A DNA stretch of 64,000 nt from positions 1 through 64,000 of the forward strand of contig UCJD01000007.1 in assembly GCA_900472605.1 (NCBI GenBank), written 5' to 3'. Below are positions 1-64,000 of this stretch, one piece after another. Numbering within the stretch: position 1 is the stretch's first letter; each line of letters starts with the position of its first letter. The stretch comes from Hyphomicrobiales bacterium (GTDB lineage: Bacteria > Pseudomonadota > Alphaproteobacteria > Rhizobiales > Rhizobiaceae). Made by a program: the position numbers and the translations under genes. The notes under the pieces were generated by a model that searched no databases, had not been told where the DNA came from, and worked only from the letters and a program-made list of their open reading frames with translations.

Positions 1-951
1 CAAAAGGTGAAACGCTCTAGCATTTGCGATGACGACGATGTGGCGCATGATGGCGCCGAGGGCGGCCATCTTGGCCTTACCTGCGTTGATGAGACGCTTG
101 TAGATGGCAGCGAGATTGTTGTTGCCATGACTGGCGGCCATGGCGGCGGTGAACAGCAGCGGTCGCAGTTGCCTGCGCCCGCCGCTGGCGAAGCGGCGGC
201 CCTTGAAGGTGCCGCTGTCGCGGGCATGTGGGGCACAGCCGGCAAGGCTGGCGGCACGCTTGCGGTCGAGGTTGCCGAGCTCGGGCATCAGCGCCAGCAG
301 CACCGGCGCGATCACCTTGCCGATGCCGGGAATGCTTCTGAGAATCCCCTGGCGATCCTTCATCCGCCTGTTCTTGCCGATGATCGCCTCGATCTCGCTA
401 TTGAGGGCGTCAATGCGACGGGCAAGGTCTGCGATGTGGCTGGCGATGTCCCTGGCGATCGGCTTGTTGCGTGGCGCCTTCAGCCGGTTCTGTTCCTGGG
501 CGCGCATGGCAACGAGATCGGCGCGGCGCTGGACCAAGAGCTTGACGCTGGCCTCCTGCGGATCCGGCGGCTGCCAGCGCGGCAGCGACGCTGCCCGCGA
601 CAGGCCATATGCGGCGATATGGCGGGCATCGATCGGGTCGGTCTTGGCCAGGGTTCCGCAGGACCGGATGAACGCCTTGACGCGCGCGGCGTCGGCACGG
701 TGGGCCGGGATGGCAAGCTTATCGAGCACGCAGAGCAGGTCGTCCTCGTAGCCGCCGGTCGCCTCGCAGATGGCGAGCATGTCGGCACACCTGGCATAGG
801 GTTTGAGCGCAGCCTTCAGCGCGGCTGCGGTGTTGGCGACGGTGACGGTCTTTGCTGTGTTGCTGTCGAAGATGGTGACCGTGTGCTTGGACACGTCGCA
901 TCCGAGCGCAAAGCGGATGGCAGGCTGGATTTGCGGGATATTCTTGGTCAT
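1..951 (-). CDS. IS110-family transposase (3' end outside window)
   Basis: The frame starts at ATG 951 and stays open to the window edge (317 codons), so only the last few residues are missing. The N-terminal DEDD (RuvC-like) domain shows GCDVSK, then CEATGGYEDD, then KTDPIDARHIA, giving the acidic positions. The C-terminal Transposase_20 part shows SIPGIGKVIAP (helix-hairpin-helix), followed by RDSGTFKGRR and FASGGRRQLRP, the region carrying the catalytic serine. IS110 enzymes act as recombinases with a circular intermediate, guided by a bridge RNA encoded in an element end. It is the only transposase in the window. A frame on the opposite strand over the same DNA is a shadow. Confidence 0.9.
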   Translation of the reverse strand, partial: MTKNIPQIQPAIRFALGCDVSKHTVTIFDSNTAKTVTVANTAAALKAALKPYARCADMLAICEATGGYEDDLLCVLDKLAIPAHRADAARVKAFIRSCGTLAKTDPIDARHIAAYGLSRAASLPRWQPPDPQEASVKLLVQRRADLVAMRAQEQNRLKAPRNKPIARDIASHIADLARRIDALNSEIEAIIGKNRRMKDRQGILRSIPGIGKVIAPVLLALMPELGNLDRKRAASLAGCAPHARDSGTFKGRRFASGGRRQLRPLLFTAAMAASHGNNNLAAIYKRLINAGKAKMAALGAIMRHIVVIANARAFHLL

Positions 952-1160
952 GATGGGGCTCCATGCTTGGCATTGTCTGCGGGCGCGGCGAAAGCCGGCC
1001 CATTCAAGTCAACAAGCGATGCAAAGCTGGTGCGGCCGCGGCCCACTATGAGGACGGTCGATAAGACCTATTCCTGTTCGGACGCGCGACCGCATGATCC
1101 CCGGGGTGGCCACCCCGGGGATCATTCAGCTTCCCCATCAGTAAAGCATGGATGCAACAG
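952..1160 (-). other. Non-coding 5' flank of the IS110 transposase; possible bridge-RNA region
   Basis: About 200 bases upstream of the transposase start hold no credible gene. In IS110-group elements this left-end segment encodes the bridge RNA. The stretch contains a 32-base perfect palindrome (1094-1125) and GC-rich complementary segments. The exact element boundary is not visible because IS110 elements lack terminal inverted repeats. The RNA assignment is inference from position only. Confidence 0.35.
1094..1125. repeat. Perfect 32-bp palindrome
   Basis: Two 16-base arms (first arm ATGATCCCCGGGGTGG) are exact reverse complements with no spacer. It lies between the IS110 transposase and the RIME-like element. 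It could be a structural part of the IS left end, a protein-binding palindrome or a relic of an intergenic repeat. No T-run follows on either strand, so it is a poor intrinsic terminator. Confidence 0.85.
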
Positions 1161-1162
1161 AC

Positions 1163-1272
1163 AATGCCTGTGCTCGTCACAGGAATCCAGCAAGCCCAAG
1201 TCCTTGGGCGGGAAGAGTCTTTTCACGGCGCGGACGCGCCGTGGCTGGATTCCTGTCACAAGGACAGGAATG
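1163..1272. repeat. RIME-like palindromic intergenic element
   Basis: Two outer arms of 29 bases (1163-1191 and 1244-1272) are imperfect inverted repeats with 24 of 29 positions complementary, including a perfect 12-base core CAGGAATCCAGC / GCTGGATTCCTG. Between them lie two further hairpins, GCCCAA/TTGGGC (1194-1209) and CACGGCGC/GCGCCGTG (about 1224-1243), giving a three-way-junction fold. Size (about 110 bp) and palindromic layout fit the Rhizobium-specific intergenic mosaic element RIME1. The name rests on memory of that family, not on a search. Confidence 0.6.
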
Positions 1273-1289
1273 AGGGACGGCGAGGCCTC

Positions 1290-1320
1290 AAAAAAGAAAA
1301 ACCCCGCACGAGGCGGGGTT
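1290..1320 (-). terminator. Intrinsic terminator of tig
   Basis: Perfect 8-bp stem AACCCCGC / GCGGGGTT (1300-1307 and 1313-1320) with a 5-base loop, followed on the minus strand by a T-rich run (A-run at 1290-1299 on the plus strand). It lies 26 bases past the tig stop. Confidence 0.9.
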
Positions 1321-1345
1321 CTTCGTCAAATCGATAAGCCGGAAA

Positions 1346-2827
1346 TTACTCGGCGCCTTCCTCGGAAGCCTTCTTCTTCGGAGCGGCCTTCTTCTTCGGA
1401 GCAGCGGCTTCTTCGCCTTCGGCGGCTTCAGCCTTGGCAGCAGCCTTCTTCTTCGGGGCGGCCTTCTTGGCTTCCTTGTCGGAGCCTTCGCCTTCTTCTT
1501 CGGCGAGCAGCTCTTCCTTGGTGACCTTCTTGTCGGTGACGTCGAGTTCGGTCAGCAGATGGTCGATGACCTTCTCTTCGAAGATCGGCGCGCGGATCGA
1601 AGCGGCTGCACCCGGCTGGCTGCGGAAGAATTCGAGGATCTGCTTTTCCTGGCCAGGATACTGACGCAGCTGCTCGTAGATGGCGCGCTGCATTTCGTCT
1701 TCGCTCACTTCGACGCCGGCCTTTTCGCCGATTTCGGAGAGAACGAGACCGAGGCGGACGCGGCGCTCAGCGAGCTTCTTGTACTCTTCGCGAGCCTGCT
1801 CTTCCGTCGTGTCTTCGTCTTCGAAGGTCTTGCCGGACTGTGCGAGGTCGTTGGCGACCTGGTTCCAGATGCCGTTGTACTCGGCGTCGACGAGCGAGGC
1901 CGGGGTTTCGAACTTGTACATTTCGTCGAGCTGGTCGAGGATCTGACGCTTGACCTTCTGGCGGGTCATCGAGCCGTACTGCGATTCGATCTGGCCGCGA
2001 ACGATTTCCTTCAGACGGTCAGCCGATTCGAGACCGAGCTTCTTGGCCAGTTCGTCGTTGATTTCAACGTCGGCAGGAGCAGCAACGTCCTTGACGGTAA
2101 CGTCGAAGGTGGCTTCAGCGCCAGCGAGGTTCTTGGCCGGGTAGTCAGCCGGGAACGTGACGTTGATGGTCTTCTCGTCGCCAGCCTTGGTGCCGACCAG
2201 CTGTTCTTCGAAGCCCGGGATGAAGCGGCCGGAGCCGAGAACCAGTTCGGCGCCCTGATCGGTGCCGCCGTCGAAGGCAACGCCGTCGACCTTGCCGACG
2301 TAGTCCATGGTGATGCGGTCGCCGTCTGCGGCCTTGCCCTTCTTGGTCTCGTAGGAACGGGCGCTTTCGGCGACCTTGAGAACCTGCTCGTTGACTTCCT
2401 CGTCGGAGATATCAACGACTTCGCGGGTGATCTTGACGCCCTTGACGGACTTCAGCTCGATCGGAGGCAGAACTTCGTAGGAGAGCGTGAACTCGAAATC
2501 CTTCTGAGCCGACAGGATCAGTTCTGCTTCGTCCTTGTCCTCGGTCATCGCGACTTCAGGCTGGGTGGCGGACTTTTCGCCGCGCTCGGCCAGAATCGAG
2601 GTCGGCTGTTCGCGAACGATCTCGTTGACGAGGTCGGCCATGATGGACTTGCCGTAGACCTTCTTCAGGTGAGCGGCAGGAACCTTGCCCGGACGGAAGC
2701 CGTTGATCCGGACCTTGTCCTTCACGTCGGCAAGACGCTCGTTCATCTTGGTTTCCATGTCCTTGGCCGGGATGACGACCTTGATTTCGCGCTTCAGCCC
2801 TTCAGCGAGCGTTTCGATAACCTGCAT
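1346..2827 (-). CDS. tig: Trigger factor, ribosome-associated chaperone and prolyl isomerase
   Basis: 493 residues. Trigger factor docks on ribosomal protein uL23 at the exit tunnel and shields nascent chains. The N-terminal ribosome-binding domain has the signature GFRPGKVP at residues 43-50. A central FKBP-type isomerase domain begins near [14 protein letters not shown], followed by the helical C-terminal arms. The protein ends in a low-complexity Lys/Ala/Glu tail of roughly 40 residues (repeats of APKKKA), longer than in E. coli but common in rhizobia. The start at 2827 gives the expected N-terminus [10 protein letters not shown]. It is a single gene with its own terminator. The neighbouring tRNA-Leu lies upstream on the same strand. 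Confidence 0.97.
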
Positions 2828-3011
2828 GTGTTCCTACCTTCAATTCGTGGCGGCCGTGCCCAGACGCCGTTCGTTTCGATGAGCACGACGCCGGAAAGAG
2901 TTGCCGGGCGTGGCCTGTTCTCAATTCTTCTTCGTTCTGCGTGAGCGGAACGGCGCTAAGCTCCGGGCAATCGAGGGGCACCAATCCGGTCCCTCGCCTG
3001 CAAGCCAGCTT

Positions 3012-3096
<85 letters not shown>

Positions 3097-3252
3097 GTTC
3101 TCAAAAACCGCATGCATATGCCTGCACATGAGGCCTTCCGGAGCGCGGCGTCTCTATATCACCCGATTTGGAGGAGGCAAAGGAAAAATGAAGGGCAAAT
3201 GACAGCGATTTTTGCCGCCACTGCGCGGACTTGCGCCTGCGGCGGGTCAAAC

Positions 3253-3846
3253 TCAGTAAAGCGGCTCCTCATAGGCCGGCTTGCCGTCCACCAGAAGGCT
3301 TTTGATCTGCGCTATGCCATTGGCGCCAACGCTTGCGGCGATCGACACCTGGCCATCCCGCCTTGCGTCTTCAAGCGCATGTCCGGCCCCCTCAGGAACG
3401 TAATAGCGCTCGATGCCGTATTCGACGCGAATGGTTTCGGCCTGGGACGTCTCGCCGTAACTATAGAAGGGCTGGGTGTGGAGCACGGCGGAACCTTCCA
3501 CCTGCGGGAGCTTGTCGAAGGATGATTCGGCGATCTGCCAGAAACCGCCCTCGCCCGGCTTCAACCGTACCCAGAGGCTGCGCTCGGCGGCCTCCTTCGG
3601 CACGGCGCCTGATATCGAGGAGACGGGCACGGAGGAGATGTCGTAGTTCAGCACCACGTAATCGCCGCGCAGGAAGTCGCGCGGATCGACAGGCGCGGTC
3701 TTCAACAGAACCTGCGTTCCGTTGCGCAGGACGGATGCGCGGCTCTGGACGATGTAGCCGAGCACGGCCGTCTGCAGCAGCGCCACGGTGACGGCGGCGG
3801 TGACGCAGCGGCGCTTTGAGTAGCCCTTGAAGGAAAAGATGCTCAT
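3253..3846 (-). CDS. GDYXXLXY domain membrane-anchored protein
   Basis: 197 residues from ATG 3846, which overlaps the stop of the upstream DUF2157 gene (ATGA), so the two are translationally coupled. An upstream extension is possible but would run inside DUF2157. One N-terminal hydrophobic segment (CVTAAVTVALLQTAVLGYIV) anchors the protein. It is followed by the family motif GDYVVLNY, preceded by DPRDFLR. GDYXXLXY proteins are known mainly from this pairing with DUF2157 membrane proteins, and their function is not established. The gene lies between tRNA-Leu and the sRNA/DUF1127 region. No catalytic residues are recognised. Confidence 0.85.
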   Translation of the reverse strand: MSIFSFKGYSKRRCVTAAVTVALLQTAVLGYIVQSRASVLRNGTQVLLKTAPVDPRDFLRGDYVVLNYDISSVPVSSISGAVPKEAAERSLWVRLKPGEGGFWQIAESSFDKLPQVEGSAVLHTQPFYSYGETSQAETIRVEYGIERYYVPEGAGHALEDARRDGQVSIAASVGANGIAQIKSLLVDGKPAYEEPLY

Positions 3847-4946
3847 TGGACCGCCTCCCTGGACTTGCCGGCAAATCGTCGCTCGAGACGGATGACGATC
3901 CACGCCACGGCAGCGACGAACAGGCCGGAGCAGAGGAAGAGCCCCGAGGTGCCGAGGATGGAACCAACCGTCACCGAGCCGAGATAGAGAATTTCGACGG
4001 CGAAGACCGTGTAGGCCAGATAGCGGACGGCGCCGTTGTCGCGCCCCTGCAGCGCGATCGCCAGAACGGAGGCGGCCAGCGTGACGATGCCGAGCGGGAG
4101 AACCCATTTGCTGGCATCGAGCTCGACATGCAGCAGGAACAGGCCGATGACGGCAAGCAGGAAGGAATAAAAGGCAGGGGCTGCCCCCGCCCCCTTGATC
4201 AGTGAGGACAGGCGCGCCACCGGCAGGCTAACAAGGACGAAGACCGCCATGCCGCCGATGATATAGACAAGCGCCAGCCACAGGCCGGAGTTCAACGTGT
4301 AGAGCCACGCAAGCCAGCCAAGCAGCAGCAGATAGGCTAGGTGGCGAACGCGGCCGGCGGCGGTATAGCGGACCAGTGCGACAACGATCGCCGCCATTAT
4401 GGGTGCTGCCCAGGAATCGAGCGTCATCAGCCGCATGTCGGAGCCGCTGAGATAAAGGCCGAAGCTGCCCCAGGAAAGAAAGCCCGCCACGCCCGACACC
4501 ACGCCCGAGCGAAACAGCACGGCGGAGACCACGGCCATGGCGAACCAGAGATACATGACCGTCTGCTCGTCACCCGAGAGATGATACATCTGCCCGACCA
4601 GCGAGATGGCGCCGCCGAAGGAGAGCGTGCCGATGACCAGCAGCGCATTGGCAGCCGCGATCTGGCCGCGGACCAGCGCCGCGCCGGCGCCGAGATGGAC
4701 CGACCAGATAAGCGCGAGGATGAAGAACATCCTGACGAGACGCGGTATCGCTTCCCAATTGGACGCAACCACCAGCAGAATGGCGGCGCCGAGCAGGATG
4801 GCGGCGAGGATCATCAGCACATTGCCGAGGCTGAAGCTTGCCGGACGCCCGTCATATTCCTTGAGCAGTGCATCGGCGGTCTGCTCGGTGAGCAACCCCT
4901 TGCCGACCCACAGCGACAAATCCCTCTCCAGACGTCCGCGATACAT
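3843..4946 (-). CDS. DUF2157 multi-span membrane protein
   Basis: 367 residues. A short N-terminal soluble part (LERDLSLWVGKGLLTEQTADALLKEY), typical of DUF2157, is followed by about ten hydrophobic segments, for example NVLMILAAILLGAAILLVVAS. It ends within the start codon of the GDYXXLXY gene, giving a two-gene operon. The role is unknown. The pairing suggests a membrane complex with a periplasmic partner domain, which is inference from synteny. Confidence 0.88.
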   Translation of the reverse strand: MYRGRLERDLSLWVGKGLLTEQTADALLKEYDGRPASFSLGNVLMILAAILLGAAILLVVASNWEAIPRLVRMFFILALIWSVHLGAGAALVRGQIAAANALLVIGTLSFGGAISLVGQMYHLSGDEQTVMYLWFAMAVVSAVLFRSGVVSGVAGFLSWGSFGLYLSGSDMRLMTLDSWAAPIMAAIVVALVRYTAAGRVRHLAYLLLLGWLAWLYTLNSGLWLALVYIIGGMAVFVLVSLPVARLSSLIKGAGAAPAFYSFLLAVIGLFLLHVELDASKWVLPLGIVTLAASVLAIALQGRDNGAVRYLAYTVFAVEILYLGSVTVGSILGTSGLFLCSGLFVAAVAWIVIRLERRFAGKSREAVQ

Positions 4947-5256
4947 GCCCTACCCCGCAAATCGCGCGCAAACTGCCCTCTGGCGCGCCTCATTTTCAAC
5001 CTTATAGACGTGGTTTGACGATTGAGGAAACGGCTCCTTGTTATTTCCTTCACAGACCCTTTCGGCACAGACCTTTCGAAGCTACCGTTAATCGCCCGGC
5101 AAGACTTTGCACTTACGCTACGTCATGCCATGCATATTGCGCATGGAGACTGCCGATCTATTGCATCGCACTCTTCACTCGAAGTCATTGAGCATGCACG
5201 CAACCGGGGATGCACCCGGACCGGATTACCGGACGCCTTCGGATATGATTTCCGCC
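4947..5256. other. Intergenic region with no recognisable gene
   Basis: No frame here has codon usage or a start site like the neighbouring genes. It must carry the promoter of the DUF2157 operon (minus strand) and that of the alpha-r14 sRNA (plus strand). Nothing else was identified. Confidence 0.5.
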
Positions 5257-5386
5257 GACATGATCGGGATTTGGATCTATCCTCCCTTCCAAACAGCCCG
5301 ATCGACCGACAACATCCTCCTCCCAGTTGCCGGTCATACGTATGGACGCCCATCGGATTGCGCATCCGGTGGGCGTCTTCGTTTTA
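5257..5386 (+). ncRNA. alpha-r14 / CcsR (cuckoo) family small RNA
   Basis: Three successive hairpins. Hairpin 1 (5262-5303) has outer stem GATCGGG/CCCGATC and inner stem TTTGGA/TCCAAA, with CCTCCC (5281-5286) in the loop. Hairpin 2 (5304-5335) has arms GACCGACAAC / GTTGCCGGTC and displays CCTCCTCCC (5316-5324) in its loop. The third is an intrinsic terminator (5345-5377, 13-bp stem) followed by TTCGTTTT. Two hairpins with anti-Shine-Dalgarno CCTCC loops plus a terminator define this family, and the length (about 125 nt) fits. The DUF1127 neighbourhood is also typical. These RNAs are stress-induced in other alphaproteobacteria. The 5' end is approximate. Confidence 0.85.
5345..5386 (+). terminator. 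Intrinsic terminator of the alpha-r14 sRNA
   Basis: Stem GACGCCCATCGGA / TCCGGTGGGCGTC (13 bp with one G-U pair) followed by a T-rich run at 5378-5385. Confidence 0.88.
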
Positions 5387-5626
5387 TCCTCCGCAGGGCG
5401 GCTCATCCGCGCCGACGCCGCTGGATTGCTCATTTTGCCTATTGATTGACCAGAACGTGGCCAAATCGTGCGATTTACAGCTTGAGAAATGCAGCGGCTG
5501 CATATGTGCGTTGAATTCTTGTCTCTGTTAGCTCTTCGCAGTGCAATATATATTCAGCTCATCAAATAGAGGTCAGCGCCGATAGGCGGCAGCTGGCAGA
5601 CGCAAGCCCTCGGAAAGGGGACCGAC

Positions 5627-5770
5627 ATGAACATTTCTCGCTCTTTCAACAACTGGCGCAAGTATCGTCAGACCGTGACCGAACTCGGCCGCATGACCAA
5701 CCGCGAATTGCACGACCTCGGCATCGACCGCGCCGACATCCAGCGCGTTGCTCGCGACGCCGTTCGCTAA
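5627..5770 (+). CDS. DUF1127 small protein (copy 1)
   Basis: 47 residues, too short for many gene finders. ATG 5627 follows the purine-rich ribosome site GGAAAGGGG. The protein begins MNISRSFNNWRKYRQT and contains LGRMTNRELHDLGIDRADI, the DUF1127 signature (L-x-x-L-s-x-x-x-L-x-D-i-G-i-x-R-x-d-I). DUF1127 proteins are short, arginine-rich and alpha-helical. The Rhodobacter member CcaF1 binds RNA and is made from the same locus as CcsR sRNAs, which matches the sRNA 240 bases upstream here. A terminator follows at 5827. The specific role here is inferred only from that parallel. Confidence 0.9.
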   Translation: MNISRSFNNWRKYRQTVTELGRMTNRELHDLGIDRADIQRVARDAVR

Positions 5771-5826
5771 TATCTTCGCTGATCTCAGGGCGGTTCGCTT
5801 CCTCCCAAGCCGATCGCCTCACCAAG

Positions 5827-5862
5827 ACGCCCGCTGCCACCAGGCAACGGGCGTTTTCTTTT
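5827..5862 (+). terminator. Intrinsic terminator after DUF1127 copy 1
   Basis: ACGCCCG-CTGCC pairs with GGCA-ACGGGCGT around the loop ACCA, followed by TTTTCTTTTG. Confidence 0.8.
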
Positions 5863-6079
5863 GTCTTAACGTCTCATTAACGCCTGGGTTGCGCCACAGC
5901 CCAGTATTCCGCCTGCTCAAAAAGTGACACTTGCGCTTTATCTGTGCATCGTATTGCACAATTGCATGGCAGAAGCCTAATAAATGCACTGCACAATATC
6001 GTCGGGATCACCTATATCAGCGTCAACCACTGAGACGGCAATCGCGCCGCTCACTGAACTGATTTTGAGGAACTCCACC

Positions 6080-6223
6080 ATGAACCCGATCCGCATTGCA
6101 AAGAGCTGGATTAGCTATCGCCGTACCCTGAGCGAACTCGGCAGCCTCTCCAACCAGGCGCTTGCCGACATCGGCGTAAGCCGCTACCAGATCCACAACA
6201 TCGCTTCGCGCGCTTTCCGCTAA
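6080..6223 (+). CDS. DUF1127 small protein (copy 2)
   Basis: 47 residues, exactly the length of copy 1, starting at ATG 6080 after TTTGAGGAA. The sequence begins MNPIRIAKSWISYRRT and contains LGSLSNQALADIGVSRYQI, the same family signature with about half the residues identical to copy 1. The gene has its own upstream region, with two TGCACAAT/TTGCACAA-like motifs at about 5950-6000 that could be regulator sites, and its own terminator, so it appears to be a separate transcript. Related Brucella DUF1127 genes are controlled by the LysR regulator VtlR. Whether that applies here is untested. Confidence 0.9.
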   Translation: MNPIRIAKSWISYRRTLSELGSLSNQALADIGVSRYQIHNIASRAFR

Positions 6224-6245
6224 TAGCGGAACGCTTGAAGTACCC

Positions 6246-6280
6246 AAAACGGCGCCTTCACGGCGCCGTTTTCGCGTTTT
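6246..6280 (+). terminator. Intrinsic terminator after DUF1127 copy 2
   Basis: Perfect 11-bp stem AAAACGGCGCC / GGCGCCGTTTT (6246-6256 and 6262-6272), then TCGCGTTTT. Confidence 0.88.
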
Positions 6281-6299
6281 AAGTTATTGATTTTATTGC

Positions 6300-6497
6300 G
6301 TATGAGTTATTTCGACATAGGCCGTGTATCGTCGCTTTGGGACTGATAAGCGGTTTGCTTCCAACTCGCTGGAACCATCTTGGCTCTTACCAGCTATCTT
6401 GTCGCAAGGCATTGAAATCCACCTTGCCACGGATGCATTGCCCTATGCGATCCGTCAGAAGCCCGGCCTCGGATTAGTCTGCACCGGGCTTTTCCTT
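6300..6497 (+). ncRNA. Candidate structured small RNA with its own terminator
   Basis: No gene lies between the terminator at 6280 and the zinc-ribbon gene, yet a second intrinsic terminator stands at 6459-6497 (AAGCCCGG / CCGGGCTT, then TTCCTTTG). Just before it are two hairpins: GCAAGG/CCTTGC (6404-6427) and ACGGATGCAT paired with ATGCGATCCGT (6429-6455, one bulge). Successive hairpins ending in an orphan terminator are the usual form of a trans-encoded sRNA. The 5' end is a guess. A weak -35-like TTGATT occurs at 6287. I do not recognise the family. Confidence 0.45.
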
Positions 6498-6703
6498 TGT
6501 CGGCGCCTCGGTCGCGCCCCAAATATCACAATTGCCTAAAACACAACTGCCGAATAAAGTATGCCGCATCCGGCCAAAATGCGGGCCGGCGTGCACAATA
6601 GCTCATTACAGCATTCACGGGCGTGGCTCGCCCATAGCCGAGCTGCATCCCCGATCCCCCAGTGCATCCAAGTGCTCCGATCAACTTTCCTAAGGACAAC
6701 GTG

Positions 6704-6997
6704 ATGGCTGACCCCAATGCTAAAACTCGTGCCTGCCCGATCTGCAAGGAAGAGATCAAAGTCGCCGCTACGCGCTGCATTCATTGCCATTCCGAAATCC
6801 CTCCAGGCGCCGATGGACGCGCCAGGCCGCCAATGATCATGGGCCGGCGCATTCGTGCGAAGGCGCATACGGCGCCAAAGGCAACATTCAATGCGGGCCC
6901 ATCGTCAGCCTGCAATGATCTCGAGATCGATGACGCCGGAGTCTGGGAGTACATCGGCGAGGATGAGGACTACTGCTATTACTGGGGCCCTTCCTGA
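6704..6997 (+). CDS. Small zinc-ribbon protein
   Basis: 97 residues from ATG 6704, preceded by TAAGGAC. An in-frame ATG further upstream at 6662 lacks a ribosome site. The N-terminal third holds CPIC and CIHC separated by about 18 residues, a CxxC...CxxC zinc ribbon of the kind found in small zinc-ribbon proteins. The C-terminus is acidic and aromatic (WEYIGEDEDYCYYWGP). There is no signal peptide or membrane segment. It is monocistronic, between the sRNA candidate and the LysR gene. Its function is unknown; a DNA-, RNA- or protein-binding role is only suggested by the ribbon. Confidence 0.75.
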   Translation: MADPNAKTRACPICKEEIKVAATRCIHCHSEIPPGADGRARPPMIMGRRIRAKAHTAPKATFNAGPSSACNDLEIDDAGVWEYIGEDEDYCYYWGPS

Positions 6998-7036
6998 GAC
7001 CTAGCGGCGATCGGATCATCGCAGTTCATTGTTCAC

Positions 7037-7924
7037 CTACATCTCCAACGCCCGCAATCGCTCCACCGCGAAATCCACGAAGGCCCGGGTCTTGGCCGAA
7101 ACGTGGCGGCCCTCGGCATGGACCACGTGGATCGGCAGCGGTGGCTCCTCGTAATCTTCGAGCGTCAGGCGCAACTGGCCCGCGGCGACGTACCGGCTGA
7201 CCTGGTAGGAGAGCGGGCGGGACAGTCCCCATCCGGTGACCGCGGCTGCGATCGCGGCGTCGACCGTGTTGCAATAGAGGCGTGGATGCAGCTTGGCGGC
7301 GGCGCCATCGGGGGCGAAATGCCAATCGAGCGGTGCCGATGAGCCGGTGTTGACGATCGTGGCGTGGTTGGCGAGATCGGCCGGTGTCGTCGGTTCGCCG
7401 TGGCGTTCGAAATAGGAGGGCGCGCCGCAGACGACGCGGCGGACACTGCCCACCTTGATCGCCGTCTGGTCGGAATCCTGCAGGCGGCCGATGCGGATCG
7501 CGACGTCGATCCCCTCCTCCACCAGGCTGACGATCCTATCGAAGAACAGAACACGGCCGGTCACGCCTTTATGGATATCGAGAAACTCGGTCATGACAGG
7601 CATGATGTGCAGCTGCCCGAACTGCACCGGCGCGGTGATGGTCAGCATGCCTGACGGCGTTGCGTGCGAGCCGCCGGCCGAGGCCTCGGCCTCGTCGATC
7701 TCGGCCAGAATACGCTTGCAATCATCAACATAGCGCCGGCCGGCCTCGGTCAAGTTGACCGATCTCGTCGATCGCACGAAGAGGCGCGCACCGGTGGCAT
7801 CCTCCAGGAAGGCCACGGCGCGGGTGACGGCAGGTGGGCTCATATGCAGCTGGCGTGCCGCTTCTGCGAAGCTTGCCGTCTCGGAAACCCGCACCAGGAC
7901 TTTCATGCATTGAAGTCGATCCAT
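7037..7924 (-). CDS. LysR-family transcriptional regulator
   Basis: 295 residues from ATG 7924, giving the standard N-terminus [15 protein letters not shown]. The longer in-frame start at 8020 would run into the divergent gene's leader. The N-terminal winged helix-turn-helix has [20 protein letters not shown], followed by the linker helix ([21 protein letters not shown]) and a periplasmic-binding-protein-like effector domain. It is divergent from a GST gene with a 110-base shared gap, the usual arrangement for LysR control of the neighbour. The GST and the oxidoreductase behind it are therefore the likely targets (inference). Confidence 0.92.
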
Positions 7925-8034
7925 GTCGCAGCCTTTTATTCCGCTTTGAGAAACAGTGCCTTTCTCATAATCGAAATTCCATACGAAATCAGGAACAATT
8001 ATTCTCCCGAGCAATATCAACGGAGACCAGTTCC

Positions 8035-8649
8035 ATGAAGCTCTATTCGCACCCGCTTTCGGGCCACGCGCACCGCGCTTGTCTGTTCATCTCGCTGACC
8101 GGGATCGACGCCGAGATTGTCGATGTCGATCTGGCGGGGGCTGAGCACAAGAAGCCCGCCTTCCTTGCGCTCAACCCGTTCGGCCAGATCCCAGTCCTTG
8201 ATGACGACGGGTTGGTGCTTGCGGATTCGAATGCGATCCTTGTCTACCTCGCCAAGACGCATGCGCCGGACTGGCTGCCTGATGATGCCGTGGGCGCGGC
8301 TTGCGTGCAGCGCTGGCTTTCGGTCGCTGCCGGCGAAATCGCCTACGGCCCCGCCGCTGCGCGGCTGGTGACGGTGTTCGGGGCGAGGTTCGACACCGAA
8401 GAGGTGATCGCGCGCGCGCACCGCATTCTGGCGCTGATCGATGCTGAACTGGCCGACAAGGCATGGATCGCGGCGGATCGGCCGACGATCGCCGACGTCG
8501 CGCTCTACAGCTACATCGCCCGCGCTCCGGAGGGCAACGTCGATCGCTTCCGCTACGGCAATGTCAGCGCCTGGCTGAAGCGCATGGAAGCGCTGCCCGG
8601 CTTCCGGCCATTCCAGAAAACGGCGATCGGCATTCCCGACGCGGCCTGA
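8035..8649 (+). CDS. Glutathione S-transferase family protein
   Basis: 204 residues from ATG 8035, preceded by ACGGAGACCAG. The N-terminal thioredoxin-like domain has [16 protein letters not shown] and the glutathione-site segment [13 protein letters not shown], followed by [12 protein letters not shown] (the residues that bind the gamma-glutamyl group). The C-terminal all-helical domain contains the conserved N-capping segment [13 protein letters not shown]. Members conjugate or reduce electrophiles in the cytoplasm. It is divergent from LysR, and 50 bases upstream of the oxidoreductase on the same strand, so probably co-transcribed with it. Confidence 0.92.
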
Positions 8650-8699
8650 GACAGGCCTCGCGCCGCCGCCGGTCCTGAAACTCCACGAAGGAGAATGTC

Positions 8700-10772
8700 A
8701 TGCTTGCCTTGAAGCAGACTGAAAAGCCTTCCCCGTGGCATGACGGGGAGATTGCCCTGCAGGAAAAGGCCGGCGTCGCGGCACGCATGAAAGATGTGGG
8801 CGCGCGGGTGCTGCGCGACCACCTGATCGACCAGCACCGCCAATTCTACCCGCAGCTTCCCTTCATCGTGCTCGGCACGGTGGACGCCGATGGCGACGCC
8901 TGGGCGACGCTGCGGGCGAACTATCCCGGCTTTCTCGGCAGTCCGGATGTGCATACGCTGAGCGTCAAGCTTGCCCGCGAGCCCGCCGATCCGGCCGATC
9001 GCGGGATGGAGAACGGCGACGCGATCGGCATGCTGGGGATCGAGCTGCAGACGCGCCGGCGCAACCGGCTGAACGGCACGATCGCACGCAGCACGGCGGA
9101 TCGCTTCGACGTCACCGTCGGGCAGTCCTATGGGAACTGCCCGCAATATATCCAGCTGCGCGATTTCGGCTTCAGCCGCGAGCCTGAAGTCTCCTCGGCC
9201 GTGCCGCCCGTCGTCACAAACGCGCTGGATGCGCGGGCGGCGGCGCTGATCGCGACGTCGGACACGTTTTTCGTCGCCTCCTATGCCGACCGCGAAGATG
9301 GCGAGCGGCAGGTGGATGTTTCGCACCGGGGCGGCAAACCGGGCTTCGTGCGGATCGGCGAGGATGGGGTGCTGACGATCCCCGACTTTGCCGGCAATCT
9401 GTTCTTCAACACGCTGGGCAATATTCTTCTGAATGGCCATGCCGGTCTCGTCTTCGTCGATTTCGACAGCGGCGATCTGCTGCAATTGTCGGGTGACGCC
9501 GAGGTCGTTCTGGATTCGCCCGAGATCGCCGCTTTCCAGGGTGCGGAGCGTCTGTGGCGTTTCCGCCCGCGTCGGGTCGTCTACCGGGCGGATGCGCTGC
9601 CGCTGCGCTGGCAATCGCGCGTCGACGGGCAATCGCCGAACGCGATGATGACGGGCGATTGGAAGGCCGCAGCCGGGCGTATCAGCGCCGCCGAGATGGC
9701 GAGCCGCTGGCGGCCGCTGCGGGTGGCAAGGATTGTCGACGAGAGTGCTGATATCCGCTCGTTCCGCCTGGAGCCGGTCGACGGCGGCGGGCTGATCGGG
9801 CATAGCGCCGGCCAGTATCTGCCGATACGCGTGACTGTACCCGGCGAGGACCGGCCGCTGATACGGACCTATACGCTGTCGGTCGCGCCTTCCGATAACA
9901 GCTACCGCATCAGCGTGAAGCGGGAGGGCATCGTCTCGCGCCATCTGCACGACAACCTTGATGTCGGCGACATCATCGAGGCGCGTGCGCCTGGCGGTAC
10001 GTTCGGCATCGATGCGGCGGAGCAGCGGCCGGCGGTGATGCTGGCGGCCGGTATCGGGATTACGCCGCTGCTCGCCATGCTCAGGCATGTCGTCTACGAA
10101 GGATTTCGCAAGCGCGGGATGCGGCCGGTTTGGTTGTTCTATGCCGCGCACAGCAAGGCCGAGCGTGCCTTTGACGACGAGATCGGCGCGCTTGTCGCCG
10201 CCTCGGGCGGAGCGATTAAGTTGGTTCGACTGCTTGGCGATGTCTCGGGCGCGGTCGAGGGGCAAGACTTTGATGCGCAGGGGCGGATCGACATGGCGCT
10301 GTTGCGCGCCGTGCTGCCGTTCAACGACTACGACTTCTATCTCTGCGGTCCCCCGGGCTTCATGCAATCGGTCTATGACGGCCTGCGTGGTCTGAACGTC
10401 GCCGATAGCAGGATCCATGCCGAGGCGTTTGGTGTTGCATCGGTTGCGCGCTCGGGTGACGTGTCGGCGGAGGCTTCGGCCGCGAAGGGTCGGGCGGCGG
10501 CGGACGCGCCGGTGCCTGTCTATTTCACGCAATCGGCGAAGGAGGCGCGATGGGAGCCAGAGGGCGGCACGTTGCTGGAGCTTGCCGAGGCGCGCGGGCT
10601 GCAGCCGGAATTCAGCTGCCGGCTCGGCAATTGCGGCAGTTGCCGCACCAAGGTGCTGTCGGGCGCGGTCGCCTATACTAGGGAGCCGACGGCCGAGGTT
10701 GGCGAGGATGAGGCGTTGATCTGTTGCGCGGTCCCGGCCACGGGCGAGACGGGGCTGGAGCTCGATCTCTAG
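8700..10772 (+). CDS. Three-module oxidoreductase: PNPOx-like domain, ferredoxin reductase, 2Fe-2S ferredoxin
   Basis: 690 residues from ATG 8700, after AAGGAGAATGTC. The N-terminal third is a pyridoxamine-phosphate-oxidase-like split-barrel flavin domain ([41 protein letters not shown]). The middle is a ferredoxin-NADP-reductase module with the FAD motif RTYTLS near residue 395 and the NAD(P) segment [13 protein letters not shown]. The C-terminus is a plant-type 2Fe-2S domain with [16 protein letters not shown] and a distal cysteine in ALICC. It should shuttle electrons from NAD(P)H through FAD to the iron-sulfur centre and perhaps to the split-barrel flavin. The substrate is unknown. It probably forms an operon with the GST. 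Confidence 0.88.
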
Positions 10773-10875
10773 AGAATGGCAGGGGCGGCCGAGCTGCGGC
10801 AAGTGCCGCTCAAATATGCGGCTTCCTGCCAATATCCAGTTTGCTGTCATGGCGCGGCGTGATAATCAGCCGCGC

Positions 10876-12309
10876 ATGACCCAGACCTCTTCCCATTCTC
10901 CCATACACGTCGTCGGCGGCGGGCTCGCGGGCTCCGAAGCCGCGTGGCAGATCGCAAGCGCCGGCGTTCCCGTCATCCTGCACGAGATGCGCGGCGTGCG
11001 CGGCACCGATGCCCACAAGACGGACCATCTGGCCGAACTCGTTTGTTCCAACTCGTTCCGCTCGGACGATGCCACGGCAAATGCTGTCGGCGTCATTCAT
11101 GCGGAGATGCGCATGGCGGGATCGCTGATCATGGCCTGCGCCGACAAGCACCAGGTGCCGGCCGGCGGCGCGCTGGCTGTGGATCGCGACGGGTTCTCGG
11201 AAGCGGTCACCCGGGCGGTGCATGATCATCCGCTGATATCAGTGGTGCGCGAGGAGATCACCGGTCTTCCGCCGAAGGAATGGGATCTGGCGATCGTCGC
11301 CACCGGCCCGCTGACGGCGCCTTCGCTTGCCAGCGCCATCCAGGCCGAGACGGGTGCCGATGCACTCGCCTTCTTCGATGCCATCGCGCCGATCGTCTAT
11401 CGCGAGAGCATCGACATGGATATCTGCTGGTATCAGTCGCGCTATGACAAGGTCGGCCCTGGCGGCACGGGCAAGGACTACATCAACTGCCCGATGGACG
11501 AGGCACAATACAATGCCTTCGTCGACGCGCTGATCGAAGGCGACACGGTCGGGTTCAAGGAGTGGGAAGGCACGCCCTATTTCGACGGCTGCCTGCCGAT
11601 CGAGATCATGGCCGAGCGCGGACGCGAGACGCTGCGCCACGGGCCGATGAAGCCGATGGGGCTGACCAACGCGCATAACCCCACAGTCAAAGCCTATGCC
11701 GTCGTGCAGCTGCGCCAGGACAATGCACTCGGCACGCTGTACAACATGGTCGGCTTCCAGACGAAGCTGAAATACGGCGCACAGACGGAGATCCTCAGGA
11801 TGATCCCGGGGCTGCAGAATGCCGAATTCGCGCGTCTCGGCGGCCTGCACCGCAACACCTACATTAATTCGCCAACGCTGCTCGACGGTTCGCTGACGCT
11901 GAAGTCGCGGCCGGGCCTGCGTTTCGCCGGACAGATCACCGGCTGCGAGGGTTATGTCGAAAGCGCCAGCGTCGGCTTGCTCGCAGGCCGGTTCGCGGCT
12001 GCCGAACGCAAGGGCGAAACGGTTTCGCTGCCGCCGGCAACGACGGCGCTGGGTTCGCTGCTCGGGCACATCACCGGCGGGCATATCAGCAACGACGAGG
12101 AACCGGGCAAGCGCTCCTTCCAGCCGATGAACATCAATTTCGGGCTGTTCCCGGAGCTCGAGCCGGGCTCGATCGTCAAGCCGGAGGGCGTGAAGCGCTT
12201 TCGCGGCAAGGACAAGACGATCATGAAGCGGCAGTTGATCGCCAAGCGGGCGCTCGGCGATTGCGCCACATGGCTCGGCGAAGACGCCGTTCTTGCCAAG
12301 AGCGCGTGA
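10876..12309 (+). CDS. trmFO: Methylenetetrahydrofolate-tRNA-(uracil-54-C5)-methyltransferase
   Basis: 477 residues from ATG 10876; the 20-residue in-frame extension upstream lacks family similarity. TrmFO makes ribothymidine-54 in the tRNA T-loop using methylenetetrahydrofolate and FAD. The N-terminal Rossmann motif is [17 protein letters not shown], followed by the family segment [13 protein letters not shown], and further on [11 protein letters not shown] and [15 protein letters not shown]. The length fits the family. It is convergent with the MBL-rhodanese gene and separated from it by a GC-rich hairpin. It stands alone on its strand behind the oxidoreductase. Confidence 0.96.
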
Positions 12310-12314
12310 ACGCG

Positions 12315-12336
12315 ACGCCGGCTTTCTTGCCGGCGT
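12315..12336. terminator. GC-rich hairpin between convergent genes
   Basis: Stem ACGCCGGC / GCCGGCGT with loop TTTCTT, six bases past the trmFO stop. There is no strong T-run, so it is a weak intrinsic terminator at best. Confidence 0.4.
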
Positions 12337-12383
12337 TGCCCTGCACCGCCCGGGTCAGTGGGTGACGTCCTGCTCTGGCTCGA

Positions 12384-13421
12384 TCAGTGGGTGACCGGCC
12401 CATTGGCCTTCTTCCAGGCGTCGATGCCGCCTTCGATGTGGCAGGCGGATGCGATGCCGGCGTCGTGCGCGGCCTGAACGGCCATGGCGGAGCGTTCGCC
12501 GAAGGCGCAGTAGAAGACCAGGCGCTTGGTGGTCGATACGCCCAGTTCATGCAGAACGCCACCGGCGCTGATGCTTTCGGCAAGCGCCGGATAGGGAAAA
12601 TGCAGCGATGCCGGAATGACGCCGTGTCGCTGGCGTTCGCTGTCCTCGCGCAGGTCGATCAGCGCGACATCGGGACGGCCCATGAGATCGAAGACCTGCC
12701 GCACGCTCAACGACCATCCGTGACTGTCGACGTCGTGATGATCCAGGCCGATCTTCATGTTGGCCGGCACCGCCACGTCCATCATCTTCGGATTGGCAAG
12801 TTTCAGGTTGTTCATCAGATCGGCATATTCATCGGCCGATCGCACCTGCAGGCGCGGATTGAAGGCCTTCTCCTCGCCGATGGTCGAGACCGTGTCGCCC
12901 TTGTAGTCGTGGGCGGGGTAGACCAGCGTCGTATCAGGCAGTTTCAGAAGCCGACCGAAGATGGATTCGAACTGGGCGCGCGGATCGCCGTTCTGGAAAT
13001 CGGTGCGGCCGGTGCCGCGGATCAGGAGCGTGTCGCCGGTGAAGACACGGTCGGGAAGGACGAAGCTGTAGCTATCATCCGTATGGCCGGGCGTGTAGAT
13101 GACATCGAGCGACAGGCCTTCGATCGTCAGCCTGTCATTGTCGGAAAGGCGCATCGAGACGACATCGGCCTTCGTCTGCTCGCCCATGACCGTCGTGCAA
13201 TGGGTCTTGTCGCGCAAGGCGCCAAGACCGGTGATGTGATCGGCGTGCAGATGCGTGTCCACGGCCTTGACAAGCTTCAGGTCGAGTTCGTGGATGAGCT
13301 GCAGGTAACGATCGACCTTTTCCAGGACCGGATCGATGATCAGCGCCTCCCCGCCCCGCCTGCTCGCCATCAGGTAGGAGTAGGTGCTGGATGCGGGATC
13401 GAAAAGCTGACGGAAGATCAT
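12384..13421 (-). CDS. MBL-fold persulfide dioxygenase fused to rhodanese
   Basis: 345 residues. Residues 1-230 form an ETHE1-like metallo-beta-lactamase domain with THLHADHITG, PGHTDDS, GDTLLIRGTGRTDFQ and PAHDYKG, the mono-iron ligands and the ETHE1 signature. Residues 245-345 form a rhodanese domain with VALIDLRED and the active-site loop FYCAFGERSA. Such fusions (CstB/Blh type) oxidise glutathione or cysteine persulfide to sulfite and transfer sulfane sulfur, detoxifying sulfide in the cytoplasm. It lies 16 bases downstream of a peroxiredoxin gene in the same direction, so the two form an operon. No BigR-type repressor gene is adjacent. Confidence 0.92.
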   Translation of the reverse strand: MIFRQLFDPASSTYSYLMASRRGGEALIIDPVLEKVDRYLQLIHELDLKLVKAVDTHLHADHITGLGALRDKTHCTTVMGEQTKADVVSMRLSDNDRLTIEGLSLDVIYTPGHTDDSYSFVLPDRVFTGDTLLIRGTGRTDFQNGDPRAQFESIFGRLLKLPDTTLVYPAHDYKGDTVSTIGEEKAFNPRLQVRSADEYADLMNNLKLANPKMMDVAVPANMKIGLDHHDVDSHGWSLSVRQVFDLMGRPDVALIDLREDSERQRHGVIPASLHFPYPALAESISAGGVLHELGVSTTKRLVFYCAFGERSAMAVQAAHDAGIASACHIEGGIDAWKKANGPVTH

Positions 13422-13437
13422 CTTCGCCTCCTGCTAC

Positions 13438-14097
13438 TTAGCCCTTCGGCTGCGGCACGATGCGGATGTAGGGCTTGGGCGACACCCAGCCGTCCGGGTA
13501 CTGCTTCTTTGCGTCCTCATCGGAAACCGAGCCGGCGATGATCACGTCGCCGCCGTTCTGCCAGTTGGCCGGGGTCGCGACCTTGTGCTTGGCCGTCAGC
13601 TGCAGAGAATCGATGACACGGATGACTTCATCGAAGTTGCGGCCGGTCGTCATCGGATAGACGAGGATCAGCTTGATCTTCTTGTCGGGGCCGATCACGA
13701 AGACATTGCGAACGGTCTGGTTGTCGGCCGCGGTGCGCACCGTGGGATCGCCGGACACGGCCGCCGGCAGCATGTGGTAGAGCTTGGAGACGTTGAAATC
13801 GACGTCGGCGATCATCGGATAATTCGGGCGCGTGCCCTGCGTTTCCTCGATGTCGTTCATCCAGCCATCGTGGCGCTCCAGCGGATCGACGGAGAGGCCG
13901 ATGATCTTGACGCCGCGCCGGTCGAACTCCGGCTTGATTTTCGCCATGTAGCCCAGCTCCGTGGTGCAGACGGGTGTGAAATCCTTGGGATGCGAGAAAA
14001 GGACCGCCCAGGAGCTACCGATCCAATCGTGAAAATTGATCGTTCCCTCGGTTGTCTGCGCTTCGAAATCGGGAGCAATGTCATTGATCGCAAGCAT
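13438..14097 (-). CDS. 1-Cys peroxiredoxin (Prx6 family)
   Basis: 219 residues from ATG 14097, which has a clear GGAGG ribosome site six bases upstream; an upstream in-frame ATG at 14109 is less likely. The peroxidatic motif is HPKDFTPVCTTELG. The long C-terminal Prx6 extension includes GDPTVRTAADNQTVRNVFVIGPDKK and LVYPMTTGRNF. No resolving cysteine is apparent. It reduces peroxides in the cytoplasm. Its operon partner is the persulfide dioxygenase-rhodanese, so the pair links peroxide and reactive-sulfur defence. Confidence 0.94.
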   Translation of the reverse strand: MLAINDIAPDFEAQTTEGTINFHDWIGSSWAVLFSHPKDFTPVCTTELGYMAKIKPEFDRRGVKIIGLSVDPLERHDGWMNDIEETQGTRPNYPMIADVDFNVSKLYHMLPAAVSGDPTVRTAADNQTVRNVFVIGPDKKIKLILVYPMTTGRNFDEVIRVIDSLQLTAKHKVATPANWQNGGDVIIAGSVSDEDAKKQYPDGWVSPKPYIRIVPQPKG

Positions 14098-14265
14098 ACT
14101 TGCCTCCAATAGGTTGTAGGAAAAAACACGAGGGTTCGCTGTGTGCGCGAAAGATGCTCCACTTTGGAGCGTTAGGCAATATGAAACGAAAGAGGTAGCG
14201 CGGCGCGAAATGCCGCAAGCCCGGCGTAACGACGGGCACCGCCTGATTGGAAGATTACTGTAATT

Positions 14266-14745
14266 CTATCGGTGATTTGCGGCTGTCGGATCGGTCAGCG
14301 GCAGTTCGCGATCGGGCTCGGCGACGTAGTTGCCGAGCAGCCAGAGGGCGACTTCGGAGGCTTCCTTCGGCGAGGCGAACTCGAAGGTGCCGTTCTGGTG
14401 CGGCGAGTCTAGGAAAGCGACCACAAGGCCCTTGCCGCTGTCGGAGCTTTGAACGCGCACCCTGCCCGGTTGAATGACCTGGCAGGAATAGTGGCGCTGC
14501 ATGCTGCGCATGAATCCGGCCTTGTTGTCATGCAGGCGCACGAACACCACCTGGCCATTGGCGGTCGCCTGCAGCGAGCGAATTGCTTCGGCTGGAAAGG
14601 CGCGGTTGAACTCGATGATGGCGAGGCCGGTATCGTGCAGGCCCTGTTCCTCGTGCTTGGCCGACATGCGTACGGCGATGAAGGCCACGATGACGAGCAT
14701 CACGAAAAGCGTGGCCCAGATCATTATGCTCACGTCACACTCCAT
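14266..14745 (-). CDS. Conserved hypothetical membrane-anchored protein
   Basis: 159 residues from ATG 14745. A GTG at 14733 with GGAG upstream is an alternative start. A single N-terminal hydrophobic segment (IMIWATLFVMLVIVAFIAV) is followed by a soluble domain of about 120 residues with FNRAFPAEAIRSLQATANG and VVAFLDSPHQNGTFEFASP. I do not recognise a named family. It lies 60 bases beyond the squalene/phytoene-synthase-like gene on the same strand and may be the last gene of the yajC-secDF operon. The gap to the peroxiredoxin gene is about 165 bases. Confidence 0.75.
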   Translation of the reverse strand: MECDVSIMIWATLFVMLVIVAFIAVRMSAKHEEQGLHDTGLAIIEFNRAFPAEAIRSLQATANGQVVFVRLHDNKAGFMRSMQRHYSCQVIQPGRVRVQSSDSGKGLVVAFLDSPHQNGTFEFASPKEASEVALWLLGNYVAEPDRELPLTDPTAANHR

Positions 14746-14805
14746 TCAAAGCAAGCGATGATGACAGCTATAACGCGCGAGGCTTGCGCGAGTTTGGAAC
14801 CAGCG

Positions 14806-15657
14806 TCAGATTTTCTTGCGCATCAGCGCGATGGTCATGCCGATCTGGCGGCGCCATTGCGGCTGCTGCGCGGACCGATCGAACAGCCCTGCCCCCAGCT
14901 TCTGCGCCTTCGACAATACCGGTCCGGCCAGGGCGGCGGGCAGGAAGGCCGGGAAGACCGCCTGCGGGATGGCAACCTTGCGCGCCCTCGCGAGATGGTC
15001 GCGACCAAGCCCGGCAAAGGCCTCGATGGCAGCCGAGATGCGCGCCTTGTCTTCGCCAGCAAGGAAGCTGTCGCGATCGAGCCCGGTGGCCGAGAGGATC
15101 TCGAGCGGGATGTAAATCTGGCCGCGGTGGCGGTGGAGCGGCATCAACAGCAGCAACCCAGCGATCGCCTGCGCGACGCCGGCATGGCCGGCCGCTTCAG
15201 CCGACTGCGTGGCCTCGTCCGGCGCCAGGATCAGGCTTGCGAGCTGGATAAGCGCCGAGGCCGTCTCGCCGGCATAGCCTTCCAGCGCGCCGCGCGATTC
15301 CATCGGATCGTCGTAGAGGTCGAAGATGCGGGCATCGATCATGTCCGATAGCGTCTGGCGCGGCAGGCGGTGGGCCTCGATCGCAGACAGCAGGGCCGCG
15401 GCCACGGGATTGGCCTCGGTGGAACCGTGTGCTGTTCCCTCCAGAAGATCGCGCCAGTATTGCATGCGGACTTCACCGGGAAGCGGCTCGTGCACGAGAT
15501 CGCGGATGCGGGCGAGTTCGGCGTTGAAGGCATAAAGGGCCGCAAGCGCGCCGCGCTTGTCTTCGGGAGACAGCAAGCAGGCGAGATAGCGGTCGCGATC
15601 ACTGTCGCGCAGCATCGCCAGGCAGATGTCCTGGTTCGTCGAGGATTGATCGGCCAT
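14806..15657 (-). CDS. Squalene/phytoene synthase family protein (NDUFAF6-like)
   Basis: 283 residues starting MADQSSTNQDICLAMLRDSD. Features of the isoprenyl-synthase fold are visible (LYAFNAELARIRDLV, MQYWRDLLEG, ARIFDLYDDPM). There are no carotenoid or hopanoid genes nearby. Instead the gene is three bases from an Mth938-domain gene and behind secDF-yajC. The human homologues NDUFAF6 and NDUFAF3 are complex I assembly factors, and this Sec-linked gene order has been noted for alphaproteobacteria. A respiratory assembly role is therefore more likely than terpenoid synthesis. That is inference from homology and synteny. Confidence 0.85.
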   Translation of the reverse strand: MADQSSTNQDICLAMLRDSDRDRYLACLLSPEDKRGALAALYAFNAELARIRDLVHEPLPGEVRMQYWRDLLEGTAHGSTEANPVAAALLSAIEAHRLPRQTLSDMIDARIFDLYDDPMESRGALEGYAGETASALIQLASLILAPDEATQSAEAAGHAGVAQAIAGLLLLMPLHRHRGQIYIPLEILSATGLDRDSFLAGEDKARISAAIEAFAGLGRDHLARARKVAIPQAVFPAFLPAALAGPVLSKAQKLGAGLFDRSAQQPQWRRQIGMTIALMRKKI

Positions 15658-15660
15658 GCG

Positions 15661-16047
15661 TCAGACCGCGATCAGCGCCGCTGCGACGGCGCGCGATTCC
15701 ATCAGCATGATGTTGAAGGTGCGTACCGCCGCACCCGTGCTCATCGAATCCGAGGAAATGCCGGCTGCCTTCAGCGCAGCTTTCAAGTCCGCAGGGATCG
15801 GGCGCATGTCGACGCCGGTGCCGAGCAGCAGGAATTCGATCTCGGACGCTTCGTTCAAAACGCGCTGCAGGTTTTCGATCGACAGCGGCATGGTCGCGTC
15901 CATGTCCCAGCCATGAATGCCTGACGGCAGGCAGAGGATCGAGCCGCGATGCGACATGTCGGCGAAGCGGAAGCCGCCGTTCCCGTAGGTATCGATCGGA
16001 GCGCGACCGGGAAAATGCGCTTCGCGTATTTCTATGCCTCTTGCCAT
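15661..16047 (-). CDS. Mth938-like domain protein (NDUFAF3-like)
   Basis: 128 residues from ATG 16047; a longer in-frame start at 16122 would overlap secDF. The sequence has the Mth938/DUF498 features GGFRFADMSHRGSILCLPSG, EFLLLGTGVD and STGAAVRTFNIMLMESRAVAAALI. It lies four bases after secDF and three bases before the squalene-synthase-like gene, so translation is probably coupled. The mitochondrial homologue NDUFAF3 helps assemble the membrane arm of complex I. A matching bacterial role is plausible but not shown by sequence. Confidence 0.88.
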   Translation of the reverse strand: MARGIEIREAHFPGRAPIDTYGNGGFRFADMSHRGSILCLPSGIHGWDMDATMPLSIENLQRVLNEASEIEFLLLGTGVDMRPIPADLKAALKAAGISSDSMSTGAAVRTFNIMLMESRAVAAALIAV

Positions 16048-16051
16048 ATTC

Positions 16052-18586
16052 TCACACTGCCGGCTTGCCGGGCTGGACGGCCGGTTCCGGTACTTTCTTG
16101 TCGTTATCGTTATCGAGCGCATCCGGGCGGAGCTTGAAGACGATCAGCACCGGTGCAGCAATGTAGATGGAGGAAAACGTGCCGATGGCAACGCCAACAA
16201 GCATGATGAAGGCGAAGGAGCGGATGACCTCGCCGCCGAAAAGCGCCAGCGCAAGCAGAGCCAGCATGGTGGTCGCGGCTGTCAGCACGGTGCGCGACAG
16301 CGTCTGGTTGATCGAGGCGTCGATCAGGATCGGCAGCGGCATCTTGCGATAGCGCTTGAGGTTTTCGCGCATGCGGTCGTAGACCACGACGGTATCGTTG
16401 AGCGAATAGCCGATGATCGTCAAAAGCGCCGCGACGCTGGTCAAGTTGAACTCGATGCCGGTCAAAACGAAAAGGCCGAGGATCAGGATGATGTCGTGCA
16501 GCGTAGCGACAATGGCGCCGACGGCGAACTGCCACTCGAAGCGCATCCAGATATAGACGAGGATGACGATCAGCGACGCCAGGACGCCGAGCGACGCGGC
16601 GCGGGTGAGTTCGCCTGAAATGGCGGGGCCAACCACCTCGACGCGGCGGAAATCATAGTCGCTCGCGAGTTCGTCGCGTACCAGCGTGACCGCCGATTGC
16701 TCGGCATTCTCGCCGCCGCCCTGGGCTTCCAGCTGGATCAAAGCGCCGGCGGGATCGGCAAGCTGGCGGGCAAGGATGTCGCCGATCGGCAGATCGCCGA
16801 GGCGGGCTTGGATATCCTCCAGGTCGGCAGCACCCTGCTTGGCCTTCACCTCGATGATCGAGCCACCGGCGAAGTCGATACCGAGATGCATTCCGACCGC
16901 CGCGAAACCCACCATGGCTGCGACGCACAAGGCCGCCGAGGCGGTGAAGACGTAGCGGCGGATGCCCATGAAGCGGATGTTGGCGCGATCGAAGATGCCG
17001 GTGTGGACATCTTTCGGCAGATGCTTGGGATGACGGCGGTGCAGCCAGGTGACGACGATCCAGCGCGTCAGCGTGACGGCCGTGAAGATGGTGGTCAGGA
17101 TGCCGGCGGCGAGCGTGACGGCAAAGCCACGCACCGCGTCGTTGCCGAGGAAATAGAGGATGACGGCGGCGATGACGATGGTGACGTTCGCATCGAGGAT
17201 CGTCGTGATTGCCCTGGAGTAGCCGTAGTCGATCGCCTCGAAGAAAGGCCGGCCGGTCTTCGCCTCGTCACGGATGCGCTCGTAGATCAGGACATTGGCA
17301 TCGACAGCCATGCCCATGACGAGCACGATGCCGGCAATACCCGGCAAGGTGAGCGTGGCGCCGATGATGCTCATCACCGCGAGGATGAGGATGAGGTTCA
17401 AGAGCAGCGACAGCGCGGCGATCAGGCCGAGGCCGCGATAGAAGCCGAACATCAGGCCGATGACCAGGATGGCCGCGACAATGCCCGCGACGAGCCCTGC
17501 CCGCGCCGATTCCGCGCCGAGCGCCGGGCTCACCGTGCGCTCCTCGACCGTCGTCAGCGTCGCAGGCAAGGCGCCGGCGCGCAGCATGAGGGCCAGATCG
17601 CTCGCCCCCTCCTCGGTGTAACTGACGGGGATCTCGCCCTTGCCGTCCAGGATCGGCGCGTTGATCGGGAGCGACGCCATGACCTGATCGTCGAAGATAA
17701 TGGCGAGGTGGCCGCCGGCGTGCTGCTGCGTCTTTTCCGCCAGGCGCTTGGTGCCTTCGGCATCGAGCGCGTAGCGGATCGCTACCGTGTCGGCCTGCGC
17801 ATCCGCGAATGACTGAACATCCACGACATTGGCGCTGGTGATGAAATCCGTGCGGTCCACGAGGTAGGGAACCGGCGGATCATCCAACGAATAGAGAACC
17901 TCGGAGCTCGCCGGCCAGCGCCCGTTGACCGCGTCCTGCCCCGACATGGTTTCGTCGAGCATGCGCACGGAAAGCTTGGCTGGCTCGTTGAGGATATTCT
18001 TCAGACGCTCGGCATCGATTACGCCGAAGACCTGGACATCGAGACGATCGGCGCCCTCCGGCTTGATCGCGAAATCCGGATTGCCGAGGCCGGCGATGCG
18101 GCGGCTGACGATGTCGACGGACTGAGCCTGCGCCTGCGAAATGGCGGCGTCGATGGCGGCATCGGCGATCTCGATCGTGAGGTCGCCGCTATCGGCCTGC
18201 TTGAGCGTGACACCCTGTGTCGAGCCGGTCAGATTTTTCAGCGCGGCGACTGCGGCGTCGACCTGCGCGGGGTCGGTGATCTTGACGGTGACCGTCTGGT
18301 CGTTACCCGTAAGCCCGGTGTAACGGATATTGGCCTGGCGCAACGAACGGCTGATCTCGCCAACGGTCGCCACGAGCTTCTGGCGCGCGACATCGGCGCG
18401 ATCGACCTGGAAGACGACATGCGTGCCGCCCCTGAGATCGGAGCCCAGGACCACGCGGTGCTTGGACAGCCAGGAAGATAGCAGGCCGGACTGGCCGACC
18501 GGCAGGAAATTGGGGGCCGCGATTACCACGGCCACCAGCACCACAAACCAGATCAGAAGGGTCTTCCAGCGGGAAAAATGAAGCAT
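16052..18586 (-). CDS. secDF: Protein translocase subunits SecD and SecF, fused
   Basis: 844 residues, with SecD and SecF in one chain. The SecD half starts MLHFSRWKTLLIWFVVLV, has the motif GLDLRGG equivalent GSDLRGGTHVVFQVD, a large periplasmic P1 domain and six membrane segments including GMAVDANVLIYERIRDE. The SecF half begins near residue 530 with GIDFAGGSIIEVKAK and ends with YSLNDTVVVYDRMREN and the last transmembrane segments. SecDF uses the proton gradient to pull exported proteins through SecYEG. Operon order is yajC-secDF-Mth938-SQS. The fusion is common in rhizobia. Confidence 0.97.
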   Translation of the reverse strand: MLHFSRWKTLLIWFVVLVAVVIAAPNFLPVGQSGLLSSWLSKHRVVLGSDLRGGTHVVFQVDRADVARQKLVATVGEISRSLRQANIRYTGLTGNDQTVTVKITDPAQVDAAVAALKNLTGSTQGVTLKQADSGDLTIEIADAAIDAAISQAQAQSVDIVSRRIAGLGNPDFAIKPEGADRLDVQVFGVIDAERLKNILNEPAKLSVRMLDETMSGQDAVNGRWPASSEVLYSLDDPPVPYLVDRTDFITSANVVDVQSFADAQADTVAIRYALDAEGTKRLAEKTQQHAGGHLAIIFDDQVMASLPINAPILDGKGEIPVSYTEEGASDLALMLRAGALPATLTTVEERTVSPALGAESARAGLVAGIVAAILVIGLMFGFYRGLGLIAALSLLLNLILILAVMSIIGATLTLPGIAGIVLVMGMAVDANVLIYERIRDEAKTGRPFFEAIDYGYSRAITTILDANVTIVIAAVILYFLGNDAVRGFAVTLAAGILTTIFTAVTLTRWIVVTWLHRRHPKHLPKDVHTGIFDRANIRFMGIRRYVFTASAALCVAAMVGFAAVGMHLGIDFAGGSIIEVKAKQGAADLEDIQARLGDLPIGDILARQLADPAGALIQLEAQGGGENAEQSAVTLVRDELASDYDFRRVEVVGPAISGELTRAASLGVLASLIVILVYIWMRFEWQFAVGAIVATLHDIILILGLFVLTGIEFNLTSVAALLTIIGYSLNDTVVVYDRMRENLKRYRKMPLPILIDASINQTLSRTVLTAATTMLALLALALFGGEVIRSFAFIMLVGVAIGTFSSIYIAAPVLIVFKLRPDALDNDNDKKVPEPAVQPGKPAV

Positions 18587-18641
18587 TTTCTCTCGACTAT
18601 GTCAGATCCGGGTGATCCGGTTCGTGGGATATGCTTGATGA

Positions 18642-18986
18642 CTACGCGGCGTCTGCCTTTACAGGCTCGCCCTTGACACGGATTTCAGTGACGCCGGTGC
18701 GGACGACGCGAACGCGCACGCCATCGGCAATTTCGACTTCGATTTCTTTTTCATCAATCACCTTGGTGACCTTGCCGACGAGACCGCCGGAGGTGACGAC
18801 CTGATCGCCGCGACGGATCGCCTTCAGCGCTTCGTCACGCTTCTTGGCCTGCGCACGCTGCGGACGGATGAGCAGGAAATACCAGACGACCATCAGCGGC
18901 ACGAACAGGATGATCATTTCGAAGCCGGAACCGAACGGCGACGCCGCGCTGTCAGTGGCCTGGGCGAATGCCGGGGTGATGAACAT
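18642..18986 (-). CDS. yajC: Preprotein translocase subunit YajC
   Basis: 114 residues. A single membrane segment (GFEMIILFVPLMVVWYFLLIRPQ) is followed by the conserved cytoplasmic part KRDEALKAIRRGDQVVTSGGLVGKVTKV. YajC associates with SecDF-YidC. It is the first gene of the minus-strand Sec operon, 55 bases before secDF. The 209-base gap to the divergent DUF815 gene holds both promoters. Confidence 0.96.
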   Translation of the reverse strand: MFITPAFAQATDSAASPFGSGFEMIILFVPLMVVWYFLLIRPQRAQAKKRDEALKAIRRGDQVVTSGGLVGKVTKVIDEKEIEVEIADGVRVRVVRTGVTEIRVKGEPVKADAA

Positions 18987-19195
18987 GCTAATCTCCTCAA
19001 ACTTTTCCGGAGGCGGATTGTCGCCTTTTTTCTCGGTGGCCGGACTATAATTATGGTCTTTGCGATTGCAACTGAAACAGCCGAAAACCGTACCGATTCC
19101 GCTGCCTCATAACCTTTCCGCAGGGAAAAGGCCATGCTACCCGGCTAGGAAAAGCGATTGGCACACAACAGCTTATCCGTGAAGGAGGAAACGCC

Positions 19196-20068
19196 ATGGC
19201 CGAAGACGTCAACAGCATCATTCTCGGTGAACTGCGCCGGCTTGCCGATGCCGTGGAACGGCTGGCCGGGCCGCCGCCCGCCGTCAACGACTGGAACGCG
19301 GCCGATTGCTTCGTCTGGGCCCCTGCCCGCCAGCATTTGCAGCCTGTTCAGCGCCCAAACCGCGTGGCGCTGGCCTTGATCCGCGGCGTCGATCGGATGC
19401 GCGACATCCTGCATGAAAACACGGTGCGCTTCGCCGAAGGGTTTGCCGCCAACAACGTGCTGCTGTGGGGCGCCCGCGGCATGGGCAAGTCGTCGCTGGT
19501 GAAGGCCGTTCACGAAGATGTCAGACGCGAGAGCGGCGTTTCGCTGAAGCTGGTCGAGGTTCATCGCGAGGATATCGCCAGCCTGCCTGTTCTGCTCGAT
19601 CTGCTCAAGGACACGCCGCACCGCGTCATCGTCTTCTGCGACGACCTCTCCTTCGATCATGACGACACGGCCTACAAGTCGCTCAAGGCGGCGCTTGATG
19701 GCGGCGTCGAGGGACGGCCCGACAATGTGCTGTTCTACGCGACCTCGAACCGCCGCCACCTTTTGCCGCGCCACATGATGGAGAACGAGCAGTCGACGGC
19801 GATCAACCCGTCGGAGGCCGTGGAGGAGAAGGTGTCGCTGTCGGACCGGTTCGGGCTGTGGCTCGGCTTCCACAAGTGCAGCCAGGACGACTATCTGGGA
19901 ATGATCGACGGCTATGCCGCGCACTTCAAGCTGCCGCTCGATCGCGAGACGCTGCATGCAGAAGCGCTGGAATGGGCAACCACGCGCGGCGCCCGCTCGG
20001 GCCGCGTGGCATGGCAGTACATCCAGGACCTAGCGGGCCGGAAGCGCATCGCACTCGACAGGGCCTGA
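19196..20068 (+). CDS. DUF815 AAA-type ATP-binding protein
   Basis: 290 residues from ATG 19196, preceded by AAGGAGGAAACGCC. Walker A is LLWGARGMGKSS and Walker B is VIVFCDDLSFD. The rest matches DUF815 (YATSNRRHLLPRHMMEN; DRFGLWLGF; a C-terminal lid). DUF815 proteins are widespread AAA-like ATPases of unknown function. It is divergent from yajC, which is its usual rhizobial position, and ends in a bidirectional terminator shared with the convergent M23 gene. Confidence 0.9.
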   Translation: MAEDVNSIILGELRRLADAVERLAGPPPAVNDWNAADCFVWAPARQHLQPVQRPNRVALALIRGVDRMRDILHENTVRFAEGFAANNVLLWGARGMGKSSLVKAVHEDVRRESGVSLKLVEVHREDIASLPVLLDLLKDTPHRVIVFCDDLSFDHDDTAYKSLKAALDGGVEGRPDNVLFYATSNRRHLLPRHMMENEQSTAINPSEAVEEKVSLSDRFGLWLGFHKCSQDDYLGMIDGYAAHFKLPLDRETLHAEALEWATTRGARSGRVAWQYIQDLAGRKRIALDRA

Positions 20069-20096
20069 GACTGCCTTCACAGTTGCCTGAAACGAC

Positions 20097-20124
20097 AAAA
20101 GCCCGGCGTCGGCCGGGCTTTTGC
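20097..20124. terminator. Bidirectional intrinsic terminator
   Basis: Symmetric stem AAAAGCCCGG / CCGGGCTTTT (20097-20106 and 20113-20122) lying between convergent genes, with T-runs on both strands. Confidence 0.9.
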
Positions 20125-20145
20125 ATTGTCCTCGATACACAATAC

Positions 20146-21750
20146 CTATTCGAGGAAAGTCATCGGGTTCACCGGCGTCGCGTCCTTGCGGACTTCGAAG
20201 TGAACCTGCGGCTGCTTAACGTTGCCGCTCATGCCGGAGACTGCGACCGTCTGGCCGCGCTGGATCTTCTGGCCGCGCGTCACGCTCAGCGTGTCGGCAT
20301 TGCCGTAGACGGTGACGGTGCCATCGTCGTGGCGGACGAGAACCGTATTGCCGAGTTCCTTGAGGCCGTTGCCGGCGTAGATGACGACGCCGTTTTCGGC
20401 AGCCTTGATGGCCGTGCCCTGCGGCACCGAGATATCGATGCCGTCGTTGCGGCTGCCGTTGACGTTGGCGCCGTAAGCCGCGATGACCGCGCCGCGAACC
20501 GGCCAGCGATACTTGCCGATGCCGGTGGCCTCAGGTGCTGCGGACGCCACTTCCTTCTTGGCGGCGTCGCTGACGCTTTCGCCGGCATCCGGCGCCTTGT
20601 AGGTGGCCGGCTGGGCCGCGGCCGTTGCCGGTGCGGAGACAGGCTGCGCGGCCGGCTTCTGCTCAGCCTTCGGCTGGATCGATGCCGTCTTCATGGTGTC
20701 GGCAGAGCCGCTACCGTTCGGGATATTCAGTTCCTGACCGATGCGGATCGAGCCGGCCGTGAGATTGTTGGCGGCCTTGATGTCGTCGATGCTGTTGCCG
20801 GTCGCCTTGGCGATCTTGGCAAGCGAGTCGCCAGACTTCACGACGTAGGTGCCGCCTGCGCCCTTCGGGCCGGCGCCGACGGGCGCCTTGCCGGACTGGT
20901 CGGCGCTCGCCATCGACTTGTCACGCGAGGCGTTCGAGCCGTTCGGGATGACCGCGAGGTTCTGTTCCTGGTTGCCTGATGGCTGCGGCGCATGCCCACC
21001 CTTGGCGAGGTCGTTCGGCTGGGCTGCGGCCTTGGCGGCGTTGCCGCCGTTGTAGGTCGGGATCAGAATGGTCTGGCCGGGCTTGGCAGCGGCTGCACTC
21101 TTCAGGCCATTGGCGCGCAGGATTTCCTTTTCCGGAACGCCGTAGCGGTTGGCAAGGATCGCGACGCTTTCGCCTGGGCGCATGGTGACCGACGGAGCGT
21201 TGGTCGAGGACCAGCCGGAGACCTTCGGCGTCGAGCCTGTGACGATGTTGTCGGCATTGCGCTTCGGCGGCACGATGACCTGGCCGGAATGCTGCGGCGC
21301 GTTGGCAGTCGGAAACGGCTGAGCGAGAGCAACCTGCTTTTCGCGAGCAGCCGACATGTTGCCGGAAGCCATGGGAGCCTGCGACACCGCCCCGGGAGCA
21401 GCAAGCTCGGCCCGCTGGACGGAAACAGGGGCGGACGCCATGCGAGCGCTCGAGCCGTAGGTCGACTGCTGGCTTGGATAGGGCTGGTTCATCGCCTGAT
21501 TGTTGGCTGCATAGTTGGGCTGCATCGCGCCGCCCTGCATGTCCGCCTGCGGCACTGGATCAGCCCGAAGGCCGCTCATGCTCCGCCGAGGAATGGAATT
21601 CGTCGTCATCTGGTCCTGACCGGACGAAGAAAACAGACCGCCGAAACGTGTCACATCGGAACTGCAACCTGATGCAGCACTCGCCAGGAGAGCCACGATC
21701 AGGGCATTACCGGCAGACTTCCCGAACTTAGGCGAAACGCTGAAACGCAT
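20146..21750 (-). CDS. LysM/M23 peptidoglycan-binding lipoprotein (NlpD/DipM type)
   Basis: 534 residues from ATG 21750; an in-frame ATG at 21780 adds ten residues without signal-peptide logic. A lipoprotein signal has lipobox ASGC. Two LysM repeats follow (SVTMRPGESVAILANRYGV; GTYVVKSGDSLAKIAKATGN), joined by low-complexity linkers. The C-terminal M23 domain has GTAIKAAENGVVIYAGNG and HFEVRKDATPVNPMTFL. The metal site is partly degenerate: the first HxxxD is replaced by NDGIDISVPQG. The protein is therefore probably an amidase activator rather than a peptidase. It lies downstream of pcm, the classic surE-pcm-nlpD order. Confidence 0.93.
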   Translation of the reverse strand: MRFSVSPKFGKSAGNALIVALLASAASGCSSDVTRFGGLFSSSGQDQMTTNSIPRRSMSGLRADPVPQADMQGGAMQPNYAANNQAMNQPYPSQQSTYGSSARMASAPVSVQRAELAAPGAVSQAPMASGNMSAAREKQVALAQPFPTANAPQHSGQVIVPPKRNADNIVTGSTPKVSGWSSTNAPSVTMRPGESVAILANRYGVPEKEILRANGLKSAAAAKPGQTILIPTYNGGNAAKAAAQPNDLAKGGHAPQPSGNQEQNLAVIPNGSNASRDKSMASADQSGKAPVGAGPKGAGGTYVVKSGDSLAKIAKATGNSIDDIKAANNLTAGSIRIGQELNIPNGSGSADTMKTASIQPKAEQKPAAQPVSAPATAAAQPATYKAPDAGESVSDAAKKEVASAAPEATGIGKYRWPVRGAVIAAYGANVNGSRNDGIDISVPQGTAIKAAENGVVIYAGNGLKELGNTVLVRHDDGTVTVYGNADTLSVTRGQKIQRGQTVAVSGMSGNVKQPQVHFEVRKDATPVNPMTFLE

Positions 21751-21880
21751 GACACTCGACCCACTGAATAACGCAACCATTTGTGGGTATGATTAAAGCG
21801 CGTTAGCATTACCAACCGGTTAAGGGCAAAGGCCCGCCTGACGTTTTTTGACAAATCGCTAACCATAGCGGCAGCGAGCG

Positions 21881-22534
21881 TCAGAGTTGGGAAGCGACGC
21901 GCGGAACAATCGGCAGGTATGGGGAGTTGAAAAGCTCTTCACGTTCGAAGCGGCTGCCGGTCTTGGTCAGGCGCACGAGACGACATTCGGTCTCGGAAAT
22001 GATCAACGGCGCGATCATCGAACCACCGGAGACCAGCTGGTCGGCATAGAAGCGCGGCATGCTCTCGAAGGCGGCGGTGACCAGGATCCGGTCGAAAGTG
22101 CCCTCGCCCTGCAGGCCGGCGCTGCCATCGGCCTGGCGAACGATGATGTTGCGGATACCGAGCGTCTCGAAACGCTTCTGGGCGTTCGCGGTCAGCGTCT
22201 TGTAGCGATCGATGGTGAGCACGCGCTCGGCCATGCGAGCCATGACAGCGGCCATGAAGCCGCTGCCGGTACCCACTTCCAGCACACGCTGGCCAGGCTT
22301 AACCTTGAGAGCATGCAGGACGCGGACGGCGAAATCGACGCCTTCGAGGAAGGAGCCGCATTCAATCGGGATGGTGCGGCTGGAATAGGCCTGCTCGACA
22401 AACTGAGGCGGCACGAACAGTGAGCGCGGCGCCTGCTCGACCGCCGTCAGCAGATCAAGGTCGGACACGCCTTCGGCCCGCAGCCTCAAAACGAGTGCTG
22501 CAAACTCTTCCTTCTCCACCAGACGTGCCGCCAA
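21881..22534 (-). CDS. pcm: Protein-L-isoaspartate O-methyltransferase
   Basis: 217 residues. The SAM-binding motif I is VLEVGTGSGFMAAVM, followed by ILVTAAFESMP and the C-terminal RFEREELFNSPYLPIVP. The usual TISQP loop reads TIPIECGSF here, a common alphaproteobacterial variant. The enzyme methylates isoaspartyl residues for protein repair in the cytoplasm. It lies six bases after surE and upstream of the NlpD-like gene, forming the conserved stationary-phase survival cluster. A second, more divergent family member is at 44372. Confidence 0.93.
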   Translation of the reverse strand: MAARLVEKEEFAALVLRLRAEGVSDLDLLTAVEQAPRSLFVPPQFVEQAYSSRTIPIECGSFLEGVDFAVRVLHALKVKPGQRVLEVGTGSGFMAAVMARMAERVLTIDRYKTLTANAQKRFETLGIRNIIVRQADGSAGLQGEGTFDRILVTAAFESMPRFYADQLVSGGSMIAPLIISETECRLVRLTKTGSRFEREELFNSPYLPIVPRVASQL

Positions 22535-22540
22535 TGCGAT

Positions 22541-23308
22541 TTACTCCGTACCCGAAAGCGCCCGCGCCACGCGGTCCTGTACGGAATAATCAGTCAGATC
22601 CAGTTTCAAAGGCGTTACCGAAATCTTGCGATTCTTGAGCGCGTTGACATCCGTGCCCTCGACGAAGGAGGCAGCACGCTCGCCGAAACGCAACCAGTAG
22701 TAGGGGAAACCACGACCGTCGGCGCGGGCGTCGATCTCGAGATTGAAGGCCAGCTTGCCCTGCGCCGTCACCTCCACGCCCTCGACCTCTTCCGGCGCGC
22801 AGTTCGGGAAGTTGAGATTGAGGAAGGTGCCATCAGGCAGATCGACCGCCATCAGCTTTTGCAGCAGCGCCGGCGCGTGCGTCTCGCAGACCTCCCAGGG
22901 CAAAATGCGATGATCGCCTTCACGCACATAAGCCTGGCTGAGCGCGAAGGAGCGAACGCCCTGCATCGTGCCTTCGATGGCGCCGGCGATGGTTCCTGAA
23001 TAGGTGACGTCGTCGGCGACGTTGGAGCCGGCATTGACGCCCGAGAGTACGAGATCAGGCTTGATCTCCATCACCTGCTTGATGCCCATGATGACGCAAT
23101 CGGTCGGCGTTCCCCTGAGCGCGTAATGCTTGTCGGAGATCTTGCGCAGGCGTAGCGGCTCCGACAGGCTCAGCGAGTGGGCAAGGCCGCTCTGATCAGT
23201 CTCCGGCGCGACGATCCAGACGTCGTCGGAGAGCTTGCGCGCAATCCGCTCCAGCGCCGCCAGACCTTCCGCGTGAATGCCGTCGTCGTTGGTAAGCAGA
23301 ATGCGCAT
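22541..23308 (-). CDS. surE: 5'/3'-nucleotidase SurE
   Basis: 255 residues beginning [16 protein letters not shown], the metal-binding DD motif. It contains [47 protein letters not shown] and LNLNFPN, all family signatures. SurE dephosphorylates nucleoside monophosphates and short polyphosphates. It lies four bases after serS and six before pcm, so the three form one transcript. Confidence 0.97.
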
Positions 23309-23312
23309 GGGC

Positions 23313-24596
23313 TCAGGCCGCCTTTTCGATCTTCGTCAGGCCGCCCATGTAAGGCAGCAGCACGTCGGGGATGGTGACCGAGCCGTCTTCGTTGAGATAG
23401 TTCTCAAGAACGGCGATCAGGCAGCGACCGACGGCGGTGCCCGAGCCGTTCAGCGTGTGAACGAAGCGGTTCGTCTTATCTTCCTTGCCGCGATAGCGCG
23501 TGTTCATGCGCCGCGCCTGGAAATCGCCGCAGACAGAGCAGGACGAGATTTCGCGGTAGGTGTTCTGGCCGGGCAGCCAGACCTCGAGATCGTAGGTCTT
23601 GCGCGAGCCGAAGCCCATGTCGCCGGTGCAGAGCGTCAGCGTGCGGAAATGCAGACCAAGGCGCTTCAGCACTTCCTCGGCGCAGGCGGTCATGCGCTCA
23701 TGCTCGGCGATCGAGCTTTCGGCGTCGGTGATCGAGACCAGCTCGCACTTCCAGAACTGGTGCTGGCGCAGCATGCCGCGCGTGTCGCGGCCGGCGGAGC
23801 CCGCTTCAGAGCGGAAGGACGGCGTGAGCGCGGTGAAGCGCAGCGGCAGCTTCTCCTGCTCGAGGATTTCCTCGCGCACGAGGTTGGTGAGCGTGACTTC
23901 GGCGGTCGGGATGAGGTAGCGACCGTCCGTCGTCTTGAAGAGGTCTTCCTCGAACTTCGGCAGGTTGCCCGTGCCGAAGAGCGCCTCGGGGCGCACCATC
24001 AGCGGCGACGAGACTTCGGTATAGCCGTGCTCGCTGGTGTGGAGGTCGATCATGAACTGGCCGAGGGCGCGTTCCAGACGGGCCAGCGGACCTGTGAGCA
24101 CGGTGAAGCGCGAGCCGGAAAGCTTGGCGGCGGTTTCGAAGCTCATGTAGCCGAGGGCTTCGCCGATCTCGAAGTGTTCTTTCGGCGTATGGTTCCAGCG
24201 CGGCTTTTCACCGGTCACGCGGCTAACGACGTTGTCGTTCTCGTCCTTGCCGACGGGGACGTCGTCATGGGGCACGTTCGGGATGCGCGAGAGAGCGTCG
24301 TTGAGCTCCTCGGTCGATGCGCGGTCGTCTTCCTCGGCGGCCGGCAGCAGGACCTTGAGGTCAGCGACCTCGGCCTTCAGCTTCTCGGCGAGCTCGGTGT
24401 TCTTCTGCGCCATCGCAGCACCGATCTCCTTGGAGGCGGTGTTGCGGCGGGACAGCATGTCCTGGACCTTCTGAACGGCCGTGCGGCGCTTTTCGTCCAG
24501 CGCGATCAGGCTTTCGGACAGGGGCTCGGCACCACGCTTGGCAAGGGCCGCGTCGAGGGCTTCGGGATTCTCACGGATCCATTTGATATCGAGCAT
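23313..24596 (-). CDS. serS: Seryl-tRNA synthetase
   Basis: 427 residues, starting [18 protein letters not shown] with the N-terminal coiled-coil arm (residues 30-105) that grips the tRNA-Ser variable arm. Class II motif 2 is [21 protein letters not shown] and motif 3 is [18 protein letters not shown]. The length and full set of motifs indicate an intact enzyme. It is the first gene of serS-surE-pcm, separated from tatC by a terminator. Confidence 0.98.
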
Positions 24597-24614
24597 CGTC
24601 GTTCCAGGTCGTTG

Positions 24615-24648
24615 AAAAAAAGGATGACCCGGCCAAAGCCTGACCGGG
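24615..24648 (-). terminator. Intrinsic terminator of the tat operon
   Basis: Stem CCCGGCC / GACCGGG (24628-24634 and 24642-24648), followed on the minus strand by TTTTTTT (A-run 24615-24621). It sits between the tatC stop and the serS start. Confidence 0.8.
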
Positions 24649-24695
24649 CCTCGACCGGATATTGGAAAGCGTTCAGCGAGAGATTGCGGAGGCGA

Positions 24696-25523
24696 TCATA
24701 CGTTGTCCGTTTTGGCAACGTCGCTCGAGCCGTCAGTCTCGTTGGCCGCATCGCGCGCACGCTGGCGTTCCACGAGTCGCGCCGCGTAGATGGCAATCTC
24801 GTAGAGAATGATGGTCGGCAGCGCAAGACCGATCTGGGACATCGGATCGGGCGGTGTCAGCACCGCGGCGACGATGAAGGCCATGACGATCGCGAACTTG
24901 CGCTTCTCGCGCAGCCAGTCCGAGGTCAGCAGGCCGACGCGGGCCAGAAGGGTGGTGATGACGGGCAGCTGGAAGACCAGGCCGAAGGAGAAGACCAGCG
25001 TCATGATGAGGCTGAGATATTCCGACACCTTCGGCAGCAGCGAGATGGCGACGTCGCCCTCGCCCGGCGCCTGCTGCATGGTCAGGAAGAACCACATGAC
25101 CATCGGCGTGAAGAAGAAGTAGACGAGTGCAGCGCCCATCAGAAACAGGATCGGCGAAGCGATCAGGAACGGCAGAAAGGCCGAGCGCTCGTTCTTGTAG
25201 AGGCCGGGGGCGACGAACTTGTAGATCTGCGCGGCTATGATCGGGAATGCGATCACCAGGCCGCCGAACATGGCGACCTTGACCTGCGTGAAGAAGAATT
25301 CCTGTGGCGCCGTATAGATCAGCTGTGCCTTGGAAACATCGAGATGCGCCCACTGGACCGCCCACTTGTAGGGGAAGACCAGCGCATTGAAGAGATGCTT
25401 GGCGAAAATGAAGCAGACGATGAAAGCCGCGAAGAACGCGCCGATCGACCACATGAGCCGCGTGCGCAGCTCCATCAGATGCTCGATCAACGGCTGCGGC
25501 TTGTCTTCGATATCACCGCTCAT
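24696..25523 (-). CDS. tatC: Twin-arginine translocase subunit TatC
   Basis: 275 residues with six membrane segments. The N-terminal consensus QPLIEHLMELRTRLMWSIGAFF is the signal-binding region, and FFTQVKVAMFGGLVIAFPI and FGLVFQLPV are also family signatures. TatC recognises the twin-arginine signal of folded exported proteins. The start overlaps the tatB stop by four bases. Operon order is tatA-tatB-tatC. Confidence 0.97.
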   Translation of the reverse strand: MSGDIEDKPQPLIEHLMELRTRLMWSIGAFFAAFIVCFIFAKHLFNALVFPYKWAVQWAHLDVSKAQLIYTAPQEFFFTQVKVAMFGGLVIAFPIIAAQIYKFVAPGLYKNERSAFLPFLIASPILFLMGAALVYFFFTPMVMWFFLTMQQAPGEGDVAISLLPKVSEYLSLIMTLVFSFGLVFQLPVITTLLARVGLLTSDWLREKRKFAIVMAFIVAAVLTPPDPMSQIGLALPTIILYEIAIYAARLVERQRARDAANETDGSSDVAKTDNV

Positions 25524-26191
25524 GCTTCATCTTTCTTTTTCTTCGCTACCGGCTTCTTCGGTGCGGCCGTCGCGGCGACGACCGGCTTGGCGGCGGCCGT
25601 CTTCTTCGCTGGAGCGGCTTTGGCAGGAGCCGGATCGGCCTTAGCGGCCACCGGCTTGGAAGCTGGCGCGCGCTTGGGTTTCTCCGCAGGTACCGCAGCA
25701 ACCGCTGCAACCGCATCAGACTTGGCTGCGACCTTGGCGCGCGGCTTGCGAGCCGGCTTTGCTTCGGCGGTCGGCACGGCAGCGGAGGTGGCGGGAACGG
25801 GCGTGGGAGCCGGCATCACGGCTGGCGCCTCGGTCGGTGCGACTTCAGGCGCCGGCATGAGGCCAGGCACTTCCGCCTTGCTGTCGACAGAGGTCGATCG
25901 CTGCAGGTCGGCTTTGATCTCGTTGCCCATCTGGCGCAGCGGGTTCATCGCTTCACGCAGCGTATTCACCGGGTTGAGCTTCTGCGCATCGTTCAGCGTC
26001 TGACGCACATCGTCCATATCGGCTTCACGCAGCGCCTCATCGAACTGGGCGCGGAATTCACCGGCGACCTTGCGGGCGCGCTGCGTCATCTTGCCGAAGG
26101 CACGCAGCATCGGGGGCAGATCCTTGGGACCCACCACGACAATCAATACGACCGCGATGACAAGCAGCTCGGTCCAGCCAATATCGAACAT
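25520..26191 (-). CDS. tatB: Twin-arginine translocase subunit TatB
   Basis: 223 residues. The N-terminal TatB/A fold is MFDIGWTELLVIAVVLIVVVGPKDLPPMLRAFG, followed by an amphipathic helix (MTQRARKVAGEFRAQFDEAL). The second half is an unusually long, low-complexity Ala/Pro/Lys tail (about 120 residues), typical of rhizobial TatB. It is presumably disordered in the cytoplasm. It lies 48 bases after tatA and overlaps tatC. Confidence 0.96.
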   Translation of the reverse strand: MFDIGWTELLVIAVVLIVVVGPKDLPPMLRAFGKMTQRARKVAGEFRAQFDEALREADMDDVRQTLNDAQKLNPVNTLREAMNPLRQMGNEIKADLQRSTSVDSKAEVPGLMPAPEVAPTEAPAVMPAPTPVPATSAAVPTAEAKPARKPRAKVAAKSDAVAAVAAVPAEKPKRAPASKPVAAKADPAPAKAAPAKKTAAAKPVVAATAAPKKPVAKKKKDEA

Positions 26192-26239
26192 TCAAGGCTC
26201 CTGAACGGGAAACGCGGGGGCGGCGCTGCCCGGACGTGA

Positions 26240-26449
26240 TTACTTCGTTTCGTCGGCCTTGTGATCGACGGTCTTGCCTGCTGTTGTCGTGCTCGAAGCT
26301 TCGGGGGCATCCTCATCGTTCATGCCCTTCTTGAAGCTCTTGATGCCCTTGGCAACATCGCCCATCAGTTCCGGAATCTTGCCGCGACCGAAGAGCAACA
26401 GCACGATGACCAGAACGATCAGCCAGTGCCACATGCTAAAAGAACCCAT
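26240..26449 (-). CDS. tatA: Twin-arginine translocase subunit TatA
   Basis: 69 residues: [21 protein letters not shown], then the amphipathic helix start [22 protein letters not shown]. It forms the oligomeric pore component of Tat. It is the first gene of the operon. The 186-base upstream gap contains an inverted repeat at 26538-26560. Confidence 0.97.
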
Positions 26450-26537
26450 TACGCTAACTCCTGTTGTGATGCCCTATTGATGTAAGAATACCCGACATCA
26501 AATCCAACATCTAATTCCCCGTAGATAGACGCTTAAT

Positions 26538-26560
26538 GTCACGGTATCGACCACCGTGAC
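26538..26560. repeat. Inverted repeat between scpB and tatA
   Basis: Perfect 8-base arms GTCACGGT / ACCGTGAC around a 7-base centre. No T-run follows on the minus strand, so it could be an operator or a weak terminator of scpB. Confidence 0.5.
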
Positions 26561-26635
26561 AAGATAGTCCCCGGTCGAAAAGTCGTGAAGACTATTGTTT
26601 TCGCTTGCAGTGGCGAAACAAAGACACGGAGCCGA

Positions 26636-27367
26636 CTAATCCTCGGCCCCGCCTGATGGCGCCAGAAGGCCGAGTTCCTCAAGATCCATCTGCGTGATGG
26701 GATCCTCGTCTTCGGTCAGCTCGTCATTCATCGACGGCGACGGAATGTTGAAATTGGCCGGGATACGGCCGGAGAGCAGCCCTGCCCCCTTCAATTCCTC
26801 GATACCAGGCAAGTCGCGTAGTTCCTCAAGCCCGAAATGATCGAGGAAGTCGCGGGTGGTGCCAAGCGTGACGGGACGTCCCGGCGTGCGGCGGCGGCCG
26901 CGAAAACGCACCCAGCCGGCTTCCATCAAGACATCGAGCGTGCCACGCGAGGTCTGTACGCCTCGGATATCCTCGATCTCGGCTCGCGTCACCGGCTGGT
27001 GATAGGCGATGATGGCGAGAACCTCGAGGGCGGCACGCGAGAGTTTGCGCACTTCGTTTTCATCGCGGCGGATGACAAAGGACAGGTCGGCGGCGGTGCG
27101 GAACGCCCAGGCATCGTCGACCCTCACCAGATTGACGCCGCGATGGGCGTATTCTTGCTGCAGCCGCAGCATGATGGCGCGCACGTCGAAGGCTTTCGGC
27201 AGGCGATCACCGATGAAGGCTTCCGATACTGGCTGCGCGGAGGCAAAGACGAGCGCCTCGGCGATGCGCGCCGCTTCGCTCTCGTCGTGGACGGTGTCAG
27301 CGTCGGCGCGGCCGTCTTCGCGCTCGGCGTCGCCATTTTCCAGATCGGTATCTTCCAGATCGCTCAA
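26636..27367 (-). CDS. scpB: Segregation and condensation protein B
   Basis: 243 residues with two winged-helix domains. ScpB features visible are ALVFASAQPVSEAFIGDRL, LSRAALEVLAIIAYHQPVTRAEIEDIRGV and GTTRDFLDHFGLEELRDLP. ScpB dimers bind ScpA in the SMC complex that compacts and segregates chromosomes. The start overlaps the scpA stop by four bases. Acidic low-complexity ends flank the core. Confidence 0.96.
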   Translation of the reverse strand: MSDLEDTDLENGDAEREDGRADADTVHDESEAARIAEALVFASAQPVSEAFIGDRLPKAFDVRAIMLRLQQEYAHRGVNLVRVDDAWAFRTAADLSFVIRRDENEVRKLSRAALEVLAIIAYHQPVTRAEIEDIRGVQTSRGTLDVLMEAGWVRFRGRRRTPGRPVTLGTTRDFLDHFGLEELRDLPGIEELKGAGLLSGRIPANFNIPSPSMNDELTEDEDPITQMDLEELGLLAPSGGAED

Positions 27368-28224
27368 GCCGGCAGCTCCTGTTCAACGACCTGCAGTGTC
27401 GCATGATTTGGGCCGCGCCGCATGTAGATCGGCTCGAAGACACCTTCCTGACGGATTTCGATCTTGCCCTCACGTGCGAGTTCAAGCGACGCAGCAAAGG
27501 CACTGGCGATCGCGGTCACGCGGTCCTCGGGCGAGGCCATATAGTTCAAGACGTGCTGCTCAAGCGCCGTCCAGTCGACCACCTCTCCGATCAGGCGGGT
27601 CAGCAGCTCGCGGGCGTCGGTGAGCGACCAGACGGTGCGGCGCGCGATCGTGACCTGTGTCACCGCCTGGCGCTGGCGCAACGATGCATAGGCCGTCAGC
27701 AGATCGTAGAGGCTGGCGTCATAGGCGGATTGGTGACGGTCGGGGATATGCTCGGGCGCGCCACGGGCAAGCACGTCGCGACCGAGACGATTGCGGTTCA
27801 CGAGACCGCCCGCCGCCTCGCGCATCGCCTCCAGGCGCTTCAGGCGAAATGCCAGCGACGCCGCCATTTCCTCGCCGGAGGGCCCTTCGTCCTTGGCCTG
27901 TTGCGGAATAAGCAGGCGCGACTTCAGGTAGGCGAGCCATGCCGCCATGACCAGGTAGTCCGCCGCGAGTTCGATGCGGATGCGGCGGGCGCTGTCGATG
28001 AACAGCAGATATTGTTCCGCCAGCGCCAGCACGGAAATGCGGGAGAGATCGACCTTCTGGGTACGGGCGAGATGCAGCAAAAGGTCGAGCGGGCCTTCGA
28101 AGCCCGCGACGTCGATCAGCAGTGCCGGGTCGGTGGAGGCGCGGTCGGCGCCGCCGTCCTGCCACAGCTTGTCCATCGGCGTTGCCGAGGCCTGGGGCCG
28201 CTCCTGAACCTTTATCGTCGTCAC
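27364..28224 (-). CDS. scpA: Segregation and condensation protein A (kleisin)
   Basis: 286 residues with the ScpA hallmarks FEGPLDLLLHLARTQKVDLSRISVLALAEQYL and ADYLVMAAWLAYLKSRLLIP. It is the kleisin that bridges SMC heads with ScpB. It is translationally coupled to scpB and starts 21 bases after nagZ. The nagZ-scpA-scpB order is conserved in alphaproteobacteria. Confidence 0.96.
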   Translation of the reverse strand: MTTIKVQERPQASATPMDKLWQDGGADRASTDPALLIDVAGFEGPLDLLLHLARTQKVDLSRISVLALAEQYLLFIDSARRIRIELAADYLVMAAWLAYLKSRLLIPQQAKDEGPSGEEMAASLAFRLKRLEAMREAAGGLVNRNRLGRDVLARGAPEHIPDRHQSAYDASLYDLLTAYASLRQRQAVTQVTIARRTVWSLTDARELLTRLIGEVVDWTALEQHVLNYMASPEDRVTAIASAFAASLELAREGKIEIRQEGVFEPIYMRRGPNHATLQVVEQELPA

Positions 28225-28245
28225 GTCGTCTCGTTCCTTCCGCGA

Positions 28246-29259
28246 TCAGACCGTCGCAAACATCGCATCGAATTCGGCGCGGATCGCGACCTCGTCGGCA
28301 CCATCCGCTGCCGGGAACCCCTGCTCCACACGCTTGGCGCGCTCAAGCGCCTCGCCCTTGAGCAACGGAACATTGGCGACGACCTGCAGCATCTCGTCCA
28401 TATGACCATTGCAATGCAGCACGATATCGCACCCGCCCGCAATGATATTCGCCGCCCGCTCGCCGAGCGTGCCACTCAACGCGTTCATCGAACTATCATC
28501 GGAAAGCAACAGGCCTTTGAAGCCGATGCGTTCGCGGATGATACCGTCGATGACCTTGCGCGAGGTGGTGGCCGGATTATCCGGGTCGATCGCGGTGAAA
28601 ACGAGATGGCAGGTCATCGCCATCAATTCGTCCTTCATCGCGATGAATGGCGGGAAATCGTGTGATTCGAGCTCCTCGCGCGAGACGTGGACGACGGGCA
28701 GCTCGTGATGGGAATCGGCAAAGCCGCGGCCGTGGCCAGGCATGTGCTTCATCACGGAGAGAACGCCGCCCGCCTTCAGACCTTCTGAGGCCGCGATGCC
28801 CATGTCCGTCACGGTTTTCGGGTCCATGCCGTAGGCACGGTTGCCGATGACATTGCTGCTGCCTTCGACCGGCACGTCGAGAACCGGCAGGCAATCGACG
28901 TTGATGCCGAATTTCGAGAGATCGAACGCATGCAGGCGCGACATCAGCCAGGCAGCCCGCCTACCCTTCTCGGGATCCTGGCGATAGAGATCGCCCAGTT
29001 GCTGGCCGGAAGGATAATGCGGCAGGATCGGTGGGCGAATGCGCTGGACGCGACCGCCCTCCTGATCGATCAGCACCGGCGCATGCCAACCGACGCTTTC
29101 ACGCATCTCGACGACCAAGTCAGCGATCTGCTGCGGTTCGGAAATATTGCGGCCGAACAGGATGAAGCCCCAAGGGCGCTCGCCCGCGTAGAAGGCCTTC
29201 TCTTCGGACGTCAGGGAAAGGCCACTACAGCCAAGGATCATCGCTTTTGATTCGGTCAT
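28246..29259 (-). CDS. nagZ: Beta-N-acetylhexosaminidase (family GH3)
   Basis: 337 residues from ATG 29259; the upstream in-frame start at 29310 is less likely because the family begins near KAMILGCSGL. Signatures are GFILFGRNI, VLIDQEGGRVQRI, the catalytic loop KHMPGHGRGFADSHHELP and LLSDDSSMNAL. NagZ removes N-acetylglucosamine from muropeptides during cytoplasmic cell-wall recycling. It heads the nagZ-scpAB transcript and is separated from the SPOR gene by a terminator. Confidence 0.95.
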   Translation of the reverse strand: MTESKAMILGCSGLSLTSEEKAFYAGERPWGFILFGRNISEPQQIADLVVEMRESVGWHAPVLIDQEGGRVQRIRPPILPHYPSGQQLGDLYRQDPEKGRRAAWLMSRLHAFDLSKFGINVDCLPVLDVPVEGSSNVIGNRAYGMDPKTVTDMGIAASEGLKAGGVLSVMKHMPGHGRGFADSHHELPVVHVSREELESHDFPPFIAMKDELMAMTCHLVFTAIDPDNPATTSRKVIDGIIRERIGFKGLLLSDDSSMNALSGTLGERAANIIAGGCDIVLHCNGHMDEMLQVVANVPLLKGEALERAKRVEQGFPAADGADEVAIRAEFDAMFATV

Positions 29260-29341
29260 ACCCGAATCATAGAGACGCCTTGGCGAAATGCGAGCAGCGT
29301 CAACTGCCATTCACAAAAAAGAAGAGCACAAGAAGAACCTT

Positions 29342-29376
29342 GCAAACGAAAAGAACGGCGGGTGGGGCCCGCCGCT
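29342..29376 (-). terminator. Intrinsic terminator of the SPOR gene
   Basis: Stem of about 8 bp, GCGGCGGG / CCCGCCGT in minus-strand sense, around CCCCA, then TTCTTTTCGTTTG. Confidence 0.75.
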
Positions 29377-29400
29377 CTTCGATTATTCCGTTTTCGCGTC

Positions 29401-32400
29401 TTACTTCGAAATCAGGCAGGAGCCGCCAGCTGCGCGATATTTCTCGCAGATCGCAGCCGCTTCGTCCTTGGAACCGGCGGTGATGCGCAGCCGGTAGTAG
29501 GTGCCCTTGCCTGCGATGTCGGCCTTGCGGATTTCGTAAGGCATACCCGCCAGCACGCCGCCGAACTTCTTCGACAGGCTTGCATAGGACTTCTTGGCTT
29601 CGGCTTCCGACGGCAAGGATGCGATCTGGACGCCGTAGCTGCCAGGAGCGGCCGTCGTCGGCTGTGCCTGTGCCGCTGCCGGCGGAACCGCCGCGACTTC
29701 CTTCGGCGCCTGGGCCGTAGGTGCTGCGTTTGCCGGTGCTAGGGCCGAAGCGCCCGGACGCGATGCCGGCGTCGGCGCGGTGTCGGTCTTTGTGCTGGTT
29801 ACGGCACGGACCGGCGGGTTGACGCTGTCAGGCGTTGCCGCTGCCGCCTTGGCAAGCACGTTTTCGGAGGTCTGCTTTGCTGTCGGCGTCGTGCCTTCGA
29901 CCGGCGTCGAGCGAATGTCGGCAGACGCCAGCTGTTCGATCGTGGGCGCCGACGCCGATGCACCGCCTGCCGCGATCTTCTGCGTCTGCACCGTGGTGGG
30001 CTTCGGCAGCGAGGATGCAGCGGGTTCCGGTGCCGGCTCGTCGCGGGCGACAAGCGTGCCATCAGGCTTGACGATCATGGTGCGGACCTTGCGCGCCGAG
30101 ACTGACGGCGAACGATCGGCATCCGACGGATTGGCAGCGGCCGTATCGGTCGCGTCGTTCGGCAGCAGGCGCGGATCCTGGGTATCGCCGACGGGCGTCG
30201 CCATCGAAGGCATCGGCGCGTCGTTGTCTTCGGGCAGCGTTTCCGGCGTCAGCGTGCGCTGAACGACGTCAACCGGCTGCTCGTCGCTGGACACCAGCGA
30301 CTTCTGCTTCGGGGCTTCAGCAGCCGCGCCACCAACGCTGTCGTAGACAGCCTTGTCCTGGTTCGGAACGGTCTTGCCACCCGGGTTTTCCGGAACGACC
30401 TTGACCGGGTCCTTATCGGCCACGATGACGCGTGGTTCACCGGTAGCGATACCGAGGCCGCCGTCGCGTGCCAGGAAGGAATAGCCGGCGTAAGCGACGC
30501 CGCCGAAAATGACGATGACGGCGGCTGCCGCCAGCATGCGCTTCATCGAGCGGGCACGGCTCATATCCTCGGCGTCGCTGGCCGACTGGATCTGAACTTC
30601 GGACACCGTCTCGCGACGCTGCTGCACAGGCTCGTTGACGCTGCGGCGGAAATCTTCCTCAAGCGCGCGCTCGAATTCATCGAAGCTCTGTGCCTGTGGC
30701 TGCGGCCGTGCGACGGATGCCACGGCGGCGACAGAGGCTTGGGCGCGAATGTTCTGAGCCGGCTTTGCGGGCGCTTCAACCGGCTTGGCTGGCGCCAGCA
30801 GGTTGGCAATCTCCGAATCGACGTCGAAATCGAAATCCGACATCGCGGGGACGGGTTCGTGCTTTTCGACCGGCGGCAGCGTCGGGACATGCATCTCGAC
30901 CGCTTCCATCTGATACTCCGCATCGGAGATCATCGACGGATCGAAGGGCAGCTCTTCCGTCGTATCGACGACGTGTGTCGGCGCACGGTAGGACGGCGCT
31001 TCTGGCTCGGGCGAACGGTAGACCGGCGCGGCCGCCTGGTAAGCGGGCGCCTGGTAGGTCGGTGCCTGATAAGCCGGAGCAGGCGCAGATGGCTGGTACG
31101 GCGCAGGCTGCGCGGCAGGCGCCGGCTGATAGGCCACCGGTGCTGCTACAGGCTGCAGCTTCGGCTGCTCGATCTCCTCGGCCACGACGGGCTCGACGAA
31201 ATCGAGGTCGGCAAGCTCAAGCTCGATCCCTTCGAGATCGAGCTCGAAGTCATGACCGGCGAACGGGTCTTCCGCATCGGGTGCTGCCTTGGCGGCAACC
31301 GGCTCGGGTGCGCGAAATGGCACCGCGGGCGCTGCCGCCACAGGAGCGACGGCGACGGGCGGCTCGGGTACGTAGATGGGTGCTGGGATCGGCGCTTGCG
31401 CGACCGGGGCGACCGGCTGCGCTTCAACAGGCGCGGCTTCACGAGCGACAACGGGATACTGCGAGACATCGGCCAGCAGGTCATCGATATCGAAAGCGAT
31501 ATCGTCGACCTCGGTTACTGCTTCCGTCAGTGCGGCATCGGCCTTGACGTCGCCACCCTTGGCGGCAGCGGCGAGGTCGAAAGCGCTGTGATCGACGACA
31601 GGTTCGACGATCGGCTCAGCGACGGGCTGCTCGAAAGCGAGAGCCGGTTCGTGGCGATCGATCTCGGCGGGGGAACTGGCAGCGGCCGGGGCTTCGAAGG
31701 CGGCTTCGCGACGCGGCGCGACAGGCACAGGCTCGGCGGCGACTACGGGCGCCGGTGCGACAACAGGGGCTACTGCCTGCTCTTCGCGGCGAGACGGATG
31801 GAAATTGGCGATCGGCAGGCGGATGCTTGCGGCCGACCACTGCGGCGCCTTGGCAGGCTGTACCGGCGTCGGCGCGGCACTGATCGAAAGCTCGAGCTCC
31901 TCGATCAGATCGCGAGCGCCGCCGGAAGCGGGCTCTGCGGGGCGCGAGACACTTGCCGCCCAATCAGCGGACGAGAGGATCGCGCGGGCATCGGGTTGCT
32001 CGACGACAGACGACTGCCCGACGACAGGCAACGTCTCATCTTCGACCCGTTCCGAGACAACTGGCGCCTCATACTGGACAGGCTCGACCTCGTAGCGCGG
32101 CGCCTGTTCGTAGTGCTGTGCGGGCTCGTAGTGCGGCTCGGGCTCTTCATAGGTGACGGGCTCCGGCTCGGCATAGACGACCGGCTCAGGCTGAGCGTAA
32201 GCCGTCTCGATCGGACGATCAACGACTGCCGGCGCGGTCGGAGCGTCGTAACGCTCGAACTCGCGCAGCAGTTCGTCTTCGAGATTGAAGGCAGGCTCCT
32301 GCCTTGGCGCCGCTTCGACGGTGTTTGCCGCTACACGGGGCTCAAAACCGACGATACGCGCAAGCTCCGCAAGGGGATCGTCGTCAGCAAAGAGGTTCGC

Positions 32401-32445
32401 ATCGTTACGCGTGTCATACGCCCGCTGTTTATCTGCCATACTCAT
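29401..32445 (-). CDS. Very large SPOR-domain inner-membrane protein
   Basis: 1014 residues. The first 630 are a Pro/Ala/Glu/Val-rich, repeat-like region with tyrosine-containing pieces such as YAQPEPVVYAEPEPVTYEEP and PAYQAPTYQAPAYQAA, probably disordered and cytoplasmic. One membrane segment (RMLAAAAVIVIFGGVAYAGYSFLA) lies near residue 640. A second low-complexity periplasmic linker leads to the C-terminal SPOR domain (GSYGVQIASLPSEAEAKKSYASLSKKF ... YYRLRITAGS), which binds denuded glycan at division septa. The size is several times that of E. coli FtsN. It lies upstream of nagZ and downstream of argS. A division role is inferred from SPOR. Confidence 0.9.
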   Translation of the reverse strand: MSMADKQRAYDTRNDANLFADDDPLAELARIVGFEPRVAANTVEAAPRQEPAFNLEDELLREFERYDAPTAPAVVDRPIETAYAQPEPVVYAEPEPVTYEEPEPHYEPAQHYEQAPRYEVEPVQYEAPVVSERVEDETLPVVGQSSVVEQPDARAILSSADWAASVSRPAEPASGGARDLIEELELSISAAPTPVQPAKAPQWSAASIRLPIANFHPSRREEQAVAPVVAPAPVVAAEPVPVAPRREAAFEAPAAASSPAEIDRHEPALAFEQPVAEPIVEPVVDHSAFDLAAAAKGGDVKADAALTEAVTEVDDIAFDIDDLLADVSQYPVVAREAAPVEAQPVAPVAQAPIPAPIYVPEPPVAVAPVAAAPAVPFRAPEPVAAKAAPDAEDPFAGHDFELDLEGIELELADLDFVEPVVAEEIEQPKLQPVAAPVAYQPAPAAQPAPYQPSAPAPAYQAPTYQAPAYQAAAPVYRSPEPEAPSYRAPTHVVDTTEELPFDPSMISDAEYQMEAVEMHVPTLPPVEKHEPVPAMSDFDFDVDSEIANLLAPAKPVEAPAKPAQNIRAQASVAAVASVARPQPQAQSFDEFERALEEDFRRSVNEPVQQRRETVSEVQIQSASDAEDMSRARSMKRMLAAAAVIVIFGGVAYAGYSFLARDGGLGIATGEPRVIVADKDPVKVVPENPGGKTVPNQDKAVYDSVGGAAAEAPKQKSLVSSDEQPVDVVQRTLTPETLPEDNDAPMPSMATPVGDTQDPRLLPNDATDTAAANPSDADRSPSVSARKVRTMIVKPDGTLVARDEPAPEPAASSLPKPTTVQTQKIAAGGASASAPTIEQLASADIRSTPVEGTTPTAKQTSENVLAKAAAATPDSVNPPVRAVTSTKTDTAPTPASRPGASALAPANAAPTAQAPKEVAAVPPAAAQAQPTTAAPGSYGVQIASLPSEAEAKKSYASLSKKFGGVLAGMPYEIRKADIAGKGTYYRLRITAGSKDEAAAICEKYRAAGGSCLISK

Positions 32446-32498
32446 CCACTCGCAAATGCAAAGGTTTCGTGCCAGCGCATTGTGGGTAAATGGTGACG

Positions 32499-34256
32499 CT
32501 ACCGCATCTCTTCCGGCGCAGCCGTTCCTGCGATGGCAAGACCCGACTTCAAAACGGACGCAACGGCGTACACCAGCCCTAGTCTGGTAATACTAGACTC
32601 TCGGCTCTTATCGTTAATAAATCGTAAGTCTACCTGATCCTTACCCTTATTCCAATGTGCATGGAAAGAACTGGCAAGATCATAGAGGTAGAATACGACA
32701 CGATGCGGCTCTTGCGACTGAGCCGCCGCCTCGACCAGCCGAGGGAACTCGGCAACCTTCGCAACCAATTGTAATTCCGCGGGATCTGAGATTCCGGACA
32801 CGGCTTTCGCGAGGATCTCAGGCGACACGTCGAGATCCGGAAATGCCTCTTTGGCCTGCCTGAAGACAGACATGCAACGGGCATGGGCGTACTGTACGTA
32901 AAAGACCGGATTGTCTTTCGACTGCTCCGTTACTTTGGCGAAATCGAAGTCCAACGGCTCCGAGCTCTTTCTATACAGCATCATGAACCGCACCGAATCG
33001 CGGCCGACTTCCTCGACCACATCGCGCAGCGTGACGAAGTCGCCCGAACGCTTCGACATCTTGACCGGTTCGCCATCGCGGAACAGCTTGACCAGCTGGC
33101 ACAGCAGGACGGTAAGCTTGGCCTTGCCTTCCGAGACGCCACGCGCAACCGCTTCCAGGCGCTTGACGTAGCCGCCATGGTCGGCGCCGAGCACGTAGAT
33201 CATCTCGCTGAAGCCGCGATCATACTTGTTCTTGAAGTAGGCCACATCGGCGGCGAAATAGGTGTAGGAGCCGTCGGACTTGATCAGCGGACGGTCCATG
33301 TCGTCGCCGACTTCAGTCGAGCGGAACAGCGTCTGCTCGCGGTCTTCCCAATCTTCCGGCAGCTGGCCCTTCGGCGGCGGCAGCGTGCCCTTGTAGACGT
33401 GGCCCTTGAAGGTCAGGTCGTTGATGGCAGTGCGGATCGGCGCCCCGCCATCGGCGTGCAGCGTGCGCTCGGAGAAGAACACGTCGTGATGGACGTTCAA
33501 GGCATCCAGATCCTCGCGGATCATCACCATCATCGCGTCGATGGTGCGATCCTTGACCAGCGGCATCCACTGGTCCTCGGGCATATTGTGCAGCTTGACG
33601 CCGTAGTCCCGCGCCAGCGCTTCGCCGACCGGCACGAGATAATCGCCCGGATAGAGACCGGCCGGGATCTCGCCGATCTTCTCGCCGAGCGCCTCGCGGT
33701 AGCGCAGGAAGACGGAGCGCGCCAGCACGTCGATCTGCGAGCCGGCGTCGTTGATGTAGTATTCCTTGGTGACGTCGAAGCCGGCGAAGGACAAGAGGTT
33801 GGCCAGCGCGTCGCCGACGACGGCGCCGCGGCAATGGCCGACGTGCATCGGTCCGGTCGGGTTGGCCGAGACGTATTCGACATTGACCTTGCGACCCTGC
33901 CCCAGCGTCGAGCGGCCGTAATCGGTGCCGCTCAGGATCATCGAGGCGAGCAGGCGCTGCCAGTAGCCGACGGCGATCCTGATATTGATGAAGCCCGGGC
34001 CCGCCACCGAGACTTCGGCGACGTCAGGGTCTTCCTGGAGCTTGGCGGTGATGATCTCGGCCAGCGCGCGCGGGTTGGTGCCCAGCGGCTTGGCAAGCAC
34101 CATGGCGGCGTTGGTCGCGACGTCACCGTGGCTCGGATCGCGCGGCGGTTCGATGGCGATGCGGCCGAAATCCAGCTCGGATCGCTTTTCCTTGACCAGA
34201 TCGATCTGTTCAAGGGCGGTTTTAATCCTGGCTTCGAAATCGGTAAAAAGGTTCAT
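32499..34256 (-). CDS. argS: Arginyl-tRNA synthetase
   Basis: 585 residues from ATG 34256 ([17 protein letters not shown]); the in-frame start at 34292 has no family support. The HIGH-type motif is [15 protein letters not shown] and the KMSKS-type motif is [13 protein letters not shown]. The C-terminal DALR anticodon-binding domain includes [15 protein letters not shown]. It is intact. It is 66 bases from dgt and 53 bases from the SPOR gene, probably co-transcribed with them. Confidence 0.98.
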
Positions 34257-34321
34257 CGCACTCTTCCATGCATAGGCTGTGCCACACGGCATCCGCCCGG
34301 CCTTTGCCGAGCGACCGCTGC

Positions 34322-35539
34322 CTAGCGCAAATCCGGAGTCTGGTCAAACAATCGCCTGTGGGCGCTGATGGCGTAGGTATCGGTCATGCCGGCGAGATAA
34401 TCTCCGACATGGCGCGCCTTGGGTGCTTCGGCAAGGCCGGCGATGTGATCCACCCAATAGTGGCTCTGCATCTCCTTCGGGTTGGCCATGTAGGCCGAAA
34501 ACAGGTCGGTGACGATCTGCGCGGCGCCGGCGCGGATGCGCATGATGTCGGGATGCCGGTAGATGCGCTTGAAGAGCATCGCCTTGATCTGCCTGTCTGT
34601 CTCGGCCATGCCCTTAGAGAACGTCGCGATCACGCGGCTGGCATGCCTGACGTCGTCGGCGCTCTCGGGGCGGATCTCGGTCAGGCGCTCCTGTGCCACG
34701 GAGATGACGTCCTCGACCATGCGAGTGATCTGGCGGCGCATGATCTCGTGGGTGAAGCGGCTCGGCTCCAGCGTGGGGTAGCGCTCCCTCACCTCGGCCA
34801 TCAGGCCAGAAAGGAACGGAATATCCTCGAGCATGTCGAAGGTGAGATAGCCCGAGCGCAGGCCGTCATCGATATCGTGGGTGTTGTAGGCGATATCATC
34901 GGCAATCGCGGCCACCTGTGCTTCCAGGCTGGCGAATGTGTCGAGCTGGAGATCGTGAATCTCGCAGTAATCGAGGATCGGCTGCGGCACGGGGCCGTGC
35001 GTGCCCGTTCCGTCCTTGGTCAAGAGCGGGCCATTGTGCTTGACCAGGCCCTCAAGGCTTTCCCACGTCAGGTTGATACCGTCGAAATCGGCGTAGCGGC
35101 GCTCGAGCTTGGTGACGATGCGCAGCGACTGGGCATTGTGATCGAAGCCGCCATAGGGCAGCAACACTTCGTGCAACGCGTCCTCGCCGGTGTGGCCGAA
35201 GGGCGTGTGGCCGAAATCGTGGACGAGGGCGACGCCTTCCGCCAGATCCTCGTCGAGCTTCAGCGCCCTTGCCAGCGCGCGGGCGATCTGGGCCACCTCG
35301 ATGGTGTGTGTCAGACGCGTGCGATAGTGATCGCCATCCTGGGCGATAAAGACCTGGGTCTTGTGCTTGAGCCGCCGGAAGGCTGTCGTGTGGACGATGC
35401 GATCGCGGTCGCGCTGGAAGTCCGAACGCGTCGGGCTGGAGTTCTCGGGATAGAGCCGCCCACGCGTCGTCCACGGGTCAGCCGCGTAGATTGCCCTGTC
35501 GCTGTTACCGAAGCCTAATGCACGTCTGTCGATCGTCAT
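34322..35539 (-). CDS. dgt: Deoxyguanosinetriphosphate triphosphohydrolase-like protein
   Basis: 405 residues, with the family N-terminus [39 protein letters not shown] and the HD-domain metal ligands in [33 protein letters not shown] and [14 protein letters not shown]. It hydrolyses dNTPs to deoxynucleosides and triphosphate. It is upstream of argS in the same direction and divergent from erpA, a conserved rhizobial arrangement. Confidence 0.95.
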
Positions 35540-35758
35540 TCTTCACCGTCACTCGCCATGTCCCAGCGCGCGCCCATTGACGCCGCCATATGCTCTTCAT
35601 ACCTATAGAGAGCATAAACGGCAAAGAGACGACGTTGCGTCCACTTTGCCGCGGGCCGCGCTTTCATGATATAAGGCGCGATAGCGTTGAAAAACAGCCG
35701 TTTATATTGATGGCTGGACCCCTATTCTCTCCGGATCTTGACCCCGGCAGGAGCAGAC

Positions 35759-36091
35759 ATGACCGAAGCAAGTGTAACCCTTTCCGACGCCGCGGCGAAG
35801 CGAATCGCCACCATCGTCGGCAGCGACCCCGGCAAGAGCGCGTTGCGCGTCTCCGTCGAGGGCGGCGGCTGTTCGGGTTTTTCCTACAAGTTCGACCTGA
35901 CCGACGGCATCCAGGACGACGATGTCATCGTCGAGAAGAACGACGCGAAGGTGCTGATCGACAGCATGTCGCTGATCTATATGGCGGGCTCGGAGATCGA
36001 TTTCGTCGATAACCTGCTCGGCCAGTCTTTCCAGATCAAGAACCCGAACGCGGTCGCCAGTTGCGGCTGCGGCACCAGCTTCTCGATCTGA
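35759..36091 (+). CDS. erpA: Iron-sulfur cluster insertion protein (ErpA/A-type carrier)
   Basis: 110 residues from ATG 35759 after AGGAGCAGAC. A-type carrier cysteines are in EGGGCSGFSYKFDLT and the C-terminal ASCGCGTSFSI (C-x-G-C spacing). It delivers Fe-S clusters to apoproteins in the cytoplasm. It is divergent from dgt and ends in its own hairpin terminator before xth. Confidence 0.95.
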   Translation: MTEASVTLSDAAAKRIATIVGSDPGKSALRVSVEGGGCSGFSYKFDLTDGIQDDDVIVEKNDAKVLIDSMSLIYMAGSEIDFVDNLLGQSFQIKNPNAVASCGCGTSFSI

Positions 36092-36116
36092 CCACCCTCC
36101 TCCGCTATCCACACCG

Positions 36117-36149
36117 AACCGGCCGAAGATTGTCTTCCGGCCGGTTTAA
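36117..36149 (+). terminator. Hairpin terminator after erpA
   Basis: Arms AACCGGCC / GGCCGGTT (36117-36124 and 36139-36146) extended by GAAGA/TCTTC with a one-base bulge, followed by a short T-run. Confidence 0.65.
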
Positions 36150-36212
36150 CGTCTTGTGGCTGGCTCATGGAGCACGCTAGAAGAAGACGTCAAAGCGGAA
36201 CGGGACCAAAGA

Positions 36213-37004
36213 ATGAAGATCGCGACCTGGAACATCAACGGCGTCAAGGCGCGCATCGACAACCTCACGCAGTGGCTGAAGGATTCGAGCCCCGATATCG
36301 CCTGCCTGCAGGAGATCAAGACGGTCGACGAGGGCTTTCCGCGGCTGGAGATCGAGGCTCTGGGCTACCATGTGGAGACGCATGGACAGAAGGGCTTCAA
36401 CGGCGTCGCCATTCTCTCCAAGACCAAGCCGGACGAAGTGACGCGCGGCCTGCCGGGCGACCCGCTCGATGAGCAGGCGCGTTTTCTCGAGGCCGTCTTC
36501 TCAATTCCTGGAAATCGCGTCGCCCGGGTCTGCTGCCTCTATCTGCCGAACGGAAATCCCGTCGATACCGAGAAGTACAGCTACAAGCTTGCCTGGATGG
36601 AGCGGCTGCGCACATTCGCGGCGGAGCGGCTGGCCTACGAGGAAATCCTGATCCTCGCCGGCGACTACAACGTCATCCCAGAGCCGCATGATTGCTTCGA
36701 TCCGAAGGTGTGGGAGAACGACGCGCTGTTCCTGCCGCAGACGCGGGAGGCGTTTCGCAGGCTCGAGAGCCTGGGGCTGACGGATGCGGTGCGCGCGACG
36801 ACGGATGCGGTGCCGGCCTATACGTTCTGGGATTATCAGGCCGGCGCGTGGCCGAAGAACCACGGCATTCGCATCGATCACCTGATGCTATCGCCCGAAG
36901 CCGCCGACCGGATGACCTCGACCGATATCGAAAAACATGTGCGTGCTTGGGAGAAGCCTTCCGACCACGTGCCTGTGGTCGCCTATTTCGATTTCGCGGC
37001 CTAA
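36213..37004 (+). CDS. xth: Exodeoxyribonuclease III
   Basis: 263 residues from ATG 36213 (MKIATWNINGVKARI). Catalytic motifs of the AP-endonuclease family are CLQEIKT (metal-binding Glu), LYLPNGNPV, LAGDYNVIPEPHD, the WDYQAGAW loop, IRIDHLMLS and the C-terminal PSDHVPVVAYF. It repairs abasic sites in DNA. It is convergent with exoR, with only a weak hairpin between them. Confidence 0.96.
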   Translation: MKIATWNINGVKARIDNLTQWLKDSSPDIACLQEIKTVDEGFPRLEIEALGYHVETHGQKGFNGVAILSKTKPDEVTRGLPGDPLDEQARFLEAVFSIPGNRVARVCCLYLPNGNPVDTEKYSYKLAWMERLRTFAAERLAYEEILILAGDYNVIPEPHDCFDPKVWENDALFLPQTREAFRRLESLGLTDAVRATTDAVPAYTFWDYQAGAWPKNHGIRIDHLMLSPEAADRMTSTDIEKHVRAWEKPSDHVPVVAYFDFAA

Positions 37005-37057
37005 GGGCTAGGCGGCACCAATCGAGGCCGGATCTCGGCGATCCGGTCTTACATCAC

Positions 37058-37861
37058 TCAGTCGGTGTTGCTGCTGGCGATCTTGTGCGAGAGGGCGATG
37101 GCATTGCGGCGGTCGCTTTCGCTGGCAACCGAGAAGGCCTGCTCCTGCAGCGATTCCATCCAGTTGCAATCCTTCGGCTTGCAGCGATCGAGTGCCGCCG
37201 TCATCAGCGCCAGGCCGTTGGCCGACTGGCCTTCCTGGAACAGGATATTGCCGAAGACGGACATGGCGCCCGGGTGACCGGCCTTGCGGGCCTGGTTCAG
37301 CCACTTCTTGGCCTGCTGCGTGCTGGTGGCGCCGCCATCGCCGGCAAGCATCATCTGCGCCAGCTGGAACTGCGCTTCGGGAACGCCGAAGGTGGAGGCG
37401 ACCTGGAAGTAGATCTGGCGTGCCTGCGTGAGATCGGTCTTGACGGGGCTGCCCGGAATGCCGTGCTTGTAATATCCGGCGAGCGACAGCAGCGCGTTGA
37501 CGAAGAAGCCGGTATCCTCGGAACCGGGCTCGACGCCCTGCTGGGCAATCTCGCTGTAGATCTTGAAGGCTTCGAAATCGTCCTGCGCGACGCCGTCGCC
37601 ATCGGCATACATGTTGGCTAGCGCCCAGCGCGAGCCGGTGTGGCCCTTTTCGGCCGCGTATTTATAGGCCTCGACGGCCTCTTCCTTCTGGCCGTTCTTG
37701 TAAGCCTTGAAACCGAACTTGAAGAGATCGAAAGGACCGGATTCCTTGTTGACGCCCGACTTGATGTCGAACGCGCCGGCCGGGGTGCTCATCGCCGCAC
37801 AACAGGCGACGGAAAGCCCCATGAGCATCAATCTGAAAGGTCTGAACTCGAACGTCAGCAT
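37058..37861 (-). CDS. exoR: ExoR, periplasmic regulator of the ExoS/ChvI system
   Basis: 267 residues from ATG 37861; the longer open frame upstream is not part of the protein. The signal peptide ends in MSTPAGA. The mature part carries Sel1-like repeats (EEAVEAYKYAAEKGHTGSRWALANMYADGDGV; AQFQLAQMMLAGDGG; KAGHPGAMSVFGNILFQEGQ). The whole sequence closely resembles Sinorhizobium ExoR (268 residues) as remembered. ExoR binds and inhibits the ExoS sensor kinase; its proteolysis at low pH turns on succinoglycan synthesis and represses motility. A long non-coding region precedes it. Confidence 0.95.
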   Translation of the reverse strand: MLTFEFRPFRLMLMGLSVACCAAMSTPAGAFDIKSGVNKESGPFDLFKFGFKAYKNGQKEEAVEAYKYAAEKGHTGSRWALANMYADGDGVAQDDFEAFKIYSEIAQQGVEPGSEDTGFFVNALLSLAGYYKHGIPGSPVKTDLTQARQIYFQVASTFGVPEAQFQLAQMMLAGDGGATSTQQAKKWLNQARKAGHPGAMSVFGNILFQEGQSANGLALMTAALDRCKPKDCNWMESLQEQAFSVASESDRRNAIALSHKIASSNTD

Positions 37862-38540
37862 TTCACTCGATTTCTTTCGTTTCCACCCATGCGCGCCATA
37901 TCGAACATCCCGCCCGTTCGGCCCGCAGATAAAGTCCCTTCGGCGAGCGATCCCGCGGTGGGTTCCAAGACCCGCTTGCCCGCGTCGCATCCAGCCTTTT
38001 GCTCTCCAAAGAGAGCCTTCATTTCCTTCGCATCGACCGCAGCCGCCCGCTTCCCGGCGCGACCTGACGGCAATGCTTTCAACCTCACTTCGGCGAGCCC
38101 GCCGTGCGGCATTTCGCCTCCAGAAATGTCGTAGTCACCAATTGTGACAAAACGCGAGACGTCGTTACCGAAAGCCGGTCCGGAAAGCGGCAACACCGTC
38201 GAACGTGAGGAAAATGAGAGGCTTGAGAACGCTGCGTTCGAACGACGTTTTGCGGCTGAAACACCCTGTAAAACAGGCGAAACAATCGAGGCGGCGCCAA
38301 CGCTGCCGCACCTCATGTCCGTCTCTTTCACACTCACCGAAAAACGACCCATCTTACTCTTTTACGCGCACCCTATGCCTGCCATTCCCTTGCCCGAGAT
38401 TACCGCTGCGCCCAGTTTGTGGCGGGAAATGGACAATTCGTGATGGAGCTCATCATACGCCAACACTCAAAAAAAACTGTTGCTGAATCGTCACAAAATG
38501 ACACGTGACGAGAGCATGCTTAATGGCGCCAAGACAAAGA
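37862..38540. other. Long intergenic region upstream of exoR
   Basis: About 680 bases without a convincing gene. A minus-strand frame (37855-38352, 165 residues) overlaps the exoR start and has no recognisable domain or ribosome site, and plus-strand frames look like shadows. The region should hold the exoR promoter and any ChvI sites. No clear repeats or tRNA were seen. Confidence 0.5.
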
Positions 38541-38566
38541 AAAGCCCGACAGTTTGCCGGGCTTTC
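38541..38566 (-). terminator. Intrinsic terminator of the FadL-type porin gene
   Basis: Stem AAAGCCCG / CGGGCTTT (38541-38548 and 38558-38565), followed on the minus strand by TTCTTTGTCTT. Confidence 0.8.
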
Positions 38567-38587
38567 ACTTGCACTGATCTTGGCTGG

Positions 38588-39841
38588 TCAGAACTTGACC
38601 TTGATGCTGGTGGAGATGGCCGCCACGAGATCGTTGCCGTAGTCGTAGGTTGCGTCATCACCGTAGGTTACGCCATCCTTGACGATCGTGCCTGACGATC
38701 CGCTGGTCATGACGCCGAGCGCTCCGGCAAGGCGCCACTCGATGTTTTCGGTCGGGCTGTAGGAAGCGCCGACGCCGAGCGTCCATACATCGGCCTGCGC
38801 ACCGTAGCCGTCGCTCGTGCCGCGATCCCAGGTGAGGCTGACGGCCCCGCTCCACTGATCGTTGAACTTGTGACCGACGCCGCCCGTGAGGGTCCAACCG
38901 TCACGATAGCCGAGATCGAGCGATGTCAGCTGGTTCGACTGGCCGCAGGCGGTGCCGCGCGTCGAGGTGGGGCAAAGGGACACGGACTGGAGAACGCTCC
39001 AGTTTGTCCACTTGACGGAGCCGAAAGCCAGCCAATCCGGTGCGATGCCGCTCTGCAACTTGAGCTCAAGCGAATCCGGGGCTTCCGCTTCCCCATAAAC
39101 ATTGGTGATCTTCCCGCCGTAGACCGGGACCACGGGAACCTGCGTCAGGTCGACCGTGCCGCTCAAACCGTCATATTTGACGCGGCTGTTATACACCAAG
39201 CTGGCGCGCATCGCGTATTCGGGAATTTCATAGGCGACGCCGAGGCGCCAGCCCCATGCATTGTCGCTCAAATCGAGGCGGCCGACGCCGGTGCCCAGAC
39301 CGAGGGCCAAAGGAGCGGTGCTGACCAGCTTCTCCTGGAAGCCCTCTATCTCCTGATAGAATGCACCACCGATGATGCGCGCCTGGCCTTGGCCGAGATC
39401 GAATTTGTACGAACAGGTCGCCCCGTAATTGTGGCTCTCGATCTTCGTCTCGACGTTATTGTTTGCGCCCGCCCAGTTCACACCTGGGTTCGTATGGGCG
39501 CCAAAGGGCTCCGAATAATCGACAAGGCAGTCAACGTCGCCGACGCCGCCCTTGAAGCCCAGATAGGGAACGGCGTAGTTTTCGGTGTCATCGGCGTGGT
39601 TGGGGCGCGAGTTCAGATTCCCGCCGCCGGTGGCGTTCGACGTATTCACGTCACGCGCATTCTTCAGCTTGCGCTGCGGCATGACGTAGATCACGCCGGA
39701 CTGAATCGAAAACTGCGATGCATCGAACAACTGATCGATATTATAGCCGCCACGCTCCAGACCGCCTGCAAGAGCCGGCTGTGCGAAGGTCGGAACCAAC
39801 ATGAGCGGCAGTGCTGCTGCCATAAACTTACGAGATGCCAA
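38588..39841 (-). CDS. OmpP1/FadL-family outer-membrane channel
   Basis: 417 residues from a TTG codon at 39841, chosen because GGGGGAGA lies just upstream and a proper signal peptide (ASRKFMAAALPLMLVPTFAQPALA) follows at once. The open frame continues 60 codons further upstream without protein-like features. The mature protein has the plug-like N-terminus GGLERGGYNIDQLFD and FadL barrel segments such as WRLGVAYEIPEYAMRASLVYNSRVKYD, ending in IKVKF with the terminal aromatic residue of beta-barrels. FadL channels take up hydrophobic compounds such as long-chain fatty acids. It is monocistronic. Confidence 0.88.
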   Translation of the reverse strand: MASRKFMAAALPLMLVPTFAQPALAGGLERGGYNIDQLFDASQFSIQSGVIYVMPQRKLKNARDVNTSNATGGGNLNSRPNHADDTENYAVPYLGFKGGVGDVDCLVDYSEPFGAHTNPGVNWAGANNNVETKIESHNYGATCSYKFDLGQGQARIIGGAFYQEIEGFQEKLVSTAPLALGLGTGVGRLDLSDNAWGWRLGVAYEIPEYAMRASLVYNSRVKYDGLSGTVDLTQVPVVPVYGGKITNVYGEAEAPDSLELKLQSGIAPDWLAFGSVKWTNWSVLQSVSLCPTSTRGTACGQSNQLTSLDLGYRDGWTLTGGVGHKFNDQWSGAVSLTWDRGTSDGYGAQADVWTLGVGASYSPTENIEWRLAGALGVMTSGSSGTIVKDGVTYGDDATYDYGNDLVAAISTSIKVKF

Positions 39842-40174
39842 GGTGTCTCCCCCACTGAGGCAATTGCGATGGGGCGACTGTGACGGCGAGAAGTTAAAAT
39901 GGCAACTTCGTGACCGAGCGCGATTGAAAAGTGAGCTAATGGATGCTTTACGTAAAAAATTGACGGGCACGTCAAAATTTCCTCGTTTTAGAAAAAATTC
40001 CTCAGATATTCGAAGAATCAATCGGGTGACAGAGCGATCGTTCTATACGCGCACAGTTCTGTTACCTTCTGACAACAGTTTGATTTTTAGCAAAAAGCTC
40101 GTGGAAAAGATGAAAACCGGCGCCGCGCCGCCCGGATTATGGCGTGGCGCGGGTCATTTACGGTTAATCAAATG
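39842..40174. other. Intergenic region upstream of the FadL-type gene
   Basis: This AT-richer stretch contains the leader and presumably the promoter of the FadL-type gene on the minus strand. I see no RNA gene or repeat in it. Confidence 0.5.
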
Positions 40175-40207
40175 AAAAAAGGCGCCTGATTCACGATCAG
40201 GCGCCTT
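40175..40207 (-). terminator. Intrinsic terminator of valS
   Basis: Stem AAGGCGCCTGAT / ATCAGGCGCCTT (12 bp) around a short loop, with TTTTTT following on the minus strand. Confidence 0.9.
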
Positions 40208-40234
40208 GGAATGAAATACTATTGAAAGTTGATT

Positions 40235-43078
40235 TCAGGTTGCTTCATTTACACGCGCGAGAGCCGTCTTCAGGCTCGCGAGCTGGCTCGTGAGCTCTTC
40301 CAGACGCTCGCGCTCGGCGGCCACGACCTCGGGATTGGCGTTGGCCACGAACTTCTCGTTCGACAGCTTGCCATTGATCCGGGCCATTTCCGCTTCGACC
40401 TTGGCGATCGCCTTTTCAAGGCGCGCCTTCTCGGCGGCAATATCGATCAGCGTACCGAGCGGCAGGCAAACTGTCGCCTCGCCGGCCACGATCTGAGCCG
40501 CACCCTTCGGCGCCTGCTCTGCGAGCGAGATGCCATCGACGCGCGCCAAACGCTTGATCGCCGCGTCGTGACGCGCCAGGCGATCACGCGTCAGGCTGTT
40601 GGCGTTGACGAAGACGAGCGGGGCTACGGCCGACGGCGGTACGTTCATTTCGGAGCGAACCGAGCGGATATCGGAGACGAGGTCGATCAGCCAGTTGATC
40701 TCGTCGGCTGCCGCGTCGTCGGCGTAGGACGGCGACGGCCATTCGGCGTGGCAAACCAGGCCATCACGCTCGCGGCCCTCACCTGCCGTATGCGCCCAGA
40801 GCTCTTCGGTCATGAAGGGCATGAAGGGATGCAGCAGCTTGTAGATCTCTTCGAGCACGTAGGCGACGCAGGACTGCGCCTCCTTCTTGGCGCCCTCGTC
40901 CGTGCCGCCGAAGATCGGCTTCAGCAGTTCGAGATACCAATCGCAGACCTGGTTCCAGACGAAGCGATAAAGAACACCGGCGGCATCGTTGAAGCGATAG
41001 GCTTCGATGGCCTCGGTAAGATCGCGTTCGGTGCGGGACAGTTCCGTCAGGATCCAGCGGTTGACCGTGAGCTCGGCGGCCTCAGGAATGAAATGCGGGT
41101 CGCTGACTACGCCGTTCATCTCGGCGAAGCGCGTGGCGTTCCACAGCTTGGTGCCGAAGTTGCGGTAGCCGGCGATGCGGGCCGGATCGAGCTTCACGTC
41201 GCGACCCTGGGCTGCCATGATCGCCAGCGTGAAGCGCAGCGCGTCGGCGCCGTACTCGTCGATCAGCTCCAGCGGGTCGATGACGTTGCCCTTGGACTTC
41301 GACATCTTCTGGCCGTTCTTGTCGCGAACCAGCGCGTGGATATAGACCGTGTGGAACGGCTCGACCGGAACGCCGTCCTCGTCCTTCATGAAGTGCAGGC
41401 CCATCTGCATCATGCGAACAACCCAGAACGGGATGATATCGAAACCGGTTACCAGAACGTTGGTCGGGTAGTAGCGCGCAAGCTCGGGCGTCTTTTCCGG
41501 CCAGCCAAGGGTCGAGAACGGCCAGAGAGCCGAAGAGAACCATGTGTCGAGCACGTCTTCGTCGCGCGTCAGGATTTCACCGGGCTGGAAGTTCTCGAGC
41601 TTCTCCTCGACCCAAGCCTTCCACGGACCCTCGTGAGCGATGTAGTGCTGAATGGCGGCCTGCAGGGCCTCTTCCTCGGTCTTCTCGACGAAGACCTGAC
41701 CGTCGGGACCGTACCAGGCGGGAATCTGGTGACCCCACCACAGCTGACGGGAAATGCACCAGGGCTGGATGTTTTCCATCCATTGGAAATAGGTGTTTTC
41801 CCAGTTCTTCGGCACGAAATTGGTGCGGCCTTCACGGACCGACGCGATCGCCGGCTGGGCCAGCGTCTTGTTGTCAACCCACCATTGGTCGGTCAGGCGC
41901 GGCTCGATCGGCACGCCGCCGCGGTCGCCATGCGGGACCACATGTTTGTGCGGCTCGATCTTGTCGAGCAGGCCGGCCTCTTCGAAAATCTCGACGATGA
42001 TCTTGCGGGCGGTGAAACGGTCCTGCCCCTCCAGACGGTCCCAGGCGCCATGCAGCGCTGCCGGATGATCGAGACCTTCGAGGAAGTCCTCGTTCTCCTT
42101 GATCGAGATCGAGGCATCGATGTTCATGACGTTGATGGCGCGCAAACCGGCGCGCTTGCCGACCTCGAAGTCGTTGAAGTCGTGCGCAGGCGTGATCTTG
42201 ACGGCGCCGGTACCGGCTGTCGGATCGGCGTAGTCATCAGCGACGATCGGGATCTTGCGGCCGACAATCGGCAAGATGACATGCTTGCCGACGATCGACT
42301 TGTAGCGCTCGTCTTCAGGATTAACCGCGATGCCGGTATCGCCGAGCATCGTTTCCGGACGGGTCGTCGCGACGACGATGTAGTCGCGCGTCTCGAATTC
42401 CGTCGGCTTGCCCTCCTCGTCGAAAGCGATCGGGTACTGGTAGGTGACGCCCGCTTCCAGCGGATAGCGGAAGTGCCAGAGATTGCCCTTGACCTCCAGC
42501 TGCTCGACTTCCATGTCCGAAATCGCGGTCAAGAGCTTCGGGTCCCAGTTGACCAGACGCTTGTCCTTGTAGATCAGGCCTTCCTTGTAGAGGCTGACGA
42601 AGACTTCGAGGACGGCCTCGGACAGGCCTTCATCCATGGTGAAGCGCTCGCGCGACCAGTCGCACGATGCGCCGAGGCGCTTCAGCTGATTGAAGATCAG
42701 ACCGCCCGACTCGTTCTTCCACTCCCAGACCTTGTCGATGAAGGCTTCGCGGCCCATGTCGCGGCGGCCGGGCAGCTGCTGTTCCATCAGCTTGCGCTCG
42801 ACGACCATCTGCGTGGCGATGCCGGCATGGTCCATGCCCGGCTGCCACAGCACGTCCTTGCCGCGCATGCGCTCGAAGCGGACCATGATGTCCTGCAGCG
42901 TGTTGTTCAGCGCGTGGCCCATGTGCAGCGAACCCGTCACATTCGGCGGCGGGATCACGATGGTGAAGCTGTCAGCGCCCGGCTTGGCATTGGCGCCCGC
43001 GCGGAAAGCGTCCGCCTCGTCCCATTTCGCGGCGATTTTCGGTTCAACGGCTGCGGAATCGTAGGTCTTTTCGAGCAT
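40235..43078 (-). CDS. valS: Valyl-tRNA synthetase
   Basis: 947 residues from ATG 43078 (MLEKTYDSAAVEPKIAAKWDE); the in-frame ATG at 43138 adds 20 non-family residues. The HIGH motif is PPPNVTGSLHMGHALNN, and the editing domain contains TTRPETMLGDTGIAVNPED. The KMSKS motif is KMSKSKGNVIDPLEL. The C-terminal coiled-coil arm (IDIAAEKARLEKAIAKVEAEM) is present. It is complete and lies 118 bases downstream of popZ with popZ's terminator between, so it is probably transcribed separately. Confidence 0.98.
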   Translation of the reverse strand: MLEKTYDSAAVEPKIAAKWDEADAFRAGANAKPGADSFTIVIPPPNVTGSLHMGHALNNTLQDIMVRFERMRGKDVLWQPGMDHAGIATQMVVERKLMEQQLPGRRDMGREAFIDKVWEWKNESGGLIFNQLKRLGASCDWSRERFTMDEGLSEAVLEVFVSLYKEGLIYKDKRLVNWDPKLLTAISDMEVEQLEVKGNLWHFRYPLEAGVTYQYPIAFDEEGKPTEFETRDYIVVATTRPETMLGDTGIAVNPEDERYKSIVGKHVILPIVGRKIPIVADDYADPTAGTGAVKITPAHDFNDFEVGKRAGLRAINVMNIDASISIKENEDFLEGLDHPAALHGAWDRLEGQDRFTARKIIVEIFEEAGLLDKIEPHKHVVPHGDRGGVPIEPRLTDQWWVDNKTLAQPAIASVREGRTNFVPKNWENTYFQWMENIQPWCISRQLWWGHQIPAWYGPDGQVFVEKTEEEALQAAIQHYIAHEGPWKAWVEEKLENFQPGEILTRDEDVLDTWFSSALWPFSTLGWPEKTPELARYYPTNVLVTGFDIIPFWVVRMMQMGLHFMKDEDGVPVEPFHTVYIHALVRDKNGQKMSKSKGNVIDPLELIDEYGADALRFTLAIMAAQGRDVKLDPARIAGYRNFGTKLWNATRFAEMNGVVSDPHFIPEAAELTVNRWILTELSRTERDLTEAIEAYRFNDAAGVLYRFVWNQVCDWYLELLKPIFGGTDEGAKKEAQSCVAYVLEEIYKLLHPFMPFMTEELWAHTAGEGRERDGLVCHAEWPSPSYADDAAADEINWLIDLVSDIRSVRSEMNVPPSAVAPLVFVNANSLTRDRLARHDAAIKRLARVDGISLAEQAPKGAAQIVAGEATVCLPLGTLIDIAAEKARLEKAIAKVEAEMARINGKLSNEKFVANANPEVVAAERERLEELTSQLASLKTALARVNEAT

Positions 43079-43144
43079 TTTTGGACCAAATCTGGAGGTT
43101 CTATTGATGCGGGTTGTAAATAGGATGCCCGCCGGCAAGTCAAT

Positions 43145-43178
43145 AAAAAAGCCGCCCCGGGGACCGGAGCGGCTCTTT
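43145..43178 (-). terminator. Intrinsic terminator of popZ
   Basis: Stem AGCCGCTCCGG / CCGGGGCGGCT in minus-strand sense (one G-U pair) followed by TTTTTT. Confidence 0.85.
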
Positions 43179-43196
43179 CACGAAACAGCGGTCCGA

Positions 43197-44138
43197 TCAG
43201 CGGCGCGGGCCGCGCGCCACGCGCTCGATCTCTTCGCGCACGAGGCGCTCGACCAGGGTCGGCAGGTTGTCGTCGAGCCAGTCGCGCAGCATCGGGCGCA
43301 GCATGTCCTCTGCGATCTCGTCGAGCGAGCGGCGTTCGGCGCCATCGATGGCGGCAGCCAGTTCCTCGAACGAGCGGGCGATCTGCAGGCCGGCATCCTG
43401 CGAGAGCAGCGACTGCTGGGTTTCTTCCATCAGGCTCGGCAAAAGGCGATCCGACATCGGCGCGGCGTAGAGCGGTTGTGCCGAGATCGGCGCTGCCGAC
43501 ATGGGCGGAGCAGCCATGGGCGGAGCGATGGCGACCTGCTCCTGAACCGGCGCTGCCGCGGGCTGAACAGTTTCGGTCTCTACGGCCGCCGGCTGCTGAG
43601 ACGGCATTTCGAACGCCATCGCGGCCGGCTCTTCGACCAGCACGGGCTCGGGTGCACGCTGCGGCGCCGGAGCGGCATGCTGCATCACCGGGAGCTCCTC
43701 GGCTACCTGCTGCGGCCGCTCTTCCATGACGGGAGCCGGTGCGACAGGCGCCGGCTGCTGGCGAAACTCGAGAGGCGGTTCGCGCTGTGGCTGCAGGGTG
43801 TTGCGCTCGGAAGCCGCGCGAACGCGGGCTGCGACATCAGCGAGCGACATGGCGGCGCGCGGCGCTTCCTGCGCGGGCGCCGAGCCCGCCGAATTTGCCG
43901 CGACGAAACGCGGATCGGCCTGCTGCGGCGCGGGATCGGGGAACTCCACACCGGCATAGGCTTGATCGACCGTCAGATGGATATCGGAGCCGTGATCGTC
44001 TTCATCATCACCGTAAACAGCCGGAAGCGATGCGGAAAGTGCCCTGCCCGCGCCCGGCTCATTGCTTTCGATGATCTGGCGGATCGACGCCAGAATTTCT
44101 TCCATGGACGGTTCACGCGCTACGCTTGGCTGAGCCAT
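43197..44138 (-). CDS. popZ: Polar organizing protein PopZ (DUF2497 family)
   Basis: 313 residues from ATG 44138; the longer frame to 44159 adds seven residues. The N-terminal helix AREPSMEEILASIRQIIES is the conserved partner-binding motif. A long Pro/Ala/Glu-rich linker fills the middle. The C-terminal oligomerisation helices contain SLDEIAEDMLRPMLRDWLDDNLPTLVERLVREEIERVAR. PopZ forms a polar scaffold, which in Agrobacterium marks the growing pole and organises chromosome and division proteins. The linker is long compared with Caulobacter PopZ. The gene sits between valS and a pcm-like gene. Confidence 0.93.
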   Translation of the reverse strand: MAQPSVAREPSMEEILASIRQIIESNEPGAGRALSASLPAVYGDDEDDHGSDIHLTVDQAYAGVEFPDPAPQQADPRFVAANSAGSAPAQEAPRAAMSLADVAARVRAASERNTLQPQREPPLEFRQQPAPVAPAPVMEERPQQVAEELPVMQHAAPAPQRAPEPVLVEEPAAMAFEMPSQQPAAVETETVQPAAAPVQEQVAIAPPMAAPPMSAAPISAQPLYAAPMSDRLLPSLMEETQQSLLSQDAGLQIARSFEELAAAIDGAERRSLDEIAEDMLRPMLRDWLDDNLPTLVERLVREEIERVARGPRR

Positions 44139-44326
44139 ATTTATCCCCGTTATTCTCAAACAACGATCGGATTACGAGGTGTCGGCATCCGAATCACCCA
44201 GACTGTAGAATAGCCGATCAGGGAAAAAAATCATCGCGAATCAAATGACTGCCGCTGTGCACAGTTTTCTGGGCACCGCTTTTCGAAAGGTCAATTGCCG
44301 CTCGAAGGCCGGCCTGAAAGAGAAAC

Positions 44327-44345
44327 GGGCGCCAATGGCGCCCGC
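44327..44345. terminator. Hairpin terminator after the pcm-like gene
   Basis: Perfect stem CGGGCGCC / GGCGCCCG with a 3-base loop. On the minus strand it is followed by TTTCTCTTTC. Confidence 0.65.
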
Positions 44346-44371
44346 ATCATAAAAACCACGCAACGCGTCGG

Positions 44372-45034
44372 TTAGAACACGAATTCGCGTGCCTTGGCGA
44401 AGCCAGGCAACGGCTTTACGGAGGCGTTAAAGAATACGTTTTCGGAGACCGCGCCGCGCTCGCTGACGAACACGCTCGCCCGCGCCGAGCCGCCATATCC
44501 CTTGATGGTGACAAGGCGACCACCTTCACGCAACTGCGCGAACAGCGAAGCCGGGACCTCTTCTACCGCGCCGTTGACGAAGATCAGGTCGTAAGGCGCG
44601 CCCTTGGCGCTGCCTGCTTCGAGCGATCCGGTGACGACGGAGACGTTGGCATAATCGGCAAGATTTGCCGTTGCCGCCGCGGCCAGCGCCTCGTCTTCTT
44701 CCAGAGCCACAACGGAACCGGCGAGCTTGGAGAAGAGCGCGGAGACGTAACCGGTGCCACAGCCGACGTCGAGAACGACGTCATCCTTGGTGACGGCTGC
44801 GAGCTGCAGCAGCTTGGCGAGCGGCGACGGCTGCATCAGGAAACGCGCTGGCTTGCCTGCCTGCGCCGGACAGATTTCGACGTCGCTGTCGACATAGGAG
44901 ATCGCCTTCGACTTCTCCGGAACGAAAGCCTCGCGTGGCACAGCAAGGAAAGCGCCCTGCACGGAGTGCGAGGTGACATCGGTGGTGCGGATCTGGTTGT
45001 CGACCATGTTGGCGCGTGCCGTCTCGAAATTCAT
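44372..45034 (-). CDS. Protein-L-isoaspartate methyltransferase-like protein
   Basis: 220 residues from ATG 45034 (MNFETARANMVDNQIRT); an upstream in-frame ATG at 45106 is unlikely. SAM motif I is VVLDVGCGTGYVSALFSKLAG, followed by YDLIFVNGAVEEVP. The N-terminal segment MVDNQIRTTDVTSHSVQGAF is shared by rhizobial genes annotated as PCMT. It is distinct from the canonical pcm at 21881 and lacks the usual substrate loop, so its true substrate is uncertain. In other rhizobia as I recall, this gene precedes tolC; here it is followed directly by popZ. Confidence 0.85.
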   Translation of the reverse strand: MNFETARANMVDNQIRTTDVTSHSVQGAFLAVPREAFVPEKSKAISYVDSDVEICPAQAGKPARFLMQPSPLAKLLQLAAVTKDDVVLDVGCGTGYVSALFSKLAGSVVALEEDEALAAAATANLADYANVSVVTGSLEAGSAKGAPYDLIFVNGAVEEVPASLFAQLREGGRLVTIKGYGGSARASVFVSERGAVSENVFFNASVKPLPGFAKAREFVF

Positions 45035-45235
45035 AGTGTCCTCTCGCCCATTGAAAAGCGCTTCTTGCTTCACCCGTGTCTTAATCGCAGGGCAACCGGC
45101 TTTCAAGGCTTGCCGAGCGACTGCAGCAAGAATTCGAACGGACCACCCAATGCCCCGGGGCCCGGAGAAAAATCCGTGGAGACGTTCATGAGATTGTGAT
45201 AATATTGCAACCGGAGGAATAAGGAGGAGAAGATC

Positions 45236-45337
45236 ATGTCAGTCATAGCTGAATATTTCTCACTGTTCGATTTTTTCATCGTCGCCGCGCTGATCGCTAT
45301 CATGTGCTGCGGATTGCTCGGAAAAGAGACAGGCTAG
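45236..45337 (+). CDS. 33-residue single-span membrane microprotein
   Basis: ATG 45236 is preceded by a near-perfect ribosome site (AAGGAGGAGAAGATC). The peptide is MSVIAEYFSLFDFF followed by the hydrophobic segment IVAALIAIMCCGLL and a short polar tail GKETG. It is below usual gene-calling limits. It lies in the gap between the pcm-like gene (divergent) and tRNA-Cys. The function is unknown. The strong ribosome site and clean transmembrane helix argue that it is translated. Confidence 0.6.
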   Translation: MSVIAEYFSLFDFFIVAALIAIMCCGLLGKETG

Positions 45338-45434
45338 GATTTAAACGTCGCCTCCCGCAACCCCGACGTTCAGGTGACCGTCAGCTTCATTAGCGATGAC
45401 TTTCACCAGTGGGAACGAAGGCCAGCGGGGTGCC

Positions 45435-45578
45435 ATGGCGAAATCTGCTCTTTTGGGCGGCCTCTTTATCGGAGGCCTGTTGGCGATTGTTGTGATGATA
45501 CCGCTTGTACACGCGAGTGTGCCAGGCGTAGCCACCAATGGCGTATCGCCGCTCGTTTCGCTTCAGCGCGCCAACTGA
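45435..45578 (+). CDS. Possible 47-residue secreted or membrane peptide
   Basis: ATG 45435 follows AGCGGGGTGCC, a weak ribosome site. The peptide starts MAKSALLGGLFIGGLLAIVVMIPLVHA, which looks like a signal peptide or membrane anchor, then has a short polar tail. It could be real or a chance frame. No family is recognised. Confidence 0.35.
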   Translation: MAKSALLGGLFIGGLLAIVVMIPLVHASVPGVATNGVSPLVSLQRAN

Positions 45579-45737
45579 CTGCAGCATCGGACGATATTGC
45601 CTGTCGGCCTTTTCAGGCCTGGAGATCGCAGCGAATTTTTGGCGACTGAAAATCCCCCAGGTTTTTGAACAACCCCCTTGCGCTTGTTTTCTATTCATTC
45701 TAAATGCCGCCCACGCTTTCGAATGTAAGCGTCGTGA

Positions 45738-45811
45738 GGCCTCGTGGCGGAGTGGTGACGCAGAGGACTGCAAATCCTTGCACCCCGGTTCAATTCCGGG
45801 CGAGGCCTCCA
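45738..45811 (+). tRNA. tRNA-Cys (anticodon GCA)
   Basis: 74 nt including encoded CCA. The acceptor GGCCTCG pairs with CGAGGCC and the discriminator is U. The anticodon stem GGA/TCC region closes loop CTGCAAA with anticodon GCA. The T-arm has GGTTCAATTCC. Confidence 0.96.
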
Positions 45812-45910
45812 TTATCTTCTCACCGACAAATTATGGGATGACGGCTTGCGCGCCAATAGCGCTCGACCGATGCGCTCTCGCACGCAACAATTCTCGCTCT
45901 TCTCAATATA

Positions 45911-45944
45911 AAAAACCTGACCGCTCTCTCAAGCGATCAGGTTT
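45911..45944. terminator. Bidirectional terminator between tRNA-Cys and BA14K gene
   Basis: Arms AAACCTGACCGCT / AGCGATCAGGTTT (13 bp, one G-U pair) with A/T runs on both sides. Confidence 0.8.
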
Positions 45945-45973
45945 CTTGTCATTCCAATGCCAGCCTTGGCTGA

Positions 45974-46435
45974 TCAAGGACCTACGCACTGACGGCGCGG
46001 GCCGTAGTTGGGCTGGTAGGTGTTGTCTGACGCGCGATAGGAGCGGTAGCGGCTGTAGCAATAATCGACGTGCGAATTGCCTGAGCGATAGCGCGGCTGT
46101 GCTGCGAGTGCGCCGCCGATGATGGCACCTGCGGCCAGTCCACCGATGATAGCGCCGGTGTTGTCGTTGTGGCGGCGATAGTAGCGGTCGTCGTAGCGAT
46201 TGTAGTCGCGGCGATAATCGCGGCCACGGTCGCCGTAGCGATAATGGTCACGGTTGCCATAGCAATTGCGGTAGGGGCCGCATCGATTGTCACGTCCGTC
46301 AATAGGGGCATTCGGCGCGCCGGTGATTCCGTCAACCGCCTTGCCGCGAGGGTAACGAACGTCATAGGCTGCAGCCGGAGAGATACTCCCCATGCATGTC
46401 ATCAGCGCCACGGCGATAATGGCCAGTTTCTTCAT
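45974..46435 (-). CDS. BA14K-family exported protein
   Basis: 153 residues from ATG 46435 ([14 protein letters not shown]); the longer frame to 46513 is not needed. A signal peptide ends at SPAAA. The middle is an Arg/Tyr/Asp-rich low-complexity region ([16 protein letters not shown]), then a glycine-rich hydrophobic stretch [19 protein letters not shown]. It ends with the BA14K motif [24 protein letters not shown]14K proteins were described in Brucella as immunoreactive, lectin-like cell-envelope proteins. It is a single gene. Confidence 0.9.
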
Positions 46436-46618
46436 TTCAGACCTCACAATCCACAGAGATGCTTCGTTGCTGTCCCATGGCGAGATAACGCGCATTTCGA
46501 CAACTCGTTCCAATCATTTGGTTTTATTCAGCATTCTCCGGCGAATGCGGCTATTTCTCGAGGGTTAACCCTGCCGCCCCGAATGGCCCTCCGGCACTTT
46601 CATTGGCTCGGTCGCTGC

Positions 46619-46640
46619 TTTATGACAGTTTTATGACAAT
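46619..46640 (-). promoter_or_regulatory. Pho box (PhoB binding site) before orfA-pit
   Basis: In minus-strand sense the site reads TTGTCAT-AAAA-CTGTCAT: two 7-base half-sites 11 bases apart, matching the Pho-box consensus CTGTCAT-N4-CTGTCAT at 13 of 14 positions. It ends 13 bases before the orfA start, where bound PhoB would block expression. Repression of orfA-pit by PhoB is established in Sinorhizobium. Confidence 0.85.
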
Positions 46641-46652
46641 ACCCTTTCATGG

Positions 46653-47303
46653 ATGGATACTATGCTGAGCTGGTTTCGGAAACTCATGCCACGCGAAGAC
46701 CGGTTCTTCGATCTCTTCGCGCAACACGCGCGAACCGTGGTCGGTGCCGCCGAAGCGTTGAACGAACTGCTTTCCGGAAGCGACACTGAAAAGCATTGCG
46801 CGCGCATCGTCACGCTCGAAAACGAGGCGGATGATATTACCCGCGACGTGCTGCTCGCCGTTCGCCGTAGCTTCATCACTCCGTTCGACCGCGTCGATAT
46901 CAAGGACCTCATCCAGTCGATGGATGATGCGATCGACATGATGCACAAGACGGTCAAGACCATTCGCCTGTTCGAGCAGAAGAGCTTCGATCCCGTGATG
47001 CAGGAGATGGGCAAGACGATCGTCGAGGCCGCCCACATGATCGCCGAGGCCATTCCGCTGCTCGACCGGATCAACGCCAACGCCCCTCGCCTGACGGCGA
47101 TCGCCGAAGCGGTGACGCGGATCGAAGGACGGTCGGACGAGTTGCACGATCAGGGGCTGAAGGCCCTGTTCCACCAGCACGGCGCCACCAACCCGATGGC
47201 CTATATCATCGGCAGCGAGATCTACGGAGAACTGGAAAAGGTGGTCGACCGCTTCGAGGACGTCGCCAACGAAATCAGCGGCATCGTGATCGAGAACGTC
47301 TGA
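46653..47303 (+). CDS. DUF47 (PhoU-like) phosphate transport accessory protein OrfA
   Basis: 216 residues from ATG 46653; ATG 46662 (MLSWFRKLMPRED) is an equally good start. The all-helical PhoU-like fold shows FDLFAQHARTVVGAAEALNEL, ENEADDITRDVL and PFDRVDIKDLIQSMDDAIDMM. In Sinorhizobium this gene is orfA and is co-transcribed with pit. Its role is likely regulatory for the transporter. Its stop overlaps the pit start (TGATG). Confidence 0.93.
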   Translation: MDTMLSWFRKLMPREDRFFDLFAQHARTVVGAAEALNELLSGSDTEKHCARIVTLENEADDITRDVLLAVRRSFITPFDRVDIKDLIQSMDDAIDMMHKTVKTIRLFEQKSFDPVMQEMGKTIVEAAHMIAEAIPLLDRINANAPRLTAIAEAVTRIEGRSDELHDQGLKALFHQHGATNPMAYIIGSEIYGELEKVVDRFEDVANEISGIVIENV

Positions 47304-48307
47304 TGGATGCCACCCTCGCCTTGCCGCTGCTGATCGGACTGATCGCAGTCGCGCTGTTCTTCGACTTCCTGAACGGGCTGCACGACGCAGCCAATTCGAT
47401 CGCGACGATCGTCTCGACGCGTGTGCTCAGGCCGCAGTTCGCCGTCGCCTGGGCAGCCTTCTTCAACTTCATCGCCTTCCTGTTTTTCGGGCTGCATGTC
47501 GCCGAGACGCTGGGGACCGGGATCATCGACCCCGCCATCGTCTCGCCCATGGTGATCTTCGCGGCACTGATGGGGGCGATCATCTGGAACATCGTCACCT
47601 GGGTGTTCGGTATCCCCTCGAGCTCGTCGCACGCGCTGGTCGGCGGGCTGGTCGGCGCGGGGCTGGCCAAGGTCGGTTTCAGCTCGATCGTCTGGAGCGG
47701 TCTCTTGAAGACCGCCGGCGCCATCGTCATGTCGCCGATGATCGGCTTCCTATTGGCGCTGTTTCTCGTGCTTTGCGTATCGTGGCTCTTCGTGCGGCAG
47801 ACGCCGTTTGCGGTCGATCGGACCTTTCGCATCATGCAGTTCGTTTCGGCATCGCTTTACTCGCTCGGACACGGCGGCAACGATGCGCAGAAGACGATGG
47901 GGATCATCGCCATCCTGCTCTATTCACAGGGCTATCTCGGCGGCAGCTTCCATGTGCCGCTGTGGGTGGTGCTTTCCTGCCAGTCGGCGATGGCGCTCGG
48001 CACGCTGTTCGGCGGCTGGCGCATTGTCCATACGATGGGGTCGAAGATCACGCGGCTGAATCCGATGCAGGGCTTTTGCGCGGAGACCGGCGGCGCGCTG
48101 ACGCTGTTCGGCGCCACCTGGCTCGGCATTCCCGTCTCGACCACGCACACCATCACCGGCGCGATCATCGGCGTCGGCGCGGCGCGGCGTGTGTCCGCCG
48201 TGCGCTGGGGCCTTGCGGGCAATATCGTCGTCGCCTGGGTGGTGACGCTGCCGGCCGCCGCGTTGATCGCGGCCGCCTTCTATTGGATCGCCGGCCTCTT
48301 CGCCTGA
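47303..48307 (+). CDS. pit: Low-affinity inorganic phosphate transporter Pit
   Basis: 334 residues with about ten membrane segments. PiT signatures appear twice, as in the family's internal duplication: FDFLNGLHDAANSIATIVSTRVL in the N-half and SLGHGGNDAQKTMGIIAILLYSQG in the C-half. GIPVSTTHTITGAIIGVG is also conserved. It is a proton- or metal-phosphate-coupled symporter. It is translationally coupled to orfA and expected to be off under phosphate limitation through the upstream Pho box. Confidence 0.96.
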   Translation: MDATLALPLLIGLIAVALFFDFLNGLHDAANSIATIVSTRVLRPQFAVAWAAFFNFIAFLFFGLHVAETLGTGIIDPAIVSPMVIFAALMGAIIWNIVTWVFGIPSSSSHALVGGLVGAGLAKVGFSSIVWSGLLKTAGAIVMSPMIGFLLALFLVLCVSWLFVRQTPFAVDRTFRIMQFVSASLYSLGHGGNDAQKTMGIIAILLYSQGYLGGSFHVPLWVVLSCQSAMALGTLFGGWRIVHTMGSKITRLNPMQGFCAETGGALTLFGATWLGIPVSTTHTITGAIIGVGAARRVSAVRWGLAGNIVVAWVVTLPAAALIAAAFYWIAGLFA

Positions 48308-48317
48308 GAGATCCGCA

Positions 48318-48602
48318 TCAGGAGGCGGAATTCCGCCTCCTGTGCCACCACACCGAAAATCGTCGTCTCATTCGCCGCGCGACATGCAGGTCGTGCGACA
48401 GCACCAGCACGCCGAGCGGAATCATCCAGAAGCCGAGAATCGGCAGAAAGCCCAGACATCCGCAAAAAATCAGCAGTCCGCCTATCAAAAGCCTTGCTAT
48501 GCGCGACTTCGGCAGCGGAATGCGTGTGGGCCCCATGACGATGTGGCCGGTAGTGTGATCGATGCCAAAGCGTTTGGCGGTGTTTTTCGGGCTCTCAGTC
48601 AT
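48318..48602 (-). CDS. PGPGW-type small transmembrane protein
   Basis: 94 residues from ATG 48602; ATG 48611 is an alternative. A polar N-terminus is followed by one hydrophobic hairpin region, ARLLIGGLLIFCGCLGFLPILGFWMIPLGVLVLS, which resembles the PGPGW family in spacing although the motif itself is changed to PILGFW. An arginine-rich tail (RRMRRRFSVWWHRRR) follows. The function is unknown. It is convergent with pit. Confidence 0.75.
   Translation of the reverse strand: MTESPKNTAKRFGIDHTTGHIVMGPTRIPLPKSRIARLLIGGLLIFCGCLGFLPILGFWMIPLGVLVLSHDLHVARRMRRRFSVWWHRRRNSAS
48319..48342. repeat. Perfect 24-bp palindrome at a convergent gene end
   Basis: Arms CAGGAGGCGGAA / TTCCGCCTCCTG with no loop. 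It lies 12 bases past the pit stop and within the last codons of the convergent PGPGW gene, so it may serve as a shared terminator hairpin. T-runs are absent. Confidence 0.6.
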
Positions 48603-48719
48603 CCACAGCATGTGGGGATAACCTGAATGATTGCAAGGAGATGTCATTTTTTTGAAAAAACCGCTTGGCAAATCGAGCAAGCGTTTGTATTAGCCCACTC
48701 ACACCGCGGCAAGCGGTGA

Positions 48720-48794
48720 TCCCTGGTAGCTCAGCGGTAGAGCATTCGACTGTTAATCGACAGGTCGCCGGTTCGAATCCGGCCCGGGGAGCCA
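48720..48794 (+). tRNA. tRNA-Asn (anticodon GUU)
   Basis: 75 nt including CCA. The acceptor TCCCTGG pairs with CCGGGGA (one G-U). The D-arm AGCTCAGCGGTAGAGC, anticodon loop CTGTTAA (anticodon GTT) and T-arm GGTTCGAATCC are all canonical. Confidence 0.97.
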
Positions 48795-48800
48795 GTTTCT

Positions 48801-48840
48801 AAAAGGTCTGCATTGAAAAATGCAGGCCTTTTTCTTTTCC
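48801..48840 (+). terminator. Intrinsic terminator of tRNA-Asn
   Basis: Arms AAAGGTCTGCATT / AATGCAGGCCTTT (13 bp, one G-U) followed by TTTCTTTT. Confidence 0.88.
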
Positions 48841-48896
48841 AAAATCAAAGCGATAGGTTTCGCCTCGAGTTTCCTCGGGAAGGTATACGCTTGCTT

Positions 48897-48927
48897 CATC
48901 CCCGCAGGCGTTGGAGCTGCGGGGATG
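48897..48927. terminator. Hairpin downstream of the small lipoprotein gene
   Basis: Perfect 10-base arms CATCCCCGCA / TGCGGGGATG with an 11-base loop. It lies 18 bases past the minus-strand lipoprotein stop; no T-run is present. Confidence 0.45.
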
Positions 48928-48944
48928 AGGACGACGTGGCGATA

Positions 48945-49127
48945 TCAATAGCCGCAGGAGCGTCCGTCGCTCGGCCTGAAGCCATCGGAGCAGGCGCGGT
49001 TCATGGAATCGCCGGGCACATAGCTGGATGCCGACCCCGCTGATGTCGGGTAGCTCGCGCATCCCACGGTAAGCGCCGAAAAGCCGATCAGCGTGATCAC
49101 GGCCAAGACGTTTGAAATTCGTTTCAT
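48945..49127 (-). CDS. Small lipoprotein
   Basis: 60 residues from ATG 49127, preceded by GGAGAGGTCCAT in minus sense. The signal MKRISNVLAVITLIGFSALTVGC ends in lipobox LTVGC. The mature part is about 38 residues with two further cysteines (RACSDGFRPSDGRSCGY), which may form a disulfide. It is a single gene between tRNA-Asn and the MFS gene. The function is unknown. Confidence 0.75.
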   Translation of the reverse strand: MKRISNVLAVITLIGFSALTVGCASYPTSAGSASSYVPGDSMNRACSDGFRPSDGRSCGY

Positions 49128-49251
49128 ATGGACCTCTCCTCGAACTGTCTTGGCTATTAAGCTAGCACGCAGCCGCCAAACGCCACGTAAATTTCTTAAG
49201 CGTTGAATTTCTTGCGTCACGCCTGGCGAACATTTGTAGCGGCTGGGCACC

Positions 49252-50475
49252 CTACCCTTGCAGCGTGTCGACCTTGCGAAGGTCAGGGAACAACCGCGTC
49301 CACATGAGCACTACGACGATGGTTCCGACGCCGCCGATCACGCCGGCGGCAACCGGGCCCATCATGCCTGCGAGCATGCCCGATTCAAATTCGCCCAGCT
49401 GGTTTGAGGTGCCGATGAAGAGTGAGTTGACGGCGTTCACGCGCCCACGCATCGAATCCGGGGTCAGAAGCTGAACCAGCGAACTGCGCACAACGACGCT
49501 CACCGTATCAGCAGCACCTACGACGAGCAGCGCGGCGATCGACAGCGCGATGTTGGTCGATATGGCAAACACGATCGTCGCGACGCCGAACACGGCCACG
49601 GCAGTCAGCATCTTCGCGCCGACCTTGCTGGTCAGCGAGCGCCTTGCGAGCACCACCGACATGGTGAGCGCGCCGACCGCCGGTGCCGCGCGCAACATGC
49701 CGAGGCCCCAGGGGCCGGCATGCAGGATATCACTGGCGAACATCGGCAGCAGTGCAGTGGCGCCGCCGAGGAGAACGGCGAAGAGGTCAAGCGAGATCGT
49801 GCCGAGCATTACGGGCTTGCTCTTGATGAAGGACACGCCGGCAAAGACTGAGGCGAGCGTGACCGGTTCGCGCTTGCTCGGCGTCCACTCCATGCGGATC
49901 GAGATGACGTTGACGCTTGCAACAGCAAAGAGGACGGCGGCGATGGCGAATGGCGCCACGGGGTGGACGCCGTAGAGAAGACCGCCCAGCGACGGGCCGA
50001 CGATCAACGCTGTCTGCATCATCGAGGTCGATGTGGCGACCGCGCGCTGAAGCATGGATGGCGGCATGATACTGGGGAGAAGGGCCGCCATTGTCGGGCG
50101 TTCGAAGGCGACGGTGGCGCCCATGATGGTCACCGCTATCAAGATGCCCGCCGGCGTCAGCCAGTTCTGCCAGGTGGCGACGGCAAGTGCTGCCGACACC
50201 GTGGCGAGAATCAGCTGGCAGACGAGGCCGATGCGCCTTCGGTCGAAACGATCGGCGACGTGGCCGACCACGAAGGTCAGCACCACCATCGGCAGGAACT
50301 GGCAGAGCCCGACCATCGCCAGCGCGAAGGCGCTATGGGTCTGATCGTAGATCATCCAGCCCAGCGCGATGGCGACGCATTGAAAGGAGAGAGAGGAAAA
50401 GACGCGGGAAGCCGCGAAATTGAGATAGCCGGGATGGCGCAGAACGCTATCCTGGTGAACTGCTGATGCATCCAT
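49252..50475 (-). CDS. MFS transporter (DHA3-like efflux type)
   Basis: 407 residues with about twelve hydrophobic segments. The loop 2-3 motif is VGHVADRFDRRRIGLV, and the central loop contains the charged stretch RMEWTPSKREPVTL. The sequence PDSMRGRVNAVNSLFIGTSNQLGEFESGMLAGMMG is typical of the enterobactin/macrolide-exporter (DHA3) branch. The substrate cannot be read from the sequence. No regulator is adjacent. A GC-rich hairpin around 50567-50592 lies upstream. Confidence 0.9.
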   Translation of the reverse strand: MDASAVHQDSVLRHPGYLNFAASRVFSSLSFQCVAIALGWMIYDQTHSAFALAMVGLCQFLPMVVLTFVVGHVADRFDRRRIGLVCQLILATVSAALAVATWQNWLTPAGILIAVTIMGATVAFERPTMAALLPSIMPPSMLQRAVATSTSMMQTALIVGPSLGGLLYGVHPVAPFAIAAVLFAVASVNVISIRMEWTPSKREPVTLASVFAGVSFIKSKPVMLGTISLDLFAVLLGGATALLPMFASDILHAGPWGLGMLRAAPAVGALTMSVVLARRSLTSKVGAKMLTAVAVFGVATIVFAISTNIALSIAALLVVGAADTVSVVVRSSLVQLLTPDSMRGRVNAVNSLFIGTSNQLGEFESGMLAGMMGPVAAGVIGGVGTIVVVLMWTRLFPDLRKVDTLQG

Positions 50476-50653
50476 GAGAAGAGTGTCCGGAGCGCTGCCG
50501 ACAGCGCGTCTCTGGGGGTTGTTGCTGCAACCGTTTCCGCCCGGACCGGCGTGCTTGTCAATGGCATCGGGGCCGCTTTCCGTTCGGCCCCGCTAAAACA
50601 CGTGATCGTGACCGCCGACAGCGCTTGCCGCGGCGGCCATCAGATCGGAGACG

Positions 50654-51088
50654 TCACCTTTTCTTCTTTGTCGAGCGCACCTTGACCGGCGCCGGCGGCG
50701 GGATCAGTTCGGCATCGGCGTAGCAGTAACCGGCGACCCACCCGCCGCTGGCGAAGAGCTTTGAATCGCCTTCCGCGTGCCACTGGCAGGTCAGCGAGTT
50801 GGCATCCCATGCGGTGACGGTCACGTCATAGACGCCCTTGCCGGCGAAGGTGGTCTTCGGATTGCCCGTCAATCGCCAGCCCTCGGCCGGCTGCATCGTC
50901 CATGACACCCTCTGGCCCTGGCGGGCTTTCTGCTTGATGCCGAATTCGGGGGTCTGGCAGCGCTTGGTGGTCGGATCGCAGTTCATCTTCGCCGTCGACA
51001 TTTGCGTCGGCGTGTCTGTGACCACCGTCTGACAACTGCTGAGCGTAAACGCCACAAGTGTCATGGCCAAGGCAACTTCATACCACAT
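50654..51088 (-). CDS. Putative lipoprotein
   Basis: 144 residues from ATG 51088, which has GGGAGG six bases upstream; the in-frame ATG at 51109 is weaker. The signal ends in a lipobox-like TLSSC. The mature part has paired cysteines (NCDPTTKRC) and a compact domain (RVSWTMQPAEGWRLTGNPKTTFAGKGVYDVTVTAWD), and ends in a basic tail STKKKR. No named family is recognised. It is a single gene. Confidence 0.65.
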   Translation of the reverse strand: MWYEVALAMTLVAFTLSSCQTVVTDTPTQMSTAKMNCDPTTKRCQTPEFGIKQKARQGQRVSWTMQPAEGWRLTGNPKTTFAGKGVYDVTVTAWDANSLTCQWHAEGDSKLFASGGWVAGYCYADAELIPPPAPVKVRSTKKKR

Positions 51089-51209
51089 ATCCGGCCTCCC
51101 ATCCGTCACATGCTATCGATGAGGACCACATTACAGCATTACGACAAGAGCCGCTCTTCACCGTTCGGGTGATATCGGCGTTCACGATTACATCGAACGG
51201 CAATGGCGA

Positions 51210-51800
51210 TCAGCCAAGCGAGGTGTGCGACGTGTGCTCCGCTACGTATCGCCTCGGCGCCTTCGCCTTCTCCCTGAGATTGTCGAACAGCGCATAGCCA
51301 CCGGTCCAACGGCCGAAGCCGCTGGCGATATTGATGTGGCCCGCGAGACCGATGTTCCTGAGGTCGGTCTTCCAAAGACGCGCGTAGAGCGTCAGGCGGT
51401 CGAGTTCCATGTAATGGTCGTTGAGGCTGCCGACGGTAATGCTGGGAAACGGCAGCGTCCTTGTCGGCATCGGCCCGAAGCGGATGGCGGCGTCCGGGTG
51501 GCGTCGTTCCGTGGGGCGCAGATCGCAAGGGGCAACGAGGAGCGCGCCCTTGATGCGCCGCGCAGATGGCCGGTCGGCGAATTTCGCCGTCAGCAGGCAG
51601 CCGAGGCTATGGGCGACTATGTAGGCCTCGCCGTGCTCAAGCAGCACTGCTTCGAGCCGGTCGGCCCAGCGATCGACCAGCGGATCGTCCCAATCGTCCT
51701 GCTCCACCAGAACGCTATCAGGGTGATCGCGGAGCCAGTATCGCTGCCAATGACCCTGGTCGGATCCGTTGAGCCCGGGGATGATCAGTGTCGCGGTCAT
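51210..51800 (-). CDS. RBBP9/YdeN-type serine hydrolase
   Basis: 196 residues. It starts MTATLIIPGLNGSDQGHWQRYW, the family N-terminus. The nucleophile elbow is VAHSLGC and the catalytic acid region is VGSLNDHYM. The histidine lies in GHINIASGFGRWTGG. RBBP9-type proteins are small alpha/beta hydrolases of undefined substrate. It is nine bases upstream of nothing else on its strand except the lipoprotein, and shares a short gap with the 66-residue gene behind which it probably lies in an operon. Confidence 0.9.
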   Translation of the reverse strand: MTATLIIPGLNGSDQGHWQRYWLRDHPDSVLVEQDDWDDPLVDRWADRLEAVLLEHGEAYIVAHSLGCLLTAKFADRPSARRIKGALLVAPCDLRPTERRHPDAAIRFGPMPTRTLPFPSITVGSLNDHYMELDRLTLYARLWKTDLRNIGLAGHINIASGFGRWTGGYALFDNLREKAKAPRRYVAEHTSHTSLG

Positions 51801-51809
51801 CGCTTCCTC

Positions 51810-52010
51810 CTAGAAATCGGAATAGCGCGGGCTGTGCATGAGCGCCGAAATCTCGTCGGTCATCTGCATGATGCGCTCGCGCAGATCCGCCCCCGTGCCG
51901 TCCTCGACATCCTCGCTGCCAAAACAGTATCGCGCCTCATGCAGCTCGAGCCTCGCTTCCAGCTGGTCGCGGATGGAGCAAAGGCGATCGAAATGCCGGA
52001 TGATACTCAT
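51810..52010 (-). CDS. 66-residue hypothetical protein
   Basis: From ATG 52010 (MSIIRHFDRLCSIRDQLEARLELHEARYC), preceded by GGAGAGACGACA. The sequence is helical and charged, with likely coiled-coil character (QLEARLELHEAR; LRERIMQMTDEISALMHS) and no signal peptide. It lies nine bases upstream of the RBBP9-type hydrolase in the same direction, so they probably form an operon. No family is recognised. Confidence 0.65.
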   Translation of the reverse strand: MSIIRHFDRLCSIRDQLEARLELHEARYCFGSEDVEDGTGADLRERIMQMTDEISALMHSPRYSDF

Positions 52011-52240
52011 TGTCGTCTCTCCTGTGCGGCCGCGTTTTTCCGACTGCATCTGATGAGAGCAGTATTCTCCATCTTTTTAGTAGATTAAAGGAATGAGCAT
52101 CCCTGCAAACGCTGGCAAGCGGAAAATTCGGCATGCTGACATTGCTTGAGAGCGACGATCGACCCGCGAGGCGCGCGACCGTCGATCCGTCGGATATTTT
52201 CCGGATGTGCCTGTTAAATCTTTATACAGGCTGAAACTTT

Positions 52241-52269
52241 TGATCCACACTCCCCGTAGCTTCGTAACA
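52241..52269 (+). promoter_or_regulatory. ECF11 (RpoE-ChrR type) promoter of phrB
   Basis: TGATCC (52241-52246), then exactly 18 bases, then TAACA (52265-52269). The R. sphaeroides sigma-E/ChrR consensus, as remembered, is TGATCC-N18-TAA. A start site about seven bases on would give a 25-base leader to the phrB start. The photolyase gene is a classic member of this regulon. Confidence 0.7.
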
Positions 52270-52301
52270 GAAGCAAGAAAGAAACACGGGGATCACATTC
52301 A

Positions 52302-53747
52302 TTGTCCGACGATGCCGCAAAGCCGCTTATCCTCTGGTTTCGCAAGGATCTTCGCCTCGACGACAATCATGCGCTGCATGCGGCCTGCCGTAGCGGACGA
52401 CCGATCATTCCCCTCTACATCCGCGAGCCTTCCTCTTCCGGCACCGGGCCTCTGGGCGGCGCGCAAGAGTGGTGGCTGCACCATTCGTTGACGTCGCTCA
52501 ACGCATCGATCGAAGCGCTGGGTGGCTCGCTCCATCTTGTGAGCGGCGATGCGCTCGATGTGCTTGGAGACGTGATCAAAAAGACCGGTGCGGACACCGT
52601 GATGTGGAACCGCCGCTACGATCCGCCTGGCATAGCCATCGATACGCGCATCAAGAGGGAGCTCGAACAACAGGGCCTGGATGCGCAGAGCTTCGCCGGC
52701 CAGTTGCTGCATGAGCCGTCTCGGCTGAAGACCGGGGGTGGGACGCCTTACCGTGTCTATACGCCGTTCTGGCGGGCGCTCGAAGGTGCTGGCGAGCCGC
52801 CTCACCCTGTCGATGCGCCCAAGACAGTCCGGTTCGCGCCCGAACTCAGGGCAAGCGAGACACTGAAATCCTGGAAGCTGCTGCCAACCAAGCCGGATTG
52901 GGCCAAGGATTTCGCCGAGGTCTGGGCTGCCGGCGAAGAGGCGGCGCGTGAGCGGCTTGCCGATTTCCTCGATGAAAGCCTGAAAGGCTACAAGGCCGAC
53001 CGCGACTTTCCGGCCAAGCAGTCCACCTCGATGATGTCGCCCTATCTGGCGCTCGGCGTCATATCGCCGGCGCGCATATGGGAGGAGACGCGCGGGCTGG
53101 ACGTGCCCGCCGACGATCTCGTTCACTTCCGCAAGGAGCTCGCCTGGCGCGAATTCTCCTACCATCTGCTGTTTCACTTCCCGAAGCTGCCCTACGCCAA
53201 CTGGAACAATCGCTTCGACGGATTCGAGTGGAGCAACAGCACCGCGCATTTTCGCGCCTGGACCAAGGGGATGACCGGCTACCCCATCGTCGATGCCGGC
53301 ATGCGGCAACTCTGGAAGCATGGTTTCATGCACAATCGGGTGCGAATGATCGTTGCCTCGTTCCTGATCAAGGACCTGATGATCGACTGGCGGCGCGGTG
53401 AAGCCTGGTTCCGCGACACGCTCGTCGATGCCGATCCGGCAAGCAATGCGGCCAGCTGGCAATGGGTGGCGGGCTGCGGTGCAGATGCTGCCCCGTTCTT
53501 CCGTATCTTCAATCCCGTACTGCAGGGCGAGAAGTTCGATCGAGATGGCGCCTATGTTCGCGAATTCGTTCCGGAGCTTGCCGCGCTCGACACCAAATAC
53601 ATCCACAAGCCATTCGCAGCACCGCAGAGCGTGCTCGACAAAGCGGATATCCGGCTCGGCGAAACCTATCCCAAGCCGATCGTCGACCACGCGACCGCCC
53701 GCGACCGGGCGTTGAAAGCCTACAACGCCGTAAAGGACGCAGCATGA
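52302..53747 (+). CDS. phrB: Deoxyribodipyrimidine photolyase
   Basis: 481 residues from TTG 52302 (GGGGATC upstream); no ATG is placed as well at the N-terminus. The N-terminal antenna-binding domain shows ILWFRKDLRLDDNHALHAA. The FAD-binding part has STSMMSPYLALGVISPARIW, WREFSYHLLFHFP, GMTGYPIVDAGMRQLWKHGFMHNRVRMIVASFLIKDL and WQWVAGCGADAAPFFRIFNP. It uses blue light to split cyclobutane pyrimidine dimers. It is the first gene of a four-gene plus-strand run behind an ECF11-like promoter. Its stop overlaps the next start (ATGA). Confidence 0.95.
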   Translation: MSDDAAKPLILWFRKDLRLDDNHALHAACRSGRPIIPLYIREPSSSGTGPLGGAQEWWLHHSLTSLNASIEALGGSLHLVSGDALDVLGDVIKKTGADTVMWNRRYDPPGIAIDTRIKRELEQQGLDAQSFAGQLLHEPSRLKTGGGTPYRVYTPFWRALEGAGEPPHPVDAPKTVRFAPELRASETLKSWKLLPTKPDWAKDFAEVWAAGEEAARERLADFLDESLKGYKADRDFPAKQSTSMMSPYLALGVISPARIWEETRGLDVPADDLVHFRKELAWREFSYHLLFHFPKLPYANWNNRFDGFEWSNSTAHFRAWTKGMTGYPIVDAGMRQLWKHGFMHNRVRMIVASFLIKDLMIDWRRGEAWFRDTLVDADPASNAASWQWVAGCGADAAPFFRIFNPVLQGEKFDRDGAYVREFVPELAALDTKYIHKPFAAPQSVLDKADIRLGETYPKPIVDHATARDRALKAYNAVKDAA

Positions 53748-55081
53748 ACGCGCATTTTCATCACCCGCACAGTCGCTTGAAGATCGCCGTCATCGGCTCC
53801 GGCGTCTCCGGGGCATCGGCGGCTTGGGCGCTCAATCCGCTGCATGACGTGACGCTCTACGAAAGGGAAACACGCGCCGGCGGCCATACGGCCACTGTCG
53901 ACGTCGATTACGACGGAACGCACATTCCCGTTGATACCGGCTTTATCGTTTACAACGAGCCGAACTATCCGAACCTCACCGCGCTGTTTGCGCGGCTCGG
54001 CGTTGCCACCCATGCCAGCGACATGAGCTTTTCGCTTTCGCTCGACCAGGGGAAGCTGGAATGGAGCGGCGGCGGGCTGTCTTCGATCTTCGCGCAGAAG
54101 CGCAACCTGGTTCGCCCGTCCTTCCTGCTGATGATCCGCGAGATCCTACGCTTCAACAAGACCTGCCTGATCGACCGCGCCGCCGGCCACCTCGCCGCGC
54201 GATCGATCGGCGACTATCTCGACTGGCGGGGTTTCTCGCCCGGGTTCACCAACAATTATCTCGTGCCGATGGCCGCCGCGATCTGGTCGACGCCGGCCGC
54301 GAAGATGATGCAGTTTCCGGCCGAGCACTTCGTCAACTTCTTCGACAATCACCGCCTGATCTACTCCAAGCAACACCAGTGGCGCACGGTGACCGGCGGC
54401 AGCCGCAATTATCTCGACAAGTTGCTCGAGCCTCTGGGCGACCGGCTGAAACTCGGGCTTGGGGTGCGCGCAGTGCTGAGAACCGAAGGCGGCGTCACCA
54501 TCATCGACGACCGCGGCGAGCAGCGTCACTTCGACAAGGTTATCCTTGCCGCGCACAGCGATCAGACGCGCCGCATGCTTGCGGATGCGACCGAGCAGGA
54601 GAAGCGGCTTCTAGCCGCCGTTCCCTATCAGCCGAACAGGGTCGTGCTTCACCGCGACCCGATGCTGATGCCGCAGCGCCGGAAGGTGTGGGCATCCTGG
54701 AACTATCTGCGCTCCAGCTCGACTAACGGTAACGCCGATGTCGCCGTCACCTACTGGATGAACAAGCTGCAGGCGATCGACGATCGCTTCCCGTTGTTCG
54801 TGACGCTGAACCCAGACCGCGAACCGGACCCGCGCAAGGTATTTGCGGAGTTCAGCTACGAGCATCCGCAGTTCTCCGCCGACAGCGTTCAGGCGCAACG
54901 CGCGCTTATGGATATACAGGGCCGCAACGGCTGTTACTTCGCCGGCGCCTGGACGGGCTATGGTTTCCACGAGGATGGGCTGACGTCAGGCCTTGCGGCC
55001 GCCAAGGCGCTCGGCGCGGCGCTGCCGTGGAGCACGTTCAAGACTGATAACATCGAACCGGAGCTGGACGCCGTCGCATGA
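53744..55081 (+). CDS. FAD-dependent oxidoreductase (COG2907 type)
   Basis: 445 residues from ATG 53744, overlapping the phrB stop. The N-terminal dinucleotide fold is IAVIGSGVSGASAAWALN, then LYERETRAGGHTATVDVDYDG and VDTGFIVYNEPNYPNL. The C-terminal FAD segment is CYFAGAWTGYGFHEDGLTSGLAAAKALG. It resembles amine-oxidase/desaturase-like flavoproteins that co-occur with DUF1365 and CFA-type methyltransferases in the Rhodobacter sigma-E regulon. A desaturase role on membrane fatty acids is an inference. It overlaps the DUF1365 start by four bases. Confidence 0.9.
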   Translation: MNAHFHHPHSRLKIAVIGSGVSGASAAWALNPLHDVTLYERETRAGGHTATVDVDYDGTHIPVDTGFIVYNEPNYPNLTALFARLGVATHASDMSFSLSLDQGKLEWSGGGLSSIFAQKRNLVRPSFLLMIREILRFNKTCLIDRAAGHLAARSIGDYLDWRGFSPGFTNNYLVPMAAAIWSTPAAKMMQFPAEHFVNFFDNHRLIYSKQHQWRTVTGGSRNYLDKLLEPLGDRLKLGLGVRAVLRTEGGVTIIDDRGEQRHFDKVILAAHSDQTRRMLADATEQEKRLLAAVPYQPNRVVLHRDPMLMPQRRKVWASWNYLRSSSTNGNADVAVTYWMNKLQAIDDRFPLFVTLNPDREPDPRKVFAEFSYEHPQFSADSVQAQRALMDIQGRNGCYFAGAWTGYGFHEDGLTSGLAAAKALGAALPWSTFKTDNIEPELDAVA

Positions 55082-55920
55082 CGCAGGAACGCGCAGGACG
55101 AGGCGTGAGCATGCGCGACAACGGGCCGCCGCCCGAGGCCGCGGCAGCACTCTATGTCGGCGACGTCATGCACCAGCGCATGAAGCCCTTCGGCCACCGC
55201 TTTCGCTATCGTGTGTTCTCGATGGCGATCGATCTCGACAGGCTGGATGAGGCGGATCGTCTGTCCGCGCTGTTTTCCGTAAACCGGCGCAACGCCGTAT
55301 CGTTTTGCGAGAGCGACCATGGTGGCAAGATGGGCGCCAGGGCGCATGCCGACGAACTGCTGGCGCAGGCGGGCTTGCGTGCCCAGCGCATCGTGCTGGT
55401 CTGCTATCCCCGCATTCTCGGCTACGTTTTCAACCCGCTCTCCGTCTACCATGCCTATGACGCGAGTGATGCGCTGATCGCGATGATCTATGAGGTTCGC
55501 AACACATTCGGCGAACGCCATACCTATGTCTGCCCTCTCGGCCCCGGCGAGATGAGCGACACCGGCGTTCGGCAGAGTTGCGACAAGATCTTTCACGTCT
55601 CGCCCTTTATCCAGATGGGCATGCGCTACAATTTTCGCATGCTGCCGCCGGGCAAGGACATCCGCTGGCGTATTCTCGAAACCGATGCTGATGGCCCGCT
55701 TCTCGCGGCGACCTTCTCGGGACGACAGCTGAGCCTCACGACGAAAAACCTGGCGTGGCTGACGGCGGCCATCCCACTGTTGCCGATCCGGATCGTCGGC
55801 GGCATTCATTGGGAGGCGCTGAAATTGTGGCTGAAGGGCGCGAAATACATCTCAAAGCCAGCACCGCCCGCCCCGGTCAGCGTGATCGCGCCGCCCGAGA
55901 GAGCGGAGGCGGCGGAATGA
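55078..55920 (+). CDS. DUF1365 protein
   Basis: 280 residues from ATG 55078; a later ATG at 55111 is possible. Family features are ALYVGDVMHQRMKPFGHRFRYRVFSMAIDLDRLDE, LVCYPRILGYVFNPLSVYHAYD and KIFHVSPFIQMGMRYNFRMLPPG. The function of DUF1365 is not established. It is nearly always found between the COG2907 flavoprotein and a CFA-type methyltransferase, as here. Confidence 0.92.
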   Translation: MTQERAGRGVSMRDNGPPPEAAAALYVGDVMHQRMKPFGHRFRYRVFSMAIDLDRLDEADRLSALFSVNRRNAVSFCESDHGGKMGARAHADELLAQAGLRAQRIVLVCYPRILGYVFNPLSVYHAYDASDALIAMIYEVRNTFGERHTYVCPLGPGEMSDTGVRQSCDKIFHVSPFIQMGMRYNFRMLPPGKDIRWRILETDADGPLLAATFSGRQLSLTTKNLAWLTAAIPLLPIRIVGGIHWEALKLWLKGAKYISKPAPPAPVSVIAPPERAEAAE

Positions 55921-56084
55921 CGAAAAGCGCGCTCCGATATATGCGTCCGTTGTGCGCAACACAGGATTGGAAAATTGTTTGGCTTTTCCATTTTTTACGA
56001 TAGCGTTCAAAGCAATCGCCGGGGGGCGGAGTTTTCAACGCATCGTCGTCCTGAACCGGTCAAATCTTGCCGGAGGAGAAAACC

Positions 56085-57344
56085 ATGAGTGATGCTAGCG
56101 ACTTGACCAGTTCCGAACGCGATGCGATCCAGCTGACGCAACAGAATATCGGACAGGTTTCGAAGGGACTGCCACTGCGCGCAAAACTGGCGCTGCGGGC
56201 AATGCTTCGCATGCGACACGGCTCGCTGACGATCGTTTTTCCTGATGGCCGCGTGGTGCTGGTTACCGGCAACATCCCCGGCCCGCACGCCAAGATCCAT
56301 CTGAAGAACTGGAACATCTGTTACCGGGCGCTGTCGAACGGCACGATCGGCGTGGCCGAAACGTACATGGACGGTGACTGGGAAAGCCCCGATATCGCAG
56401 CGTTTCTCGAGCTGTTTCTCGTCAACGACGAGGCAGTCCAGGATTACGCCAACGGCAAGCGCGGCTTGCCCCGTCTCGTCGAGCGCGTCCGCCACTGGAT
56501 GAACGCTAACACCCGCAAGGGGTCGAAGCGGAACATCTCGGCGCATTACGATCTCGGCAACGACTTCTACAAGCAGTGGCTCGATCCGACGATGACCTAT
56601 TCGTCGGCGCTTTATTCCACCGGTGCCAACGATCTGCAGTCGGCGCAGAACGCCAAGTACCGGGCCCTGGCCGAGGCAACCGGGATCAAGCCGGGTGACC
56701 ACGTGCTCGAGATCGGCTGTGGATGGGGTGGCTTTGCCGAGTTTGCCGCCAGCGAGCTCAACTGCCGGGTCACGGGCCTGACCATCAGCCGCGAGCAGCT
56801 GGCCTTCGCCGAAGAGCGCATTCGCAAGGCCGGGCTCAGCGACAAGGTCGAGTTTCGCTTCCAGGACTATCGCGACGAAACCGGCGTCTACGACAAGATC
56901 GTTTCGATCGAGATGTTCGAGGCCGTCGGCGAGAAGTATTGGCCCGCCTATTTTTCCAAGCTCGAGCAGTGCCTGAAGCCTGGCGGCAAGGCCGGACTTC
57001 AGATCATAACGATTCGCCCGGAGTCGTTCGAACAGTACAGGAGCAATCCGGATTTCATCCAGAAGTACGTTTTTCCTGGCGGCATGCTACCGACCCGCGA
57101 GCATTTGGCTGAACTTGGCCGAAAAGTGAATTTGTCACTGGTACGGGACTTCGGTTTCGGGTTAGACTACGCGCGTACTCTGGCCGAATGGCGAGAGCGT
57201 TTCTGGTCCGTTTGGGAACGAGTTCGCCCACTGGGCTTCGACGAGCGCTTCAAGCGGCTCTGGGAGTTCTATTTATTTTATTGTGAAGCAGGTTTCCGCG
57301 CCCGAAACATAGACGTCCGCCAGGTCGTCTTTTCGCGGAGCTGA
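56085..57344 (+). CDS. Cyclopropane-fatty-acyl-phospholipid synthase family methyltransferase
   Basis: 419 residues from ATG 56085, with CGGAGGAGAAAACC upstream. The SAM-binding motif is HVLEIGCGWGGFAEFAA. The family motif YDLGNDFYKQWLDPTMTYSSALY lies before it, and IVSIEMFEAVGEKYW and QIITIRPESFEQYR follow. It transfers a methylene or methyl group to acyl chains of phospholipids. Given its neighbours it could be a plain CFA synthase or a UfaM-type enzyme making methylated unsaturated fatty acids. It is 165 bases after DUF1365 and may have its own promoter. Confidence 0.92.
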   Translation: MSDASDLTSSERDAIQLTQQNIGQVSKGLPLRAKLALRAMLRMRHGSLTIVFPDGRVVLVTGNIPGPHAKIHLKNWNICYRALSNGTIGVAETYMDGDWESPDIAAFLELFLVNDEAVQDYANGKRGLPRLVERVRHWMNANTRKGSKRNISAHYDLGNDFYKQWLDPTMTYSSALYSTGANDLQSAQNAKYRALAEATGIKPGDHVLEIGCGWGGFAEFAASELNCRVTGLTISREQLAFAEERIRKAGLSDKVEFRFQDYRDETGVYDKIVSIEMFEAVGEKYWPAYFSKLEQCLKPGGKAGLQIITIRPESFEQYRSNPDFIQKYVFPGGMLPTREHLAELGRKVNLSLVRDFGFGLDYARTLAEWRERFWSVWERVRPLGFDERFKRLWEFYLFYCEAGFRARNIDVRQVVFSRS

Positions 57345-57473
57345 CGAGAGCGGGTGGCGGGACCAGACAGTCGACCTCCTGTCCCGGTCGCCATCCGCCT
57401 CGTCTATTCCGGATCATCAGCCAGATCGATGCCAACCGAATGCGTTCGGTGCAATGATGCCTGAGCGCCTGAG

Positions 57474-58307
57474 CTATTCGGCCGGGCTTGGGGTCACCGG
57501 GCGGCGACCGTCGGCGCGCGGGCGCTCCTGCCAGCCGGTGGCGCGGTTCACCAGCCAGAAATACAGGCTGTAGGGCAGAAGGTTGAGCGCCTTCAGCGTG
57601 TAGGTGAAGCGCTTCGGGAAGGTGATCTCGAAGCTTTTGGATTTAAGGCCGGCATAGATTTCGGCGGCGGCCTCCTCGACCGGAACCAGCGACGGCATCG
57701 GGAATTCGTTCTTGCGGGTCGCGGGCGTATCGACGAAGCCCGGATTGATGAGCTGGATGCGGATGCCCATCTTGTCGAGATCGAATTTCAGGCTCTCGGC
57801 CATATTGATCAGGGCTGCCTTCGTAGCGCCGTAGGCAGCACCGGTCGGCAATCCGCCGTATCCTGTCACCGAGGAAACGATGGCGATCTGCCCCTGCCCT
57901 TTGTGCTTCATGTGGCGCACCGCCGGCACCAGGCAATTGACCACACCCTGCAGATTGACGGCAAAGCTCTGCTCGAAATCCTCGCGACGCAACTCCTCCG
58001 CATGAACCGGCAGATAGACGCCAGCATTGAAGACAGCGAGCGCCAGCGCACCGTGCTCGTATTCGATCGATGCGAGCACATGCTCCATGTCTTCGGGATT
58101 GGTGACGTCGCCATCGAGAACGATGATGCTGCCGGGCAAACCATTCGCTTCCGATTGCAGTTCGGCAAGCTTTTCGTGGTCGCGGGCAGTCACGGCGACC
58201 TTGTAGCCTTCGCTTGCCAGCTTCAGCGCCAATGCCCGGCCGATGCCGGAGCTTGCGCCTGAAATCCAGGCAATTCCATGTTCGGGGCGGGCTACAAAAT
58301 CGTTCAT
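57474..58307 (-). CDS. Short-chain dehydrogenase/reductase
   Basis: 277 residues from ATG 58307, preceded by CCGGAGGATTCGCGCC; the longer frame to 58391 is not needed. The cofactor site is GIAWISGASSGIGRALALKLA, then VLDGDV and VFNAGVY. The catalytic triad is Ser in IAVVSSVTGYGG and Tyr/Lys in YGATKAAL (YxxxK). The substrate is unknown. It is 100 bases downstream of the ChrR-like gene and is probably co-transcribed with it. An SDR also sits in the Rhodobacter sigma-E gene cluster. Confidence 0.93.
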   Translation of the reverse strand: MNDFVARPEHGIAWISGASSGIGRALALKLASEGYKVAVTARDHEKLAELQSEANGLPGSIIVLDGDVTNPEDMEHVLASIEYEHGALALAVFNAGVYLPVHAEELRREDFEQSFAVNLQGVVNCLVPAVRHMKHKGQGQIAIVSSVTGYGGLPTGAAYGATKAALINMAESLKFDLDKMGIRIQLINPGFVDTPATRKNEFPMPSLVPVEEAAAEIYAGLKSKSFEITFPKRFTYTLKALNLLPYSLYFWLVNRATGWQERPRADGRRPVTPSPAE

Positions 58308-58407
58308 GGCGCGAATCCTCCGGTTGTATCGAAAAACGTCGAAACGGGCCCGGAAGTTCCTCTCAACCTCACGGGATAATGGCTCTATCACGCTATTGTG
58401 GCTGCTT

Positions 58408-59052
58408 TCAGCCGATCAGGTCGCCAATGAGCTGGCGGAAAGAACCGGTCAGCTTGATGGGGGCGTCCAGAACGGAAAATGCAATGCAGGGACGATCTTT
58501 TTCGGCGACCGGGCGGTGGTCGATCGTCTCGTCGGCAACGGAAATATCGCCGGGGCCGAAACGGCCGCGGTTGTCGTTGAATGCGCCGTCGAGAATGAGC
58601 GTCAGTTCCATGCCCTTGTGGGTATGAGCAGGCATGGCGCGGCCGGGCTTGATCCACATGACGCTGACTTCGCAGCCATCGATATCGACCGAATATTCCT
58701 TGAAGCCGGGGAGCTTGGTTTTCCACGGCACCGTATCGACGTCGAAGCCGACAAGACGGCGCAACGCGCGCGGGAAGACGCTTGGTTTTTCAGAAGCGAT
58801 CGGCGGCTTAGATTCTACGGGCGCCGCGGATGCAAAAATCCGCGCCAATCTGGCATCGCGGTCGTCAAGACTTGTTTCGGAAGTCTGCTCCAGCGCCTGG
58901 CCAGCCAAAAACTCGAGGTCCCGCACCAGCGGCCGACGATCCGGCTTCATTTCCAGATGCGATTGGACAAGAACACGAGCCGGTTCGGGAAGCGAACCGG
59001 CTACGTAATACGCCATCAATGCATCGACCGTGTCGATATGCTCGTGAACCAT
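58408..59052 (-). CDS. ChrR-like cupin protein with degenerate anti-sigma zinc site
   Basis: 214 residues from ATG 59052, matching the ChrR start; ATG 59094 and 59115 are longer options without support. The N-terminal anti-sigma-like helices show TVDALMAYYVAGSLPEPARVLVQSHLEM, but the H-x3-C-x2-C zinc motif reads H-LEM-K-PD-R, so both cysteines are lost. The C-terminal cupin keeps its metal ligands (MPAHTHKGMELTLIL and DHRP). In Rhodobacter ChrR inhibits RpoE until singlet oxygen acts. No sigma-factor gene is adjacent here. It could be a diverged regulator or sensor. Confidence 0.85.
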   Translation of the reverse strand: MVHEHIDTVDALMAYYVAGSLPEPARVLVQSHLEMKPDRRPLVRDLEFLAGQALEQTSETSLDDRDARLARIFASAAPVESKPPIASEKPSVFPRALRRLVGFDVDTVPWKTKLPGFKEYSVDIDGCEVSVMWIKPGRAMPAHTHKGMELTLILDGAFNDNRGRFGPGDISVADETIDHRPVAEKDRPCIAFSVLDAPIKLTGSFRQLIGDLIG

Positions 59053-59282
59053 GATGGTTTCGGTCGTTTCCGCTTTCAGTGAGTGCTTTGTCATCGTCCA
59101 TACGATGAATGTCAATGTTCAGATCACAACCGGGCCTGTATCGGGGCATCGCAGGTCATTTGCGAACGGGAAGTCTAATTTTACCGTGGTATTCGGGCGC
59201 GAGGAATAGGATTTCTTGCCAACCCAGCCTTGTGAAGGGAAAAGACCGTTCCTAAACTAAGTGTTTCAAAGAGGCAGATTCC

Positions 59283-60323
59283 ATGACCGTTCATCCTTCC
59301 GTCCTAGAAGCCATTGGCAACACTCCCCTGATCAAGCTCAAGGGCGCATCGGAGGCGACCGGTTGCACCATTCTCGGCAAGGCGGAATTCCTCAACCCGG
59401 GACAATCGGTCAAGGATCGCGCGGCGCTCTACATCATTCGCGACGCCGAGAAGAAGGGCCTGCTGCGACCGGGCGGCGTGATCGTCGAAGGCACCGCCGG
59501 CAACACCGGCATTGGTCTGACGCTGGTCGCCAAGGCGCTCGGCTACCGCACCGTCATCGTCATTCCCGAGACGCAGAGCCAGGAAAAGAAGGACGCGCTG
59601 AAGCTGCTCGGCGCCGAACTCGTCGAAGTGCCTGCCGTGCCCTACAAGAACCCCAACAACTACGTGAAGGTTTCCGGACGCCTCGCCGACCAACTCGCCA
59701 AGACCGAGCCGAACGGCGCCATATGGGCCAACCAGTTCGACAATGTCGCCAACCGGCAGGCGCATATCGAGACGACGGCGAAGGAAATCTGGGCGGATAC
59801 ATCGGGCAAGATCGACGGCTTCATCTGCTCCGTCGGTTCGGGCGGGACGCTCGCCGGCACGGCGATGGGGCTGAAGGGCTTCAACAAGGACATCAAGATC
59901 GGCATCGCCGATCCGGATGGCGCGGCACTCTACGAATTCTACAAGAACGGCGAGCTGAAGTCCGCGGGGTCCTCGATCACCGAGGGCATCGGCCAGGGCC
60001 GCATCACCGCCAATCTCGAAGGCTTCACGCCTGACTTCGCGTATAATATCTCGGATGCGGAAGCCCTGCCCTATGTCTTCGACCTCGTCGAGCACGAAGG
60101 GCTTTGCCTCGGCGGCTCGTCGGCGATCAACATTGCGGGTGCTGTCCGCCTGGCCAAGGATCTCGGTCCGGGCCACACCGTCGTGACCATTCTGTGCGAC
60201 TACGGCAACCGCTACCAGTCGAAGCTCTTCAATCCCGATTTCCTGACATCGAAGTCGCTGCCGCTGCCGGCTTGGTTGACCTCGCCAGTCGATATCAAGA
60301 TCCCATACGAACCTGCAGCGTGA
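59283..60323 (+). CDS. cysK: Cysteine synthase (O-acetylserine sulfhydrylase family)
   Basis: 346 residues from ATG 59283. The PLP lysine is in NPGQSVKDRAALYII, the phosphate loop is EGTAGNTGIGLTL (the usual TSGNTG is TAGNTG), and the second loop is SVGSGGTLAG. C-terminal ILCDYGNRYQSKLFNPDF is also family-typical. It makes cysteine from O-acetylserine and sulfide in the cytoplasm. It heads a four-gene run with AlaX, sseA and a GNAT gene. Confidence 0.93.
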   Translation: MTVHPSVLEAIGNTPLIKLKGASEATGCTILGKAEFLNPGQSVKDRAALYIIRDAEKKGLLRPGGVIVEGTAGNTGIGLTLVAKALGYRTVIVIPETQSQEKKDALKLLGAELVEVPAVPYKNPNNYVKVSGRLADQLAKTEPNGAIWANQFDNVANRQAHIETTAKEIWADTSGKIDGFICSVGSGGTLAGTAMGLKGFNKDIKIGIADPDGAALYEFYKNGELKSAGSSITEGIGQGRITANLEGFTPDFAYNISDAEALPYVFDLVEHEGLCLGGSSAINIAGAVRLAKDLGPGHTVVTILCDYGNRYQSKLFNPDFLTSKSLPLPAWLTSPVDIKIPYEPAA

Positions 60324-60329
60324 GGCCCG

Positions 60330-61067
60330 ATGCCCGTTAATGCCCTCTACCGTGACGACTTCTATCTCTCGACCTGCGAGGCCGTCGTCACCGCCATCCA
60401 CGAAGACGGGGGCATCGAGCTCGATCAGACCTGCCTTTACGCCACCTCGGGCGGCCAGCCTGGTGATACCGGCTTCATCGAGCGCGCCGACGGCAGCCGG
60501 ATTATGCTCGGCCAGACCAAGCATGGCGCCGCCAAGGACATCATCATTCATGTTCCGCTCGAGGGACAGGCACACCCTGACCTCGGTGAGAAAGTGGTGC
60601 TGCACGTCGATTGGGAGCGCCGCCAGAAGCTGATGCGCATGCACACGGCCTGCCACCTTCTTTCCGTCGTCTGCTCCTATCCGATCACCGGCGCAGCCGT
60701 TGGCGAAGAAGAGAGCCGCGTCGATTTCGACATGACCGACACGATCGACAAGGACGAGGTGACGGCCAAGCTGATGGCGCTGGTCGAACAGGACCACCCG
60801 GTTTACCTGCAGTGGATTACCGATGAGGAACTGGCGGCCAATCCCGGCATCGTCAAATCCAAGAACGTGCGCCCGCCGATCGGGCTCGGTCGCGTCAGCC
60901 TCGTCTGCATCGGCGAGAACTCAGCGATTGACAGCCAGCCCTGCGGCGGCACACATGTTTCGACAACGCGAGAGGTCGGACAGATTCACATCGCCAAGAT
61001 CGAGAAGAAGGGCAAGGAAAACCGCCGCTTCCGCATCCGTTTCGGCGCCCCTGGCGACGACGCATAA
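60330..61067 (+). CDS. Alanyl-tRNA editing protein (AlaX)
   Basis: 245 residues from ATG 60330, six bases after cysK. It is a free-standing homologue of the AlaRS editing domain: YATSGGQPGDTGF, zinc ligands HTACH and, further on, CGGTHV, with a VDFDMTD segment typical of the family. It hydrolyses Ser- or Gly-mischarged tRNA-Ala. Its place in a cysteine/sulfur operon may reflect quality control when serine-family pools shift (inference). Confidence 0.93.
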   Translation: MPVNALYRDDFYLSTCEAVVTAIHEDGGIELDQTCLYATSGGQPGDTGFIERADGSRIMLGQTKHGAAKDIIIHVPLEGQAHPDLGEKVVLHVDWERRQKLMRMHTACHLLSVVCSYPITGAAVGEEESRVDFDMTDTIDKDEVTAKLMALVEQDHPVYLQWITDEELAANPGIVKSKNVRPPIGLGRVSLVCIGENSAIDSQPCGGTHVSTTREVGQIHIAKIEKKGKENRRFRIRFGAPGDDA

Positions 61068-61088
61068 GCATTGATTGGAGAGAGCAGC

Positions 61089-61958
61089 ATGAGCGAGACC
61101 ACGAGCCGCTTCGTCGTTTCGGCCGATTGGGTCGAAAAGCAGCTGGGCACATCAGGTTTCAAGGTGGTGGACGCCTCCTGGTATCTGCCGGCGCACAAGC
61201 GCGTCGCCAAGGACGAGTATGTGGCGGGCCACCTTCCCGGCGCCGTCTTCTTCGATCAGGACGTGATTGCCGATCATTCGACCGGCCTGCCGCATTCGCT
61301 TCCCTCGCCGGAGTTCTTTGCTTCCCAGGTCGGCAAGCTCGGCATCGCCGAGACGGACACGATCGTCGTCTATGACGGCATGGGCTTCTTCTCAGCGCCG
61401 CGCGTCTGGTGGATGTTGCGGACCATGGGCGCCAAGGACGTCTACGTTCTGGATGGCGGCCTTGATGGCTGGAAGGCGGAGGGACGCGCGCTGGAGGCAG
61501 GCACGACCGCGCCGACGCCGGCCGAGTTCAAGCCGAAATTCCGTGCCGACAAGGTCATTCCCTTCGAGACCATGCGAGAGATCGTCGACGACGGTTCGGC
61601 GCAGATCGCCGATGCTCGTGGCGCTGGCCGCTTTACCGGCGAGGAAGCCGAGCCGCGCGCCGGCATGCGTTCGGGCCACATGCCCGGCGCCCGCAGCCTG
61701 CCGGCAACCAGCCTTTCGGCCAACGGTCGCTTCAAGGACGTGGCCACGCTGAAGACGATGATATCAGATGCAGGCATCGATCTCTCCAAGCCCGTCGTGA
61801 CGAGCTGCGGCTCGGGCGTTACCGCCGCCGTAATCATGCTGGCGCTGGAAAGCGTAGGGCATGACGACAACGCGCTTTACGATGGCTCCTGGAGCGAGTG
61901 GGGCAGCCGCGAGGATACGCCCATCGTTACGGGCCCCGCAGAAGCGATCAAAGCTTGA
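61089..61958 (+). CDS. sseA: 3-mercaptopyruvate sulfurtransferase
   Basis: 289 residues from ATG 61089, after GGAGAGAGCAGC. Tandem rhodanese domains are present: WLVE-like VSADWVEKQLGTSGFKVVDASWYLP and HLPGAVFFDQDVIADHSTGLPHSLPS in the first, and ARGAGRFTGEEAEPRAGMRSGHMPGARSLP in the second. The active-site loop TSCGSGVTAAV (CGSGVT) is diagnostic for mercaptopyruvate as donor. It degrades the cysteine-derived keto acid and fits the cysK neighbour. Confidence 0.95.
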   Translation: MSETTSRFVVSADWVEKQLGTSGFKVVDASWYLPAHKRVAKDEYVAGHLPGAVFFDQDVIADHSTGLPHSLPSPEFFASQVGKLGIAETDTIVVYDGMGFFSAPRVWWMLRTMGAKDVYVLDGGLDGWKAEGRALEAGTTAPTPAEFKPKFRADKVIPFETMREIVDDGSAQIADARGAGRFTGEEAEPRAGMRSGHMPGARSLPATSLSANGRFKDVATLKTMISDAGIDLSKPVVTSCGSGVTAAVIMLALESVGHDDNALYDGSWSEWGSREDTPIVTGPAEAIKA

Positions 61959-61960
61959 CC

Positions 61961-62521
61961 ATGGCAAAAGCTCCCTCTTCGCTGAAGGCCCACGTGACCC
62001 GCCTCGAGATGACGGCGCCGCCGAAGACGAGCCTGCCGGTGCCGGTCAACATCCAGACCGCCATCATGCGCGCGCCGGAAATTCCGCTGCCGTTCTACCG
62101 CTATCTCTACCGCCAGGTCGGGGCGCGGTGGCAGTGGGTGGATCGCCTGAGGTTGAGCGACGAGGAACTGGCCAGCACGCTCTACGACAAGCGCAACACG
62201 ATCTGCGTGCTCTACGTGAACGGCGCGCCCGCCGGGTTCTACGAGTATCTGACGATCGACGACGATACGATCGAGCTCAGCCACTTCGGGCTGATGGAGC
62301 ACGCGCTGGGTCTCGGGATCGGCAAGTGGTTCCTGCTTCAGGCGCTCTATGCGATCTGGACGCAGAACCCTGTGCGCGTGACCACCACGACCAACAATCT
62401 CGACCATCCCCGGGCGTTGCAGCTCTACCAGATGTTCGGCTTTTCTCCAGTTTCGACGGGCAGCGCGATCGTGCGGCCGCTCAGCGACAAGGAGTTGCTT
62501 GAGCTCGCCAGGAGAAGCTAG
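61961..62521 (+). CDS. GNAT-family N-acetyltransferase
   Basis: 186 residues from ATG 61961, two bases after the sseA stop, so translation is coupled. The longer frame to 61898 would overlap sseA. The acetyl-CoA site is HFGLMEHALGLGIGKWFLLQAL, followed by TTTTNNLDHPRALQLYQMFGFSPV, the typical GNAT C-terminus. The substrate is unknown. It belongs to the cysK-alaX-sseA transcript. Confidence 0.92.
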   Translation: MAKAPSSLKAHVTRLEMTAPPKTSLPVPVNIQTAIMRAPEIPLPFYRYLYRQVGARWQWVDRLRLSDEELASTLYDKRNTICVLYVNGAPAGFYEYLTIDDDTIELSHFGLMEHALGLGIGKWFLLQALYAIWTQNPVRVTTTTNNLDHPRALQLYQMFGFSPVSTGSAIVRPLSDKELLELARRS

Positions 62522-62629
62522 CCTACGCGCTTTGGCTGTTTCTTCACATGACGGCATAAAGGCGCAAGGATCGGGTGGTTTCCACCGCAGTTGAAGCGCA
62601 TTCAAGGCGAGTTCAGAAGGAGACTTGCC

Positions 62630-63099
62630 ATGATCGCTCTATCTTTCACCGCTATGCCAACTGCCGATGCCGAGACAATCTGGAACGGTGGGAATGACGC
62701 CTATGGCCACTTGCCGGAGACGATGGTTTCCGATGGGCCGGGACATCCGTGCCGCCACTGCCTGAAGAACATAGATGCCGGCGACGCGCTTTACGTTTTC
62801 GCATACCGCCCCTTCCCGGAGTTGCAGCCCTATGCGGAGACCGGACCGGTGTTCCTGCACCAGCAGCGATGCGAACGCTATGCGGCCGAGGAAGTGCTGC
62901 CGCCTGTCCTGACCACCAGCCCCAACTTCATTTTGCGAGGCTATGGCAGTAACAACCGCATCGTCTACGGCACCGGCGCCGTGACCGATGTTACCGTATC
63001 CCTGCCTATGCGGCCAAACTTCTGTGCAAGCCCGAGGTTGCCTACGTGCATGTGCGCTCGGCGCGCAACAACTGCTATCAGTGCAGGATCGATGGATAG
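62630..63099 (+). pseudogene. DUF1203 protein gene with a frameshift
   Basis: ATG 62630 follows AAGGAGACTTGCC. The first 120 codons read as a DUF1203 protein (HPCRHCLKNIDAGDALYVFAYRPF; YGSNNRIVYGTGAV). At about 62991 the frame slips: a one-base loss turns the expected continuation into junk, while the next frame reads YRIPAYAAKLLCKPEVAYVHVRS then ARNNCYQCRIDG and stops at 63099, exactly the family C-terminus. In the original frame translation runs on to 63145. It is either a recent inactivation or a sequencing error. DUF1203 proteins are of unknown function. Confidence 0.85.
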
Positions 63100-63109
63100 A
63101 GCACGAAAA

Positions 63110-63138
63110 AAGCCGGTTGCGGAGAGAGCAACCGGCTT
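63110..63138. terminator. Terminator between DUF1203 and ald
   Basis: Perfect 11-bp arms AAGCCGGTTGC / GCAACCGGCTT. The T-run is on the minus strand (A-run 63106-63111), so it mainly ends ald. Confidence 0.88.
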
Positions 63139-63161
63139 CAGTTGACGTAGCGCGATGGACT

Positions 63162-64000
<839 letters not shown>

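Follow-up and report, generated by a model that had tools for sequence, protein, structure and literature searches.

The chrR-like gene at positions 58408-59052 (minus strand) of the window, the 64,000-nucleotide stretch of DNA analysed here, probably encodes a working ChrR-family anti-sigma factor that holds its sigma factor without zinc, and its partner would be an unlinked RpoE-like sigma gene, L011 (G000:C12:3786-4355). On the sequence comparisons described below, we place the probability of this reading at roughly 0.8. There is strong comparative evidence that the gene itself is real, conserved and functional. We infer physical binding of ChrR to the sigma factor, a zinc-free anti-sigma domain, the nature of the stimulus and the activity of the promoters. 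Two readings had been offered in an earlier note on this DNA, namely that such a protein binds its sigma factor differently or that it has become a stand-alone sensor; co-occurrence, fold prediction and conservation favour the former and weigh against the latter. ChrR probably still works without zinc, since in its relatives chrR shares the fate of its distant partner, the two being retained, lost or broken jointly, and we see in the arrangement a variation on ChrR control, not a system of a new kind.

A ChrR-family protein with a substituted zinc motif

The open reading frame extends from an ATG at 59052 to a stop codon ending at 58408, is full-length and encodes 214 amino acids; this start is preferred because the alternative TTG at 59115 overlaps a promoter-like site. 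The protein scores 145.1 bits against the TIGR02451 anti_sig_ChrR profile (cut-off 124.5; residues 10-210) and 130.3 bits against the NCBIfam equivalog NF051881 StressantisigmaChrR, below the 300-bit threshold of that model. Residues 6-202 align to the R. sphaeroides ChrR from the sigma complex (PDB 2z2s_B, E 1.4e-32). An anti-sigma domain covers residues 8-75 (58828-59031, minus strand), with helices predicted by AlphaFold2 at 9-17, 23-35, 37-56 and 65-74, and is followed by a cupin-like domain at residues 93-203 (58444-58776, minus strand; PF12973, 40.4 bits). The cupin ligands H143, H145, E149 and H179 show no variation across the 59 aligned rows, so that the claim that the cupin zinc ligands remain holds; they correspond to H141/H143/E147/H177 of the R. 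sphaeroides protein as numbered in PMC6852236, and C189 is likewise invariant.

The loss of the zinc cysteines, which the earlier note had pointed out, is borne out by the alignments. The former H-x3-C-x2-C motif now reads H32-LEM-K36-PD-R39 (58936-58959, minus strand), so that both cysteine positions are substituted (K36 and R39) and the protein lacks a ZAS motif. I6 and D7 stand in the columns where linked ChrRs have their N-terminal His, and H3 and H5 sit near the old N-terminal His position. A chrR orthologue is present in 60 of 90 same-genus genomes, our own included, with 60-100% identity among the matches listed, and the cysteines are absent from our gene, from the 29 other loci of the genus that came up alongside it and from three further genus genomes. 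Among 80 named orthologous loci (mostly Rhizobium, also Stappia, Pannonibacter, Roseibium and others) none has a cysteine at either motif position, one of them (L183) being without the N-terminal part. Because these loci were found through patterns in the cupin half, cysteine state was not selected for, and linked ChrRs are under-represented among them because the search alignment was built from unlinked ChrRs. The two cysteine columns of unlinked rows hold K, S, N, Q, R or T and R, H, N, S, A, V or Q, respectively. A sequencing error at these codons, raised in the earlier note as grounds for setting the observation aside, is excluded, since other genomes share the same or similar substitutions. 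In L183 (8001-8462), the Rhizobium aethiopicum orthologue, the match begins at residue 61 and no promoter-like site was found; this gene may carry a frameshift or be in early decay.

In a set of 66 rows, which includes 5 genus rows and 20 class-level rows from 19 of 78 matching genomes and favours unlinked-like rows because the class-level rows come mostly from top scores, 38 linked ChrRs have the cysteines and 4 lack them, and 23 unlinked ChrRs lack them and 1 has them. As a strict rule, the equation of cysteine loss with unlinking is therefore ruled out by the exceptions on both sides (4/42 linked ChrRs without and 1/24 unlinked with cysteines).

The unlinked sigma gene and its occurrence with chrR

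As claimed, no sigma gene adjoins chrR. The sigma-70 region 2 profile found no match on the 214-kb contig that carries chrR, and the canonical ECF11 operon layout was not seen there. The genome-wide inventory of ECF and ChrR genes that had been suggested as a check gave 14 sigma-70 region 2 genes, all on other contigs, one full ChrR by TIGR02451 (the window gene) and one RpoE-like, ECF11-type sigma gene, L011; a second TIGR02451 match is to the cupin part alone (profile positions 121-201, in a 139-aa open frame). L011 has as its best PDB match the RpoE of the RpoE-ChrR complex (2q1z_A, E 7.6e-42; the next match has E 2.1e-17) and is 39-47% identical to eight ChrR-linked sigma factors, and for each of these L011 is the best match among those ECF genes of our genome that were tested. 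Inspection by eye of the 10 kb surrounding L011 showed no anti-sigma gene among the ORFs of 100 aa or more; the gene that follows on the same strand seems to encode a relative of elongation factors. The profile searches and the surroundings of L011 thus leave the genome with one ChrR that has no sigma neighbour and one ECF11-type sigma factor that has no visible anti-sigma neighbour. The term "orphan" used for this ChrR is apt as to position; as to partnership it does not fit, the likely partner being unlinked rather than missing.

The same separation is seen in relatives. No L011-type sigma gene was found within the 80 named chrR loci of 5.1-16.7 kb, and where the two genes share a contig they are far apart (e.g., at 2.47 and 0.58 Mb in G001). 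Among the matches listed for the 90 same-genus genomes, both unlinked genes occur in 60, and the remaining 30 contain neither of them as a full gene; these 30 were searched again for the sigma gene, considering the best E-value per genome. Eight of the 30 hold only a linked sigma-chrR pair. In G032 and G033 both genes are reduced to remnants, chrR in its usual place and the sigma gene to residues 27-59 and 153-188 of 189 (69-73% identity) in G032 and to residues 24-69 (72% identity) in G033. One of the 60 genomes, G027, has a sigma gene split by a frame break with chrR intact, and also contains a linked pair. A canonical linked pair whose ChrR has the cysteines occurs in some Rhizobium genomes as well (L057-L061, L069); in G051 and G008 it lies beside the amine-oxidase-DUF1365-CFA set.

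Shared ancestry inflates co-occurrence, and changes were therefore counted on a tree. This tree, of the single gene cysK, was built for 63 of the 90 genomes, of which 33 carry the pair and 30 do not. It requires five changes to account for the presence pattern, four of which well-supported branches make unavoidable, and it places G032 and G033 apart from each other. These data show that the match between chrR and the sigma gene reflects more than one inherited event. Among the matches listed beyond the genus, an unlinked ECF11-like sigma gene accompanies the unlinked cysteine-less chrR of 13 order-level genomes, and also that of G373, G269, G167 and G337.

The main competitor of this pairing is that ChrR no longer binds a sigma factor and acts as a stand-alone cupin sensor or enzyme inside an ECF11 sigma regulon. 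The protein has lost both zinc cysteines and the N-terminal His, the cupin ligands are invariant and chrR is unlinked from the sigma gene, all of which would suit such a protein, and a mere member of the regulon could vanish together with its sigma factor. According to PMC6852236, inhibition by the R. sphaeroides protein requires zinc in the anti-sigma domain, and its response to singlet oxygen requires the cupin domain, so that zinc loss could equally mean lost inhibition. The neighbouring DUF1365 gene, a candidate for mere regulon membership, follows the sigma gene and chrR less tightly, being present in 41 of 60 genomes with the pair and 7 of 30 without it. It was not found in 19 of the 60 genomes that keep the pair (G001, G009, G023, G026 and 15 others), and this part of the regulon therefore seems dispensable to the pair. 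A stand-alone ChrR would also leave the sigma factor without a ChrR-type anti-sigma factor, given that the genome holds no other full ChrR and none was seen by eye beside the sigma gene.

Structure and selection bear on the same question. The AlphaFold2 model of the window ChrR, built with 59 sequences, has a mean pLDDT of 84.4 and contains four predicted N-terminal helices and a cupin, and the N-terminal domain is thus predicted to keep the four-helix anti-sigma fold. The top six Foldseek matches of the model are ChrR chains of 2q1z and 2z2s, and VIA-align superposes model residues 8-196 on ChrR 2q1z_B with Z 20.5 and rmsd 4.0 over 178 residues. The anti-sigma domain is under purifying selection and is nearly as constrained as the cupin, unlike the linker: dN/dS is 0.07-0.20 for the anti-sigma domain (six of seven pairs computable), 0.14-1.02 for the linker (six of seven pairs) and 0-0.18 for the cupin (seven pairs), ratios that are rough because many synonymous distances lie near or above 1, close to saturation. 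Constraint of this kind on a domain predicted to keep its fold argues against the stand-alone protein, which we consider unlikely.

It is more improbable still that ChrR inhibits the sigma factor with a domain zinc held by other ligands, for example H3, H5 and H32 together with an acidic residue. H32 does not vary in the 59 aligned rows, but it is missing from 5 of 24 unlinked ChrRs of the wider set; H3 and H5 lie close to the position of the old N-terminal His, a residue missing from most order-level rows; and the cysteine columns are varied in unlinked rows, which offer no other conserved candidate ligand. In the preferred reading, ChrR would hold the sigma factor without zinc; most simply, packing would take over from zinc in the anti-sigma domain and sensing would be left to the cupin.

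Promoter-like sites, neighbouring genes and the proposed circuit

The pattern TGATC-N15..18-CGTA was sought within 260 bases upstream of genes, a narrower window at which G110 falls out. An ECF11-type promoter-like site of the form TGATC-N17-CGTA lies at 52241-52266 (plus strand) before the photolyase operon, and we take it to be the promoter of the same regulon type that had been noted about 6 kb from chrR. A second copy directly precedes chrR itself (59126-59101, minus strand) and may serve chrR and the SDR gene, so that the link to the regulon is closer than had been stated. With a spacer of 16 or 17 bases, the site stands upstream of 43 of 46 unlinked chrR genes. It also precedes 22 of the 28 linked sigma-chrR operons, in which it lies before the sigma gene, and it was found within 260 bases of none of 43 unlinked sigma genes. 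A class-level sample gave sites before 5 of 6 unlinked chrR genes and 8 of 14 linked sigma genes; before the sigma gene, none was found in the 5 unlinked cases of this sample or in the 3 linked ones of its cysteine-less operons. These counts suggest that the anti-sigma gene retained the operon's site and that the sigma gene now lacks it. In the linked cysteine-less operons L255 (G257), L260 (G271) and L247 (G177), the 260 bases before the sigma gene contain no TGATC-N-CGTA site. By eye, most of the unlinked sigma genes of the genus (L072-L101) are preceded by a conserved stretch, TTTAAGACAYAAAG ... TTTGACSTTT, which may be a constitutive promoter.

The site before chrR recurs in 78 of the 80 named orthologous loci. 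A decaying relic can be dismissed on this ground together with a full-length gene in 60 of 90 same-genus genomes (among the matches listed) and purifying selection on the whole gene (dN/dS 0.06-0.20 in seven pairs), even though family-defining residues are lost and true decay is seen in G032 and G033.

Across the genome, the N17 form has 14 matches and the reversed pattern 3, a modest excess. Ten of the 14 fall inside some ORF of at least 100 aa, including the one before a DUF3833 gene (which falls in a 122-aa antisense ORF), and our claim is limited to three sites, those before phr, chrR and the DUF3833 gene. The third copy (G000:C66:160067-160092; L237) lies about 40 bases before the DUF3833 gene and about 100 kb from chrR. 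Two genes, called rpoH-like on account of their size, were considered as further members under the same site and rejected, their upstream TGATC sites having, by eye, no CGTA at N16 or N17.

The operon behind the first site consists of the DNA photolyase gene phr (52302-53747; PF03441, PF00875), a flavin amine-oxidase-like gene (53744-55081; PF01593), a DUF1365 gene (55078-55920; PF07103) and a cyclopropane-fatty-acid-synthase-like gene (56067-57344; PF02353), all on the plus strand. Downstream of chrR is a gene for an SDR-family oxidoreductase (57474-58391, minus strand), a frequent neighbour, and the order SseA-AlaX-CysK-ChrR-SDR-CFA-DUF1365-AmOx-Phr is largely conserved among orthologous loci. 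The amine-oxidase, DUF1365 and CFA proteins presumably make furan fatty acids, an assumption that we carry over from R. sphaeroides work. A review counts the furan-fatty-acid genes as core members of the regulon.

In the circuit that we propose, the zinc-less four-helix domain would sequester the sigma factor in unstressed cells. Photo-oxidative or peroxide stress would be sensed through the metal-binding cupin domain and would inactivate ChrR, and the freed sigma factor would transcribe the photolyase/amine-oxidase/DUF1365/CFA-synthase operon as well as the unlinked DUF3833 gene and chrR-SDR. Newly made ChrR would then close the feedback loop. Because the site precedes only the anti-sigma gene and not the sigma gene, self-amplification would give way to negative feedback.

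Comparison with known systems and history of the linked and unlinked forms

The window system resembles RpoE-ChrR of R. sphaeroides (ECF11; PDB 2q1z and 2z2s) in the predicted two-domain fold, the cupin ligands and the sigma family, and apparently also in its target genes (photolyase and fatty-acid genes, in part after PMC6852236). It differs from that system in that the window ChrR has no HHCC zinc site, is unlinked from its sigma factor and has the promoter-like site before the anti-sigma gene instead of the sigma gene. ChrR is described in PMC6852236 as a founding member of the zinc anti-sigma factors, and the precise role of its zinc finger is there called unknown; PMC6432622 argues that the finger may take part in direct singlet-oxygen sensing. 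Natural fingerless ChrRs beside the same kind of target genes would offer a direct test of that role. Should such proteins keep a response to singlet oxygen, sensing would not require the finger, and the cupin domain may be enough for it.

The zinc-less class I domains of RseA and RskA (PMC7406223) resemble that of the window ChrR in not relying on a zinc motif, but these two are not known to belong to the cupin proteins of the ChrR family. PMC7406223 counts about 44% of class I anti-sigma domains as non-zinc-binding and shows zinc-less domains to be common in other groups. RsiW of Bacillus subtilis is reported there to bind its sigma factor independently of zinc, as we infer for the window ChrR; unlike the latter it keeps the zinc motif, and its binding arrangement is different. 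The set surveyed in PMC7406223 was drawn from ECF gene neighbourhoods, and unlinked anti-sigma factors such as the window ChrR would thus have been missed. Joint loss and joint decay can assign an anti-sigma factor to an unlinked sigma factor where neighbourhood-based surveys are blind. A literature search by titles and abstract openings returned no description of a cysteine-less or unlinked ChrR, for which a prior mention in print is possible.

The suggested phylogeny of ChrR proteins with and without the cysteines gave mostly separate groups, with linked cysteine-less and unlinked cysteine-bearing proteins as exceptions. In the order-level ChrR tree (51 rows), one branch splits 23 unlinked from 28 linked proteins (SH-aLRT 99), and the sigma tree is congruent with it, one branch splitting 21 unlinked from 28 linked proteins (SH-aLRT 98). 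With 20 class-level rows added to the ChrR tree, support for the unlinked cysteine-less group drops to 75/60, and for this reason its single origin is likely rather than proven. Two linked cysteine-less proteins fall inside a wider cysteine-less group (85/69), and the existence of linked forms of this kind suggests that zinc loss may precede loss of linkage. The linked cysteine-less ChrRs L215 (G108) and L247 (G177) group with cysteine-bearing proteins, outside the clade of the window protein, as if they had lost their cysteines independently, and the ChrR of G241 is unlinked yet keeps them. We give about even odds to the view that an old alphaproteobacterial ChrR clade dropped a redox-reactive zinc finger, left its sigma gene and took the feedback promoter, which would have produced a split circuit of a constitutive sigma factor and a sigma-induced, zinc-independent anti-sigma factor sensing by the cupin alone.

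The genome G271 has one ECF11-type sigma match and two cysteine-less ChrRs (L241 and L260), one linked and one unlinked, and the unlinked one has its own ECF11-type promoter-like site. Residues specific to the unlinked groups were compared in 16 of the 43 unlinked sigma factors and 18 of the 46 unlinked ChrRs. On the sigma side, R84 is present in 16/16 unlinked and 1/28 linked proteins, and L82 and R89 in 16/16 and 15/16 unlinked proteins, respectively; among the unlinked ChrRs, L28 is present in 18/18 and F73 in 11/18.
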